A DNA stretch of 50,644 nt, from contig JAMDDE010000002.1 of the NCBI GenBank assembly GCA_023489235.1, positions 1 to 50,644 on the forward strand, read 5' to 3'. The notes under the pieces are model-generated. The model was not told the DNA's origin. It worked only from the letters and a program-made list of their open reading frames with translations, and ran no database searches. Origin of the DNA: Actinomycetota bacterium. Lineage in GTDB: Bacteria > Actinomycetota > Acidimicrobiia > Acidimicrobiales > JAMDDE01. Made by a program: the position numbers and the translations under genes. Positions 1 through 50,644 of this stretch are shown here, one piece after another (position 1 is the first letter of the stretch; every line of letters starts with the position of its first letter).

Positions 1-1169
1 TTGTCGTTGCACTGGGCAGCCAGGCCGGAGAGTCCGGATGGATTGCCCGGTCGGGTGTCGCAGATGCGGGTGGGGGCGGGAAGAGGGGTGTAAGCGAGCA
101 TGGAGGAGGAGGTAGGAGAGGAGGCAGTTCCTACAACTATGTTCGTCTCGTCACCACCTACGCAAAGCGTGGTAGAAGGACAGGACATTGCCCACATCGG
201 TGGGTGGGAAGGGTCTACCGGTCCGGAAATGGACCAGGAACTCGAGTTAGTTGGATCCGTCGAGGTTAAAATGTAGTTTCCGTCATCTCCTGCTACACAA
301 AATGATGTTGTAGCACATGAGACAGATTGCACTCCATAGCTGGTGTCGACTACTTCCTCGTTCCAAGATGAGGGGTTAGTAGGACTCGTCGAGGCAATCA
401 AATAACCAACCCCTCCGTTGTAGCCCGAAGCAACACAAAATCCCGAACCAACCGGGCAAGACAAGGAGGTCAAATTACTTATGTTGGCGTAGTAGGAAAT
501 CCAGTTCGATGGATCTCTCCAGTTGGATGTAGCTATTATGGTGGCGTTGGTAGCTAGTGCCACACAAGTAGAGTTTCCTAGACAAGCAAGCTGGCCAAAA
601 CTTCCGCCACTTGCCGCTACAGAGGTGCTTGACCACGCAGAGGCTCCACCGGTGGGGTCAGTGGAAGAAAGAAGATTGCCAGCACTATCCCCTGCCAAGC
701 ATAGAGAGGTGTTAGGACACGATACCCCGTCAATGGCGGTACTGCCATCCACATTCACCACTGACCACGCAGAGGCTCCACCGGTGGGATCAGTGGAGTA
801 CACGATATTACCAACGCTATCTACCGCCAGACAGAACGAAGCGGTAGGACAGGAGATGGCATTTATGGAATTGGATCCATCCACATCCACCACTGACCAC
901 GCAGAGGCTCCACCGGTGGGGTCAGTGGAGTACACGATATCACCCGCGATATTGCCCGCAGCACAGAACGAAGTGGTGGGACAGGATACCGATGTGATAC
1001 TGCTGGTATAAAGTTTGGCCACCGTCCAAGTAAGCGAGGGAGTACTTGAAGTACTCACAGACTGAGCTCCTGCTGGCGTACTGATGCCTATGACTGCTCC
1101 CATGCTCATCAATATGCCGCTAAGAACAGTAAGGATATTCCTACTTATTCTAAGAATACTGCCATTCAT
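1..1169 (-). CDS. Secreted repeat protein, beta-propeller-like (3' end outside window)
   Basis: This is a reading frame on the minus strand with ATG at 1169-1167 and GAGAGGG about 8 nt upstream; it runs off the left edge, so at least 389 residues are present. The N-terminus is a Sec signal peptide: a short basic stretch, a hydrophobic core, then an ATPAGA-like cleavage region ending in PAGA|QS at about residue 36. The body repeats a unit with SCPTTSFCAAG-type cysteine strands and the phrase STDPTGGASAWS. Three copies of the latter are spaced exactly 132 nt (44 residues) apart, at plus-strand positions 631, 763 and 895. More divergent units follow. The visible end contains RICDTRPGNPSGLSG, a segment I associate with surface proteins of Acidimicrobiia. 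Paired cysteines in each unit suggest disulfides, so the protein is probably extracellular. Ligand and function are unknown. Confidence 0.8.
   Translation of the reverse strand, partial: MNGSILRISRNILTVLSGILMSMGAVIGISTPAGAQSVSTSSTPSLTWTVAKLYTSSITSVSCPTTSFCAAGNIAGDIVYSTDPTGGASAWSVVDVDGSNSINAISCPTASFCLAVDSVGNIVYSTDPTGGASAWSVVNVDGSTAIDGVSCPNTSLCLAGDSAGNLLSSTDPTGGASAWSSTSVAASGGSFGQLACLGNSTCVALATNATIIATSNWRDPSNWISYYANISNLTSLSCPVGSGFCVASGYNGGVGYLIASTSPTNPSSWNEEVVDTSYGVQSVSCATTSFCVAGDDGNYILTSTDPTNSSSWSISGPVDPSHPPMWAMSCPSTTLCVGGDETNIVVGTASSPTSSSMLAYTPLPAPTRICDTRPGNPSGLSGLAAQCND
631..1010 (-). repeat. Three in-frame 132-nt repeats inside the secreted protein gene
   Basis: The block GACCACGCAGAGGCTCCACC starts at 631, 763 and 895 on the plus strand, an exact 132-nt period. 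The flanking codons of the copies at 763 and 895 are also closely similar. The near-identity at DNA level suggests recent duplication of a 44-residue blade-like unit. Confidence 0.85.
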
Positions 1170-1767
1170 TGAACACCCTCTCATTTCCAATTGCCTGAGT
1201 TACAGAAGGTTTTACCTGAAGGGAGTGGTACGAAGAGCCACTCCGTTGCTGAAGTTCAAACTTGGATCCAGTAGCCCCCATGAACACTTGCTCATAGCTT
1301 TCTTTCAGCTTGATTCGATGGAAGCTTACATCCTTTCCTCATTTGGTGCACCTACTTCTATTGGCTTGGTTGCTAAACTTTCCTAGATAACCACCTATTC
1401 GCACAGGCCGTAAGAGTCGTTCACTCCTTTCCTGTGGAGTAAGAGCCAGACCGGGGTAGGTCGAGGAAATTCTTTGCATGATTACTTGGACGATACGAGC
1501 TCAAGAATGTTACATCCGGAACAGAGATAAAAAACAAGAATAAAAAATTTCTCCTACCCCTCCAGTTGATATCACTGGTGGATACGACTCAGATGCTCTT
1601 GGGAAGATAGATCCCACTCACAGGCAACATACCACTAGGTGGCTCACAGCAATTACTGTTCCAACTACGAGGCAAAAGGCTATAACTGAGATGGTGTCAC
1701 ATGCCAATAAGGGACTCACCAGAGTTACTCTTCCAAATCCTGCACAAATGCTAGGTTTTTAACATTT
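1170..1767. other. Intergenic region, mostly empty
   Basis: This 598-nt stretch lies between the start of the secreted protein gene and the 3' end of recR. It should carry the promoter of the secreted protein gene, but I cannot pick one with confidence. An open frame on the plus strand from 1544 to the TAA at 1760-1762 (about 72 codons) has no ATG near its beginning and resembles no family I know. It may be chance or a gene remnant. No RNA gene or clear terminator was seen. Confidence 0.5.
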
Positions 1768-2388
1768 TCAAGTTGCTATCTCTCTCCTTCCAGCCAATGC
1801 ATAGCTCAAAGTCAGTTCATCTGCGTACTCCAGATCGCTTCCCACTGGAACTCCACTAGCTATTCGGGTGACCTTCACGCCCAATGGTTTTACTATCTGA
1901 GCCAGGTACATAGCCGTCGCCTCACCCTCTATATTGAGGTTGGTACATAAAATGACCTCTTCAATGCCTCCCTCGTTAATGCGTGCAATCAACTCACGAA
2001 CTTTCAACTGTTCGGGACCAACTCCATCGATCGGTCGGATCGACCCATGCAACACATGGTAAGTGCCATGGAAGTCCTTGGACCTCTCCAATGCCGCTAC
2101 ATCTCTCGGATCTTCCACCACGCAAATAACAGAGTGATCTCGCTGTGGATCAGAACAAATTGGACAGAGTTCACTATCGGCCACATTGAAACAACGTTCA
2201 CACAAGCGCATACGCTCTTTAAGGTCCACGATGGCATTGGCTAAACGCACTGCATCCTCCTTGGGGGCGTTCAAAATGAAAAAAGCCATCCTCTGTGCTG
2301 ATTTTTGTCCAACTCCAGGAAACTTGGTGAACTCCTCTATGAGAGTCCTAACTGGAGCGGCATAACTGGAACTTTCTGTGCCCTCCAT
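1768..2388 (-). CDS. recR: Recombination mediator RecR
   Basis: RecR acts with RecF and RecO to load RecA on gapped DNA. The 206-residue length is normal for the family. An N-terminal helix-hairpin-helix (FPGVGQKSAQRMAF, about residues 23-36) is followed by a C4 zinc finger with C63, C66, C75 and C78. A Toprim domain starts near VICVVEDPRD (about residue 86), and the C-terminal Walker-B-like segment is also present. The ATG at 2388 directly abuts the TAA of ybaB at 2389-2391, so the two are probably translationally linked. The order dnaX-ybaB-recR is the widely conserved arrangement in bacteria, and here it forms one minus-strand operon with an extra small membrane protein gene. Confidence 0.97.
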   Translation of the reverse strand: MEGTESSSYAAPVRTLIEEFTKFPGVGQKSAQRMAFFILNAPKEDAVRLANAIVDLKERMRLCERCFNVADSELCPICSDPQRDHSVICVVEDPRDVAALERSKDFHGTYHVLHGSIRPIDGVGPEQLKVRELIARINEGGIEEVILCTNLNIEGEATAMYLAQIVKPLGVKVTRIASGVPVGSDLEYADELTLSYALAGRREIAT

Positions 2389-2877
2389 TTACTTACCTTC
2401 TTCCTCTTCAGCCTCGGAGATGGAAATCTCCTTCGAATGTGCATGGTGGTGAGGAGATGCGCTCCTTTGAGCCTCAATCGATGGCTCTGTTTCCGTTCGG
2501 AACATACCTCCAAGCAAATCGTTGAGCATCTGGGAAAGGTCGTTAGCACCCGAATTACTCAAAACCGATCCAGCTATAGAAGCAAGGTCTGAAAGAGGGC
2601 TACTGTCCAACATCCTTCTCCCTCTCTCGCCAGCTTGTTCTATAACGTCGCGTATAGCAGCCAAAACCAAATCTTCCAGTAACCCTGGATCCGACGGATC
2701 GATGACCGACGGATCTATATGCACTGAACGAATCTCCAGGGATGGCGTAGCTACTATCTTCACCACTCCTCCCCCTGAGCTTGCTTCAATAGTTTCTCCA
2801 CTTATTCCTTGGATCTGTTGGCTCATACGCTGAGCTTGATCCAACAACTTGAAGAACTCGTCCTGCTCCTCGGTCAT
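2389..2877 (-). CDS. ybaB: YbaB/EbfC nucleoid-associated protein
   Basis: This small DNA-binding protein family forms dimers that bend or bridge DNA and is almost always encoded between dnaX and recR. Residues 1-100 match the family: an N-terminal helix (AQRMSQQIQGI), a GGGVVKIVA strand, and the HIDPSVIDPSDPGLLEDLVL block. At 162 residues it is longer than the usual ~105. The extra C-terminal tail contains a histidine-rich patch (SPHHHAHS) and an acidic end (EAEEEEGK) of unknown role. Its ATG at 2877 overlaps the stop of the upstream small gene (TGATG), which shows translational coupling. Confidence 0.93.
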   Translation of the reverse strand: MTEEQDEFFKLLDQAQRMSQQIQGISGETIEASSGGGVVKIVATPSLEIRSVHIDPSVIDPSDPGLLEDLVLAAIRDVIEQAGERGRRMLDSSPLSDLASIAGSVLSNSGANDLSQMLNDLLGGMFRTETEPSIEAQRSASPHHHAHSKEISISEAEEEEGK

Positions 2878-3152
2878 CAGCTCACGCGCCGCGATACTCC
2901 TACCTGAAGGCGGGAGGGGAGCAGCGCTTCCTCCTTTCGTTCGTACCGTAGATAACGTTGATACCCTTGACCACTAGACCTTAAGTAGCCTCTCTGAACC
3001 TTGGGTAGCACCTCCGACAACAACCACACTAGGCCAATACAAATCCACGTAGATACACCTAGATAGCCTCCGGCTACGACCAAGATACGCCTCACAACTC
3101 CCCCGGCTTCAGCTATGGAGAGGATGTCGTCATGATCCAACAAACTCGACAA
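2877..3152 (-). CDS. Small single-span membrane protein in the dnaX-recR operon
   Basis: This 91-residue protein starts with TTG at 3152-3150, 11 nt after the dnaX stop; its stop overlaps the ybaB ATG as TGATG. It has one strongly hydrophobic segment at about residues 23-47 (ILVVAGGYLGV to GLVWLLSEV) followed by a basic tail rich in arginine and tyrosine, so the C-terminus probably lies in the cytoplasm. I do not recognise a family. The tight packing between dnaX and ybaB, and the coupling on its 3' side, argue that it is real rather than a chance frame. The start is uncertain because the ribosome binding site is weak. Confidence 0.6.
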   Translation of the reverse strand: MSSLLDHDDILSIAEAGGVVRRILVVAGGYLGVSTWICIGLVWLLSEVLPKVQRGYLRSSGQGYQRYLRYERKEEALLPSRLQVGVSRRVS

Positions 3153-3163
3153 TATAGGGGATC

Positions 3164-5197
3164 TCAGCTCTTGATCTCCTCAGCCCCTGGAAAGACCCTC
3201 TGTATGTGATCTTCGAGACCAACCATGATCGTTGGGTCCCCCGGATCCGTGACATCTGTATCACTAACCGATTTCAAGTGATCACCATCCAAAAATTCCT
3301 GGATCTCTTCGATGGACTCACCATCGTGATCATTGAGTCCTTCCGGGGGGAGACCTTCATAGTCAGAGCTCAAGCGTTCGAAACTGTCATATGAATATGC
3401 CTCTACATCGGCCTCCGGACTTCCAGCGCCCTTGAGCATCTTGAAAACTCTGCCGTCGTCTACTACGACCTTCAGAGTTATGCGTTTTTTAAGGTATTTC
3501 GATAGTTCAGCCTCTACCTCTTGCTTCGCTCTATCGCACTTGAGCTGGTAAAAAGGATCGACTACAGCAAATATCCCGGTGTTGTCATCCTCGACCCCAA
3601 TGAACCGACCCATCCCGTACCAACGACGCAAGGATGGATGAAGAGCAGGAAGTACCTGATCACCCCATACTTTGACAAGCTGATCGCGAGTCAGATATTG
3701 AGAATGAGCAACATCTCCGACATCCAGGGGGGAGATGTGGTGATCCTCCGGCTGGCCCTCTGGCTCATTCGAACTTGTCAGTTCGCTACTCCTCTTCTTC
3801 CTGGGAGAGCGTTTGAAAGCACCGAGAGCTGCCCTGGGTTCGAAGACTCGGGGTTCAGCTGCCTCGTCCTGTGGCTCCGCTGTCTTGTCCTGTGACAACC
3901 CATCCTGATGAGACAACTCAAGGGAGCTATCCTCCAATACAGCACTTTCGACAGGCTGCCTATCCACACCTGCAATCCTCGAACTCGAGCTGGCCGAGTC
4001 TCTCGATGGCCTGGAGGGAGAAACGGTTGAAGACTGAGCAGATGATCTGGGTTCGTTCAGAGATAGCTTGACTGTTTGAACAACTTGTTCGAGCCTACTC
4101 ATCCTCTCTGCAAGAGCCTCCAGTGAAGTGTCCAGCTCTGGATGGGTCAAGCGAGCAATAGCAGTTTCCAGGCACGTATAAGGATCTGCTGCCTCATGCA
4201 TTCTGGAGGTAGCCTCACCCAAGACCTCGACCGCCCTCACCAAACCTGCCAGACCTATCCTTCCTGCCTGCATTGCCAGCGTGTCCCTCCCCGCACCACT
4301 CACTTCCACGAGTTCAGGAGCTAGCAACAACAGGTACCCTTGTCGCAATCGTTCAGTGAGCATAGTGGCGAGGGTCCGCATATCGTCCCCACGACGCCGT
4401 CCACGTTCCAAGCCAATCAAAGCAGAGGAGGCGTCCTGTTGCGAAATAGCTTCTACTATGCCCAAGACTACCTCGTCATAAGGGTCTGCCTCGGCACCCG
4501 AGAGAACCACCTGGTCAAGGAGGCATAGGGCATCACGCGCAGACCCGTGCGCCCTGGAGGTTGCCAGAGACAGTGCCTCAGGTGACAGCTGAAGCCCTTC
4601 GGCGGAGCTCACCTCTTGGAGCAAATCCGCCACGGTGTCCTCGGAGAGAAGATGGAACTCATAACTCTGAGTTCTCGAGCGTACGGTAGGAAGCACCTTG
4701 GTCGGCTCGGTGGTGGCCAATACGAACACCACATGTGAAGGTGGTTCCTCCAAAGTCTTCAACAATGCATTGGAAGCAGCTACGGACAGCATGTGCACTT
4801 CGTCGATTATGTATACCTCATACCGGCCCGGCGTGCCGAAGGCTACATGGGAAATGAGTTCCCTCATGGCATCCACACCGTTGTTGGATGCAGCATCCAA
4901 CTCATGGACGTTGAAGCTCCGTCCAGTCGATATCTCCTCGCAAGAGGGGCAAGAGCCACAGGGTTCGCCATCATCCAGTGCAGAACAGGAGAGCGCCTTA
5001 GCCAAGATACGCGCCGTGGAGGTCTTGCCTGTTCCTCTTGGTCCACTGAACAGGTAGGCATGCGCGACACGTCCTGTCCTCACTGCATTGCGCAGAGCTT
5101 GGACTACATGATCCTGGCCCTTGACCTCACTGAATCGTTGCGGCCGATACCGCCTGTAAAGAGACTGATAAGGTTGTTCTTCCGTCGTCACCGCCAT
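3164..5197 (-). CDS. dnaX: DNA polymerase III subunit gamma/tau
   Basis: DnaX is the ATPase of the clamp loader that places the beta clamp at the replication fork. It has Walker A GPRGTGKTS at residues 52-60, a zinc module (C71, C80, C83, C86), Walker B IIDEVHML at about 130-137, and the LEEPP sensor region near 149-153. A Ser/Pro-rich, low-complexity linker follows at about 385-480. A C-terminal domain of about 150 residues (LTRDQLVKVWGDQVLPAL and onward) resembles the actinobacterial tau end. The 677-residue length fits a full tau. I found no in-register slippery heptamer for a gamma form. The start has an ideal AAGGAGG about 11 nt upstream. It is the first gene of the dnaX-(membrane protein)-ybaB-recR operon. 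Confidence 0.96.
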   Translation of the reverse strand: MAVTTEEQPYQSLYRRYRPQRFSEVKGQDHVVQALRNAVRTGRVAHAYLFSGPRGTGKTSTARILAKALSCSALDDGEPCGSCPSCEEISTGRSFNVHELDAASNNGVDAMRELISHVAFGTPGRYEVYIIDEVHMLSVAASNALLKTLEEPPSHVVFVLATTEPTKVLPTVRSRTQSYEFHLLSEDTVADLLQEVSSAEGLQLSPEALSLATSRAHGSARDALCLLDQVVLSGAEADPYDEVVLGIVEAISQQDASSALIGLERGRRRGDDMRTLATMLTERLRQGYLLLLAPELVEVSGAGRDTLAMQAGRIGLAGLVRAVEVLGEATSRMHEAADPYTCLETAIARLTHPELDTSLEALAERMSRLEQVVQTVKLSLNEPRSSAQSSTVSPSRPSRDSASSSSRIAGVDRQPVESAVLEDSSLELSHQDGLSQDKTAEPQDEAAEPRVFEPRAALGAFKRSPRKKRSSELTSSNEPEGQPEDHHISPLDVGDVAHSQYLTRDQLVKVWGDQVLPALHPSLRRWYGMGRFIGVEDDNTGIFAVVDPFYQLKCDRAKQEVEAELSKYLKKRITLKVVVDDGRVFKMLKGAGSPEADVEAYSYDSFERLSSDYEGLPPEGLNDHDGESIEEIQEFLDGDHLKSVSDTDVTDPGDPTIMVGLEDHIQRVFPGAEEIKS

Positions 5198-5384
5198 GAA
5201 GAGCTAACCTCCTTGGGTGGTAACGAACCTTCAGCCTTGTTTGTAATTTCTGCAAGTGTATTCTCTGCAAGGCAATAACCGAGAGCACAACTGCCGAACA
5301 AGTTCACTCCCATTATCCAATGACAACATAAGTCGCCGTGGAAAACACCGATAAAGCACTAATTCGGTCATCAACCATTATCGG
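5198..5384 (-). promoter_or_regulatory. Leader of dnaX with strong ribosome binding site
   Basis: This 187-nt gap lies between the thiolase stop and the dnaX start. On the minus strand AAGGAGG sits at about 5208-5214 before the ATG at 5197. A promoter must lie further upstream, but several AT-rich hexamer pairs are equally good and none stands out. Confidence 0.4.
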
Positions 5385-6572
5385 TCACTGTGGCAGGCAG
5401 CGTAGGATTAGAGCATCGCCTTGTCCTCCACCACCACAAAGAGCTGCTGCTCCTAGATCACCTCCGCGCCTACGCAGCTCCATGAGCAGAGTGAGGGCAA
5501 GCCGTGTTCCCGACATCCCTATCGGATGTCCAAGGGCAATGGCTCCCCCATTGGGGTTGACTATCGACTCGTCTATACCTAGATCATCCATCGAGGCAAG
5601 ACCTACTACAGCAAATGCCTCATTTATCTCGAACAAATCAATTTGCCCTAGTGACAGACCAGATTTCTCCAATGCTTTGCGGATGGCGTTAGAGGGCTGG
5701 AGGAGAAGCGAGGCATCTGGACCAGCGACTTGACCGTAACCAACTACTTCCCCTAGAGGAGCAACACCAAGTGATTCCGCTGCTCTCTTCGAAGCAAGAA
5801 CTACCGCTGCCGCACCGTCTGATATCTGACTGGCATTTCCAGCTGTAATAGTTCCATCTTTGTCAAATGCTGGCTTGAGCTTGGCCAGTGATTCAACTGT
5901 GGTATCCGGTCGTACACCTTCGTCAGTATCGAACATCACTGGCTCACCTTTGCGCTGAGGAACAGCGACCGGTACTATTTCATCAGCGAAATATCCTTCC
6001 TTGATTGCTCGAGCTGCTCTCTCATGAGAGAGCGCCGCGAAGGCATCCTGACGCTCTCTGGATATACGCGCCTCACGATTGTAATGATCAGTACCAGCCC
6101 CCATGGCACAGTGATCAAAGGCGCAGAAGAGACCGTCGTACATCATGGCATCGATCACCGCTGCATCTCCCATGCGATACCCTGCTCTAGCACCGGGAAG
6201 CAGGTAGGGGGCCTGAGTCATTGACTCCATGCCTCCAGCTACCACTATGTCTGCATCGCCAGCTTGAATCATTTGATCAGCCAAGTAGATAGCGTTCAAT
6301 CCGGAAAGACATACCTTGTTGACTGTGGTTGCTGGCGTTGTCATAGGTATGCCTGCAGCAACAGCTGCCTGACGAGCAGTTATCTGACCTTGGCCAGCTT
6401 GAAGAACTTGGCCCATGAAGACATAGTCCACTTGATCGAGTGCAACTCTCGATCGTTCACAAGCAGCCTTGATAGCTATACCCCCCAGCTGCATGGCTGT
6501 CATCGACGCCAATGCACCAGAAAGCTTACCAATAGGAGTCCTTGCACCCGCTATAACTACCGAACCTGGCAT
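5385..6572 (-). CDS. phaA: Acetyl-CoA C-acetyltransferase (thiolase)
   Basis: This enzyme condenses two acetyl-CoA to acetoacetyl-CoA, the entry step to the ethylmalonyl-CoA pathway, or the reverse in beta-oxidation. From the ATG at 6572 it has 395 residues, the usual length. The nucleophile lies in VNKVCLSG (C88). The catalytic His is in [11 protein letters not shown] (H349) and the second Cys in LCGGGGQGD (C379). I chose 6572 because GGAGG lies 4 nt upstream and [15 protein letters not shown] is the canonical N-terminus; the frame is open 25 codons further but has no ribosome site there. It is transcribed divergently from ccr with 239 nt between. The assignment to the biosynthetic direction comes from the neighbours. 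Confidence 0.93.
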
Positions 6573-6777
6573 TGCACCTCCAAACGAGCTGTTGAAACAA
6601 GCCGCTGCCCGGACCTTTCGGTCTCTTACGGCCAGTCGGTTATGCAACTACAATACGACGACTGCAACAAGCAAGACACTGTCACCTGTACTCTTCATTG
6701 TATTCCTCAACCGACCCCAGTGCTAGAGGAGGATTCCTATCAGCAATAGTTCTAGCATGGGCTCGGAGTAGTTTCGC

Positions 6778-6811
6778 TTGCATTAGCAATCACATACGCT
6801 ATCTTCTTCAT
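6778..6811 (+). promoter_or_regulatory. Promoter of ccr giving a leaderless mRNA
   Basis: A -35 TTGCAT at 6778-6783, a 16-nt spacer and a -10 TATCTT at 6800-6805 are followed by six bases and then the ATG of ccr at 6812. A start site seven bases after the -10 would coincide with the A of the ATG. No Shine-Dalgarno sequence is present in the interval, which fits leaderless translation. Confidence 0.6.
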
Positions 6812-8179
6812 ATGCAAGCATTTCGCGAGGCCATCCTTAATGGAGCAAGTGGAGAGGAGATAGGGGCCATACCCTTACCCGACCACTACCGGGCAGCTAC
6901 CGTTCACCGAGATGAAGTGGGGATGTTCGAAGGTCTCCCTTCGGCAGAAAAAGATCCTAGATTATCACTTCATGTAGAAGAGGTTCCCGTTCCGGAGCTA
7001 GCCCCAGATGAGGCTTACATAGCCGTTATGGCTAGCGCCATAAACTTCAACACGGTATGGTCCTCGATCTTTGAACCACTTCCTACCTTCTCCTTCCTGG
7101 AGCGCCTAGGAAGAGAGAGCAGATGGGGTGCTCGTCACGACCTCCCTTACCACGTCCTAGGCTCAGATGCTTCAGGAGTGGTCATACGGGTCGGATCAGC
7201 GGTACGACACTGGAAACCAGGGGACAAAGTAGTTCTACACTGCAACTACGTAGACGATCAGGACCCTTCTGCTCACCACGACTCCATGCTTGCTGCCAAT
7301 CAACGAATATGGGGGTATGAGTCCAACTTCGGTGGCTTAGCAGATCTAACTGTGGTCAAAGCCAATCAGATAATGCCCAAGCCAGCTCATCTCACTTGGG
7401 AGGAGGCGGCAGTAAATGCGTTGTGCAACTCCACCTCCTATCGCATGCTCGTCTCCAGAAGTGGGGCAGATATGAAACAAGGAGATGTGGTCTTGATATG
7501 GGGTGCTACAGGTGGACTGGGCGGATATGCAGTTCAATACGTCTTGAACGGTGGTGGGATACCAGTAGGGGTGGTTAGCTCAGAGGACAAGGTCCAGCTC
7601 TTAAAGGAAATGGGCTGTGAAGCTGTGATAAACAGGCGGGCCAAGAACTACCGTTTCTGGAAGGACGACCATACCCAGGATGAGTCGGAGTGGCGCCGTT
7701 TCGGGAAGGACATCCGGGCCTTGGTGAACGAGGATCCAGATATCGTATTCGAGCACCCTGGAAGAACGACCATGGGAGCCTCTGTTTTCGTGACAAAGCG
7801 GGGGGGAACCATAGTAACTTGTGCCGCAACTTCAGGGTACTTGGTAGAGTACGACAACAGGCATTTATGGATGAAACTGAAGTCAATCAAGTCAAGCCAC
7901 TTCGCCAACTACCAAGAGGCGTGGGAGGCTAATCGTTTGGTCTGTCTGGGCAAGATCAACCCTACCCTTTCAGTGTGCTATCCATTGGAACAAGTAGGTG
8001 AAGCCGCTTACCAAGTGCATCACAACCTTCATGAAGGGAAGATCGCTGTACTGGCTCTTGCCCCCACGGAAGGACTCGGTATAGACGACTACGCCCTCAG
8101 GGAAAAGATAGGTGAGGATAAGTTGAACATATTCCGCAGACATGCAAGCAGGCAACGTGAGCAAGCCTCTACTGACTGA
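6812..8179 (+). CDS. ccr: Crotonyl-CoA carboxylase/reductase
   Basis: This enzyme reductively carboxylates crotonyl-CoA with CO2 and NADPH to (2S)-ethylmalonyl-CoA, the signature step of the ethylmalonyl-CoA pathway. It is a medium-chain dehydrogenase/reductase of 455 residues from the ATG at 6812. Visible family marks are NFNTVWSSIFEPLPTF, HVLGSDASGVV, KANQIMPKPAHLTWEEAA, the NADPH loop WGATGGLGGYA, FEHPGR, and SSHFANYQEAWEAN. Of the four CO2-pocket residues described for the Kitasatospora enzyme, the Asn (NFNTVW), Glu (WGYES) and His (SSHFAN) are present, but the Phe before the Glu is Tyr. The frame is open upstream, but MQAFREAIL matches the family N-terminus and a leaderless promoter ends exactly there. 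The epimerase gene overlaps its 3' end. Confidence 0.95.
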   Translation: MQAFREAILNGASGEEIGAIPLPDHYRAATVHRDEVGMFEGLPSAEKDPRLSLHVEEVPVPELAPDEAYIAVMASAINFNTVWSSIFEPLPTFSFLERLGRESRWGARHDLPYHVLGSDASGVVIRVGSAVRHWKPGDKVVLHCNYVDDQDPSAHHDSMLAANQRIWGYESNFGGLADLTVVKANQIMPKPAHLTWEEAAVNALCNSTSYRMLVSRSGADMKQGDVVLIWGATGGLGGYAVQYVLNGGGIPVGVVSSEDKVQLLKEMGCEAVINRRAKNYRFWKDDHTQDESEWRRFGKDIRALVNEDPDIVFEHPGRTTMGASVFVTKRGGTIVTCAATSGYLVEYDNRHLWMKLKSIKSSHFANYQEAWEANRLVCLGKINPTLSVCYPLEQVGEAAYQVHHNLHEGKIAVLALAPTEGLGIDDYALREKIGEDKLNIFRRHASRQREQASTD

Positions 8180-8570
8180 GATAGACCACATTGCCATAGC
8201 TGTATCCGACCTCGAGTCAGCTATTTCATGGTACGAGACGATGTTCGGAGCGACAGTAACCCATCGAGAGATGGTCACGCGTGACGGAGTGGAAGAGGCG
8301 CTGTTAGCCGTTGCGGACTCCTACATACAGCTCATCTCCCCTAGGCAACGCGACTCCTCAGTGGCAAAGTTTCTTGAACGGCATGGAGAGGGAATCCATC
8401 ACGTCGGTTACCGGGTGGACAACGTGGAGTCAACCTTGGAACATCTCCGTGAGGCTGGAGCAAGGCTCATCGACACCACCGGACGACCTGGGTCAAGAGG
8501 AACTACGGTGGCCTTCGTTCACCCACGTGGTTCGTTCGGCACTCTCATAGAGCTAGTAGAGGTGCATTGA
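8142..8570 (+). CDS. mce: Methylmalonyl-CoA/ethylmalonyl-CoA epimerase
   Basis: It interconverts the (2S) and (2R) forms of methylmalonyl-CoA, and of ethylmalonyl-CoA in organisms with Ccr and Ecm. It belongs to the vicinal oxygen chelate fold. The metal ligands are visible as the His in TEIDHIAIAVSDL, the His pair region GIHHVGYRV, and the Glu in TLIELVEVH. Its 142 residues match the family. The ATG at 8142 lies inside the 3' end of ccr (38-nt overlap). An alternative GTG at 8157 would shorten the overlap, and neither has a strong ribosome site. Overlap with ccr implies co-transcription, so ethylmalonyl-CoA made by Ccr can be passed on for the mutase encoded at 10616-12712. Confidence 0.92.
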   Translation: MQAGNVSKPLLTEIDHIAIAVSDLESAISWYETMFGATVTHREMVTRDGVEEALLAVADSYIQLISPRQRDSSVAKFLERHGEGIHHVGYRVDNVESTLEHLREAGARLIDTTGRPGSRGTTVAFVHPRGSFGTLIELVEVH

Positions 8571-8601
8571 GCACTGATCTACCTCTCCACCACTGCTAAT
8601 A

Positions 8602-8658
8602 GCAGATCCACCTACTGCTCGAGAAGGCAGATCCACCTACTGCTCGAGAAGGCAGATC
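8602..8658 (+). repeat. Tandem 25-nt direct repeat upstream of pccB
   Basis: The 25-nt unit beginning GCAGATCCACCTACTGCTCG occurs perfectly at 8602-8626 and 8627-8651 and is followed by a partial third copy (GCAGATC, 8652-8658). It lies in the 190-nt gap between the epimerase and pccB. Each unit contains CTGC and GCAG arms able to pair. It may be a regulator site or a slippage duplication. Confidence 0.8.
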
Positions 8659-8761
8659 GGACGTTACTACGACTCAAGCAGATGATGCGGGCCTAGAGCG
8701 AGATCGGTACTTCAAGCTATCTGTTGGAAGAAGAGCAGCAAAACGCCTAGGCTGCTAAGGC

Positions 8762-10318
8762 ATGGAACGATCAATGAGGCAACTCCTCGAAGACCTCCGT
8801 GCAAGAAAAGAACAGGCACTGCATGCAGGCTCCCCCCATGCCATCGAACGCCAGCATGCCAAGGGGAAGATGACTGCTAGAGAACGCATCGAATACCTGC
8901 TTGATGAAGGCTCCTTCCAAGAACTGGATATGCTGGCACGACATCGCGCCCACGGCATGGGGCTAGAAGAGTCCAGGCCATATACTGATGGAGTTGTGAC
9001 CGGATACGGCACCATAGACGGTCGGCAGGTCTGCGTCTTCAGCCAAGACTTTACCGTATTCGGCGGTGCACTTGGGGAGGTATTTGCCGAAAAGATACAC
9101 AAGGTCATGGATCTAGCGCTAAAGATGGGAGTTCCCATGATTGGGCTCAATGATGGAGCCGGTGCGCGCATCCAGGAAGGAGTGGTATCGCTCAACTCGT
9201 ATGGAGGCATATTCTACCGCAACGTGCAGTCCTCCGGAGTAATACCTCAGATCAGTGCAGTACTAGGGCCATGCGCTGGAGGAGCTGTATACAGCCCAGC
9301 CATTACGGATTTCATATTCATGGTACATGAGACCAGTCATATGTTCATCACCGGACCAGACGTCGTGAAAACTGTTACAGGTGAAGATGTAACCTTGGAG
9401 CAACTAGGTGGTGCAATGAGTCATGCCACCAAGTCAGGAGTGGCCACCTTCATCTCCCCCGACGAGAAGAGCTGTTTGGACGATGTCCGTTACCTGCTCA
9501 GCTTTCTCCCATCCAATAATCTCGAAATACCGCCCGCAGTAGTCCCCACAGACGATCCAGAAAGACTTACTCCTGAGCTAGTAGACCTGATGCCAGCTAG
9601 CCCCAATCAGCCTTACGACATGAAGAAGGTCATCACTACGGTTATGGACGACGGTGAGTACCTGGAGTACTTCGCCCACTGGGCAATGAACCTGACTTGC
9701 GGCTTCGCTAGGTTGAACGGACGAGTTGTCGGTGTGGTGGGGAATCAACCACAGGTGTTGGCTGGGGTATTGGACATAGATGCATCGGAGAAAGGTGCTC
9801 GCTTCGTCCGCTTCTGTGATGCCTTCAACATCCCCATCATCACGTTTGTGGACGTACCTGGTTTCATGCCCGGAACCGACCAGGAGTACGGTGGGATAAT
9901 ACGGCACGGTGCCAAACTTCTCTATGCCTACTGTGAAGCTACAGTTCCTCGCATGAACGTAGTAACCAGAAAGGCTTATGGAGGAGCTTACGTAGTCATG
10001 GACTCCAAGTCCATCGGATCAGACCTCTCCTACGCTTGGCCATCTGCAGAGCTAGCCGTCATGGGATCCCAGGGGGCAGTCGAGATCGTCTATAGACGAG
10101 AACTCGCAGAGGCTGCAGATCCTGCAGCTCGAAGAGCAGAGCTCATAGATGAGTACACCGAACGTTATGCCAACCCTTATATAGCGGCAGAACGAGGATT
10201 CGTCGATGACGTCATAGACCCCGCCGAAACTCGCAGAGTGTTGATACGCGGCCTATCGTTACTGGAGAGCAAGCGTGAAGAGTTGCCCAAACGCAAGCAC
10301 GGTAACATACCGTTGTGA
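8762..10318 (+). CDS. pccB: Propionyl-CoA carboxylase, carboxyltransferase (beta) subunit
   Basis: The beta subunit transfers the carboxyl group from carboxybiotin to propionyl-CoA to give methylmalonyl-CoA. At 518 residues it has the double crotonase-fold carboxyltransferase with the usual blocks: the biotin/CoA loops [11 protein letters not shown] and [12 protein letters not shown] in the N-half, and [23 protein letters not shown] and [10 protein letters not shown] in the C-half. The ATG at 8762 follows AAGG; a second in-frame ATG lies four codons in. In the ethylmalonyl-CoA pathway, propionyl-CoA released from methylmalyl-CoA needs this enzyme, which fits the neighbours. The biotin-carrying alpha subunit is not in the window. 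A short epsilon-like gene follows. Confidence 0.94.
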
Positions 10319-10320
10319 GA

Positions 10321-10365
10321 TAGGGGATGGCGAGAATCAGCGAGACAGTTTGTTTCTCGCCTGCA
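10321..10365 (+). other. Hairpin after pccB
   Basis: Just after the pccB stop, GGCGAGA and TCTCGCC can pair across about 19 nt, and an alternative inner pairing GCGAGA/TCTCGC is also possible. No T-tract follows, so a terminator role is unclear; partial attenuation before the downstream small gene is possible. Confidence 0.35.
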
Positions 10366-10437
10366 GCGTACCCACATTTCTGACGTTGCAAAATAGGAGA
10401 TGGCAAAGGTCAGTAAGGCAGGAGAGGACGAAGATCG

Positions 10438-10668
10438 GTGAGCTACACGGTCACAACTGAGAACACCTATGACGGCCGGGCGGAGGAGCGCCTTGCTGTC
10501 GCAATAGCTTGCTCTATCATCTTCGTGGACCAACAACGAACATTAGGAGGGCTCCCAGAGGCCGACCAACAAAGTAACCTCCCTCCTGTATGGAGGTTCA
10601 GTGGACGATGGTGGGCTAAGCCTCTGCCTCTGCGAAGGGATCGCCCGATCGTCTTGCCTCACACATAG
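10438..10668 (+). CDS. Acyl-CoA carboxylase epsilon-like small subunit (putative)
   Basis: This 76-residue frame starts with GTG at 10438 behind GAGAGGA. The N-terminal half is a predicted helix containing EERLAVAIACSIIF, and the C-terminal half is PPVWRFSGRWWAKPLPLRR. The pattern of a short helix followed by a W-x-x-SGRW segment recalls the small epsilon subunits encoded next to actinobacterial acyl-CoA carboxylase beta genes, which stabilise the holoenzyme. Position directly after pccB supports this. Its last 53 nt overlap the 3' end of the convergent mutase gene, which is unusual but leaves both frames open. The assignment is inference from pattern and context; I am moderately sure it is a gene. 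Confidence 0.55.
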   Translation: MSYTVTTENTYDGRAEERLAVAIACSIIFVDQQRTLGGLPEADQQSNLPPVWRFSGRWWAKPLPLRRDRPIVLPHT

Positions 10669-12712
10669 TCAACAGATCAGCCATGATCTGCTCCAGGCTG
10701 TAGTCTTTCGGTGTATACACCTTGACCACTCCCATCTCTTGCAATACAGGAATATCATCCCGTGGTATTATTCCACCCACCACGATCAGGGGATCTGCTC
10801 CGATGCGAGCCAATCTGTCCACCACTAGGGATACCAGCTCCTTGTGGCTGCCGGACAAGATGGAAAGACCTACTATATCCACATCTTCGTCACGGGCAAC
10901 AGCTGCAATTTGGTCAGGAGACTGTCGTATCCCCTCGTACACAACCTCGAAACCTGCATCCCTAGCAGCAACAGCAATTTGCTCTGCACCATTGGAGTGG
11001 CCATCCAAACCTGGTTTGGCAACCAAGAGCCTGGGTGGCCCTCCAGGCATTCTGGAAGCACGTTGAGCAAGTGAGGTGAAGTCGGTGCCCCGCAGACCGA
11101 CTACCGAGCTAACCCCTGTAGGCGCCGAATACTCCCCGAAAACCTCGCGCAACACCCCAGCCCACTCTCCAGTAGTACCCCCGGCATGAGCAAGGGCAAT
11201 GCTTGGTGGCATGATGTTCTTTCCAGATATGGCCGCATCCCTGAGAGCGGTCAATGCCTCCTTGACCCGGTCATTGTCTCGATTGCGTCTCCATGCGACC
11301 ACAGCTCGTTTCAGTTCCTCCTCCACGGCTGGATCAACCCGCTGGAAGGGAAAGCTCATGGCCTCTTCGGATAACCAACTATCTCCGCTGTTTGCAGTGG
11401 ACTGACTCAACTGGTCTCCATGGAATACCGGTTCTGATTGGTTTGCGAGACTATCTTTTCCTACTTTTCCTAGATCAGCAAAGGATGAACGGAGGGGGGA
11501 AGGGGCTGTCTCCGTGAAACAGTTGGCTCCGACAACCTTGATCTCACCTGCCTCGATCCGCCTCAAGCGCTCTGTCTGGGAACGTACCAATCGCGCCTTT
11601 AGCTCACCAACTGCTTGAAAAGCTCCCCCGAGAGCGAGAATCTCCTCCAGCTCAGTCCAGGCTGCATCTGCAATATCCTGAGTCTTGGCAGCAATAACCT
11701 TCGAACCATCGAAGATGTCCTCGTACTCCAACAAATCAGTCTCATAAGCCAAAATTTGTTGAATGCGCAACGACCATTGTTGATCTTCCGGTCGAGGCAA
11801 TCCTAATGCTTCATTCCATGCAGGCAACTGGATAGCCCGTGCTCTAGCTGATTTGGAAAGAGTGACTCCCAATGTTTCCAAGACAATCCTAGGCACGTTG
11901 TTCTCAGGCTGAACCTCCGTGAGGCCGAGAGAGTTGACTTGTACACCATATCGGAATCTGGTCAGTTTAGGGTCGGTTATCCCATAACGTTCCATCAATA
12001 TGCGCTTCCACAACTGACCGAAGGCTCGCATCTTGCAAGTTTCTTCAATGAACCGAATGCCGGAGTTGACAAAGAAGGAGATGCGACCGGCTACTGCCGG
12101 AAACTGTTCTGGCTCTATCTGGTCAGACTTCCTCACCTCGTCCAATACTCCTACGGCTGTTGCCAAGGCATAAGCTACTTCTTGAACGGGAGTGGCGCCT
12201 GCCTCCTGCAGGTGATAGCTGCAGATATTGATTGGATTGAAACGTGGCACCTCGGAAACCGTGTAAAGGATCATGTCCACGATAAGCCTCAAAGAAGGTC
12301 CAGGAGGAAATATGAATGTCCCTCTGGACAGATACTCCTTCATGATGTCGTTCTGCGTAGTACCTTGCAACACATGCGGATCCACTCCTTGGGACTCTGC
12401 ATAAGCGATGTAAAGAGCCAAGAGCCACGGGGCTGTCGCATTGATGGTCATGGAGGTGTTCATCTTCTCCACGGGTATGCCCTCCAATAACTCAGCCATG
12501 TCTCCTATATGGGCAACAGAAACGCCTACCCTACCGACCTCTGCGCTGGCTTGTGGAGCATCCGGATCGTAGCCTAGCTGGGTAGGGAGGTCGAAGGCTA
12601 TGGACAATCCAGTTTGGCCCTTTTCCAGATTGAGTCGGTAGAGAGCATTGGAGGCTCGGGCCGTCGAATGGCCCGAATACGTTCTCATCAACCAGGGATC
12701 ACTAGCAGCCAC
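10616..12712 (-). CDS. ecm: Ethylmalonyl-CoA mutase (MeaA type, B12-dependent)
   Basis: It rearranges (2R)-ethylmalonyl-CoA to (2S)-methylsuccinyl-CoA with adenosylcobalamin. The 698-residue single chain contains a TIM-barrel substrate domain (residues 1-550, with RTYSGHSTARASN, SIAFDLPTQLGYD, MNTSMTINATAPW and GTTQNDIMKEYLSRG). A C-terminal B12 domain carries PGLDGHSNGAEQIA (D570, H572, the lower axial ligand), GLSILSGSH and VVGGIIP. The DGHSNGAEQIA form of the B12 loop is the one I know from MeaA/Ecm rather than methylmalonyl-CoA mutase, and ccr and hbd nearby agree. The linker at about residues 405-450 is Ser-rich. The start is GTG at 12712 with a weak ribosome site. It lies 53 nt after the dehydrogenase gene on the same strand and is likely cotranscribed. 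Confidence 0.92.
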   Translation of the reverse strand: MAASDPWLMRTYSGHSTARASNALYRLNLEKGQTGLSIAFDLPTQLGYDPDAPQASAEVGRVGVSVAHIGDMAELLEGIPVEKMNTSMTINATAPWLLALYIAYAESQGVDPHVLQGTTQNDIMKEYLSRGTFIFPPGPSLRLIVDMILYTVSEVPRFNPINICSYHLQEAGATPVQEVAYALATAVGVLDEVRKSDQIEPEQFPAVAGRISFFVNSGIRFIEETCKMRAFGQLWKRILMERYGITDPKLTRFRYGVQVNSLGLTEVQPENNVPRIVLETLGVTLSKSARARAIQLPAWNEALGLPRPEDQQWSLRIQQILAYETDLLEYEDIFDGSKVIAAKTQDIADAAWTELEEILALGGAFQAVGELKARLVRSQTERLRRIEAGEIKVVGANCFTETAPSPLRSSFADLGKVGKDSLANQSEPVFHGDQLSQSTANSGDSWLSEEAMSFPFQRVDPAVEEELKRAVVAWRRNRDNDRVKEALTALRDAAISGKNIMPPSIALAHAGGTTGEWAGVLREVFGEYSAPTGVSSVVGLRGTDFTSLAQRASRMPGGPPRLLVAKPGLDGHSNGAEQIAVAARDAGFEVVYEGIRQSPDQIAAVARDEDVDIVGLSILSGSHKELVSLVVDRLARIGADPLIVVGGIIPRDDIPVLQEMGVVKVYTPKDYSLEQIMADLLTMCEARRSGDPFAEAEA

Positions 12713-12765
12713 TGTCGTTGGAATGCCCTTCGACCATCCTGGCTACTACCGCTACGGGAATGTTC

Positions 12766-13635
12766 CTAAGAGCGAGCATGTGAATCATGGTAGTCATAAA
12801 ATCCCTTATGCGTCTTTCTTCCCAACATCTCAGCGGCTACCATACGGCGCAACAAGGGAGCTGGAGAGTAGTTGGGATCTTTGTACTCATTGTACAAAGT
12901 ATCCAAAATAGCAAGACTGGTATCCAAACCAATGAGATCTAGTAGAGCAAAGGGGCCCATGGGGAAACCGCAACCACCCTTCATGGCTAGATCTATATCA
13001 TCGCGAGTAGCTACTCCCTGCTCCAAGAGCCGGACGGCATTGTTTAGATATGGAAATAGCAGAGCATTAACTATGAAGCCAGCTCGATCAGGAACCACAA
13101 CGGGCGTTTTGCCACATGACTCAGCAAAGTTCTTCACTTCCTCGATAATTGCATCGGAGGCCGTGATAGGACGGACGATCTCGACCAAGGGCATGCGTAC
13201 AGCTGGGTTGAAAAAATGCATTCCACAAACTCGTTCGGGTCGTCCCGTCGCCATGGCTATCTCGACCACCGGTAACGTAGAGGTATTAGTGGCAAGGATG
13301 GTCTGATCTCCGCAAACTCGATCAAGTTCATTGAAGAGATGTCTTTTCGTCTCCAATTCCTCGATGACAGATTCGATCACAATATCCACCTCTGAGAGCT
13401 CGGCGAGATCACATGTAGCAGAGCATCTAGACAAGATCTCCTCTTTTCGCGAGCTCTCCAAACTGCCTTTGGCAATTTGTTTGTCGATGGATTTCTCCAG
13501 ACCAGCTAGCAGTGCCTCTGCGGTTTGCGGGCTACGCGAACGAACTACTACTTCATAACCGGAGATTGCCAAGCACTCCGCTATGCCTGCCCCCATGATG
13601 CCTGATCCAACTACTCCCACGCGGTTGATGGACAT
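12766..13635 (-). CDS. hbd: 3-hydroxybutyryl-CoA dehydrogenase
   Basis: It reduces acetoacetyl-CoA to 3-hydroxybutyryl-CoA or runs the reverse reaction. The Rossmann motif GVVGSGIMGAGIAE sits at residues 7-20. The catalytic His is in CGMHFFNPAVRMPLVEIV (H140), with E152 as its partner. The C-terminal helical dimerisation domain includes RAGFIVNALLFPYLNNAV and KGGCGFPMGPFALLDLIGLD. The 289-residue length is typical. It precedes the ethylmalonyl-CoA mutase gene on the same strand, suggesting it supplies the crotonyl-CoA branch. The cofactor, NAD or NADP, cannot be decided with certainty. Its ATG at 13635 lies within 26 nt of the divergent cyanophycinase-like gene, so the two promoter regions must overlap. 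Confidence 0.94.
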   Translation of the reverse strand: MSINRVGVVGSGIMGAGIAECLAISGYEVVVRSRSPQTAEALLAGLEKSIDKQIAKGSLESSRKEEILSRCSATCDLAELSEVDIVIESVIEELETKRHLFNELDRVCGDQTILATNTSTLPVVEIAMATGRPERVCGMHFFNPAVRMPLVEIVRPITASDAIIEEVKNFAESCGKTPVVVPDRAGFIVNALLFPYLNNAVRLLEQGVATRDDIDLAMKGGCGFPMGPFALLDLIGLDTSLAILDTLYNEYKDPNYSPAPLLRRMVAAEMLGRKTHKGFYDYHDSHARS

Positions 13636-13660
13636 GTCAAGTGATGATAGCTTTTTTCAT
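13625..13660 (+). promoter_or_regulatory. Promoter of the cyanophycinase-like gene
   Basis: TTGATG at 13625-13630, a 17-nt spacer and TAGCTT at 13648-13653 form a good promoter, ending seven bases before a GTG at 13661 that begins the conserved part of the protein. The -35 lies inside the 5' end of the divergent hbd gene. Confidence 0.5.
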
Positions 13661-14341
13661 GTGGGTGTGCTTGCTCTAGTTGGCGGCAGAGAATGGGAGG
13701 GCAGCAACGAACTGGATGCCCAACTGTTAGACCTATCCGGTACGTCAACGGTGGCACTTCTCTTAACCGCTGCAGTATACCAGCGATCTGAACATTTGTT
13801 ACACAGGGCTGAGACATGGTACGCATCGCTGCAGGCAGCAGTTGCGTATGTGCCCATTCTAAACCGCTCCGACGCTGAGAGCCCCTCCTATGCTCGTCTA
13901 CTCAAAGAGGCTGGTTTCATCTACATAGCCGATGGTTCATCCCTACACTTGCGTTCCGTATTAAAGGACTCTGCGGCCTGGCAAGCAATTCTGGATGCAT
14001 TTGCAAATGGGTCATTGCTAGCTGCATCAGGAGCATCTGCAAGCGCCTTGCTCAACCCAATGGTGGATCCGAGAGGCGGTGCGCTCACCGTCGGCTTGGG
14101 GATAGTGAAGGAGCTAGCCATGATTCCTCACTACTCTCCTGATACTGGAGGTAAAGCGCATCGCACCATAGCTCTGGCTCCAGCCAATCTTCCTATAGTA
14201 GCCATCCCTGACCAAACTGCTCTCGTCTATCAGGACAAGAGAGCATGGGAGGAGATCGGCCCTAGCCACATAAGTGTATTTCGGGGAGGACAACCAGCTG
14301 AACTTAGTATTCTAGCGGATAGGATCCCATCGGTAACTTGA
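13661..14341 (+). CDS. Cyanophycinase-like (S51 / type 1 glutamine amidotransferase-like) protein
   Basis: From the GTG at 13661 the protein has 226 residues. The sequence GVLALVGGREW at the N-terminus, VPILNRSDAESPSYA, FIYIADGSSLHLRSVLKDS, NPMVDPRGGALTVGLG and the His-containing MIPHYS follow the peptidase S51/cyanophycinase-like fold. The nucleophile elbow, normally G-[ST]-S-A-G, reads A-A-S-G-A-S-A-S here. In a gap-free alignment the catalytic Ser position becomes Gly, so peptidase activity is doubtful. The frame is open to 13583, but upstream ATGs at 13628 and 13634 lie before the only good promoter and overlap hbd. Function is unknown. Convergent with the cyclophilin gene, 86 nt away. 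Confidence 0.7.
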   Translation: MGVLALVGGREWEGSNELDAQLLDLSGTSTVALLLTAAVYQRSEHLLHRAETWYASLQAAVAYVPILNRSDAESPSYARLLKEAGFIYIADGSSLHLRSVLKDSAAWQAILDAFANGSLLAASGASASALLNPMVDPRGGALTVGLGIVKELAMIPHYSPDTGGKAHRTIALAPANLPIVAIPDQTALVYQDKRAWEEIGPSHISVFRGGQPAELSILADRIPSVT

Positions 14342-14427
14342 GCAAGGCTGATCCATCAAGCACCTTGGAAACGACCTGGAACACCATCGACAGCACTTTC
14401 CTTGGCAGCCTAAACAGAGTAGGTCTA

Positions 14428-15222
14428 TCAGGACTCCGAGATAGTTATGTTCTCAATTCTGTAGACAACCTTGGGAACTCCGCTCGCTGTTCCACCTGCT
14501 TCTATCTTGTCCACCGTAGAAAGCCCCGAAGTAACCTGCCCGAACAATGAGTAATCGGGCGGAAGGTCCTCGCCTTGAGGGCCAACCACAATGAAGAACT
14601 GGCTACCTGATGCTCCAGGTGGCTGAGTAGCTGTCTTGGCCATTGCAACCGACCCAAGTGGATACTGAGGATGATGAGGAGCAGGAACTTCGCCATCAAC
14701 CGTGAAGCCTGGACCTTGAGGACCACTGGGAGTTGGGTTGGAGGCAGTGGGCGGGTTGGGATCACCACCTTGCACGACGAATCCCGGTATTACCCGATGG
14801 AAGATCAAGCCATCATAGAAATGGTACCTGGCAAGGAAGACGAAGTCGTTGACCGTCTTGGGAGCGCTCTTGGCATCCAAGGCTATGGTGAAGTCTCCAG
14901 CCGTAGTAACAACCTTGGCAGTATAGCTCTTGTCCGGGTTGATACACATTGGTGGGGGTGCGCTAAACGACGTACGGCGCGCTGAGCTTCCGTCGCTTGC
15001 CGGACAAGGAGTCGTCTTCTTGCTAACTGAAGCATGGGGTTTAGCCAGCTTGCTTTTGTGTGTAGGTCTATTCAACAAGAAAATGATACCTACTACAGCA
15101 GCGGCTATCACCACTACCACCACTCCCCTGGTCAATCGCTTACGGCGTTGACGAGCGGCGGCTAACTCTGACATCTTTGCTTGTCTTGCAGCGCGTTGGC
15201 GCTCTCGTTTCGCTGAAGGCAC
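14428..15222 (-). CDS. Exported peptidyl-prolyl cis-trans isomerase (cyclophilin)
   Basis: It isomerises X-Pro bonds, here probably outside the membrane. From GTG at 15222 it has 264 residues: a basic N-terminal tail ([16 protein letters not shown]), one membrane segment ([18 protein letters not shown], about residues 34-51), a Ser/Lys-rich spacer with two Cys, then the cyclophilin domain. Domain marks are [29 protein letters not shown] and GSQFFIVVG. The frame is open 54 codons further upstream, but [12 protein letters not shown] is the usual actinobacterial N-terminus. A TACGTT -10 at 15229-15234 lies six bases before the GTG, which suggests a leaderless start. It is divergent from lysC with 103 nt between. 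Confidence 0.88.
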
Positions 15223-15325
15223 GAGGACAACGTACCCTGAAAACTTGCTTTTGAGGAATCGCCCTCTGAACAGGAAGTATAACCAGGTTAAACTTGTTGG
15301 CTGTCGGACAGCTAACTTGGTAGAG

Positions 15326-16543
15326 GTGGCGCTGGTCGTACAAAAATATGGTGGTAGTTCCGTTGCTGATTCAGAGCGAATCAAAGCAGTAGCAGATCAT
15401 ATAGCACATACCTACCGATTAGGTAACCAAGTAGTAGTAGTAGTAAGTGCTATGGGTCGGACTACCGATGACCTAATCAGGCTTGCCAAAGAAACCAGTT
15501 CAGTACAGCCCCCACGTGAGATGGACATGCTGCTCTCTGCTGGCGAAAGGATATCCATGGCACTAGTGTGCATGGCCTTGGCAGAAAGAGGCATATCTGC
15601 CTCTTCCTACACGGGAAGCCAAGCTGGGATCATTACGGACACCGTTCACGGCAAGGCCAAAATACTAGAGGTGAAGGGAGATAGGATCCGAGCAGCCCTT
15701 GAGGCTGGAGCTGTCCCTGTAGTGGCAGGTTTTCAAGGGGTTTCCACGGAAAAAGACGTAACCACCTTAGGAAGAGGCGGATCTGACACCACTGCAGTAG
15801 CACTGGCTGCCGCCTTACGAGCTGATGCCTGCGAGATATACACGGACGTATCGGGGGTATTCAGCGCGGACCCTCGTGTCGTTCCAGAGAGCAAACGTCT
15901 CAAAAAAATCTCCTTCGAAGAGATGCTGGAAATCGCTGCCACAGGAGGTAAGGTTCTAGCTCTTAGGTCGGTAGAGTTCGCCCGCAACCATCACGTCCCT
16001 TTACATGTTCGATCTAGTTTCACCTGGGAACCTGGAACCTGGGTGGTGGAGGAGGATCCGTCTATGGAACAAGTAGTTGTATCTGCCATTACCAGTGACA
16101 ACTCGGAGGCCAAGATCACCGTGGCGGGGGTCCCGGACAAACCTGGTATTGCTGCCAAACTATTTCGTTCACTGGCAAATCACTCCATCAATGTAGACAT
16201 GATTGTGCAAAACACCTCTAGGCATGGAACGACTGACATATCCTTTACTGTACCCAAGGATGACTTGTCCACTAGCTTGGAGGTCACCAATCGTCTGGTT
16301 CCAGAGATAAGCGCATCAGATGTGCTTGCAGATACCGGGATAGCCAGGGTATCCGTTATTGGCGCAGGAATGAAAACTCACCCAGGAGTAACTGCAACTG
16401 TATTCGAAACCTTGGCTGCTGCCCAGATCAACATTGAAATGATATCCACCTCGTCAATTCGTATATCTTGTGTTATCCGATCTGACCAGGCAGAGACCGC
16501 TGTTCGCCTACTGCATCAAGCCTTCGAGCTCTCCGAAAATTAG
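15326..16543 (+). CDS. lysC: Aspartate kinase (alpha subunit)
   Basis: It phosphorylates aspartate, the first step to lysine, threonine and methionine. From the GTG at 15326 it has 405 residues: a kinase domain with [16 protein letters not shown] at the N-terminus, [26 protein letters not shown] and the regulatory hinge, then two ACT domains (about 265-405, including [18 protein letters not shown] and [16 protein letters not shown]). ACT domains usually bind lysine and/or threonine for feedback control. The frame is open to 15245, but the family N-terminus is at the GTG, and TAACTT seven bases before it suggests a leaderless start. asd follows 69 nt downstream, the common ask-asd pair. Confidence 0.95.
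16064..16543 (+). CDS. Aspartokinase beta subunit from internal start
   Basis: Inside lysC, in the same frame, an ATG at 16064 is preceded by GGAGGAGG with about 8 nt spacing. It begins [19 protein letters not shown], the position where the beta subunit of the Corynebacterium and Bacillus alpha2beta2 aspartokinases starts. The product would be 159 residues containing only the two ACT domains, forming the regulatory partner of the full-length chain. The strong ribosome site inside a coding region, stronger than that of lysC itself, is direct sequence evidence. Use of the start in the cell is inference from the family. Confidence 0.72.
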
Positions 16544-17617
<1,074 letters not shown>

Positions 17618-17660
17618 AAAAACAAGTGCTGCTTCGTCCGTAAGGAAAAACTCACCATCC

Positions 17661-17690
17661 AAACGTTTCAAGCAGAAACGTTTCAAGCAG
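17661..17690. repeat. 15-nt tandem duplication across the MFS stop codon
   Basis: AAACGTTTCAAGCAG occurs at 17661-17675 and directly again at 17676-17690. The second copy includes the TCA at 17683-17685, the stop of the minus-strand permease, so the duplication repeats the final codons and stop just downstream. Confidence 0.85.
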
Positions 17691-19179
17691 AGAGGGTGCT
17701 AGCCACCTTGGTTGGCGGCGTTACCACCGCCATACTTTCCTCAGAAACGTCCTCCAGGCTCCGGTGCTTTGGCTCTGGGAGAGCAACCAGGGTCAGCAGT
17801 ACGCCAATCAGTGACACTCCTGCCATCACGCCCATAACCCCTGAAATGCCAACCATCTGGAGCAGATGAGGAACCATCAGAGCACCAATGAACGCTCCTA
17901 TTTTGCCGCCAGCTGCAGATATCCCATCTCCTGCTCCCCGAATAGAGGTAGGGAACACCTCAGCTGGGTAGATGAACGTGGTTTCATTGGGGCCGAACTC
18001 TATGAAGAAATAGCTGACTCCGAAGAGCAGGAGAAACGCCCATGCACTCCTAGTTACTCCCGGTATGAGAGCAATAGCAGCAAAGGTAACGGCCATGACC
18101 AGGAATCCCTGCCACTGAATTCTCTTCCTACCTATACGATCCATTAGGCCTACCGCCAACCAATAACCGGGCAAAGCAGCTACCAAGAAGATCGCACCAG
18201 CCATTAGAATATGATCGAGCAAGGTTCCATGGGGCTGAAGTGCTTTGAGAATAAGCGGACTTGATATGGAGTTGCCATAAAAGGCTATGTCCATAAGAAA
18301 CCAGCTACCCGCTGTACCCACTAAGCGCATGAGGAAAGGGCTACCAGTCAACTTAGCTCTCTGGGGTCTAGTGGAGCTATGTCCGTTACTGACAACACTC
18401 GCAAGCATGGTATTGCCATCTAGCTGCTCAACTTGGCCTGTAACCCAACGGACGCTTTCTTCTGTAGCAGTGACATCACCCTTTACGGCCAAGTTGTATC
18501 GAGGGGTCTCCTTGATGCGACGTCGCAGGTAGATAACCGAAGCTGCTGGAACTGCCCCAAGTGCCAACATCACTCGCCAGGCAAGAGCATGGGATACGCC
18601 AGCTCCTAGAAGGATTGATGCAACCGCTGGACCTGCGAGGAGACCAAACCCTTGCATTGCAAAGACCGTACCTACCAACCGGCCTCGATCTTTACGATTG
18701 GCATACTCAGAGCTGATGACCGCGGAGGTAGCGTAGTCGCCCCCAACGCCTATTCCCACCAATACCCTGAACCCAAACAAGGCCCAGAAACTCCAAGAAA
18801 AAGCAGAGAGAACGGCTCCTAGAGTGAGTAACGATACTTCGACGCCGTACATAGCCTTACGGCCCAGCACATCCATCAGTTTGCCAAATACAAGCGCACC
18901 TACCACTGAAGCAATCAGAGATATGGAGTTCAGTAAAGAAAGCTCATTAGTGGATAGGTGCCATATTGGTGTGAGAATTGCAGTTACGGTGCCGATGATG
19001 AACAGATCGTATGCATCGGTGAAGAAACCCATGCCAGCAGTGATGACGGTTAACCAATGAAACCGCGAGATACGTGACTCATCCAACTGCTCAAAGGGTG
19101 AAGAGGAGACTCCCGCATGGCTATGCGCTCGAGTACTCACCCTCTTGCTCCATACCAAACAACTGTATCGAGCCACCAT
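17683..19179 (-). CDS. MFS transporter, phosphate:H+ symporter type
   Basis: A 12-helix major facilitator of 498 residues. GMGFFTDAYDLFIIG in helix 1, GGDYATSAVISSEYANRKDRG in the loop after helix 4, and FGPNETTFIYPAEVFPTSIR with GDGISAAGGKIGAFIG in the C-half match the phosphate:H+ symporter (PHS, Pho84-like) branch. A cytoplasmic loop of about 60 residues separates the two halves. The role as a phosphate importer is strengthened by a four-unit PHO box just upstream. The start is uncertain: ATG at 19179 gives a 38-residue polar N-terminal tail, and GTG at 19140 is an alternative. Related carriers of aromatic acids share parts of these motifs, but the GPNETTF block favours phosphate. Confidence 0.85.
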   Translation of the reverse strand: MVARYSCLVWSKRVSTRAHSHAGVSSSPFEQLDESRISRFHWLTVITAGMGFFTDAYDLFIIGTVTAILTPIWHLSTNELSLLNSISLIASVVGALVFGKLMDVLGRKAMYGVEVSLLTLGAVLSAFSWSFWALFGFRVLVGIGVGGDYATSAVISSEYANRKDRGRLVGTVFAMQGFGLLAGPAVASILLGAGVSHALAWRVMLALGAVPAASVIYLRRRIKETPRYNLAVKGDVTATEESVRWVTGQVEQLDGNTMLASVVSNGHSSTRPQRAKLTGSPFLMRLVGTAGSWFLMDIAFYGNSISSPLILKALQPHGTLLDHILMAGAIFLVAALPGYWLAVGLMDRIGRKRIQWQGFLVMAVTFAAIALIPGVTRSAWAFLLLFGVSYFFIEFGPNETTFIYPAEVFPTSIRGAGDGISAAGGKIGAFIGALMVPHLLQMVGISGVMGVMAGVSLIGVLLTLVALPEPKHRSLEDVSEESMAVVTPPTKVASTLSA

Positions 19180-19216
19180 GGCTCAGTCATCTGCACGCAT
19201 TTATTCTCGCAAGAAA

Positions 19217-19279
19217 AGGTTACAAACACCTGGCGTATAAGTGTACATAAAGTAAACAAACAGTGAACTTTAGCTGAAC
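19217..19279 (-). promoter_or_regulatory. PHO box (four 11-nt direct repeat units) and -10 of the phosphate permease
   Basis: Reading the minus strand, GTTCAG (19279-19274), GTTCAC (19268-19263), GTTTAC (19257-19252) and GTACAC (19246-19241) follow each other at exactly 11-nt steps, separated by AT-rich pentamers. This is the layout of PhoP/PhoB boxes (GTTCACC-type units in Streptomyces). A TAACCT -10 at 19222-19217 is placed 18 nt after the last unit, so the last unit replaces a -35, as in PhoP-activated promoters. The gene served is the phosphate-type permease starting at 19179. Confidence 0.78.
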
Positions 19280-19344
19280 TAATCGGCCTCTCGGACCTTG
19301 CATCGGTTCCAGGGTCTACACGTCCAAGCATGGCTCCCCATCGT

Positions 19345-19384
19345 GATGAAGGATAGATGAAGGATGAAGGATAGATGAAGGATA
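19345..19384 (+). repeat. GATGAAGGATA minisatellite
   Basis: Units GATGAAGGATA (19345-19355), GATGAAG (19356-19362), GATGAAGGATA (19363-19373) and GATGAAGGATA (19374-19384) follow each other without gaps. The array is short and probably slippage-prone. Confidence 0.85.
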
Positions 19385-19535
19385 GGAGTAAGGATCGTAA
19401 TCGGGGTGCAACGGTCACGAGTAGATGCGTCGCCTACGTCTACTCTGGGAGTGAGAAGTGGCATCAGTAATCAATAGTTCACACAATGTTAATGTTCCCG
19501 TAGCAAACACGAAATCATTTCCATAGATAATTTCG

Positions 19536-19571
19536 TTCAGCTTGAATCGAGCTAGCTGGAGTCAAGCTGAA
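19536..19571 (+). repeat. Perfect 10-bp inverted repeat upstream of amt
   Basis: TTCAGCTTGA at 19536-19545 pairs with TCAAGCTGAA at 19562-19571 across a 16-nt loop. It lies about 190 nt before the amt start and could be a regulator site or the stem of an RNA leader. Confidence 0.6.
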
Positions 19572-19760
19572 GCCAAGCTAGGCTCGAGCCAAGGGTAAAG
19601 CCAAGACTCAAAGTGCACTCGTGCGCAGTACGCTTGCGCTCTTCACTCACTTGCACTTTAGCTTGAAGCGACATGAGGCAATGAAATGTGCATCCGGTTG
19701 CCCAGAGTTACCAGGAAGGGCAAATGCCGGCATGTGCTTACCAACAGATGAGGAGGCGCA

Positions 19761-21185
19761 GTGGTTCCCTACCCCGTATGGATGAGTCCAGGCGACAATG
19801 CTTGGCAGCTAGTAGCTGCCACTCTTGTCGGACTGATGAGCATTCCAGGCCTGGCCATTCTCTACGGTGGACTAGTTCAAAGAAAGTGGGCAGTGAACAC
19901 CATGCTCATGGCCTTCAGCGCTTTCTCGCTCGTCTTGATCGTCTGGGTGCTATGGGGATTCAACATGTCCTTTGGATCGCCTGTCAATCTGGGACCTGGA
20001 ATATTGCACAGTTTCATAGGGCATCCGCAGCCAGCCCTCAGTCATACGGCAGAACAGTCTCGTGCTCACATACCCATGGTAAGCGGGAAAGGCCTCATGC
20101 CGTTGTTCCGTTTTCCTCAATCAAGCCTTATTTATTTCCAGTTTGTGTTTGCAGGGATAACCCCTCTACTCTTCCTGGGAAGTCTCATAGGACGTATGCG
20201 CTTCAAGGCTTGGTTACTTTTCGTACCCCTGTGGTCCACCTTGGTCTATGCAGTAAACGCTTTTTTGTTATGGGGAGGGGGATTCTGGGCGCAACATGGT
20301 GCTTTGGACTACTCAGGTGGGTACGTAATCCACTTGGCCGCTGGTACATCTGGATTCGTTGCTGCAGCTGTTGTTGGACCAAGACTCAAGCGAGACCGGC
20401 AGCACGGAGTTCCCAATAATCTCTTGATGGTAGCAGCCGGTGCCGGTCTTCTATGGCTTGGTTGGAATGGTTTCAACGGTGGTGACCCCTATTTCGCTAG
20501 TGCAGATGCAGCCACAGCCGTACTGAATACCAATTTGGCCGCTGCTACTGCACTCCTTGTTTGGTTGATAGCTGACATGACAATATCTCGCCAGAAAAAG
20601 CCAACCTTTCTAGGAGCAGTGAATGGCATGATCGTCGGTTTGGTGGCCATCACTCCCGCTGCCGGATACGTCAATGGGGTAGGTGCCATACTCATTGGAC
20701 TAATTGCTTCATGTGTGGTGTGGTTCTCTTGGAACAAGCTTGCTCACATGCGACTGTTCCAAAAAGTAGATGACGCCTTAGGTGTATTCCATACTCACGG
20801 GGTTGCTGGACTCATGGGAGGGCTGCTCGTAGGGGTGTTCGCAGATCCGCATATCATCGTATACCTTGGTTCTCGAAAAGTACCTGGCTTCGCCGCCAAG
20901 GGACTCCTCTATGGCCATCCTGGACAGCTGCTCATCCAACTTGGAGCAGCAGCCACCATAATTGCTTGGGATGCCTTCATGACTTTCGTCATCCTCAAGG
21001 TAATGGGCATATTCATGCAGCTACGTATGTCGGAAGAGGAGCTGGAAGGAGGCGACATCGTAGTCCATGAAGAAGAGGCCTATCCATCCCCAACCGTAGC
21101 TGAACGTATAAGCGCTTCTTCTTTTGCTCTAGCCGCCAGTCACTCTCGAGCCGAACACGAGGCGGGAGACGAACCAAGTCCATAA
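19761..21185 (+). CDS. amt: Ammonium transporter (Amt/MEP)
   Basis: An 11-helix ammonium channel of 474 residues. SPGDNAWQLVAATLVGLMSIPGLAILYGGLV is the standard first part. The pore twin histidines lie in GGYVIHLAAGTSG and DDALGVFHTHGVAGLMGG, and LWLGWNGFNGG is also conserved. The C-terminal cytoplasmic tail (about 45 residues, acidic, after MQLRMSEEELEGG) is where GlnK usually docks. The GTG start has GGAGG five bases upstream. The glnK gene follows 286 nt downstream, the universal pairing, so GlnK probably blocks this channel under nitrogen-rich conditions. Confidence 0.96.
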   Translation: MVPYPVWMSPGDNAWQLVAATLVGLMSIPGLAILYGGLVQRKWAVNTMLMAFSAFSLVLIVWVLWGFNMSFGSPVNLGPGILHSFIGHPQPALSHTAEQSRAHIPMVSGKGLMPLFRFPQSSLIYFQFVFAGITPLLFLGSLIGRMRFKAWLLFVPLWSTLVYAVNAFLLWGGGFWAQHGALDYSGGYVIHLAAGTSGFVAAAVVGPRLKRDRQHGVPNNLLMVAAGAGLLWLGWNGFNGGDPYFASADAATAVLNTNLAAATALLVWLIADMTISRQKKPTFLGAVNGMIVGLVAITPAAGYVNGVGAILIGLIASCVVWFSWNKLAHMRLFQKVDDALGVFHTHGVAGLMGGLLVGVFADPHIIVYLGSRKVPGFAAKGLLYGHPGQLLIQLGAAATIIAWDAFMTFVILKVMGIFMQLRMSEEELEGGDIVVHEEEAYPSPTVAERISASSFALAASHSRAEHEAGDEPSP

Positions 21186-21810
<625 letters not shown>

Positions 21811-22128
21811 CTCGGTAGAACGGTGGTGAGCATCCTGATCGGAGATGCCGGGAAAGGTTACCTCCAGTGGACAGAACGATGAGAGGCATGGCCCTTTTTC
21901 AGTGCTGTAAAGCTAGGTTGTTTCCCCACTTTGTGTTGGTATAGTTACTCAAAGTAGCTAACGCGCTAACTCCATAGTAATATTTCTTAGCGAAATGTAC
22001 CCATTCAAATACGACCTCCTCCGCAAACCTCCCCCATCTCCCGGGAGGAGCACTTCTCTACTTGACTAACAACATGTAGAGAGAAGGACCGAGGATCAGT
22101 ACAACTTCAGAAGTATGAGGAGAGTACC
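21811..22128 (+). other. Intergenic region before the phosphoesterase gene
   Basis: 318 nt. It contains a CTCCCGGGAG palindrome at 22038-22047 and pyrimidine-rich tracts pairing with GGGAGGAG, which could form a weak hairpin. I looked for 11-nt GTTCAC-type repeats as before the phosphate permease and found no convincing PHO box. The ribosome site of the next gene is GAGGAG just before 22129. Confidence 0.4.
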
Positions 22129-23868
22129 GTGACAAACCGTCGACACCATGCTCACCTGGATCCAGATAAACAAGAGGTAGTAGTTGAGAAGCGAGGGGGT
22201 GGAGGAGGAACGACCAAGCGTCTAGATCTCAAGCCGACCATCAGCAGAAGGCAGTTCCTAGAAGCTGGATTGGTAACTGGTGCAGCACTGTTGGCAGAGA
22301 GCTGCAGTTCACCCACTGTCAGCAGGAGTTCGTGCCCGCCTAATGCCAGCATCAACCAGATCGAGCATGTCATCATACTCATGATCGAGAACCGTTCTTT
22401 CGATCACTTCTACGGTACCTATCCCGGTGTCAGAGGTTTCTCGGATCACCCAAGTGGAGAACTTGGTGCCTTTGCCCAACCATGGAGCGAGAACACCTTC
22501 AACCCCCCCAAAGGCACGCTGCTTCCCTACCATTTGAACACCGCAGTAGGGAATGCGTCGGTCATCGGCAACGTGAATGTACCTACCCACAACTGGGCAC
22601 CACAACACATGAGTTGGGCCAACGGAAAGATGGATGCCTTTGTCACCACCCATGCACTGCAGCACTACGATACCCCTGCCTATGCACCGTTGGTAATGGG
22701 ATACTATGAACGTTCCGATCTGCCATTTTGGTATGCCTTAGCCGACCACTTCACCTTAGCGGATAATTACTACTGCTCTGTTCTGGGTCCGACCATGCCC
22801 AATCGCCTCTATGCAATGAGCGCCTCGATAGATCCGGCAGGTCTCCAAGGGGGCCCTATCTTGACGACGCCTAATATCAGTGGACCGGGATCCTCGGCAC
22901 AATTCATATTTAGCTGCTCATGGACAACCATGTTCGAGCGTTTGGAGTCCCAAGGGGTTTCCTGGAAGGTCTATCAACAACCAGGAAGTTCCGTAGGTGC
23001 CTTGCAAAGTCTGAACCTTGCCATAGCCTTCAATGCATTGCTTTATTTCAAACAATATCAAGACCCGAGTTCATCCCTCTACAAAAAGGCTTTTCTTCCT
23101 TCCTGGCCAGATGAGTTCGAGGCAGACATAGCCAAAGGAGAACTACCCGCGGTTTCATGGCTAATTCCACCCATCATTGCTTCAGCTCATCCACCAGCTC
23201 CTGCTCAGTTAGCCGCATGGATGATCTCCAGAGTAATCAATGCCTTGACTTCCAACCAGAAGATATGGGAAAAGAGCGTGCTCTTCATCACCTTCGATGA
23301 GAACGGTGGGTTCTTCGACCACGTAGTACCTCCCACGCCGGAAAGAGGAACTCCTGGAGAATGGTTGACCACCGATCCCCTTCCGGAGGCAGCGAGAGGA
23401 ATAGACGGACCGATAGGTTTGGGTTTCAGAGTGCCACTCCTCGTAGTCTCACCCTTCTCCCGAGGAGGCTTCATCAACTCCGATCCATTCGACCACACCT
23501 CGTTGCTTCGATTTCTAGAAACTCGCTTTGGTGTAGAGGTGCCCAATCTCTCCTCCTGGCGCAGGGAGATGGTTGGAGATCTAACCAGTACACTTGGCCT
23601 ACCCGACAACTCGTTGCCCAAGCTGCCTCCCGCTCCACTGGACAATCCTGATCTTCTCCGGCAGTACCCAGCAGGAAAGCCGCTGTTAAGCAAGGCATCA
23701 CCGGCAGAACCTGTAACGGTTAGCGCCCTCGAGGCAATCATGCCGCTCGCCTTCCAAACACCCGTAGTACCTCCACCACCAACTCCCCAGGTAATGCCCG
23801 GACAAGAAGGTGGAACCCCTAAACGCTTGACCCATACCTTGTGCAAGCCATCGAAGGATAGAGGATAG
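22129..23868 (+). CDS. Tat-exported phosphoesterase (phospholipase C / acid phosphatase family)
   Basis: A 579-residue member of the alkaline-phosphatase-like phosphoesterase family (PF04185 type) that includes non-specific phospholipase C and AcpA. A twin-arginine motif ISRRQFLEAG (R40, R41) precedes a hydrophobic stretch ending LLAESC (C59), so export by Tat, possibly with lipid anchoring, is likely. The core begins with EHVIILMIENRSFDHFYGTYPG (residues 79-100), the metal and nucleophile region. FITFDENGGFFDHVVPP and SPFSRGGFINSDPFDHTS are the C-terminal metal-site blocks. The C-terminus is Pro-rich. GTG start with GAGGAG about 9 nt upstream. Near a phosphate permease it may scavenge phosphate from organic esters; the substrate is not known. 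Confidence 0.88.
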   Translation: MTNRRHHAHLDPDKQEVVVEKRGGGGGTTKRLDLKPTISRRQFLEAGLVTGAALLAESCSSPTVSRSSCPPNASINQIEHVIILMIENRSFDHFYGTYPGVRGFSDHPSGELGAFAQPWSENTFNPPKGTLLPYHLNTAVGNASVIGNVNVPTHNWAPQHMSWANGKMDAFVTTHALQHYDTPAYAPLVMGYYERSDLPFWYALADHFTLADNYYCSVLGPTMPNRLYAMSASIDPAGLQGGPILTTPNISGPGSSAQFIFSCSWTTMFERLESQGVSWKVYQQPGSSVGALQSLNLAIAFNALLYFKQYQDPSSSLYKKAFLPSWPDEFEADIAKGELPAVSWLIPPIIASAHPPAPAQLAAWMISRVINALTSNQKIWEKSVLFITFDENGGFFDHVVPPTPERGTPGEWLTTDPLPEAARGIDGPIGLGFRVPLLVVSPFSRGGFINSDPFDHTSLLRFLETRFGVEVPNLSSWRREMVGDLTSTLGLPDNSLPKLPPAPLDNPDLLRQYPAGKPLLSKASPAEPVTVSALEAIMPLAFQTPVVPPPPTPQVMPGQEGGTPKRLTHTLCKPSKDRG

Positions 23869-23986
23869 AGATATATAAAGGATGGACTAAGCTAGATCAA
23901 GGACAGCAAACAGTACGAGCCCTAGCAAAGCGAGTTACCCTCCCTATGGATATAAGCCACGGGTCGTAGGACGTGCTCTTTGGTCA

Positions 23987-25078
23987 TCAAGCAGTGAAAC
24001 TGAACCGGGTACCTACACTGTTTTGGATGAAGGCATCTGGCATAGCTGCTGCTATTGCATGGGTAGCCTTCCAACCCGTGCAATGACCGGGCACCACAAC
24101 CTCCGGCTGAAGAGATGCCAGCTCCTTGGTCACCTGAGGAATTATGGGCTCGAACAATGGACCTCCGAGATGGAAACCACCCATAACAGCATGAACCTTG
24201 TCCACTCCAGTTAAACGACGTGCATAACGAGTTATGTTCACAATTCCCGAGTGACCGCATCCTGTGATCACCAATAACCCCTTGCCGCGAATATTGGCTA
24301 TTATGGCTTGGTCGTCCATGATCAATGGATCTGGCTCCCAGTGGCTATCACGAAGAGCTTGATGCACCGGAAAGCCAGTCTCGAAAGAGGTAGTACGATC
24401 TACCTCCCCAGTTATGAGCAAGGACCCGTCCAGTACAAAAGAGGGCTGACGCTCTTCGATAATGGCAAAGCCCATGCCCTCTACAGCAGATCGACTCAAA
24501 GTGGGCAGTTCAAATGGATCCTTGCCTTGAACTGCTATACGACGACGAGTGAATGCTTCTGGATGAATTACGATGGGCAGGTTGCTGGGACGCCCTAACG
24601 TCCTAGCAAGACCGTCCAGTCCCGTCGTATGATCAAAGTGTCCGTGGCTTAAAACTACAGCTTCTATAGCAGAGGGAGCTATATCAAGCTTGCGCATGTT
24701 CTCGACGGCGCCATCTGGACTCGTGCCAGTGTCGAAGAGGATGTGACGATCCCTCCCCCCCTTGGTCATGGTCACCAAGACCGAGAAGCCGTGTTCGGCG
24801 ACTGGTTCATCCAGTATGGAACCTTCAGTCATCCATGGAGTCCGCGATCTGTGCACGTCTCCAAAGCCTGCACGCTTGGCTATTCCTGTATCTGCCATGG
24901 TTGCATCGAAAAAATTATCCACCACAGTGGTAACGGTAAGCGAATCGATTGGTTCGAGGGGCACAACAGGAAAACCCTCTCCTGGTTGCGCTAACTCTTT
25001 GTTCTCTCCTTCACCACTGAGCTCGAAAGCCCTTCTCCACAAAGTTGGTGGTATCACAACTCCCGCATCAGTGCACAT
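23987..25078 (-). CDS. Metallo-beta-lactamase fold protein, dihydropterin-synthase-like branch
   Basis: A 363-residue MBL-fold protein. The metal motif SHGHFDHTTGL lies at about residues 144-154, and later ligands are in TGCGHSGIVN and PGHCTGWKA. The spacing, with a long insertion, and the motif GCGHSGIVNITRY recall the MJ0301-like group annotated as 7,8-dihydropterin-6-methyl-aminobenzene-5'-phosphate synthase; the true substrate in bacteria is unknown. The first 45 residues are extra and of no clear family. TACTCT lies six bases before the ATG, suggesting a leaderless start. Downstream of it on the same strand there is nothing further until the convergent phosphoesterase gene. Confidence 0.8.
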   Translation of the reverse strand: MCTDAGVVIPPTLWRRAFELSGEGENKELAQPGEGFPVVPLEPIDSLTVTTVVDNFFDATMADTGIAKRAGFGDVHRSRTPWMTEGSILDEPVAEHGFSVLVTMTKGGRDRHILFDTGTSPDGAVENMRKLDIAPSAIEAVVLSHGHFDHTTGLDGLARTLGRPSNLPIVIHPEAFTRRRIAVQGKDPFELPTLSRSAVEGMGFAIIEERQPSFVLDGSLLITGEVDRTTSFETGFPVHQALRDSHWEPDPLIMDDQAIIANIRGKGLLVITGCGHSGIVNITRYARRLTGVDKVHAVMGGFHLGGPLFEPIIPQVTKELASLQPEVVVPGHCTGWKATHAIAAAMPDAFIQNSVGTRFSFTA

Positions 25079-25142
25079 ACCAAAAGAGTAGCTGCTCCGC
25101 TTTCAGGAGGAAATATCGAGGTTAGCACTGCACTAACATGGC

Positions 25143-25550
25143 CTAACCTGGAGAAGGTACGAAACTGCACTGTATGCGCCTACGAGGGTTGTCCACATTG
25201 GTATCCACCAACACTATGCTCTGCCAAGTCCCCAGTACCAAACGACCTTCACGTACGGCAACGGTAAGCGAAGGGCTGATGAATACAGGCAGCAGGTGAT
25301 CCGCACCGTGTCCTCTGGAACCATGCTGATGGCTGTAGCGATCATCATGCGGAAGGAGCCGCTCAAGAGTGGACTCCAGATCAGCCTCTGACCCAGATCC
25401 TGTCTCCATGAGCGCCAACCCCGCAGTTGCATGTGGGGCAAACACAAGGCACAGGCCATCTCCTTGGCCAGCACAGAACTCCTTCACCTGTGCGGTTATA
25501 TCTATTACTTTCTCAGAGCTTGCGTCTACTTGGAACTCAGTGGACCTCAT
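25143..25550 (-). CDS. yjbQ: YjbQ family protein (UPF0047)
   Basis: A 135-residue protein of the YjbQ family, reported to have weak thiamine-phosphate synthase activity. The conserved blocks are all visible: FAPHATAGLALMETGSGSEAD, a DDRYSHQH...GHGADHLLP segment whose histidines form the putative metal site, the strand PSLTVAVREGRLVLGTWQ, and an arginine-rich end. The physiological role is unsettled. Its ATG is only 27 nt from the divergent oxidoreductase ATG, so both promoters overlap; TATA-type hexamers read on both strands around 25552-25566. Confidence 0.9.
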   Translation of the reverse strand: MRSTEFQVDASSEKVIDITAQVKEFCAGQGDGLCLVFAPHATAGLALMETGSGSEADLESTLERLLPHDDRYSHQHGSRGHGADHLLPVFISPSLTVAVREGRLVLGTWQSIVLVDTNVDNPRRRIQCSFVPSPG

Positions 25551-25577
25551 AGAAGTATAAGCCTACGCTCGAATCAT

Positions 25578-26534
25578 ATGAGAGCGGTAGTAATTGACAA
25601 CAACAACTTGACAATAAAAGAATGCCCTGAGCCTACGCCAGGAAAAGGAGAGCTGTTGATCAGGGTAAAGGCAGCAGGCATCAATGCAGCAGACTTATTG
25701 CAACTGCGTGGCATGTATCCAGCACCACTAGGAGCTCCTTCGGACATACCCGGCTTGGAGCTGGCCGGGGAGGTAGTAGAGACAGGACCAGAGGTGTTCC
25801 GCTTTGCTCCAGGAGATCGCGTCATGGCCATAGTAGGAGGCGGAGCTCAAGCCGAGTTGGCCGTGGTACACGAACGTCAGGCAATGCCCGTGCCGGAAAC
25901 CCTTCCTTTCGAGGAGGCCGGGGGAGTACCCGAAGCATTCATCACCGCTGATGATGCCCTCTTCACTCAATGCTCTCTGTCCTGCGGAGAGCGTCTACTG
26001 GTGAACGGAGGTGCTGGAGGTGTTGGAGTAGCAGCAATACAGTTGGGCATCGCTGTCGGGGCCACAGTAACAGCGACCGTACGCAATCCTGACCTGAGGA
26101 CCAAGGTAGCCAACCTTGGTGCCAAAGTACTGGCTCCTCAAGAACTAGGCAACCCAGAGAACAAAAACAACTTCGATGTCGTCCTGGAGCTGATCGGAGC
26201 ACCCAACTTGGGCGACGATCTAGAGGCACTGAGAACTGGTGGACGCATATGCATCATAGGAGTTGGAGCAGGGCAACATGCTCAGCTCAGCTTGCTAACT
26301 TTAATGAACAAGAGAGCTGGAATTTACGGCTCTACTCTCCGTTCGAGGTCCTTAGAGGAAAAGGCCGCAGCAGCAAGGAGTCTGGAACACCGTGTTCTGC
26401 CCCTTTTCACCCAAGGACGCATCCATGTTCCTTTGGAAGCAAGCTATCCTCTTACAGAGGCTAGGGGGGCCTATGATCGCTTTGCCAAGGGTGGCAAATT
26501 TGGCAAAATAGTATTAACACTTACCAACCACTGA
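25578..26534 (+). CDS. NADPH:quinone oxidoreductase (zinc-free MDR)
   Basis: A 318-residue medium-chain reductase without the zinc-binding cysteines. KECPEPTPGKGELLIRVKAAGINAADLLQ and MYPAPLGAPSDIPGLELAGEV form the GroES-like domain. NGGAGGVGVAAIQLG is the nucleotide-binding loop, and RSLEEKAAAAR with the C-terminal GGKFGKIVL completes the quinone-reductase (PIG3/QOR-like) pattern. It probably reduces quinones or enals with NADPH. The frame extends upstream into the yjbQ gene, but the ATG at 25578 is the family start. The sequence TACGCT eight bases before it could serve as a -10. Confidence 0.9.
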   Translation: MRAVVIDNNNLTIKECPEPTPGKGELLIRVKAAGINAADLLQLRGMYPAPLGAPSDIPGLELAGEVVETGPEVFRFAPGDRVMAIVGGGAQAELAVVHERQAMPVPETLPFEEAGGVPEAFITADDALFTQCSLSCGERLLVNGGAGGVGVAAIQLGIAVGATVTATVRNPDLRTKVANLGAKVLAPQELGNPENKNNFDVVLELIGAPNLGDDLEALRTGGRICIIGVGAGQHAQLSLLTLMNKRAGIYGSTLRSRSLEEKAAAARSLEHRVLPLFTQGRIHVPLEASYPLTEARGAYDRFAKGGKFGKIVLTLTNH

Positions 26535-26594
26535 TCATCCCTGCAAACATAGGACGATGGAAACAGCGACGAATATTGAGCAATACTGGGCAGC

Positions 26595-28697
26595 ATGAAC
26601 CCTCCTTTGCCCCTGACCATTGCCGTCCTGGCCAAGCAGGTTCCCCGTAACGAAGAGATAAAGCTCCAGTCGGATGGCCGGTTGCAACGAGATGGGGTCG
26701 AGATGGAGATGGACGCTTACTCCAGACGAGCGGTGGCCAAGGGCATCGAGTTGGCTCGCTCTTCAGGGGGACGCTGCGTAGTGTTCAGCATGGGGCCACC
26801 GAGTGCAATAGATGTTCTACGTGAATCAATAGCTGTCGGAGCAGACAGGGGATTTCTGCTCTCGGATCCAGCCCTTAGGGGATCCGACACACTTGCAACA
26901 GCTCGGGCACTGGTGAGTGCCATGCGGCTAGTGGGACCATTCGACTTGATCTTGTTGGGACGTAGCTCCGTCGATGCCGAGACGGCCCAGTTAGGTCCAG
27001 AGATAGCTCAAATGCTTGGGTTGCCATTCGCCTCAGCAGTAAAGAGCATGGAGTTGAAGGACGAGAAGGTCTATGTAAACTGCGAGGTGGACTACGGTCA
27101 TCTGGATGCCGTCATGGATATTCCTTGCGTTCTCGGTGTAGCCGAGAGATTATGCTCTCCTGCCAAGGCTGAAAGAACCACTTGGGATGCTGTTCCATCG
27201 GAAAGAATCGAGATTATTACTGCAGACCTATTGGGTGAAGGTCCATGGGGGGAAGAGGGAAGCCCTACCCGAGTAACCGTAACCGTCCCTCTCTCCATCC
27301 AAAGAGAGTGCACAATCCTTCACGGTCCACCGGACGAGCAGGTGACTCGTGCAATCGAGACCATTGCCAAATGGAATCTGTCCAGTTCGAACAACTCCGA
27401 GGACAAAAGCGGATCGTCCAGTCGGAGCCGAGAACGTGCGCGCCTTGCAAGTTCGAACAACTCCGGGATTTGGAAAGAGTCTTCCAGGTCTCCCCAAACA
27501 AACCTTCGATCTTTTCTCCTTGCATCAGGAGAGGAGCTAGGCAAGGGTGCAAGTAATGCATCCAGGCCCATAGCAATCATCTTCGAGCCAGATAGACCTC
27601 AACTTGGTGAAGAGTTGCTTGCCTTAGCTGCTTTCCTATCCGCTTCAGTTACTCAGCCCAACATAAAGGCAATACTTCCTTATCCAAGTAACTTCAGCCT
27701 TCCTAGGTATGACAGATCCTATGAAGTTGAATCACGAGAGACCCTACAAGCAAGCAGCCAGGATCCATATATCCACTACAAGGTGCAGCTTGATGGAGAA
27801 GAGAGGGAAAGATGGACAACGAAGCTAGGAGTGAGAAGCCCGGCAACCCTCGATCTCATCAATGAGCTGGCAATCTTCGAAGGAAGTGACCTCCCAGTAG
27901 ACTTGGTAGCTCCTGTGAGTAAGTGGATCACCGATAACCATCCGTGGCTGATGCTGGCCCCGTCAACCTCTTGGGGAAGAGAGATTACAGGCAGACTGGC
28001 GGCAGAACTAAGGATAGGGCTCATCGCCGATGCAGTAGGGTTAGACCTCTACGATGGAGAAGGATTGATAGCGTGGAAACCAGCCCTTGGTGGTTTGGTA
28101 AAGGTGGGCATCGTCTCTGCCTCACCCATACAAGTTGTTACCGTACGCCCTGGGTCAACGGGCATCAGTTCGAAAAGTAGCGTCGACAGGGAGTGGGTGA
28201 GCGATCAGGACGACAGGGTACACTCAGAACTGGATATTCGAGTTGAGAGAGTGGTATCGCAAGGGAAGACGGCCATCCTTCAGCGAACGCATGAGGATGA
28301 CCCAGAGCTTCTTCATCAAGCAAGATTCGTTGTGGGGATCGGACAAGGTGTGGAACCAGATGGCTACGAGGAGATAAGGGCTTTCGCCGAGAGTATCGGA
28401 GCTTCTCTAGCAGCCACCAGGAAGGTTACCGACAAAGGACTTTTACCCCGTTCCCGACAGGTCGGTATAACTGGGACCAGCATATTGGCCAAGCTCTACC
28501 TTGCCATTGGGATATCGGGAAAGCCAAGCCATCTAGCAGGATGTTCAGGCGTAGACCATATAATAGCCATCAACTCCGACCCTAATGCTGATGTATTCAA
28601 AGTTGCCGACTTGGGCCTTGTTGGTGACTGGCGTCATATAGTGCCCAAGCTGAGAGAGACATTGCCAAGGGCTCTCTCTCAATGGAGAACTACATGA
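26595..28697 (+). CDS. Fused electron transfer flavoprotein EtfB-EtfA
   Basis: A 700-residue single chain. Residues 1 to about 255 are an EtfB domain: IAVLAKQVPRNEEIKL, MEMDAYSRRAVAKGIELA, FDLILLGRSSVDAETAQLGPEIA and VDYGHLDAVMDIP. After a Ser/Asn/Arg-rich linker (about 262-310), residues 320-700 are an EtfA domain. Its FAD-binding part starts near 578 and includes QVGITGTSILAKLYLAIGISG, HLAGC, IIAINSDPNADVF and ADLGLVGDW. Separate etfB and etfA genes are the rule; here no stop or frameshift divides them. It would carry electrons from acyl-CoA dehydrogenases, such as methylsuccinyl-CoA dehydrogenase, to the quinone pool. The stop overlaps the ATG of the protease gene (ATGA). Confidence 0.9.
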   Translation: MNPPLPLTIAVLAKQVPRNEEIKLQSDGRLQRDGVEMEMDAYSRRAVAKGIELARSSGGRCVVFSMGPPSAIDVLRESIAVGADRGFLLSDPALRGSDTLATARALVSAMRLVGPFDLILLGRSSVDAETAQLGPEIAQMLGLPFASAVKSMELKDEKVYVNCEVDYGHLDAVMDIPCVLGVAERLCSPAKAERTTWDAVPSERIEIITADLLGEGPWGEEGSPTRVTVTVPLSIQRECTILHGPPDEQVTRAIETIAKWNLSSSNNSEDKSGSSSRSRERARLASSNNSGIWKESSRSPQTNLRSFLLASGEELGKGASNASRPIAIIFEPDRPQLGEELLALAAFLSASVTQPNIKAILPYPSNFSLPRYDRSYEVESRETLQASSQDPYIHYKVQLDGEERERWTTKLGVRSPATLDLINELAIFEGSDLPVDLVAPVSKWITDNHPWLMLAPSTSWGREITGRLAAELRIGLIADAVGLDLYDGEGLIAWKPALGGLVKVGIVSASPIQVVTVRPGSTGISSKSSVDREWVSDQDDRVHSELDIRVERVVSQGKTAILQRTHEDDPELLHQARFVVGIGQGVEPDGYEEIRAFAESIGASLAATRKVTDKGLLPRSRQVGITGTSILAKLYLAIGISGKPSHLAGCSGVDHIIAINSDPNADVFKVADLGLVGDWRHIVPKLRETLPRALSQWRTT
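27384..27465 (+). repeat. In-frame 16-nt direct repeat in the EtfB-EtfA linker
   Basis: AGTTCGAACAACTCCG occurs at 27384-27399 and again at 27450-27465, 66 nt (22 codons) apart and in the same frame, each encoding SSNNS. It lies in the low-complexity linker and suggests that the linker grew by duplication. Confidence 0.8.
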
Positions 28698-29869
28698 ACT
28701 TGCTTGATCTATTTGTAATAGTCCTGGTAGCCATCTCAGCTGTTCATGGCTTTAGAGTGGGCGGTTCAGTACAGCTGTTTTCTTACGGAGGTTTTTGGCT
28801 GGGATTATTCATAGGTGCCTTACTAGTACCTGTCTTCGTGCCCATGGTCGCCGGACCACTTGCTAAAGCAGTAGTTGCCGCGGTTATAGTCTTTGGCCTA
28901 GCTGTAATAGTAGGAGGTTTCGGTCGTGCAATAGGAGCACGCTCCTGGCATCTGCTCAAGCGCGCTCACCTCGGTGTATTCGATGCCATACTAGGCTCCA
29001 TCGTGGCAATAGTGGCAACGCTGTTGGCTGTTTGGCTCCTTGCCAGCGTACTGGTGAACAGCCAGCTCACCGCTTTGGACTCGCAAATACAGCACTCAGG
29101 AATCGTGCAAGCAATCGACACAGTACTGCCGCCAATACCGTCGGTATTCTCCAGGCTACAACAGTTCCTTGATTCAGAGGGATTTCCCCCCGTATTCGCA
29201 GAACCGGCAACTATTGCTGCTGGTCCAGTACCCCGAGCCACCAGCTCAGAGGTGGCTGAAGCAGTTGGCAATGACGAAAGATCAACAGTGAAGATAGTCG
29301 GTATTGGCTGTGGGGAGATTCAAGAAGGATCCGGCTTTGTAGTAGCTCCTGGACTGGTGGTCACCAACGCCCATGTAGTAGCTGGCATATCCCCATCTCG
29401 ACTAACCGTCATAGATGCATACGGACAGCATCGCGTCGTTCCCATTTACTTCAATCCACGTTACGACCTGGCAGTTCTCAAAGTCCCAGGTCTTGCAGAT
29501 CCTCCGCTCCAGATAGACCCAAATCCTGTCCCACGAGGAACCAAAGCCGTTGTTCTAGGCTACCCAGAAGATGGACCTTTTACAGCCAAACGAGCTAGTG
29601 TGATGACTGAATTCCGAGCCGAAGGACGAGACATCTACAACCAAGGCCTGACCATTCGCAATGTATACGAACTCGATGCTGTCGTACGCCCTGGCAACTC
29701 AGGTGGACCATTGGTAGAACCCAATGGGACCGTGATCGGAGTAGTCTTCTCGCGTTCGGTAACCAATCCGCAGATAGGATATGCACTTGCCTCCCCTGGG
29801 GTACTGTCGAGGGTCCAAACAGCTGAAACAAGTGGTAGGCCTAGTGGAACTGGGGCTTGCATCAACTGA
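28694..29869 (+). CDS. CvpA/MarP-like membrane serine protease
   Basis: A 391-residue protein with four membrane segments in a CvpA (colicin V production) domain (about residues 1-130) followed by an extracytoplasmic trypsin-like domain. The catalytic triad is visible: His in VVTNAHVVAG, Asp in RYDLAVLKV, Ser in RPGNSGGPL. Two Cys, one near CGEIQEG and one at the C-terminal ACIN, could form a disulfide. This is the architecture of mycobacterial MarP (Rv3671c), a protease needed for acid resistance. The ATG at 28694 overlaps the stop of the ETF gene as ATGA and has GGAG six bases upstream, so I prefer it over the ATG at 28682. An acid-stress role fits an acidophile but is inference. Confidence 0.9.
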   Translation: MNLLDLFVIVLVAISAVHGFRVGGSVQLFSYGGFWLGLFIGALLVPVFVPMVAGPLAKAVVAAVIVFGLAVIVGGFGRAIGARSWHLLKRAHLGVFDAILGSIVAIVATLLAVWLLASVLVNSQLTALDSQIQHSGIVQAIDTVLPPIPSVFSRLQQFLDSEGFPPVFAEPATIAAGPVPRATSSEVAEAVGNDERSTVKIVGIGCGEIQEGSGFVVAPGLVVTNAHVVAGISPSRLTVIDAYGQHRVVPIYFNPRYDLAVLKVPGLADPPLQIDPNPVPRGTKAVVLGYPEDGPFTAKRASVMTEFRAEGRDIYNQGLTIRNVYELDAVVRPGNSGGPLVEPNGTVIGVVFSRSVTNPQIGYALASPGVLSRVQTAETSGRPSGTGACIN

Positions 29870-29886
29870 GCGAATGTACGACCTTT

Positions 29887-29910
29887 AGCCAACCATAGCT
29901 TGGCTGCTTG
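29887..29910 (+). terminator. Possible weak terminator after the protease gene
   Basis: AGCCAA and TTGGCT pair across a 7-nt loop shortly after the protease stop codon. There is no clear T-run, so termination would be weak. Confidence 0.3.
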
Positions 29911-29988
29911 ATCGAAGTTCACTTGTATTATTTTCCTGGATATTCACTGGATGAGTTACCGGTTAGCCGTTGTGACCGAAACTCATTT

Positions 29989-31902
29989 ATGAGTAAGAAT
30001 GTAGTGATGGCTCTTCCCTTGGAAGATTATGCAATTATTGGTGATACCCATACCGCCGCTCTCGTAGGGAGGGACGGGTCAATTGACTGGTTATGCCTTC
30101 CTCGTTTTGACTCTCCTGCTTGTTTTGCCCGTCTACTAGGCAATGACGAGCACGGATACTGGAAGATTGCTCCATCAGGGGAGATAACCGGATCAAGAAG
30201 ACATTATCGAAAGGACTCCCTGGTACTGGAGACCGAGTTCGATACTGCGGAGGGTACCGTGCGTGTCGTAGACTGTATGCCCATTCGGGAGAACAACCCG
30301 GAGGTAGTGAGATTGGTGCAAGGCGTACACGGCAAGGTCACTGTCCGCATGGAATTGGTGGTGCGCTTCTCGTATGGATCGGTCATTCCTTGGGTAAGAC
30401 GCTTGGATGGCATGCGCAGCATCGTAGTAGGACCTGACGCTCTCTCGTTTTGGGCCCCTGTGGAGGTTCATGGAGAGAACATGGCCACTGTTGCTGAGTT
30501 CACCATCGCCAGCGGTCAGCAGGTATCTTTCATGCTGGCTTGGTATCCATCGCATGATTCTCCTCCACGACCAGTTGACGGCCAGTTCATAGTAGAGGAC
30601 ACCGAACTGTGCTGGCAAGAGTGGGCATCCCAGTGTACTTACAATGGACGCTGGCGTGATCTGGTGGTCCGCTCGCTCATCACCTTGAAGGCCCTTACTT
30701 ATCAACCCACAGGGGGAATAGTGGCAGCTGCCACCACGTCACTCCCGGAGACGCTCGGTGGCATCCGCAACTGGGACTATCGGTACTGCTGGTTGAGGGA
30801 TGCAACCTTCACCTTGAACGCACTGATGCGAGGCGGGTACCACGATGAAGCTGTTGCCTGGCGAGACTGGCTCTTGCGGGCAGTAGCTGGTGATCCCTCG
30901 AAGCTGCAGATCATGTATGGTCCTGCTGGAGAGAGGAGGTTGGCTGAGTGGGAAGCAGAGTGGTTACCGGGCTACGAAGGATCCAGGCCGGTAAGGATAG
31001 GCAATGCAGCTGCTGGTCAATTCCAGTTGGACGTATACGGTGAGGTGATGAATGCCCTGCACGAATCAAGGCGCGTAGGTATACATCCAGGAGGACCAGC
31101 ATGGGACCTGCAGCTCGCTCTGCTCGATTTCTTAGAAGACGGTTGGCGGAAGCCAGACGAGGGAATTTGGGAGGTTCGTGGCCCAAGAAGACACTTCACG
31201 CACTCCAAAATAATGGCTTGGGTGGCAATGGACAGAGCCGTGAAAGCAGTCGAACAGTTCGGGCTGGAAGGCCCAGTGGACAAATGGCGCAAGATAAGGG
31301 AGGAAATAAAAGAAGAGGTGCTGCGGGAGGGCTTCGACACCGAGAAAGGGAGCTTCACCCAGTACTATGGCTCCAAGTCCCTTGATGCTAGCTTGCTCAT
31401 GATCCCTTTGGTTGGATTCTTGCCTGCTAGTGATCCAAGGGTTCGATCGACAGTTGATGCCATCCAATCCGAACTCATGGAAGATGGCCTGGTACTTCGT
31501 TACCGTGCTGAGGATGCTCACGAAGTAGACGGTCTGGAAGGAAAGGAGGGCGCCTTTCTTGCTTGCTCTTTCTGGTTGGCTGATTGTCTCAACCTCATGG
31601 GTAGGCACCAAGAGGCTACGGATTTGTTTGAGCGCCTCATCAGCTTGACCAATGATGTTGGGCTGCTCTCCGAGGAGTACGACTCCAAATCGCAAAGACT
31701 AGTCGGTAACTTCCCCCAAGCGTTCTCCCATGTATCCTTGGTCAATACTGCGTTCAACTTGGATCACCATGAATCCAGCTCTCAAACGGTGCGAAGAGCC
31801 ATTGCTGCTACTCACTTCAGTGGCAAAGGATGGCACCGACGACGAACCTCCTTGAGTTCGTCCATACACAGACCACCAAAGAACAGCCGAGGAGGGCAAT
31901 GA
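29989..31902 (+). CDS. Glycoside hydrolase family 15 (glucoamylase/trehalase)
   Basis: A GH15 enzyme of 637 residues from ATG 29989 (631 from ATG 30007). The N-terminal beta-sandwich starts with YAIIGDTHTAALVGRDGSIDW. The (alpha/alpha)6 barrel has GIRNWDYRYCWLRDATFTLNAL, the presumed acid Glu in PDEGIWEVRG, and the presumed base Glu in VGLLSEEYD followed by GNFPQAFSHVSLVNTA. The IGDTHTAALVGRDGSIDW form is the one of mycobacterial GH15 trehalases, so trehalose is as likely a substrate as alpha-glucans; both release glucose. No signal peptide, hence cytoplasmic. The stop overlaps the ATG of a glucose dehydrogenase gene (ATGA), which points to direct oxidation of the glucose formed. Confidence 0.9.
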   Translation: MSKNVVMALPLEDYAIIGDTHTAALVGRDGSIDWLCLPRFDSPACFARLLGNDEHGYWKIAPSGEITGSRRHYRKDSLVLETEFDTAEGTVRVVDCMPIRENNPEVVRLVQGVHGKVTVRMELVVRFSYGSVIPWVRRLDGMRSIVVGPDALSFWAPVEVHGENMATVAEFTIASGQQVSFMLAWYPSHDSPPRPVDGQFIVEDTELCWQEWASQCTYNGRWRDLVVRSLITLKALTYQPTGGIVAAATTSLPETLGGIRNWDYRYCWLRDATFTLNALMRGGYHDEAVAWRDWLLRAVAGDPSKLQIMYGPAGERRLAEWEAEWLPGYEGSRPVRIGNAAAGQFQLDVYGEVMNALHESRRVGIHPGGPAWDLQLALLDFLEDGWRKPDEGIWEVRGPRRHFTHSKIMAWVAMDRAVKAVEQFGLEGPVDKWRKIREEIKEEVLREGFDTEKGSFTQYYGSKSLDASLLMIPLVGFLPASDPRVRSTVDAIQSELMEDGLVLRYRAEDAHEVDGLEGKEGAFLACSFWLADCLNLMGRHQEATDLFERLISLTNDVGLLSEEYDSKSQRLVGNFPQAFSHVSLVNTAFNLDHHESSSQTVRRAIAATHFSGKGWHRRRTSLSSSIHRPPKNSRGGQ

Positions 31903-32948
31903 AAGCCCTTACTGTAGAGCCAATGAGGGCAGGTTCCGCGGCTTTGGAAGATGTTCCTGAGCCTTCGGAGAACATGGGCTCAATACTCGTCTCTGCTATC
32001 GCCCTAGGGGTATGCGGTACCGATATGGAGATCTTGAGTGGTCAATACGGTTGGCCTCCCCCCGGTCGCCAACGACTCATAATCGGTCATGAGTCACTGG
32101 GCAAAGTAATAGAAGCCCCCGCGGATGCCCAAGTAAGCCCTGGAGACCTGGTGGTGGGCATAGTGAGGCGACCTGACCCTGTACCTTGCTACAGTTGCGC
32201 CCGAGGTGAATGGGATTTCTGTCGGAATGGTGAATACACAGAGCACGGCATCAAGTCCCTTGACGGATACTGTGCAGAGCGCTTCAGATTGGATCCATCC
32301 TTCACCGTGAAAGTGGACAACACTCTAGGAGTGCTCGGAGTGCTACTCGAACCTACCAGCATAGTCGCCAAGGCATGGGAACAGATCGAGAAAGTAGGAA
32401 ACAGGACCTACTGGGAACCGCACAAAGTCTTGATCACTGGAGCTGGCCCGATAGGTCTTCTAGCAGCTCTGCTGGCTATCCAACGCAATATGGAGGTGCA
32501 TGTCCTGGACAGAGTTGACGGCGGGCGCAAGCCAGAGCTAGTCAGGAAACTAGGAGCAACTTATCATCAAGGAACGGTCAAGCAAGCTCTCCCTGATGCA
32601 GACGTGATCATAGAGTGTACTGGGGCCAGCCAGGTTGTGTTGGATGCAATCGAGAACATAGGGGATGGCGGAGTCGTCTGTCTGACCGGGGTATCCTCTG
32701 GAGGTAGGAAGCTTGTCGTCGATGCCGGAGGATTGAACAAGAACATGGTCTTGGAGAACGAAGCTGTTGTTGGTTCGGTCAATGCCAACAGACGTCACTA
32801 CGTGGCTGCTGCCGAAGCTCTCGCTCGAGCAGACAAGGAGTGGCTGTCCGGATTGATCTCTAGAAAGGTTTCTTTGGACAACTGGAGCGATGCTTTCTCT
32901 AGGCAAGAAAACGATGTAAAGGTCGTTATCCAGATAGGAGAGATATAG
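31899..32948 (+). CDS. gdh: Glucose 1-dehydrogenase (zinc-dependent MDR)
   Basis: A 349-residue zinc dehydrogenase. The catalytic zinc ligands are the Cys in LGVCGTDMEI and the His-Glu pair in IIGHESLGK. A structural zinc motif is PCYSCARGEWDFC with the following EYTEHGI, typical of archaeal-type glucose dehydrogenases, as are LLEPTSIVAKAW and ITGAGPIGLLAALLA. The ATG at 31899 has GGAGGG before it and overlaps the GH15 stop; an upstream in-frame ATG at 31830 lies deep within GH15. It would oxidise glucose to gluconolactone with NAD(P), as in the non-phosphorylative Entner-Doudoroff route. Its own stop overlaps the next gene (TAGTG). Confidence 0.9.
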   Translation: MKALTVEPMRAGSAALEDVPEPSENMGSILVSAIALGVCGTDMEILSGQYGWPPPGRQRLIIGHESLGKVIEAPADAQVSPGDLVVGIVRRPDPVPCYSCARGEWDFCRNGEYTEHGIKSLDGYCAERFRLDPSFTVKVDNTLGVLGVLLEPTSIVAKAWEQIEKVGNRTYWEPHKVLITGAGPIGLLAALLAIQRNMEVHVLDRVDGGRKPELVRKLGATYHQGTVKQALPDADVIIECTGASQVVLDAIENIGDGGVVCLTGVSSGGRKLVVDAGGLNKNMVLENEAVVGSVNANRRHYVAAAEALARADKEWLSGLISRKVSLDNWSDAFSRQENDVKVVIQIGEI

Positions 32949-33877
32949 TGGCGAATCGAGCAATAGGACCAGGAATTACCGAAGTAGACACACTTCTTGG
33001 TGGTTGGGAGAGGGTAACCGCAGGATATCTGTTGTCTGGAGATGCTCCTGTGCTGGTGGAAACGGGAAGTCAGAGCTCAGCTGGAGAACTGATCTCAGCT
33101 CTCCAGAAATTAGGAGTAGATGCCAATAGCCTAGCTGCCGTAGTAGTAACGCACATCCACCTGGATCACGCAGGTGGAGTTGGAGACGTGGCTCGAGCAT
33201 TCCCCTCGGCAACTGTTTACGTGCATGAGAAGGGAGCCCGACACTTGGTCGATCCAGAACGACTGATCTCTTCAGCCTCCAGAGTTTACGGTCCTCTGCT
33301 CGACTCTCTCTACGGGAGAATCACGCCAACTGCTCGAGAACGCGTGAAGGTATTGGAGGACGGGGAGAGGATAGCTCTAGGTGGTGGACGAACCTTGACT
33401 GCTGTATACTCTCCCGGCCACGCCAAACACCACATGGGCCTGCACGATTCGGAGAGTGGAATAATGTTCGTCGGCGATGCCGTAGGCGTGAAGTTACCGG
33501 ACATAGGGGTTCTACGACCGGCAACCCCTCCTCCTGACTTCAACTACGAACAAGCTATCGACTCGTTACACCGTTTCGCCGAGCGTCGACCAACCGGTAT
33601 CGCTCTAGCTCACTACGGATTGCTGGATGAGGATCCATCTGAGATCCTGGAAGAGGCCGAGGATACATTGACAGCCTGGGCTAGTGAGGCAGAACGAGCT
33701 TGGCGAGCTGGAGAAGACATAGCTGAAGCATTGGCCAAGGCCTTCACTGCCGACCTAGACCATTTAACTCCACAACTTAGAGAGAAGTTCGAAACGCTGA
33801 ACGGCGTCCACTCCAATGCTGCAGGCCTACGCAGATGGCTGGAGCAGAAGGCATCGTCTCCTGAGACAAATGAGTAG
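32948..33877 (+). CDS. Metallo-beta-lactamase fold hydrolase, possible lactonase
   Basis: A 309-residue MBL-fold protein with GTG at 32948 overlapping the glucose dehydrogenase stop and AGGAGA upstream. The metal motif VVTHIHLDHAGG lies near residues 67-78; further ligands are in YSPGHAKHH, FVGDAVG and ALAHYG. A helical C-terminal stretch of about 75 residues (EEAEDTLTAWASEAERAW and on) is shared with thioesterase- and lactonase-like members. Because it is coupled to a glucose dehydrogenase, the simplest guess is hydrolysis of gluconolactone, but this is context only. Confidence 0.8.
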   Translation: MANRAIGPGITEVDTLLGGWERVTAGYLLSGDAPVLVETGSQSSAGELISALQKLGVDANSLAAVVVTHIHLDHAGGVGDVARAFPSATVYVHEKGARHLVDPERLISSASRVYGPLLDSLYGRITPTARERVKVLEDGERIALGGGRTLTAVYSPGHAKHHMGLHDSESGIMFVGDAVGVKLPDIGVLRPATPPPDFNYEQAIDSLHRFAERRPTGIALAHYGLLDEDPSEILEEAEDTLTAWASEAERAWRAGEDIAEALAKAFTADLDHLTPQLREKFETLNGVHSNAAGLRRWLEQKASSPETNE

Positions 33878-33890
33878 GTAGAGGAGGATT

Positions 33891-34379
33891 TTGGACAAAG
33901 TGCAGATCGGATGGAATCAATGGACAAGACGGGTGTGCAATCGGCAGATAGCAGATACAACCAGCGGTTCTAAGTTATCCATCAGAACTCTCTTGGCAAC
34001 ACTGGGCACTCTATTGCTCTGCAGTTTGTTGCTCACCGCGTGTGGTGCGGTGCCAGCTGGCCCTGCTTCAGCCGGTCCAGTAGCAAAGTCTTCATTCAAT
34101 GGGCCTATTGGTGCAAAAGTAATCATCAACTACGTAAGCTTCGAGCCTGCCAAGGTCGTGATCAAGACAGGGCAAACCGTTGAATGGATTTGGCATGACA
34201 CTACTCCATATACGCCTTACAACGTAGTGTTCTATGAGCCAGGACATCCTGGCAAGATTGCCTTCCAGAGTAGGATTGCATTTCATGGGAGTTATTACCA
34301 TACCTTCAACCATCCGGGCATCTATCCTTACCGATGTACCCTCCATCAAAGGATGAGCGGAGTAGTGGTAGTACGGTAA
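33891..34379 (+). CDS. Cupredoxin-like lipoprotein
   Basis: A 162-residue protein, with TTG at 33891 or GTG at 33900 behind GAGGAGG. A basic N-terminus and hydrophobic segment (TLLATLGTLLLCSLLLTAC) end in a lipobox, so it is probably a membrane-anchored lipoprotein. The domain is plastocyanin-like: INYVSFEPAKVVIKTGQTVEW and the C-terminal ligand loop GIYPYRCTLHQRMSG, giving Cys, His and Met. The first His ligand, normally in P-H-N/T-V, is replaced by Tyr (TPYNVVF), so a standard type 1 copper site is incomplete. Function in electron transfer or copper handling is uncertain. It follows the MBL gene after 13 nt and may share its transcript. Confidence 0.82.
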   Translation: MDKVQIGWNQWTRRVCNRQIADTTSGSKLSIRTLLATLGTLLLCSLLLTACGAVPAGPASAGPVAKSSFNGPIGAKVIINYVSFEPAKVVIKTGQTVEWIWHDTTPYTPYNVVFYEPGHPGKIAFQSRIAFHGSYYHTFNHPGIYPYRCTLHQRMSGVVVVR

Positions 34380-34521
34380 CTACAAGAATAGTGAGACCAA
34401 ATCTTTAAAATATGGCCCAATGACAAAGTTGAAGCAATTATTCTTGGCCAAACGCAACCCGCAGACTCCTGATTTTAACCTGGGGAGGATGTCAGAGAAA
34501 CATCGGTTCATGAGTTTACAA

Positions 34522-34610
34522 TGGCGGAGGGAGTGGGATTCGAACCCACGGTGCCACAGGGACACAACGGTTTTCGAGACCGTCCGATTAGGCCACTCTC
34601 GCATCCCTCC
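34522..34610 (-). tRNA. tRNA-Ser (anticodon CGA), CCA encoded
   Basis: Minus strand, 5' end at 34610. The acceptor GGAGGGA pairs with TCCCTCC, the anticodon stem ACGGT/ACCGT encloses loop CTCGAAA (anticodon CGA, reading TCG), there is a long variable arm typical of Ser, and the T-arm is GGGTTCGAATCCC. The discriminator is G (34525), followed by an encoded CCA (34524-34522). Confidence 0.95.
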
Positions 34611-34619
34611 AGCTCTAGG

Positions 34620-35117
34620 TTAACGCGTATCGCGCCTTGCTTGGAAAAACTTGCTCAGCAAAGAGGAGCATTGATCAACAAGCACGCCAGAGACCACTTC
34701 GAGCTCATGATTAAATCGAGGATCCACGCACAGGTTGTACAGTGACCCACAAGCACCAGCCTTAGGATCGAAAGCTCCGAATGCCAGTAGCTCGACCCTG
34801 CTTGCTAACAATGCACCTGCACACATGGGACATGGTTCCAGGGTAGAGATCAACCAGGCGCCATCCAGATGCCATGAGCCAACGGCATGTGCAGCATCTC
34901 TTATGGCCAAAAGCTCGGCATGAGCCGTTGGATCATTGGTCAGTTCCTTCTCATTATGCCTTTTGGCAATGGGTTGAGCACCCATATAGACAACTGCCCC
35001 TACTGGCACATCCCCATGCTCCAAACTGGATCTAGCCTCTTCCAGCGCCATTTCCATAGCGTGTTGCAAGAAAGCCTGCCGTTCCTCCAGAAGAAATGAG
35101 TTTGAACGCGCTACCAA
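34620..35117 (-). CDS. tadA: tRNA-specific adenosine deaminase
   Basis: TadA deaminates A34 to inosine in tRNA-Arg(ACG). The zinc site is complete: His and catalytic Glu in DPTAHAELLAIR, and the two Cys in LEPCPMCAGAL. DVPVGAVV and the C-terminal PKAGACGSLYNLCVDPRFNHE segment are also family marks. It is 165 residues from TTG at 35117, which has GAGAGG eight bases upstream; starting at ATG 35057 would give the more common short form. It lies 9 nt before tRNA-Ser on the same strand, an arrangement seen in several actinobacteria. Confidence 0.94.
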   Translation of the reverse strand: MVARSNSFLLEERQAFLQHAMEMALEEARSSLEHGDVPVGAVVYMGAQPIAKRHNEKELTNDPTAHAELLAIRDAAHAVGSWHLDGAWLISTLEPCPMCAGALLASRVELLAFGAFDPKAGACGSLYNLCVDPRFNHELEVVSGVLVDQCSSLLSKFFQARRDTR

Positions 35118-35177
35118 AGAATCAGCCTCTCTTTAAAGCAGCCACTACTTCCTTGACACTGGAACAAGAAATCGTAG

Positions 35178-36014
35178 CTATCGGGATGAGTTCAAGTCCT
35201 CTTTCTCCAACATCTTGAAGAGTTCCTGGTAACGCTTGGGCATAGTGGGCGTAGTCCGCATAGCCACAGGGATAGGATAGCGCACACCACCTGCATGAGT
35301 GCCCTTGAGTCCACTGGATATCCGCTCGTGGTCATGCCAAGGGAAAGAGAAAGCCATCTCGGAGTCTTGGGCCATGCCAAAGACACGATCACCGTTGCAA
35401 GGAAGAATAACCTTTGGCTCATCGGTCTGCATGGTCTGGATAACAATCTCCGCACAATCGAGCCTACCTCCCACGGTTGACTCAATCCTTCCTCCTGTAC
35501 TGTACAGTGCTGCATTGACCAAACGCATCACTTGAGCACTGTTGCCGTATACAACAACCACGTGGGGTTCAAATGTGGCACTGGCTAGAGGGGCTACACA
35601 CAGTCTGTCGTATATCCCCGTTTCGAACCTCCAGGTACTGGCCTCCAAGTTGGCGGCTGCCTCATCGGTCTCACAGTACATACCTACCGCTATGTAACCT
35701 TTGAGATAAGCATCCACTGGAGGCCTGAACCCAAAGGCAACAGCTGCAGCTGGACAAATAACATCCTCACGGCCAACTGCAACGGCCCATCCATAGCGAC
35801 GCGCTATGCCTATCGATTGACAGATGATCCATCGTTCACCAACGCTCTCGGAAGGTACTCTGACACCCTTTGGCAGCTGCTCTCCTGGCTTGAGCATCCG
35901 CACTGCTACTGGATAGGAATCAGGTCGAACATAACGCTCTATGGCAGCATCGAGCTCCTCCAGCTGCCTAGACACATCGGCACTGGCTTCAACTCCTGTT
36001 GATGCGACTTCCAT
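35178..36014 (-). CDS. DUF169 family protein
   Basis: A 278-residue protein of the DUF169 family, function unknown. Family marks: a SYPVAVRML strand near residue 45, then a paired-Cys region with IICQSIGIARRYG and EDVICPAAAVAFGF, then VVVYGNSAQVMRLVNAALYSTGG and VILPCNGDRVFGM. The conserved cysteines hint at metal or cofactor binding; some relatives occur near methanogenesis or energy genes, but nothing here points to a role. ATG at 36014 has GGAGG four bases upstream; the frame is open 13 codons further without a ribosome site. It lies between tadA and a tRNA-Ser. Confidence 0.78.
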   Translation of the reverse strand: MEVASTGVEASADVSRQLEELDAAIERYVRPDSYPVAVRMLKPGEQLPKGVRVPSESVGERWIICQSIGIARRYGWAVAVGREDVICPAAAVAFGFRPPVDAYLKGYIAVGMYCETDEAAANLEASTWRFETGIYDRLCVAPLASATFEPHVVVVYGNSAQVMRLVNAALYSTGGRIESTVGGRLDCAEIVIQTMQTDEPKVILPCNGDRVFGMAQDSEMAFSFPWHDHERISSGLKGTHAGGVRYPIPVAMRTTPTMPKRYQELFKMLEKEDLNSSR

Positions 36015-36215
36015 GCTGCCTCCTTTTACAAAGCTCAGTCGACCATTCATCAAGCTCCCAAAAGTGGTCTCTTTTGGCAGTCTAGCTGTTCGATGGAGAC
36101 CTCAGCATACCACTGAGATCTTCCGCATAGATAAAGCCAACGATTGCAGGATACTTTCGGTTGGACATCAACGAGCATCCCTACAAAAAACATGTGATAT
36201 ATCGCAACCACAGAG

Positions 36216-36300
36216 CGGAGGGAGTGGGATTCGAACCCACGGTGGCTTGCGCCACACACGATTTCCAATCGTGCCGATTCGGCCTCTCTCGCACCCCTCC
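36216..36300 (-). tRNA. tRNA-Ser (anticodon GGA), CCA not encoded
   Basis: Minus strand, 5' end at 36300. Acceptor GGAGGGG pairs with TCCCTCC (one G-U), the anticodon stem CACGA/TCGTG encloses TTGGAAA (anticodon GGA, reading TCC/TCT), with a long variable arm and T-arm GGGTTCGAATCCC. Discriminator G at 36216; the next bases are CTC, so CCA must be added. Confidence 0.95.
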
Positions 36301-36417
36301 AGAGTGTCCCAATGATCAAGACTCGATCATCTAAGTCAAAGAGCTCTCAGTTATCCTAGCTTCATTTACCTCTCAATGCTTTCCTCACCTCCTATACAGT
36401 ATTATGGGTATCGTTCA

Positions 36418-36541
36418 CTGTTCGACAAGGCGGCTGGGTCCTGCGCGACGGCACCCTGTGAACCGAGTCAGGGCCGGGAGGCAGCAGCTCTCAGCAGGTT
36501 AGGTCGTGCGCCGCAGTAAACCTGGCCGCCTCGTCGAGCAG
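36418..36541 (+). ncRNA. ffs: Signal recognition particle RNA (4.5S type)
   Basis: The core GAGTCAGGGCCGGGAGGCAG at 36465-36484 plus CAGC matches the universal SRP domain IV (symmetric and asymmetric bulges around a GGGA tetraloop; E. coli has GTCAGGTCCGGAAGGAAGCAGC). The flanks pair over a long distance: CTGTTCGACAAGGCGG (36418-36433) against CCGCCTCGTCGAGCAG (36526-36541), with one mismatch and one G-U. The size of about 124 nt and the rod shape fit the small bacterial form. A TATTAT-like -10 lies near 36399-36404. It sits next to tRNA-Ser, a frequent arrangement, although dnaX, its other usual neighbour, is 31 kb away here. Confidence 0.9.
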
Positions 36542-36689
36542 TGCAGTACCGCTTTATAGTTTTAGCAGCCACCATGCGGAGTTCTTGTATAAGGTCTACG
36601 ATATGCTCTCCCCGAGCATGCGACTTGCAACTCTGAGCGAATAAGAAGCTTGGTTCAACAGCATGCGCGGACTGTTGTACCGTAATTAA

Positions 36690-37340
36690 ATGGCCGAAGA
36701 GGTCCCAGAGGAAGCAGATAACCCATATGCGGAACTGGATCGACAAGTAATTCAACTATTCGCGCTAGTTGGAGAGGCATTGGCAGGGGCAACGGTATCC
36801 CTCCTCACTTCTGACCGCGAATCCGCCAAGGAGCTGGCCAACCGCGATATCGAGATAGACCAGCGTTATAGGGCAATTGAACGGTTAGTAATCGATAGGC
36901 TATCTGCCGGGAACTACGAACCGAGTGAGCTCAGCTTCTTCGTAGGTCTTCTCTCTATGCTTCCTGAAATAGAGCGGAGTGGAGATCTGGCTGAACATAT
37001 TGCTCGTCGGGCAATTCGCTCCTTAGGGGTGGAGATGTCTCCACGATGTCGAGGCTTGGTAGAGCGTATGGGAGAGGTAGCCACTCGTATGTGGAAGATC
37101 GCCACTGATGCATATGCTGATCGTTCAACAAGCGCTTACAGCATAGTTGAAAGTTTGGATGACGAGATGGACGACTTGCACGTTACCCTCACTGCTGAAC
37201 TAGTAGGAGGATCATTGTCTCTCCCTCTAGCCATAGAGATGGCATTGATAGCTCGCTTTTACGAGCGCTTCGGAGATCACGCCGTCAATTTGGCTAGACG
37301 AGCAGCCACCCTTCAGACAGCATCTCCCAATGGCAGCTAA
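36690..37340 (+). CDS. phoU: Phosphate uptake regulator PhoU
   Basis: PhoU represses the Pho response through PhoR and the Pst transporter. The 216 residues form two PhoU three-helix repeats. The metal-binding E/DxxxD motifs lie in DLAEHIARRAI (after EIERSGD) and in ERFGDHAVNLARRA. It is not next to pst genes; the window's phosphate permease is 17 kb away and carries a PHO box, so PhoU may act on it through the two-component system. TACCGT six bases before the ATG and no ribosome site suggest a leaderless start. Confidence 0.92.
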   Translation: MAEEVPEEADNPYAELDRQVIQLFALVGEALAGATVSLLTSDRESAKELANRDIEIDQRYRAIERLVIDRLSAGNYEPSELSFFVGLLSMLPEIERSGDLAEHIARRAIRSLGVEMSPRCRGLVERMGEVATRMWKIATDAYADRSTSAYSIVESLDDEMDDLHVTLTAELVGGSLSLPLAIEMALIARFYERFGDHAVNLARRAATLQTASPNGS

Positions 37341-37347
37341 AGCCTTA

Positions 37348-37377
37348 GTTGGATGACTCCGTCCTGGGTCATCCAAC
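37348..37377. terminator. Bidirectional terminator between phoU and the ABC permease gene
   Basis: A perfect 10-bp inverted repeat GTTGGATGAC/GTCATCCAAC with a 10-nt loop begins 7 nt after the phoU stop and includes the stop codon of the convergent permease gene. No long T-run, but the stem is the strongest in the area. Confidence 0.6.
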
Positions 37378-38127
37378 CAGATGGGCTTGGTCTCCGCGGT
37401 AACGCCATATCACCAGCAGAGAGAAAACAGCTAGATAACCCGCCAAGATAAGTATATGCACACCATTTGGAGCCTCTCTTGCCAATAAAGACCACCCTAG
37501 AGAAGAGAAGTTGTATGTGGGCATAGCTTTGGCAATATCTTTCATCACCGGTGGGAGTACTTTAACCGGAGTGAACTCACCACCGAAGAAGGCAAGCAAG
37601 AATACCACTGCATTGGTCAAGGGATAGGACGTCTCCGATCCGACCAAGAAACCTAAAAGTACACCAAGAGCAGCAAATGGTATTGCTCCTACCCATATCA
37701 CCAAACTAATCTCCAACCAGACAACACCAGCTAGATGCACATGACCACTTGCTGCACCAACTATCTCCACCAACAAGAGAGCTGGTAGAGCAGCAACCAT
37801 GCCCGCACTTAGCTTAGTGGTGACATAGGCCCAGCCTGGCAAGGGAGTTACTCTAAGTTGACGAACCCATCCACTGGCTCGTTCACCAGCAAGCCGGGGG
37901 CCTCCTGCGTTGAACCCAGCTATCATTGCCGCGAAACTAGCCATGGAGACCATGTAATAAGCCCCCCATGTAGTTCCAGCTATACGAGCTTCAGGCCCAG
38001 ACGACCCTGTAACATGCAGGAACAATAGATAGAACAACACGGGGAAACCGAGAGTGAACAGCATGTAACGCTTGTTGCGAACCATACGACGGATCTCGAA
38101 CAACAGGTAGGCCAGTTGCGCTTGCAT
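37369..38127 (-). CDS. ABC-2 type transporter permease
   Basis: A 252-residue integral membrane protein with six predicted helices, of the ABC-2/DrrB-like exporter class. An N-terminal cytoplasmic part (FEIRRMVRNKRYMLFTLGFPVLFY) leads into the first helix. AGERASGWVRQLRVTPLPGWAYVTTKL is the characteristic coupling segment, and FFGGEFTPVKVLPPVMKDIAKAMPTYNF the conserved loop before the last helix. Its ATG overlaps the stop of the ATPase gene (TGATG), so the two subunits are translationally coupled. The substrate, a drug, lipid or other amphiphile, cannot be told. Confidence 0.9.
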   Translation of the reverse strand: MQAQLAYLLFEIRRMVRNKRYMLFTLGFPVLFYLLFLHVTGSSGPEARIAGTTWGAYYMVSMASFAAMIAGFNAGGPRLAGERASGWVRQLRVTPLPGWAYVTTKLSAGMVAALPALLLVEIVGAASGHVHLAGVVWLEISLVIWVGAIPFAALGVLLGFLVGSETSYPLTNAVVFLLAFFGGEFTPVKVLPPVMKDIAKAMPTYNFSSLGWSLLAREAPNGVHILILAGYLAVFSLLVIWRYRGDQAHLVG

Positions 38128-39059
38128 CAGTTTATCTCGCTCTCGACAGCGGTCAGAGCAACAAAGGCATCCTCTAAAGCTGCACCTACAACCTCTAGAT
38201 CCTCAAAGGGCAGCTGATTGGCACAGAGAGCCCTTACTGTCTCGTCCGAGTCGGTTGATGTGATGAGCACCTCTTTGCCGCGCACCTCAACATGACTCAC
38301 GCCTGGCAGACAAAGGAGTTCCTCTACTGAGGTGTCCTCCATATTGAAACGAAGGGTACGTTGATTAACCGAGGCTTTGATCGTAGTTGGACTCCCATCA
38401 GCAACTACCTTACCCTTGTTCAACAAGACCACTCGATCAGCGATGGCATCGGCTTCCTCCAGGTAATGAGTAGCAAACAAAACTGTCTTCCCGGAGCCAG
38501 TGAACTCACGCATCATCTTCCAGAAAGCCCTTCTCGACTCCACATCCAAGCCCACCGTGGGTTCATCCAAGAAAATGAGTTCTGGATCTCCCGCTATGGC
38601 CCACCCGAAGCGAACCCGTTGAATCTGTCCTCCGGAAAGACGGTCGATGCGCTGGTATGCAAACTCGCCCAACCCTGCCAACTCGATCAAAATATCCATG
38701 TCCAAAGGACGAGGGTAGAGCTTTCTTGCTAGCTCCATCACTTCCATAACGCTCACACCATTGGGGAAGCCTATTGCAGACCCACTCTGGAGCATCGCTC
38801 CAACTTTCCCAGCTGCCACCGCCTCCCTAGGAGGCACTGAAAGAACTCGTATCCTCCCCTCATCCGGCTCGGTCAGAGCTAGGAGCAGGTTGATCGCAGT
38901 TGACTTGCCAGCCCCATTTGGACCGAGCAAAACCACTGTCTCCCCCCGTTGAACCGAGATATTTACATCGGCCAAGGCCGTTACAGGACCATACCGTTTG
39001 AATATGCCCTCGAATAGAACTACATGCTCCGTTGAGCTCACATCACTGTCAGGTAGCAT
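38127..39059 (-). CDS. ABC exporter ATP-binding protein
   Basis: A 310-residue ATPase of the DrrA/CcmA type. Walker A is GPNGAGKST, the Q-loop is in GAMLQSG, the signature is LSGGQIQR, Walker B is LIFLDEPTVGLD, and the switch His is in FATHYLEEAD. A C-terminal extension of about 80 residues (after SPTTIKASV) resembles the regulatory tail of drug exporters. The ATG at 39059 overlaps the TAA of the acyl-CoA synthetase gene (TAATG), which decides against the longer frame starting at 39104. The synthetase, ATPase and permease form one coupled operon. Confidence 0.93.
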   Translation of the reverse strand: MLPDSDVSSTEHVVLFEGIFKRYGPVTALADVNISVQRGETVVLLGPNGAGKSTAINLLLALTEPDEGRIRVLSVPPREAVAAGKVGAMLQSGSAIGFPNGVSVMEVMELARKLYPRPLDMDILIELAGLGEFAYQRIDRLSGGQIQRVRFGWAIAGDPELIFLDEPTVGLDVESRRAFWKMMREFTGSGKTVLFATHYLEEADAIADRVVLLNKGKVVADGSPTTIKASVNQRTLRFNMEDTSVEELLCLPGVSHVEVRGKEVLITSTDSDETVRALCANQLPFEDLEVVGAALEDAFVALTAVESEIN

Positions 39060-40786
39060 TAGGTCGAGGTTTGGCGCAAGTCCGGGAAGTCGCTCTCCCA
39101 CCATTCACCCTCTGCTTTGCCCAGAGGAGAATCGGATGGATGGAGAACCTCCTCCCGCTTGCGCAACTCTACCCTACGGATCTTTCCAGAGATTGTCTTG
39201 GGGAGATCATAGAACTCAATTCGTCGGACCCTCTTGAACGGTGCCATCGAGGAGGCGACGTGTGCGAATATTGCTCGTGCAGTCGTCTCGTCAGGCTGCC
39301 ACCCAGAGGCAAGTGCGATATAGGCCTTGGGCACAGAAAGCCTGACTGGATCGGGAGAAGGTACCACTGCCGCCTCTGCAACTGCTTCGTGCTCTACCAA
39401 TATGCTCTCCAGCTCAAATGGGGAGATACGGTAGTCGCTAGCCTTGAAAACATCGTCGGCACGACCTACATAGGTCAGATAGCCATCGCTATCCTTGCTT
39501 GCTACATCGCCAGTATGGTAGTAACCACCTCGCATCGCCTGATCAGTCAGAGATGGATCGTCTCGGTAACCCGTCATCAAGGCCATGGGACGATCCTCCA
39601 AGACTATTGCAATCTCACCCTCCTCCACCAACTCATTGGTTTGGGGGTCAACCAGCTCTATGCGATACCCAGGCATAGGCCGCCCCATGGAACCAGGCTT
39701 GACCAACTGACCAGGAGAGTTGCCTATTTGCAAAGTAGTTTCAGTCTGGCCGTATCCATCTCTTACGGTAATACCCCACTGCCTCCTAACTTGTTCGATG
39801 ACCTCGGGATTCAGTGGCTCTCCAGCACTCACCAATTCACGTAATGAGGTATGTGCCTGACTCAGGTCTGCTTGGATCATCATTCTCCACACAGTGGGAG
39901 GTGCGCAGAAAGTGGTCACCGAGAAATCAGATAGCACTTTAAACAAGGCTGATGCCGAGAAACGTTCATAGTTGAATACCAAAGAGGTCGCCTCAGCATT
40001 GAAAGGTGCGAAGATATTGCTCCAGGCATGCTTTGCCCATCCAGGCGAGGAGAGATTGAGGTGCACATCCCCTGGCATGAGGCCAATCCAGTACATAGTG
40101 GTCAGATGCCCTACCGGATAACTAGCGTGAGTATGTTCTACCAGCTTGGGCAAGGCCGTGGTGCCTGAGGTGAAGTACAGCAAGAGAGGATCATTGGCCT
40201 TGGTGGGCCCATCGGGTGAAAAACTGGTAGGTGCACTTGCGTACTCCCCGTAGGCCCTCCACCCACCAGGAACCGGATCGCCGGGATCACCAACTGCTAC
40301 CTTGATCACTCCATCGGCCAACCCCTCGAACTTAGCAGCTTGACTGGCTGCAGCTACCACAACACGAACCTGTCCTCGTTCCAGACGATCCTTCAGATCT
40401 GTAGGAGCAAGCAAGGTAGTAGCCGGAATGATGACCGCCCCCACTTTCATAGCTGCCAGGAAGGTTTCCCACAGTGCTACTTGATTGCCTAAAACTACTA
40501 GCATTCGATCGCCTCGCCCTATACCCAACTCTCTCAAGTAGTTGGCTACTTGATTAGAGCGAGCTGTCATCTCTGCATAGCTCAACGCTTGGCTACTTCC
40601 ATCCTCTTCAACCACGTGAAGAGCTATCCGATCCCCTATCTGATCGGCCAAACTATCGAAGTAGTCAGTAGCCCAGTTGAACTCATCCAGTTCCGGCCAT
40701 CTAAAACGTTCGTACGCCGCTTCATAATCATTCCTCAACTCAAAGAGGAGATTACGAGCTGCCAAAAAAGAGTCAACCCCACCCAT
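39059..40786 (-). CDS. AMP-forming acyl-CoA synthetase (medium-chain type)
   Basis: A 575-residue adenylate-forming enzyme. Core motifs: LLLYFTSGTTALPKLVEH (P-loop), DGYGQTET (A5), YHTGDVASKDSDGYLTYVGR (A7/A8) and the catalytic Lys region LPKTISGKIRR (A10). WPELDEFNWATDYFDSLA at the N-terminus and the pattern NLSSPGWAKHAWSNIFAPF are those of the ACSM/butyryl-CoA-ligase-like group, so short or medium-chain acids are likely substrates. TAGCTT six bases before the ATG and no ribosome site suggest a leaderless start. Its 3' end overlaps the ABC ATPase gene, linking the enzyme to an exporter. Confidence 0.9.
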   Translation of the reverse strand: MGGVDSFLAARNLLFELRNDYEAAYERFRWPELDEFNWATDYFDSLADQIGDRIALHVVEEDGSSQALSYAEMTARSNQVANYLRELGIGRGDRMLVVLGNQVALWETFLAAMKVGAVIIPATTLLAPTDLKDRLERGQVRVVVAAASQAAKFEGLADGVIKVAVGDPGDPVPGGWRAYGEYASAPTSFSPDGPTKANDPLLLYFTSGTTALPKLVEHTHASYPVGHLTTMYWIGLMPGDVHLNLSSPGWAKHAWSNIFAPFNAEATSLVFNYERFSASALFKVLSDFSVTTFCAPPTVWRMMIQADLSQAHTSLRELVSAGEPLNPEVIEQVRRQWGITVRDGYGQTETTLQIGNSPGQLVKPGSMGRPMPGYRIELVDPQTNELVEEGEIAIVLEDRPMALMTGYRDDPSLTDQAMRGGYYHTGDVASKDSDGYLTYVGRADDVFKASDYRISPFELESILVEHEAVAEAAVVPSPDPVRLSVPKAYIALASGWQPDETTARAIFAHVASSMAPFKRVRRIEFYDLPKTISGKIRRVELRKREEVLHPSDSPLGKAEGEWWESDFPDLRQTST

Positions 40787-40936
40787 AACATTAAGCTACA
40801 CTGTTTTAAACAATCAGTCTAGATTTCAATGTTCGCTTACAAAGCCTTTGGCCAAACTTGAGTTTACAACTTCAGTCTACGGCCTATCCCGGCTTCTTCA
40901 TGGGAAGATCTCTTCATGGAAAGATCCGGCGGTTGG

Positions 40937-42238
40937 TCATATCTGATCCATGAACCGCTCCAGCTCCCAGCGAGAAATATGAGAACGGTACTCCTCCGCT
41001 TGTGCTCTCAGCCCAGCCACAAGTCTAATGATCAACTCTTGGTGGAAAGTGTCCACCAAGAAATCGTCATCTAGAAAGCTGTCAAGAGCTGCATCCAGCT
41101 CTCTAGGCAGAGGTAACAATCTAGTGGTTTCAGCTGTTGCAGGATCGAACCCTCCGAACTCTTCCTCCAAGGGTTCTCCTGCCTCCAGTTGCTTGTCCAT
41201 ACCGTCTGCTCCAGCAGCTAGCAGACCAGCAATGATCAAATAAGGGTTGGCTAAAGGATCCGCACCCCTATATTCGAATGACGGAGCACTGTCTTGATCT
41301 CCGGTTACTCTCAACAGAGCAGCTCGATTGATATGGGCCCATGAGATCGTAGAGGGTGCCTCTGGTCCTTGATGGAGTCTCTTGTAAGAGTTCACTGTCG
41401 GGGCGGCAAGCAGAGAAAGCCCCTTGGCGTGAGCAAGCTGACCTCCTAGAAAGCTAAGGGCCTGATGATCGAGCATACCGTTGTCCAACACCTTGAACCC
41501 CTCTACTTGCTGATGAAGGTGGAGCCCGGATCCAGCTAGATGACCAAATGGCCTAGGCATGAAGGTTGCCTTGAGCCCCAAACGGCTCGCCTCCTCCTTG
41601 ACAATCTGACGGGATAGGATCAAGGCATCTGCCAAGGCGAGAGGATCAAGATAGTCTATGTCTATTTCGTACTGCCCGTCTGAGGCTTCATGATGAGAAG
41701 AAACTACCGGTACACCATAGCTTATAAGCCTCCTAACGGCCTCATGTACCGATTCGAAAGATACAGGGGAATAGTCGCTGTAATATTCACCGCTATCTAC
41801 GGGGAAGCCGGCGCTATCCAAGAGATAGAACTCTAGTTCAGCACCCGCCCGGTATCGACTAGCCAGATCACCTACGCCTTTCAGCACGGTCATCAATGCT
41901 GTCCGTGGATCACCCAAGAAAGGAAGGCCATCGGAACCCCTCACACTGCAGACAACCCGTGCCAATCGGTCAGATAACTTGATCATGGTGCTCATATCCG
42001 GTTCCAGCACCATATTTTCTTCAATACTACGAGTTCTGCTCTCCAAAGCAGATCCATCGAATGGCTCTCCAGCTGCGATAACTTGTTGGAAACGTTCAAC
42101 TGGGATGATCACTGAACGTCCTCCCCCAAAGATGTCCACAAAAGCCAAGGACACAAAGGATACCTCGTGCAGGATCTCTTTCACGTTCACCTTTGACTGC
42201 CGTTCCTCACTATGGCTCTCACCCTTTGCGCTATCCAT
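40937..42238 (-). CDS. Glutamine synthetase-like protein (GSI family)
   Basis: A 433-residue member of the GlnA superfamily. The beta-grasp N-domain has FVSLAFVDIFGGGRSVIIPVE and PFDGSALES. Catalytic metal ligands appear in GAELEFYLLD, ASDGQYEIDI and GSGLHLHQ. The loop NSYKRLHQGPEAPS and SFEYRGADPLANPYLI follow. Compared with GlnA, the Tyr adenylylation segment (NLYDLPP) is absent, replaced by an acidic stretch (EPLEEEFGGFDPATAE). It could be true glutamine synthetase or a gamma-glutamyl-amine ligase; I cannot decide. The ATG at 42238 overlaps the kinase stop (TGATG) with AAGGTGG before it; GTG 42250 is an alternative. Last gene of the permease-PP2C-kinase operon. Confidence 0.85.
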   Translation of the reverse strand: MDSAKGESHSEERQSKVNVKEILHEVSFVSLAFVDIFGGGRSVIIPVERFQQVIAAGEPFDGSALESRTRSIEENMVLEPDMSTMIKLSDRLARVVCSVRGSDGLPFLGDPRTALMTVLKGVGDLASRYRAGAELEFYLLDSAGFPVDSGEYYSDYSPVSFESVHEAVRRLISYGVPVVSSHHEASDGQYEIDIDYLDPLALADALILSRQIVKEEASRLGLKATFMPRPFGHLAGSGLHLHQQVEGFKVLDNGMLDHQALSFLGGQLAHAKGLSLLAAPTVNSYKRLHQGPEAPSTISWAHINRAALLRVTGDQDSAPSFEYRGADPLANPYLIIAGLLAAGADGMDKQLEAGEPLEEEFGGFDPATAETTRLLPLPRELDAALDSFLDDDFLVDTFHQELIIRLVAGLRAQAEEYRSHISRWELERFMDQI

Positions 42239-43254
42239 CAACCAACCCACCTTGCTATCAAGACTGCTACTACCACAAGTAAAAGGAACGAAACGGCAAT
42301 GATGGCAACGAAAAAGAACAGGCGCCTGCCGGACGAGGAAGCCGCCATGCCACCCATTGGTTTCTCTGGGGAGAGATCAAAGGCATCAAGGCTCAGGGAG
42401 TTCAAATGATCCAAATCGTAAATAAGTTCATCGGTGCTCTGGTAGCGACTTAGCGGGTTTCGCCTCATCGCTTTGAGCACTACAGCCTCCAAGGCGGGAC
42501 TAATCTCTGACCTCTTCTTCCTCAGCGGTTCAGGAGAGCGTTGTAGATGTGCTGCCATCACTGCCAGGGAATTATCTCCATAAAACGGAACATCACCAGT
42601 GAGCAGTTCATACATCATCACTCCCCAGGAGTAGATGTCACTTCGGTTATCCCCTCGCTCTCCTTGAATCTGCTCTGGGCTCATATAATCAGGAGTACCT
42701 AAAGTCTCGGATAGATGACGCCAGGTCAACCGACGAGCTCCTTGAGCAAGGGCCGTTCCGAAGTCCACAACTTTGAGCACTTCATCGCCGGTTGGTTGAG
42801 CACCGGCCGAAGGCTTGGGCGTAACTAGTATGTTCTCTGGTTTCAGATCCCTGTGCACTATCCCTGAGGCATGGAGGTACGATAGTGCCTCTGCTATCTG
42901 GTGACCGAAGGATAGGGCGACCGATATAGGAAGCGGCACCTGTTGTTCGGACAACAACTGTCTCAACGTAATCCCCTCTACATATTCCAGAACTAGGTAT
43001 GGCTCGCTCCTATGCTCTCCGAAGTCAAGGCTGGCCTGTACTCCTGGATGTGCCAAATGACGCGCTATGTCAATTTCTCTTCGGTAGCGTTGGTAAATGG
43101 CGGGATCTGCAAAAAGAAGTGGATTGGGAAACTTCAGTACCACCATAGAGCCATCGCGGATGTCCTTTGCCTTGAAGGCCTCTCCATATCCGCCCTCCCC
43201 TAGCTCCTCCAAAAGCTCATAGCTGTCCACTACCTCACCAATCTCATGTTTCAT
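42238..43254 (-). CDS. Membrane-anchored serine/threonine protein kinase
   Basis: A 338-residue Hanks-type kinase. Glycine loop LGEGGYGEAF, catalytic Lys in VVLKFPNP, HRDLKPENIL catalytic loop, DFGTA magnesium loop, and SPEQ in place of APE are all present, so it is likely active. After the kinase domain (to about residue 275) comes a short juxtamembrane part and one C-terminal membrane helix (FFFVAIIAVSFLLLVVVAVLIA) ending in four residues outside; there is no PASTA or other sensor domain. The ATG at 43254 overlaps the phosphatase stop (ATGA); GTG at 43278 is a possible longer start. Encoded between a PP2C phosphatase and a GS-like enzyme, its likely partners. Confidence 0.92.
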   Translation of the reverse strand: MKHEIGEVVDSYELLEELGEGGYGEAFKAKDIRDGSMVVLKFPNPLLFADPAIYQRYRREIDIARHLAHPGVQASLDFGEHRSEPYLVLEYVEGITLRQLLSEQQVPLPISVALSFGHQIAEALSYLHASGIVHRDLKPENILVTPKPSAGAQPTGDEVLKVVDFGTALAQGARRLTWRHLSETLGTPDYMSPEQIQGERGDNRSDIYSWGVMMYELLTGDVPFYGDNSLAVMAAHLQRSPEPLRKKRSEISPALEAVVLKAMRRNPLSRYQSTDELIYDLDHLNSLSLDAFDLSPEKPMGGMAASSSGRRLFFFVAIIAVSFLLLVVVAVLIARWVG

Positions 43255-44294
43255 CGTCTGCGTCGCACTCTCCGCCACAGTAAACCGGTTTTCCCTCTGT
43301 TCGACATAGAAGTTTCTCTCATGAAACGAACAGCGGCCACCGTGACATTATCATGAGCCCCACGATCCAATGCTAGTGCAACCAGCTGAGTGACTACCTG
43401 GGTAGCAGAGGACTTTGCCTGGGTCAACAAATCCCTACCAAACAACAGCTGATGCTCGAAGGGCACAGGGAAGTGACCCAACAATGACTCGGTGTCCGGC
43501 TTGGACCTGTAGGTAATCTCTGCATCCCTAATCGTATGAGCAATTTCTTGTTTGGACACCAGATTCCAAAGGCCATCACTGCAAAGTACCACCCAATCGC
43601 CGGAGTTCAATGGTTGACTTAGCATGTCCACTCTCACAACCAGGTCGCCCCCCAGACACCTGGTCAACTGAGAACGAGAGGGGTGGGTACGAGCTTGCTC
43701 AGGCGTTATGAGCCCCATGCGCAGCATCTCTGCAGCTTGACTATGGTCAGCAGTAAGTTGCGTTATCGCATTGCCCCTCAGCAGGTAGGCCCTCGAATCT
43801 CCCACATGTCCAAATACTGCCTCTCCCTTAGTGGCAACCATAATGGTCATGGTGGTTCCCATCCTGAGACCATGGACAACCGCCATCTCCTCCAAGATGG
43901 TTGAGTTGGCTTGGCGAATTGCTTTTCTGACCGCTTGATAAGCATTCACCACCTTCTCGCTCTTCAAGTAGGAGATGACGGATTCCACCGCGATACGACT
44001 GGCACGATCTCCCGCGCTCAACCCGCCTAATCCATCAGCCACTACGAGAACAGTGGCTCGTTCATCATCCAAGTGGGTAGAAGCAGTGACAAGGCTGTGT
44101 GCTGCATAATCTTCGTTACGAGGACGAAGCTTGCCAGGGTCCGACAGAAGGGCCCATTCGAGGCAGGGATCTTCTCCACTGGCAAAAAGTCTGCCATTGC
44201 CGACATCCTCACTCAACCCTCTAGCCCCAGGTTCTACAGTGAAGTTGCTCTGCCTCGAGATAGTCCTTCCTTTCAACAACCGCAGTTGCTCCAT
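43251..44294 (-). CDS. PP2C-family serine/threonine phosphatase
   Basis: A 347-residue PPM-type phosphatase. Metal-site motifs: RPRNEDYAAH, VVADGLGGLSAGD, GHVGDSRAYLL, VLCSDGLWNLV and GAHDNVTVAAV. A stretch of about 40 residues (RDAEITYRSKPDTE...LLFGRDLL) before the last motif looks like an insertion. The N-terminal 45 residues are unique. The start is uncertain: the ATG at 44294 has no good ribosome site, and TTG at 44216 behind GGGGCTAGAGGG is an alternative. It probably reverses the kinase encoded next (overlapping ATGA), a common pair in actinobacteria. 33 nt after the permease gene. Confidence 0.92.
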   Translation of the reverse strand: MEQLRLLKGRTISRQSNFTVEPGARGLSEDVGNGRLFASGEDPCLEWALLSDPGKLRPRNEDYAAHSLVTASTHLDDERATVLVVADGLGGLSAGDRASRIAVESVISYLKSEKVVNAYQAVRKAIRQANSTILEEMAVVHGLRMGTTMTIMVATKGEAVFGHVGDSRAYLLRGNAITQLTADHSQAAEMLRMGLITPEQARTHPSRSQLTRCLGGDLVVRVDMLSQPLNSGDWVVLCSDGLWNLVSKQEIAHTIRDAEITYRSKPDTESLLGHFPVPFEHQLLFGRDLLTQAKSSATQVVTQLVALALDRGAHDNVTVAAVRFMRETSMSNRGKTGLLWRRVRRRR

Positions 44295-44327
44295 GTCCAG
44301 GAAGCTGCAGTGGGTGCACCAGTCGTA

Positions 44328-45914
44328 TCATGCCGGTAGAGATACCTTGGATGCTGTACTGTGATCATCCAGCACCTTGACCCCTCTCATTCGAGGATTC
44401 ACCTTGACCCAAATGGCTCCAGCTACTACCCACGCAGCTACGATACCGAGAGCTACATAGGCATCCAGAGAAGAGGAGCCACCAGCTTTCACTGCTAGGT
44501 AGACCACTCCAACAAACTCAGCCAAGTTCATGACCAAACCTAAGCCGGGAATTACTGAGTGCTTGATGGGATGACGATCTGCCCTACCAGCAAAGGCTAT
44601 GAGTGCAACTAGACAAGTCATGCCATAGACAAGGAACGTACCCGTATTGGAAGCCAAGGTGATCTGAGTAAGGGTGTTCACCGATTTGAGTCCGTAAATT
44701 CCAAGAAGTGCAGATATTCCTGTCAGTACCCATATGCTTGCATAAGGGGTAGCAAACTTGCCATGCAGAAACGACAGCAAGCTAGGCATTTCCTTCTCCC
44801 GTGCCATCGCATAGGTGACCCTTACCCCTGTGTTCAGACAAGCCAATGTGGTCCCGACCAAGGCGAGCAAGACCGTAGCCGCCATGATAAGAGCTAACAC
44901 TACGCCTACGCCATGACCAAAGGTCATATTGCCCATTTTGGTAACCATGTCTCCTATGGGCGCAGAGGCGTTGGCTGCTGCAGCATAACCTCCTACATAG
45001 CTCTTTCCACTGCCGGTTGATATCGTCCCTCCGCCTATCACATAGTTGGCAGCCAAATACTCAAATAAATAGCAAATAGCTCCTTGAATGATCAGAGAGA
45101 GCATGACGCCCCTCTTCACATCTCGTTCTGGGTTGCGCGCTTCTGCACCAAGAGCCGTGGCTGACTCGAATCCAACCACCAACAGTATCGCTATGGTGGA
45201 TTGGTAAAGAACAGAGAGCAAGTTATGGGGTATGATCACCCCACCAAAACCAGAGGGATGCGCATAACCGCCTGCCAAGTGCGGATGAGAGAGGCGAAAG
45301 ACGATAGCGAACACTCCAAATGCTACTAGAGCAGTGATTTGAACTACGTTGATGATAACTGCCACATTGGTGGAACCAGTTATACCTCTGTAGGCTATGT
45401 AACCCACACCACCTGCAAACAGAACAGCAATAGCGGCAAGTGGAAGAAATCCGAGTGCATGACCACCAGTAATAGTTTGATATATGTAACCGACCAATGT
45501 AGCACCAAATGCAACCATGATGCCTGGATATATCCAGTAATACAGGTGACTTATCCACCCGAATGACAACTTAGCTAAACGGGCATAACGGCGATGACGC
45601 TTCTTCTCCTTATCCAAGAAAGCTGCCTCGGCAAAGTAGTAGCTCGAGCCCGTTCCAGCCCCAGGATATATACGAGCCAGTTCTGCATAACTATATGCTG
45701 TGAACATAGCCAGTATCAATGCCAATAACAACCCTGGCCACATAGCCGGAGCAGTTGAATGAGATCCGGCTGACAAAGCTGATTGCTCAGCAAAGGTCGT
45801 CCACAAGAATGCTCCCGGAGCAATGAGCGCCATGGCATTAACCGTCACGCCAGTCAACGTAAGCGTGCGCTTCATACTCACGGGAGCTGTAGATTCAGCA
45901 TTGGCAGCATCCAC
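44328..45914 (-). CDS. Amino acid permease (APC superfamily)
   Basis: A 528-residue transporter with about 12 to 14 membrane helices. Helix 1 has LTGVTVNAMALIAPGAFLW with the unwound glycine region, helix 2-3 TAYSYAELARIYPGAGTGSSYYF, and helix 6 VGFESATALGAEARNPERDVKRGV, all APC landmarks. Substrate is unknown; it probably imports an amino acid or amine. The ATG has AAGGAGG about 12 nt upstream. It heads the operon permease-PP2C-kinase-GS, so the imported compound may be the substrate or the signal for the enzymes encoded downstream. Confidence 0.9.
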   Translation of the reverse strand: MDAANAESTAPVSMKRTLTLTGVTVNAMALIAPGAFLWTTFAEQSALSAGSHSTAPAMWPGLLLALILAMFTAYSYAELARIYPGAGTGSSYYFAEAAFLDKEKKRHRRYARLAKLSFGWISHLYYWIYPGIMVAFGATLVGYIYQTITGGHALGFLPLAAIAVLFAGGVGYIAYRGITGSTNVAVIINVVQITALVAFGVFAIVFRLSHPHLAGGYAHPSGFGGVIIPHNLLSVLYQSTIAILLVVGFESATALGAEARNPERDVKRGVMLSLIIQGAICYLFEYLAANYVIGGGTISTGSGKSYVGGYAAAANASAPIGDMVTKMGNMTFGHGVGVVLALIMAATVLLALVGTTLACLNTGVRVTYAMAREKEMPSLLSFLHGKFATPYASIWVLTGISALLGIYGLKSVNTLTQITLASNTGTFLVYGMTCLVALIAFAGRADRHPIKHSVIPGLGLVMNLAEFVGVVYLAVKAGGSSSLDAYVALGIVAAWVVAGAIWVKVNPRMRGVKVLDDHSTASKVSLPA

Positions 45915-46173
45915 TTCCTATTCCTCCTTGCTTTGTTCTCGTCCTCTTGGATCACATAGAGAATTGATCGATGAGCTGAACTGCCGAGATTGAATAGCCT
46001 CATGTTGCATGGAAAGCAATCCAATCTGGAACAAGGGTAAGCAATGATTATTTCGTAACTGTCACCCCTTGTTTAAGGATGAGTAAATAGTTTGTTAACG
46101 GAGCGTATCTTCGGTGCTCACCCAGCTAATGTGACAGGAGGAACAAAAGAGAAGAAAAAAGAGGGAGCTGAGG
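45915..46173 (-). promoter_or_regulatory. Region upstream of the permease-kinase-GS operon
   Basis: 259 nt between the ClC gene and the permease gene, AT-rich in the middle (around 46040-46100). Promoter hexamers such as TTAACA/TATTTA can be found, but none is distinctive. No riboswitch or strong hairpin was recognised. Confidence 0.3.
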
Positions 46174-47604
46174 TCACAGCACCTGTCGCCTCTTGTCGGG
46201 TTGGCTTCTGTATATAGTAACGTCTGCCTGCCAAGCCATGGCCGTGGCCACCCCTACGGCAATCATCGCTGGAGGCATGATCCCAATGGTACCGGTCATC
46301 TCAGCCACCATCACCAGAACGGCGAAGGGTGCACGTGATGCACTACCAAAGCAAGCCATCATGGACACGATGACAAAAGGAACCGCACTGTGAGGTATGC
46401 CCGGAACTACACCGTGAAACAATCGCCAGAAAGCTGCACCAGTAAAGGCTCCTATAACTATGCCTGGGCCAAATGTTCCCCCAATCCCTCCAGATCCCAA
46501 TGAAGCAGAGGTCGTAAGGATGTGCAAGAATGGTACGGCCAAGATGATCCACAAAGGTATGCTCACCATTCCAGCCTGCAAAGACCTCTGCACCCAACCA
46601 TTGCCTGTACCTAGAACCTCGGGAACTGCCAAAGCCACCACCCCTGTAACTGCCCCACCCATGCTAACTTTGAGCAAAAAAGGAATCTTCCGTCTCGCAA
46701 ACCAATCAGAGATGCCGTAAAAACCCTTTGCATAGAGGATTCCCATACCACCAGCAACGACTCCTAAGAGTAAATACCAGAGCAAGTTCAGTGGATGATT
46801 AAATACATACGGTTTTCCTTTATAAGCAAATAAAAGCCGGAATCCATTGATGCTACCGAATACCCCGTAAGCAACTGCAGATGCAATAGCGGAAGGAATG
46901 AGTACCTCAGCCTCCAGGTCTTGACGGTAGAGGATTTCAGCAGAAAATATAGCGCCACCTAAGGGAGCTCTGAATATAGCACCAATGCCCGAGCCAATCC
47001 CAGAAGCTACAGCTATGCGTGCATCCCCAGGCGAAAGATAGAGTGTCCGGGCAAGCATCGAAGCAGTTCCACCGGTAATTTGTGCTGTTGGACCTTCTGG
47101 ACCAGCAGATCCTCCTGAACCAATAGTCGCTGCTGCTGCAAGAATTTCTCCTATGACAGCTCGAAAGCGCATACCCCAAGGATTTTTATGTGCCGCCAAC
47201 AGGACACCGTCAATCCCGTGATCTTTGACTTTAGGAGCCAAAGTGGAAATGATAATGCCGGCAAGCAACGCTCCGCTTGTTGTAATAAGCGGTAAAGCCC
47301 ATGGCCGCAAATACTTTGCTGAGCCATGATGATCACCGCTCGCTGCTGAAGTTGGGACATGATACCCAACAACTATGCCAAGGAAGAAATGAGTAGAGAT
47401 GGAGAGCAAGTCTGCGAATACAACGGCTCCAAGCCCACCACCTACTCCTATGAGAACGCCAAGAAATAACCACTTTCGTAAGTAACCTCCGTACAAGAAA
47501 TGCGATGACAAACTAACAAGCTTTTGACGAACGATATAGGCTATCTCTGCGAGGCCAATGGTTGCCTTATTCATGCAAATCTTGAGCTTGCTCAAATTGG
47601 CCAC
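46174..47604 (-). CDS. ClC-family chloride channel or Cl-/H+ exchanger
   Basis: A 476-residue ClC protein. Filter motifs: IGSGGSAGPEGPTAQ (with the gating Glu in PEGP), GAIFRAPLGGAIFSAE, and SLGSGGIGGTFGPGIVIGA. The canonical GSGIP is GSGGS, a variation that can alter ion preference (Ser to Pro variants separate chloride from nitrate). No C-terminal CBS domains. ClC proteins help extreme acid resistance, which suits an acidophile, but this is inference. GTG at 47604 overlaps the MarR gene by 13 nt; ATG at 47574 is an alternative. Confidence 0.9.
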   Translation of the reverse strand: MANLSKLKICMNKATIGLAEIAYIVRQKLVSLSSHFLYGGYLRKWLFLGVLIGVGGGLGAVVFADLLSISTHFFLGIVVGYHVPTSAASGDHHGSAKYLRPWALPLITTSGALLAGIIISTLAPKVKDHGIDGVLLAAHKNPWGMRFRAVIGEILAAAATIGSGGSAGPEGPTAQITGGTASMLARTLYLSPGDARIAVASGIGSGIGAIFRAPLGGAIFSAEILYRQDLEAEVLIPSAIASAVAYGVFGSINGFRLLFAYKGKPYVFNHPLNLLWYLLLGVVAGGMGILYAKGFYGISDWFARRKIPFLLKVSMGGAVTGVVALAVPEVLGTGNGWVQRSLQAGMVSIPLWIILAVPFLHILTTSASLGSGGIGGTFGPGIVIGAFTGAAFWRLFHGVVPGIPHSAVPFVIVSMMACFGSASRAPFAVLVMVAEMTGTIGIMPPAMIAVGVATAMAWQADVTIYRSQPDKRRQVL

Positions 47605-48302
47605 TCTCTAACAGTTGTCTTGTCGAAATCTCTAAGATCTCCTAAGGTAAAATCAACTACTTCAGGGTTAGCAGCTTCCTGGTAATTTCTCTCTCCGTCT
47701 TCGATCTGAGATGTGCTCACAGGGTCAGAGGGGGTTCGGAGGACAGTACCTGACGTAGTCGATTGAAAAGAAGAAGGAGCTTTACCTACCGTTTCGCTTG
47801 GAGCAGTGGGGTTGGCACTAAAGCTTTTCTCGGCAACCTCGGTAAAGACAGAGAGAGCTTCTACTATCTCTCTCTGCTGGCGGAAGGAGAGTACACTCAG
47901 GATACGCCCTAGCTCTTCCCGCCTCCGATCCGTCACCTCCGAGATCAACTGGCGCCCGAAACTGGATAGGAAGATAGTAGTTTGGCGCCGGTCTCCTCTG
48001 GAGCGTTGCCGTCGAATCAAACCTTTGCGCACAAGCCGATCGCACAAGCGGGTCACCGTCGAAGAACTGACCGAAAGTTCCTCGGCTAAATCAGAGACGG
48101 TGAGGCCCGGGCGACGGTTAAGAACCACCATCGCTCTGTACTGAGCTAGAGTGATGTCCGCATCCAAACCAACGAGCGAACGTGCAGCAACAGCTACTAA
48201 AGCTCTACTGGCTTCAAGAACAACTTCCACCACTGAGACATTTTCATTAGGTTTATCAGGGATCTCGTTGGTTCCAACATTCTCCCGTAATTTCTTCGAC
48301 AT
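47592..48302 (-). CDS. MarR-family transcriptional regulator with long C-terminal tail
   Basis: A 236-residue protein. The winged helix-turn-helix occupies about residues 45-120: LAQYRAMVVLNRRPGLTVSDLAEEL, recognition helix SVSSSTVTRLCDRLVRKGLI, and wing RQRSRGDRRQTTIFLS. The dimer helices follow to about 160. The remaining 75 residues are Ser/Thr/Pro-rich and end in an acidic stretch with no known domain. MarR proteins usually repress their own operon and release DNA on binding a small molecule. It is translated just ahead of and overlapping the ClC gene, so it likely controls ion transport; three 16-nt repeats upstream are candidate operators. Confidence 0.9.
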   Translation of the reverse strand: MSKKLRENVGTNEIPDKPNENVSVVEVVLEASRALVAVAARSLVGLDADITLAQYRAMVVLNRRPGLTVSDLAEELSVSSSTVTRLCDRLVRKGLIRRQRSRGDRRQTTIFLSSFGRQLISEVTDRRREELGRILSVLSFRQQREIVEALSVFTEVAEKSFSANPTAPSETVGKAPSSFQSTTSGTVLRTPSDPVSTSQIEDGERNYQEAANPEVVDFTLGDLRDFDKTTVREWPI

Positions 48303-48651
48303 TGTTCATAGCGTCCTATCTATGAGCCCCTACGAGCCTCCTTTAACTGCTCTTTAACGACGCTCTATAGCGACATACAATACTTGCATGTAACAAATAT
48401 TGCATGCAACACTCATTGCATCAGCCAAATGTACCTGGTAGTAAAGATATCCCTGCTGTGAGATCTAGCTGTTCATCTCTTGGATGTTCAGCTCTATGGC
48501 TACAGGAGTGCCCGGAGTCGAATGGGAAGGAGTATCAAAAAATTGTGATATATTCTTGGTTACGCAAGCAAACTCTGCTGCGTGAGCCCACTGGTAGCCG
48601 TTCGATTCTCATCGCCGGATTGCAAGTGCGCATGAGAGAACGGAGTAAGTT
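48303..48651. other. Divergent region between marR and the helicase gene
   Basis: 349 nt. The marR-proximal half holds the 16-nt repeats (48384-48431). The rest, about 220 nt before the helicase TTG, contains no recognisable RNA gene; it may be the 5' leader of the helicase mRNA, as DEAD-box helicase genes often have long leaders. An 88-codon open frame on the plus strand here lacks coding character. Confidence 0.4.
48384..48431 (+). repeat. Three 16-nt TTGCAT-headed repeats, candidate MarR operator
   Basis: TTGCATGTAACAAATA (48384-48399), TTGCATGCAACACTCA (48400-48415) and TTGCATCAGCCAAATG (48416-48431) are head-to-tail at exact 16-nt steps. The middle copy contains the perfect palindrome TTGCATGCAA. 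The array lies 82 nt upstream of the marR start, in the divergent region. Confidence 0.65.
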
Positions 48652-49872
48652 TTGTCATCATCCCACATAAATGCAGCTACACCTGTGCCTTCGTTTGCGG
48701 ACCTAGGTGTACCGTCTGAACTAATCAAGATTTTGGAACAGCGAAGGATAACCGTACCGCTTCCTGTTCAAATAGTGACATTTGGCGAAGCAGTTGCTGG
48801 AAAAGACCTAGCTGCACGGGCACCGACTGGCTCAGGGAAAACCCTTGCCTTCGGTCTCCCCATGATCTCAAGGCTCTCCCATGACAAAATGCGCTCCCCA
48901 ACAGGATTGATACTCGCCCCCACCCGTGAACTGGCAGCCCAGATAAGCAACGAGCTAAGCCCTCTTGCCGTAGCTCGCAATCTACGCGTACAGTCATTCT
49001 ACGGAGGCGTTGGCTTCAGCGCCCAGCTGCGTTCCCTCCGTAAGGGCACAGACATTGCCGTTGCCTGTCCAGGAAGGCTCGAAGACTTGATGCGAAGCGG
49101 TCGCATCCAGCTCGGTGGGGTAAAGATGGTCGTAGTCGACGAAGCTGATCGAATGGCAGACATGGGCTTCCTCCCTGCTGTCAGAGGCATCCTCGATGCC
49201 ATCAAGGAGGACCATCAGACCTTGTTGTTCTCCGCCACCTTGGATAACGATGTCAAGGTGATCATGGACTCCTATCAACACAACCCCACCTACTATGAGA
49301 TAGACCTAGACGACGAGAGCAAACGCCGTATAACCCACCAATTCCACATAGTGGAGCAAGCTGAGCGCACAGCTCTATGCGCAAAGCTCATATCTGCTCA
49401 AAGCTCAACTGTGGTATTCGTACGTACCAAGCATGGGGCAGACCGACTTGCTAAACAACTCTCTCACCAGGGAATCAATGCTGCCGCCATACATGGCGAT
49501 CTGACTCAGAACCAGCGGGAGCGCGCCTTGACTGCATTCCGTAAGGGGACAGTACAAACCTTGGTAGCCACTGACGTGGCCGCTAGAGGAGTACATGTGG
49601 ATGACGTTGGTTGTGTAATCCACTACGACCTGCCTGAAAATGCCAAATCGTACTTACATAGGTCGGGACGTACCGCTAGGGCAGGTGCCAAGGGCACTGT
49701 AGTAGCTCTGGTCACACCGAAACAACGAGCGATGGCAAAGAACATCAAGTCAACCTTGAAGCTCAATGCAGAGTTCATAGGAGACTTTCCCTCAAGAAAA
49801 CCTACTAGGAAGCGAGATGCCTTATTCGTATCCGCCACACCTCGGGCCCAGCTTCCAGGTACTCCCAAGTAA
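48652..49872 (+). CDS. DEAD-box RNA helicase
   Basis: A 406-residue ATP-dependent RNA helicase. Q-motif SFADLGVPSELIKIL to PLPVQ, motif I APTGSGKTLAF, Ia PTRELAAQ, II VVDEADRM, III SATLD, then the second RecA domain with FVRTKHGADRLAKQL, motif V ATDVAARGVH and motif VI HRSGRTARAG. A short basic C-terminal tail. It starts with TTG at 48652 behind GGAG. Such proteins remodel rRNA or mRNA structure, often in cold or stress. The last 68 nt overlap the 3' end of the convergent hemerythrin gene. Confidence 0.93.
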   Translation: MSSSHINAATPVPSFADLGVPSELIKILEQRRITVPLPVQIVTFGEAVAGKDLAARAPTGSGKTLAFGLPMISRLSHDKMRSPTGLILAPTRELAAQISNELSPLAVARNLRVQSFYGGVGFSAQLRSLRKGTDIAVACPGRLEDLMRSGRIQLGGVKMVVVDEADRMADMGFLPAVRGILDAIKEDHQTLLFSATLDNDVKVIMDSYQHNPTYYEIDLDDESKRRITHQFHIVEQAERTALCAKLISAQSSTVVFVRTKHGADRLAKQLSHQGINAAAIHGDLTQNQRERALTAFRKGTVQTLVATDVAARGVHVDDVGCVIHYDLPENAKSYLHRSGRTARAGAKGTVVALVTPKQRAMAKNIKSTLKLNAEFIGDFPSRKPTRKRDALFVSATPRAQLPGTPK

Positions 49873-50554
49873 ACTCTCCTGGATACTCAGCCTGAAACTG
49901 GTAGTAAAGCGGTTTTGGGTCATGATCGTTTATGAGTACGAATCCAGCTCCGGGCGACAGCATCCGATAGGTGGCAAAGATCTTTTCATGACGTTGAGCT
50001 GGAGCGAGAACGCGAACATCCAGCTCTGCGTCGTTCACGGAGGACGCACCATCCGCTCTGGCAAGTTCAAGAGCATGGTGCATCTCTGCAAGCAACTCCA
50101 CCATGTCCAGCCCTTCCTCGCTCATAAGTCGAGGGAGAAGCAGTTCGTTCTCTTTGCGCACATGAGCAGTGAACAAATCGACCAACTGAGTTGCTATTTG
50201 AACTGCTTGTTGGACTGCTTGCATTGCGGCTGAGCTCGCACGCTCCAGAGCTGTTAAGTCGTCAACTAAACCAGTGAGCTTTCGGTGCTCTGCGATCATA
50301 TCGTTAACCGTATCGGCTAGACCCAAGCCATCAGCAGCAGCATAAACTGTACGTTCTTCAGCCAAAGCATGTGGCAGTACTTCGTCGGTCATATATGCTG
50401 TCAGCCCGGCAATAGCAGATTGAAGGGAACCAGCAGTCTCTAGGGTCAGTTGGACACTGGTCGCCCGGTTGGCAACCTCTCTATTCAAGATCTCATGATG
50501 CCTCAGCATGGCTTGATACGCCTCTTCAGCGGTGGTTATCATTGCGCCTGTCAT
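49805..50554 (-). CDS. Hemerythrin-like domain protein with C-terminal DUF2249
   Basis: A 249-residue two-domain protein. Residues 1 to about 155 form a hemerythrin-type four-helix bundle with iron ligands expected from LRHHEILN, LPHALAEERTVY, IAEHRKLT and FTAHVRKENELLLPRL. Residues about 175-249 are a DUF2249 domain (LDVRVLAPAQRHEKIF, GAGFVLINDHDPKPLYYQF and WEYLEAGPEVWRIRI). Hemerythrin proteins of this kind bind O2 or NO at a di-iron site or protect iron-sulfur clusters. The promoter is embedded in a perfect palindrome, which suggests tight regulation. The frame of the helicase overlaps its end. Confidence 0.9.
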   Translation of the reverse strand: MTGAMITTAEEAYQAMLRHHEILNREVANRATSVQLTLETAGSLQSAIAGLTAYMTDEVLPHALAEERTVYAAADGLGLADTVNDMIAEHRKLTGLVDDLTALERASSAAMQAVQQAVQIATQLVDLFTAHVRKENELLLPRLMSEEGLDMVELLAEMHHALELARADGASSVNDAELDVRVLAPAQRHEKIFATYRMLSPGAGFVLINDHDPKPLYYQFQAEYPGEFTWEYLEAGPEVWRIRIRHLAS

Positions 50555-50578
50555 CTTTCCCCTCTACTGAAAATAAAA

Positions 50579-50622
50579 ATATATCTCTAGTAAATACTAG
50601 AGATATATACAGGCATATGCAA
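50579..50622 (-). promoter_or_regulatory. Palindromic operator overlapping the hemerythrin gene promoter
   Basis: On the minus strand, -35 TTGCAT (50622-50617), a 17-nt spacer and -10 TAGTAT (50599-50594) form a good promoter. A perfect inverted repeat of 14-nt arms, ATATATCTCTAGTA and its complement around an AA centre, covers 50579-50608, that is, the -10 and the expected start point. A dimeric repressor bound here would block transcription. The ribosome site GAGGGGAAAG precedes the ATG at 50554. Confidence 0.75.
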
Positions 50623-50644
50623 CCCTCTTTTGTACTTGAACGGC

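What the first reader, a model, noticed from the sequence alone, without database searches (positions are those of the whole stretch)
19217..19279. Four-unit 11-nt PHO box before a phosphate-type MFS permease
GTTCAG, GTTCAC, GTTTAC and GTACAC are spaced by exactly 11 nt on the permease strand with a -10 placed after the last unit. This is the geometry of PhoP/PhoB boxes and independently supports that the carrier imports phosphate. It also gives a motif to find the Pho regulon of this organism.
Basis: partly seen in the sequence, partly recalled or inferred. Interest (0 to 1): 0.55.

Follow-up and report, generated by a model that had tools for sequence, protein, structure and literature searches.

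The report
Phosphate-control box before phosphate importer
A short DNA word repeated four times at exact 11-base steps sits before a phosphate-importer-like gene in a bacterium whose relatives include acid-dwelling actinobacteria; the same kind of array stands before the same gene and before the classical phosphate-uptake operon in many relatives, so it is very probably a phosphate-starvation control switch, here in a genome where the two usual bacterial phosphate importers were not found.

Summary
The array is real: on the minus strand GTTCAG, GTTCAC, GTTTAC and GTACAC start at 19279, 19268, 19257 and 19246, exactly 11 nt apart. It is the best site of its kind in the 2.17 Mb bin (about 1e-4 expected). 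The PHO-box reading is supported: GTTYAC arrays precede 38 of 53 permease orthologues (<=4 mismatches over three units) against 0.4% of control stretches, and 8 of 9 distinct pst operons. All seven perfect hits in 22 genomes precede this permease family or pst. phoU (15 tested) and senX3/regX3 (29 tested) mostly lack it. The genome encodes a RegX3-like regulator beside a PhoR-type kinase, and PhoU; other regulators could also bind such repeats. No PstS, PstC or Pit was found, leaving two PHT1/Pho84-like symporters as the recognised phosphate importers; 6 of 20 other genomes also lack PstC and Pit. Not supported: a -10 where relatives have it, and use of the motif to find more regulon members in this genome. 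Binding and phosphate response are untested. Ordinary in kind, unusual in target and setting.

The parts
19274..19279 (-). PHO-box unit 1, GTTCAG
19263..19268 (-). PHO-box unit 2, GTTCAC
19252..19257 (-). PHO-box unit 3, GTTTAC
19241..19246 (-). PHO-box unit 4, GTACAC (unit 4 is GTACAC or GGACAC in several relatives: L049, L057, L061, L070, L071, L083)
19235..19240 (-).
   Evidence: inference
17683..19179 (-). PHT1/Pho84-like MFS permease, probable phosphate:H+ symporter (498 aa from the ATG at 19179; a GTG at 19140 behind a purine-rich stretch is an alternative start, read by eye)
36690..37340 (+). PhoU (two PF01895 stretches), presumed member of the Pho signalling set; no box upstream

Best explanation
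The array is a PHO-box type operator: an OmpR/PhoB-family response regulator, most likely the RegX3 relative encoded on contig C2 beside a PhoR/PnpS/SenX3-type kinase, binds head-to-tail on the 11-nt direct repeats when phosphate is scarce and helps RNA polymerase transcribe the PHT1/Pho84-like MFS symporter. In this genome, where neither PstSCAB nor Pit was found, this symporter and its paralogue appear to be the phosphate importers. Shown: the array, its statistics, its conservation before permease orthologues and pst operons, the presence of RegX3/PhoR-type proteins and PhoU. Inferred: binding by RegX3, activation rather than repression, phosphate as the signal, transport of phosphate by this protein.
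For: Array and chance estimate. Upstream of permease orthologues, gene strand: 29 of 53 loci of L044-L097 with <=3 mismatches over three units and 38 of 53 with <=4, against 0.05% and 0.42% of 1884 control stretches from the same loci and 0 and 1 of 53 on the opposite strand; 10 and 14 of 18 clusters at 80% protein identity, 2 and 3 of 4 at 70%. In four of five hand-picked pairs the box is better conserved than both flanks, in the fifth it ties with one flank. Before the first pst gene in 9 distinct genomes with PstS: mismatches 4,2,3,0,4,2,0,5,3. All 7 zero-mismatch hits in 22 genomes lie before this permease family (5) or pst (2). In G020 the box lies between divergent pstB and a RegX3-like gene. 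TANNNT exactly 10 nt after the last unit in 15 of 53 sites. The C2 regulator has RegX3 of M. tuberculosis as closest solved structure (280 bits; MtrA 219, PhoP 150), the highest RegX3 score of the six regulators compared; the kinase before it ranks PnpS then PhoR first, both below their cut-offs. Permease: best NCBIfam model phosphate:H+ symporter, best PDB matches plant PHT1-11 and a 'phosphate transporter' (7sp5), with DAYD, GGDY, WFLxDIAFY, FGxNxTTF and GKxGA kept. The core equals the S. coelicolor PHO motif GTTCACC in 11-nt units (PMC4415409, passages).
Against: No second strong site in this genome; its phoU, senX3-regX3 and phospholipase genes lack the box. RegX3 is also the best PDB match, at lower scores, of the regulators on C36 (211 bits) and C4 (155), and those on C58 and C30 are closest to M. 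tuberculosis PhoP (234 and 223 bits), which binds 7-bp direct repeats with 4-bp spacers (PMC4832192, abstract start in listing). NCBIfam ranks the C2 regulator first as MtrA and fourth as PhoB, all below cut-off. Five of 21 genomes, four of them with arrays before permease or pst, gave no RegX3 match at E<=1e-60 (G039, G059, G061, G062, G069). G065 and G074 carry the permease without a good array (L060, L095), and G032, G065, G074 gave no hit at <=2 mismatches. PolR of Microlunatus reads GTTCACnnnnnGTTCaC and is likened by its authors to DevR and to oxygen sensing (PMC6754071, passages). The -10 is poor.
Confidence: 0.8

Rival explanations
1. The array is a PHO-type direct-repeat operator but is read by another OmpR-family (or other) regulator, for instance the PhoP-like ones on C58 or C30, so the gene may answer to another signal.
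For: Seven Trans_reg_C proteins in the genome; two closest to M. tuberculosis PhoP, whose sites are also 11-nt direct repeats (PMC4832192, listing); a looser array lies beside the C4 regulator before a sugar-type ABC operon; no RegX3 at E<=1e-60 in 5 of 21 genomes; PolR in Microlunatus.
Against: The same array marks pst operons in relatives, and C2 has the highest RegX3 score with a PhoR-type kinase beside it.
Confidence: 0.15
2. A GlnR nitrogen box of the divergent amtB-glnK genes (GlnR sites are also 11-nt periodic; recalled).
For: The site lies in the 581-nt gap shared with amtB (19761), and a GlnR-like regulator lies next to glutamine-synthetase-like genes on C48.
Against: The recalled GlnR consensus (gTnAC-n6-GaAAC) does not fit these units; the best GlnR-like match in the gap is elsewhere and at chance level (2 mismatches; 133 of 200 shuffles reach 2 or fewer). 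The array is on the permease strand and travels with the permease: within the fetched flanks of the 80 permease loci an amtB relative was seen in one, L078.
Confidence: 0.03
3. Chance repeat without function.
For: At <=3 mismatches the 3-unit pattern is no more frequent in this genome than its reversed control (11 against 11).
Against: This site has 1 mismatch over three units and 2 over four, 1.1e-4 expected per genome, and recurs at orthologous promoters.
Confidence: 0.02

Closest known systems
Actinobacterial PHO box (PhoP of Streptomyces coelicolor; SenX3-RegX3 of mycobacteria)
   Same: 11-nt direct-repeat units with GTTCAC(C) core, several units per operator, before pst in relatives; RegX3-like regulator present
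   Different: Target here is a PHT1/Pho84-like MFS permease; no pst or pit found in the genome; its phoU and regulator genes lack the box
PHT1/Pho84/PiPT phosphate:H+ symporters (NCBIfam TIGR00887, 2A0109)
   Same: Best NCBIfam family and best PDB matches; motifs of the transport site kept
   Different: 336 bits against a naming cut-off of 610, so a bacterial relative rather than a member by that cut-off
Bacillus PhoP boxes (TTTACA/TTCACA-type 11-nt repeats; motif recalled)
   Same: Alicyclobacillus-group permease orthologues carry TTTACA/TTCACA repeats in 11-nt register at similar distance (L106, L109, L110, L112-L115, L117)
   Different: First base C, A or T instead of G in most units; only 7 of 26 loci of L098-L123 reach <=4 mismatches with the actinobacterial core

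Membership tests
PHO box | two or more 11-nt direct-repeat units with a conserved core | tested here: met
   four units, exact register
PHO box | actinobacterial core GTTCACC | tested here: met
   units GTTCAGC, GTTCACT, GTTTACT, GTACACT: one core mismatch to GTTYAC in units 1 and 4, position 7 is C or T; consensus from PMC4415409 (passages)
PHO box | same motif before bona fide Pho genes of the lineage | tested here: met
   8 of 9 distinct pst operons in relatives with <=4 mismatches, 6 of 9 with <=3
PHO box | same motif before other pho genes of the same genome | tested here: not met
   no pst found to test; phoU and senX3-regX3 lack it
PHO box | -10 about 10 nt after the last unit | tested here: inconclusive
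   true for 15 of 53 related sites; the window has no TANNNT there
PHO box | binding by the phosphorylated Pho response regulator | not testable with these tools
   needs EMSA or footprint
PHO box | induction on phosphate limitation | not testable with these tools
   needs expression data
PHS/PHT1-type phosphate:H+ symporter | passes the TIGR00887 naming cut-off | tested here: not met
   336.5 bits against 610.3; still the best NCBIfam match, the next at 143.9
PHS/PHT1-type phosphate:H+ symporter | site residues of PiPT (recalled: D45, D48, R139, Y150, Q177, W320, D324, Y328, N431, K459) | tested here: met
   identical in the printed alignment to 7sp5_A, whose numbering appears shifted by 2 (read by eye); identity of 7sp5 as PiPT and residue roles are recalled
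RegX3 | closest relative RegX3 and a linked PhoR-type kinase | tested here: met
   2oqr 280.5 bits for the C2 protein, against 211 or less for the other five compared; kinase before it with PnpS and PhoR_proteo on top
GlnR box | gTnAC-n6-GaAAC (recalled) | tested here: not met
   no match at the site; best match in the gap at shuffle level

The most novel reading that the evidence does not exclude
In a set of Acidimicrobiia-type genomes without detectable PstC and Pit, the Pho system (SenX3-RegX3 plus PhoU) has been rewired to a eukaryote-like PHT1/Pho84 proton symporter, which serves as the phosphate importer and, in place of Pst, as the flux sensor (transceptor) that informs PhoU and the kinase.
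Probability: 0.15. Interest if true: 0.75.

Novelty: new member of a known kind. Interest (0 to 1): 0.42.

Why it matters
It gives a testable regulatory tag for a little-described group of bacterial PHT1-like carriers and suggests Pho control of a proton-driven importer in genomes where no Pst or Pit was found. A 2021 review of phosphate transport in Streptomyces and related actinobacteria concludes that only Pst and Pit are universally conserved in those studied (PMC7866108, passages). Since Pst restrains SenX3-RegX3 through PhoU-like PhoY proteins in M. tuberculosis (PMC5513712, abstract), genomes that keep PhoU, a RegX3-like system and the box without Pst make it testable whether Pho sensing can work without Pst.

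Tried and rejected
Searching this genome for further boxes: with <=3 mismatches, 11 hits against 11 for the reversed control. One of them, window 38070-38043 (minus), lies inside an ABC-permease gene. The top 'PstB' hit on C23 scores 220 against a cut-off of 343 and its neighbours did not look like Pst by eye, so it was not taken as Pst.

GlnR box: rejected. Phospholipase gene at 22129 as a second Pho target: no array (6 mismatches). Box before phoU: 0 of 15 tested on the gene strand in 400 nt with <=4 mismatches; 4 of the 19 phoU loci (L242, L243, L244, L255) were not found by this genome's phoU and so not tested. One array lies on the opposite strand (L256), the strand of the neighbouring permease. 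Against this, in Conexibacter S30A1 (G069) a one-mismatch array lies about 0.5 kb upstream of phoU on its strand, with other reading frames between. Box before regX3-like genes: 1 of 20 tested with <=4 on the gene strand (L233, a second, 45%-identical copy in G074) and 1 on the opposite strand (L228, the pst box of G020); before senX3 0 of 9; seven upstreams were too short to test.

Paralogous permease of this genome (C48): a degenerate array (4 mismatches over three units) at a similar distance; suggestive only.

Literature: searches listed no paper on Pho control of a PHT1-like MFS carrier in these bacteria; I saw listings (often the top of a longer list) plus the passages or abstracts named, so this does not show absence from print.

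Full report
Observation. On the minus strand the stretch 19279-19241 reads GTTCAGCTAAA GTTCACTGTTT GTTTACTTTAT GTACAC: four hexamers starting at 19279, 19268, 19257 and 19246, exactly 11 nt apart. It scores 2 mismatches against four copies of GTTYAC; the next best non-overlapping 4-unit sites of the window score 6. In the genome bin (2.17 Mb, 80 contigs, 93% complete) it holds the only exact GTTYAC-N5-GTTYAC (the reversed control also gave one) and the only 3-unit sites with one mismatch; with up to three mismatches hits equal the control, 11 and 11. A first-order Markov model of the window predicts 1.1e-4 four-unit sites this good per genome.

The gene. The permease (17683-19179, minus) matches Sugar_tr/MFS and, among NCBIfam models, phosphate:H+ symporter TIGR00887 best (336 bits, below its 610 cut-off). 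The closest solved structures are plant inorganic phosphate transporter 1-11 and a 'phosphate transporter' (7sp5). The alignments keep DAYD, GGDY, WFLxDIAFY, FGxNxTTF and GKxGA, which hold the phosphate-site residues recalled for PiPT.

Conservation. The 80 best orthologous loci (56-75% identity) came from named genomes; more existed than the call kept. One (L078) lacks upstream sequence. On the gene strand in up to 400 nt upstream, 29 of 53 loci of L044-L097 have a 3-unit array with <=3 mismatches and 38 of 53 with <=4; the opposite strand gives 0 and 1; 1884 control stretches from the same loci give 0.05% and 0.42%. After clustering the proteins, 10 and 14 of 18 clusters (80% identity) or 2 and 3 of 4 (70%) remain. 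L044-L097 are mostly labelled Actinobacteria, Actinomycetes or Acidimicrobia, with a few other labels (L068 Acidobacteriota, L088 Bacillota). Of L098-L123 (26 loci, mostly Bacillota) 1 and 7 qualify; Alicyclobacillus-group members carry TTTACA/TTCACA repeats in the same register. Loci with 6 or more mismatches include L064, L066, L076, L079, L086, L095 and all of L098-L104. Of the 53 permease (45) and pst (8) sites with <=4 mismatches, 22 have four to seven units when units with up to 2 mismatches are allowed; in several unit 4 is GTACAC or GGACAC. In 15 of the 53 a TANNNT hexamer lies exactly 10 nt after the last unit, against at most 4 at any other offset, as expected where the regulator stands in for a -35. 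The window lacks this, so its -10 stays open.

Is it a phosphate motif? PstS over its cut-off was found in 10 of 22 searched genomes, 9 of them distinct (G070 repeats G020, G060 repeats G048). Before the first pst gene the best 3-unit scores are 4, 2, 3, 0, 4, 2, 0, 5 and 3 mismatches in G072, G063, G020, G064, G067, G071, G066, G069 and G061; the share of control stretches as good is 0 in six and 3-4% in G067, G071 and G069 (600 nt were scanned for G066, up to 400 elsewhere, and three gene starts were estimated). In G066 the site is about 550 nt before pstS. In G020 the box lies between divergent pstB and a RegX3-like gene. Of 7 zero-mismatch hits in the 22 genomes, 5 precede this permease family and 2 precede pst. 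With up to 2 mismatches there are 42 hits against 17 for the reversed control, repeated genomes included, and 3 of 22 genomes (G032, G065, G074) have none, so weaker hits are partly noise; for example G020:C12 with one mismatch is near no phosphate gene that I recognised. On the gene strand the array is missing before phoU (0 of 15 tested; 4 more loci not tested) and nearly so before regX3/senX3 (1 of 29 tested); an exception outside that 400-nt test is an array about 0.5 kb before phoU in G069. The motif therefore mainly marks phosphate importers.

Regulator. The genome has seven OmpR-type DNA-binding domains. Six were compared with solved structures. C2: RegX3 280 bits, MtrA 219, PhoP 150. 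C36: RegX3 211. C4: RegX3 155. C58 (first): PhoP 234. C30: PhoP 223. C48: PDB 8hih/8hig 137/136, which I take to be GlnR (name recalled), beside two glutamine-synthetase-like genes. The seventh, on C58 behind a KdpD-like gene, was not compared. C2 is thus the best RegX3 candidate and follows a kinase gene whose top models are PnpS and PhoR, but NCBIfam ranks C2 itself first as MtrA (260 of 300 bits needed). RegX3 matches at E<=1e-60 occur in 16 of 21 genomes; those without are G039, G059, G061, G062 and G069.

Other importers. In this bin no PstS, no PstC, no PstB over its cut-off and no Pit were found, while PhoU is present (36690-37340). Seven of 21 genomes have neither PstC nor Pit over the cut-off: G000, G032, G062, G065, G073, G074 and G075 (G032, G065 and G073 have weak PstC matches below it, and G032 a weak partial PstS match). 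G032 is one contig at 99% completeness, which argues against a gap artefact for that genome. The permease family is then the only phosphate importer recognised here (two strong matches, a third weaker one counted but not listed), an inference limited by bin completeness and by the families searched.

Mechanism. Best supported: under phosphate limitation a phosphorylated Pho regulator, probably RegX3, binds the repeats and activates the symporter gene. Shown are the array, its conservation, its link to pst and the presence of the parts; binding, signal and transport are inferred. How SenX3-RegX3 and PhoU could sense phosphate without Pst, which in M. tuberculosis restrains SenX3-RegX3 (PMC5513712, abstract), is the open point. 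In Caulobacter, uptake was uncoupled from Pst with an added transporter and two layers of response were separated (PMC11208175, abstract and section list).

Comparison. The review PMC4415409 (passages) describes PHO boxes as 11-nt direct repeats with core GTTCACC in S. coelicolor; the window site fits. PolR of Microlunatus also reads GTTCACnnnnnGTTCaC before pst, pit and ppk (PMC6754071, passages), and M. tuberculosis PhoP reads 7-bp repeats with 4-bp spacers (PMC4832192, listing), so the motif alone does not settle the regulator. The finding is a new member of a known kind on an unusual target.

Noticed in passing
L058, L060, L061, L083, L051, L054, L055, L073 (directly after the permease; a broken copy in L064): In 8 of 77 downstream regions (76 loci and the window) a stand-alone winged-helix protein resembling only the DNA-binding half of RegX3 (39-47% identity, no room for a receiver domain) is encoded directly after the permease on the same strand; the window has none. 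It could compete for or constitutively occupy the same box.
   Followed up: partly
G000:C4:4428-4455 (L033): A looser 11-nt array (ATTTAC-GTTTAC-ATTTAT) lies between an OmpR-type regulator gene and a solute-binding-protein-like gene of a sugar-type ABC operon, in the right orientation: perhaps the operator of that regulator.
   Followed up: partly
G000:C48:68887-70236 (L214): Paralogous permease, 51% identical, with a degenerate five-unit 11-nt array about 190-210 nt upstream.
   Followed up: partly
window 19340-19390 and 19540-19610: The gap between permease and amtB holds short direct repeats (GATGAAGGATA-like; AGCTGAAGCCAAGC-like) of unknown meaning (by eye).
   Followed up: no
G000:C69:38590-38617 and 44463-44490: Identical 28-nt matches about 5.9 kb apart point to a duplicated segment on contig C69.
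   Followed up: no
L201 2720-3628 and L207 5196-6017 (Conexibacter): An atypical OmpR-like regulator, about 25% identical to RegX3, sits immediately 5' of the array that precedes pst (DBS9H8) or, at about 0.5 kb, phoU (S30A1): a candidate Pho regulator for that lineage.
   Followed up: partly
window 22129-23868: Phosphoesterase of the phosphocholine-specific phospholipase C type with a Tat-like signal, near amtB-glnK, without a PHO-type array upstream.
   Followed up: partly

Follow-up and report, generated by a model that had tools for sequence, protein, structure and literature searches.

Four adjacent genes in the genome of an Actinomycetota bacterium encode an amino-acid permease, a protein phosphatase, a Ser/Thr kinase and a glutamine synthetase (GS) homologue, which raises the question of whether they form one functional unit and, if so, on which protein the kinase and phosphatase act. 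The window, i.e., the whole stretch of DNA analysed, comprises 50,644 nucleotides. A sequence-only reading had proposed that transport, reversible phosphorylation and amidation genes constitute one unit in which the kinase/phosphatase pair controls the permease or the ligase in response to the imported compound, replacing adenylylation control.

Layout of the locus

The four genes have the following positions in the window:

44328-45914, minus strand: APC-family amino-acid permease, the core gene of the module (PF13520, 72 bits; AF2 model)
43251-44294, minus strand: PP2C (PPM) Ser/Thr protein phosphatase (PF13672, 67 bits; motif alignment)
42238-43254 (open frame to 43278), minus strand: Hanks-type Ser/Thr kinase (STK) with a single C-terminal transmembrane (TM) helix (PF00069, 168.6 bits)
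40937-42238 (open frame to 42250), minus strand: divergent type I glutamine synthetase, GSI-alpha-like (PF00120, 242 bits; PF03951)

The initial description of four minus-strand genes with a 33-nt gap followed by overlaps agrees with the ORFs, the Pfam and NCBIfam matches and the junction sequences: the permease and PP2C genes are separated by 33 nt, the PP2C/kinase junction is ATGA and the kinase/GS junction is TGATG. Because of these junctions, the ATG codons at 43254 (338 aa) and 42238 (433 aa) are the likelier starts of the kinase and the GS, respectively. A promoter and terminator scan gave a signal no better than that of shuffled sequences. Just upstream of the permease (window 46174-48302) there is a gene for a ClC-type channel/antiporter, together with a MarR regulator, and a DUF169 (COG2043) protein is encoded at window positions 35178-36053, adjoining a tRNA-Ser. 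The acyl-CoA ligase and ABC genes that lie downstream were rejected as module members, as they are not retained beside the module in relatives. An anti-phage defence reading was also rejected: in PADLOC, the kinase matches only broad models for Ser/Thr kinases, and the permease and GS gave no match.

Conservation of the four-gene module

Among the genomes compared, the source genome is the sole representative of its own family. A permease profile search detected the permease subfamily in 17 of 298 genomes of the order, and the GS is present in 14 of these 17, counting G087, where a contig break has probably divided the locus; the remaining three loci stop at contig edges. Neither the permease subfamily nor the module GS was seen in the other 281 of the 298 genomes (Fisher p about 2e-21 for the co-occurrence, a statistic that ignores kinship), which suggests that the module is patchy within the order and travels as a set. 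In 12 other genomes of the order, the GS (a fragment in G102) is clearly closer to the window GS than canonical GlnA is, and in all 12 the permease, PP2C, kinase and GS genes are adjacent and on the same strand. Ten of these have retained the gene order of the window, including L044 with two tandem kinases, and the other two have the rotated order STK-GS-PERM-PP2C, where PERM is the permease. Tandem module kinases (L044 10101-12028; L080 13303-15230) consist of a first kinase without a TM helix and a second one with one.

A single-sequence GS search of genome contigs gave no match, and the permease profile search did give matches. The cross-phylum search therein used the permease profile only, which was derived from module permeases, with one genome per species; the kinase, phosphatase and GS played no part in it. 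Among the best 80 of 264 permease relatives, which were those analysed, loci were assigned by MAG or record titles and taxonomy to at least nine phyla, the assignments being Actinomycetota, Chloroflexota, Dormiibacterota, Ignavibacteriota, Bacteroidota, Acidobacteriota, Pseudomonadota, Myxococcota and two methanogen MAGs; many module loci are MAGs. The adjacency rates come from these best 80 of 264 matches, the remoter 184 lying outside the count: at the 59 loci for which 3.5 kb or more of downstream sequence was available, PP2C or kinase adjoins the permease in all 59, both are adjacent in 55, and all four module genes are present in 43. The PP2C-kinase pair was absent from 60 of 60 control windows (20 kb each) drawn from six Actinomycetota genomes; it should be noted that these genomes differ from those of most test loci and that the loci are phylogenetically redundant. 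With the furthest-upstream start that each frame allows, the median PP2C-STK and STK-GS junctions are both -3 nt, and both STK-GS-PERM-PP2C and PP2C-STK-GS-PERM occur as rotated orders. Moreover, the pairwise distances of the four module proteins correlate (Mantel r 0.79-0.89), as joint inheritance predicts. These data support the view that the four genes are one unit, conserved, rotated orders included, far beyond Acidimicrobiia. The proposed unit has therefore withstood the neighbourhood survey that had been set in advance as its check, both in the order and well outside it.

Several loci have individual features. The module genes of L087 and L112 come from contigs whose bins are labelled Methanosarcina and Methanoregula, reflecting either archaeal transfer or mis-binning. 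In L076, a universal stress protein gene (7527-8006) sits between PP2C and the kinase, and L146 (G221:C14:41050-42609) has one in-frame TAA within the permease match. The names of carrier isolates often refer to bog, fen, palsa or similar (L058-L137); a link to acidic habitats is a guess.

The kinase and the phosphatase

The kinase contains the catalytic Lys and the HRDxxxxN (HRDLKPEN), DFG and APE-type motifs, and the activation-loop residues Thr185 and Thr195 (346-aa numbering) are invariant. The metal-binding Asp motifs of the PP2C are complete, and its score against the Stp1/IreP model NF033484 is 208.8 bits, below the cut-off of 230. Pfam and the alignments hence confirm that the catalytic motifs of both enzymes are complete. 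The kinase has one C-terminal TM helix with almost nothing past it, as do 70 of 76 relatives (median of 6 residues past the TM helix). Since only a few residues follow this helix, the kinase has no sensor outside the cell, in line with the earlier description of a membrane-anchored kinase without a sensor domain. PASTA kinases, of which PrkC is one, are represented by the model NF033483, which matches only the kinase part of the window protein (277.6 versus 450); PASTA repeats or another extracellular sensor are absent from the window kinase. In a tree with 30 other kinases, all of them from the order of the window, the 76 module kinases form one clade (support 98). The module kinase is also distinct from the PknB-like kinase of the same genome.

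The permease

The permease matches PF13520 with 72 bits versus 27. Its AF2 model, built with 58 relatives (pLDDT 87, pTM 0.90), predicts a LeuT-type fold in which TM1 (IAPG) and TM6 are broken, and the nearest PDB folds are of the GkApcT type (6f34/5oqt, TM 0.68/0.78). In sequence and predicted fold, the permease is closest to CAT-type transporters, the nearest solved folds being bacterial CAT homologues. All 86 of 86 relatives have Ser or Thr as residue 17, immediately ahead of TM1. This residue is a candidate phosphosite, weakly supported because Ser/Thr at this position may be a family trait.

The glutamine synthetase homologue

The window GS scores 273 bits against the TIGR00653 equivalog, whose cut-off is 429, and therefore is a divergent homologue and not a plain GlnA. 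All metal ligands (E129, E131, E212, E220, H269 and E357) and Arg321/339/344/359 are present. The ammonium site is likewise intact: the window GS has D50, Y179 and E327, as does every full-length module GS protein examined, and the S53 position is Ala in the window GS. Because D50, Y179 and E327 are retained, the module GS is predicted to use ammonia. N264 is replaced in the GS proteins of the window clade (Ala/Pro) and R355 is mostly Ser/Thr/Ala/Gly, so full GS activity is not certain and altered kinetics are possible.

The arrangement of a permease next to a GS-like gene resembles the puuP/puuA layout, and it may be argued that the locus is an amine-utilisation operon to which phospho-control has been added, with the GS homologue being a gamma-glutamyl-amine ligase. 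We consider this very improbable. D50, Y179 and E327 are no longer present in PuuA or in the C41 homologue of this genome, a loss that has also been described, together with the ammonium-site meaning of these residues, for GlnA4 and PauA7 (PMC6529630), whereas the module GS retains all three. Furthermore, the window GS reaches only 202 bits against NF045547 (cut-off 650), and no puuB/C/D-like gene was present among the Pfam-named neighbour clusters. The amine-ligase identity of the GS was rejected on the residues.

GSI-alpha enzymes generally do not have the adenylylation Tyr. The earlier observation that the GS-like protein is without this residue holds, Gly being aligned to the Tyr397 position in the window GS. 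However, its extension, that phosphorylation replaces adenylylation control, had to be rejected, because GSI-alpha enzymes are without the Tyr in any case; in addition, the genome has further GS genes of its own, and in the tree one of them clusters with GlnA of E. coli. The actinobacterial module GS proteins form one fully supported clade on a long branch, close to the module GS proteins of Dormiibacterota and of one group of Chloroflexota. The remaining module GS proteins branch elsewhere in the tree, and the GS may therefore have been recruited into the module more than once.

The long branch of the actinobacterial clade and the replacement of N264 and R355 there would also fit a GS that is not a working enzyme but a sensor of glutamine or nitrogen status, binding and controlling the kinase or phosphatase. 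Two observations argue against this possibility, namely that no full-length module GS protein examined has lost the metal ligands or the ammonium site, and that many modules without GS still have kinase and phosphatase, and it seems improbable to us.

Core and accessory genes

The permease and kinase are a near-constant pair, also at loci without PP2C or GS. Ktedonobacteria and a large clade of Chloroflexota have no GS at the locus, where permease and kinase persist, and label changes on the permease tree number six for GS and two for STK. In Ktedonobacteria, PP2C is not adjacent to the permease; L113, L120 and L126 of this group have permease, kinase and then gltB (GOGAT), with no adjacent PP2C or GS. 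Losses of the GS outnumber those of the kinase, and the core target is therefore most likely the permease. Several lineages without GS retain permease, PP2C and kinase, so that the GS is probably not the sole target of the kinase/phosphatase pair. The proposal that the pair may act on the permease or the GS in response to the imported compound is consistent with the data.

In genome G386, the permease, PP2C and GS genes are adjacent and a module-type kinase, scoring 468 bits versus at most 255 for the other kinases of this genome, is present on another contig. This arrangement bears on an alternative in which the targets of the kinase and PP2C are remote or general, the linkage being due to joint operon inheritance without regulation of the neighbours. 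In its favour, bacterial kinases often have pleiotropic targets. Nevertheless, the retention of the module-type kinase in trans in G386, the separation of the module kinase from the PknB-like kinase of the genome, and a linkage that, going by the MAG assignments, extends over at least nine phyla, reordered but together, make this alternative unlikely.

Nitrogen-gene context

At least one of amtB, a P-II gene or gltB is present in the flank of 15 of 59 loci versus 5 of 60 controls (p 0.015). The P-II part of this context is weakened because methanogen MAGs have many P-II genes. In the window, two such genes are located side by side outside the operon, each being the only copy found in the genome:

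19761-21185, plus strand: AmtB (PF00909, 300 bits), about 20 kb away from the operon
21472-21810, plus strand: P-II, GlnK/GlnB (PF00543, 107 bits), about 19 kb from the operon

The Dormiibacterota loci L092, L094 and L099 have two or three GS genes around the module, and L092 and L099 additionally carry amtB, P-II and canonical GlnA.

A proposed phospho-switch and its relation to known systems

The analysis establishes the gene anatomy, the conserved linkage, the single kinase clade, the intact ammonium site of the GS and the nitrogen-gene context; which protein phosphorylates which, what the substrate and the signal are, and in which direction control runs are inferred. Our preferred reading, to which we assign a probability of about 0.5, is that the module is a self-contained and portable phospho-switch dedicated to the uptake of nitrogen compounds and tied to glutamine synthesis. 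The permease would import an amino acid or a related nitrogen compound; the permease would be phosphorylated by the membrane-tethered kinase, its cytosolic side being the most plausible place, and dephosphorylated by the PP2C of the neighbouring gene. Where linked, the GS would convert glutamate and ammonia into glutamine and, because of this linkage, uptake and assimilation may be set jointly; the GS is a possible second kinase substrate. As the kinase has no outside domain, the signal would have to come from inside the cell or sideways via the permease.

The latter route leads to another view, namely that the permease is the sensor (a transceptor) whose transport state activates the kinase sideways, with GS, P-II, GOGAT and AmtB, and not the permease, as targets. 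We entertain this tentatively as the strongest competitor. It would explain a kinase without its own sensor, the near-constant permease-kinase pair even without PP2C or GS, and nitrogen genes near module loci. Two precedents also speak for it: the sensing of amino acids via partner membrane proteins by GlnH-GlnX-PknG (PMC6069109), and Bacillus subtilis PrkC, listed as a Ser/Thr kinase phosphorylating GlnA (PMC6213207). On the other hand, the GS is not beside many modules. A combined form, in which the permease of a nutrient transceptor found in at least nine phyla reports flux to the sensorless kinase, and kinase and PP2C set both the permease and glutamine synthesis, is rather speculative. 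Genome context cannot separate the target of the kinase from its sensor.

We found no description of the module in the open-access literature, to which our survey was confined; within that literature, the earlier remark that no described system of this composition was known stands. The closest functional precedent is the GlnX-GlnH-PknG-GarA/OdhI system of Mycobacterium and Corynebacterium, in which an operon-encoded Ser/Thr kinase is linked via partner membrane proteins to amino-acid supply and glutamate metabolism (PMC6069109). It shares the idea and not the components: in that system the kinase is soluble, has a TPR domain and receives its input from GlnX and a solute-binding lipoprotein, whereas the module has a permease, a TM-anchored kinase, PP2C and GS, and GlnH, GlnX and a TPR-containing PknG are absent among its genes. 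Phosphorylation by a kinase is precedented for a transporter, Rv1747 of Mycobacterium tuberculosis by PknF, as well as for a GS, the GlnA listed for PrkC (PMC6213207). However, Rv1747 is an ABC transporter with FHA domains and no GS partner, and the PrkC-GlnA pair is not part of a permease-GS operon. In E. coli puuP-puuA an APC permease also adjoins a GS homologue, but PuuA ligates putrescine and has no ammonium site, and there is no kinase or PP2C. SLC12 transporters (NKCC1, NCC), which are among the fold matches of the modelled permease and share its APC fold, are switched by phosphorylation of their N-terminal tail, but these are ion cotransporters with large termini whose kinases are not encoded beside them. 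In yeast, nitrogen status controls nitrogen permeases via the kinase Npr1 under TORC1 (PMC4501750); this system is eukaryotic, is not homologous as a system, and acts on ammonium transporters via Amu1/Par32.

Both the signals sensed by bacterial Ser/Thr kinases and the proteins modified by them are a long-standing question. It is directly testable here, because the likely kinase, phosphatase, transporter and enzyme are packed in a few kilobases. The module is possibly an undescribed on/off phosphate switch for the uptake and assimilation of nitrogen compounds. If true, this would add a layer of phosphorylation to bacterial nitrogen control, which is best known for adenylylation and P-II.
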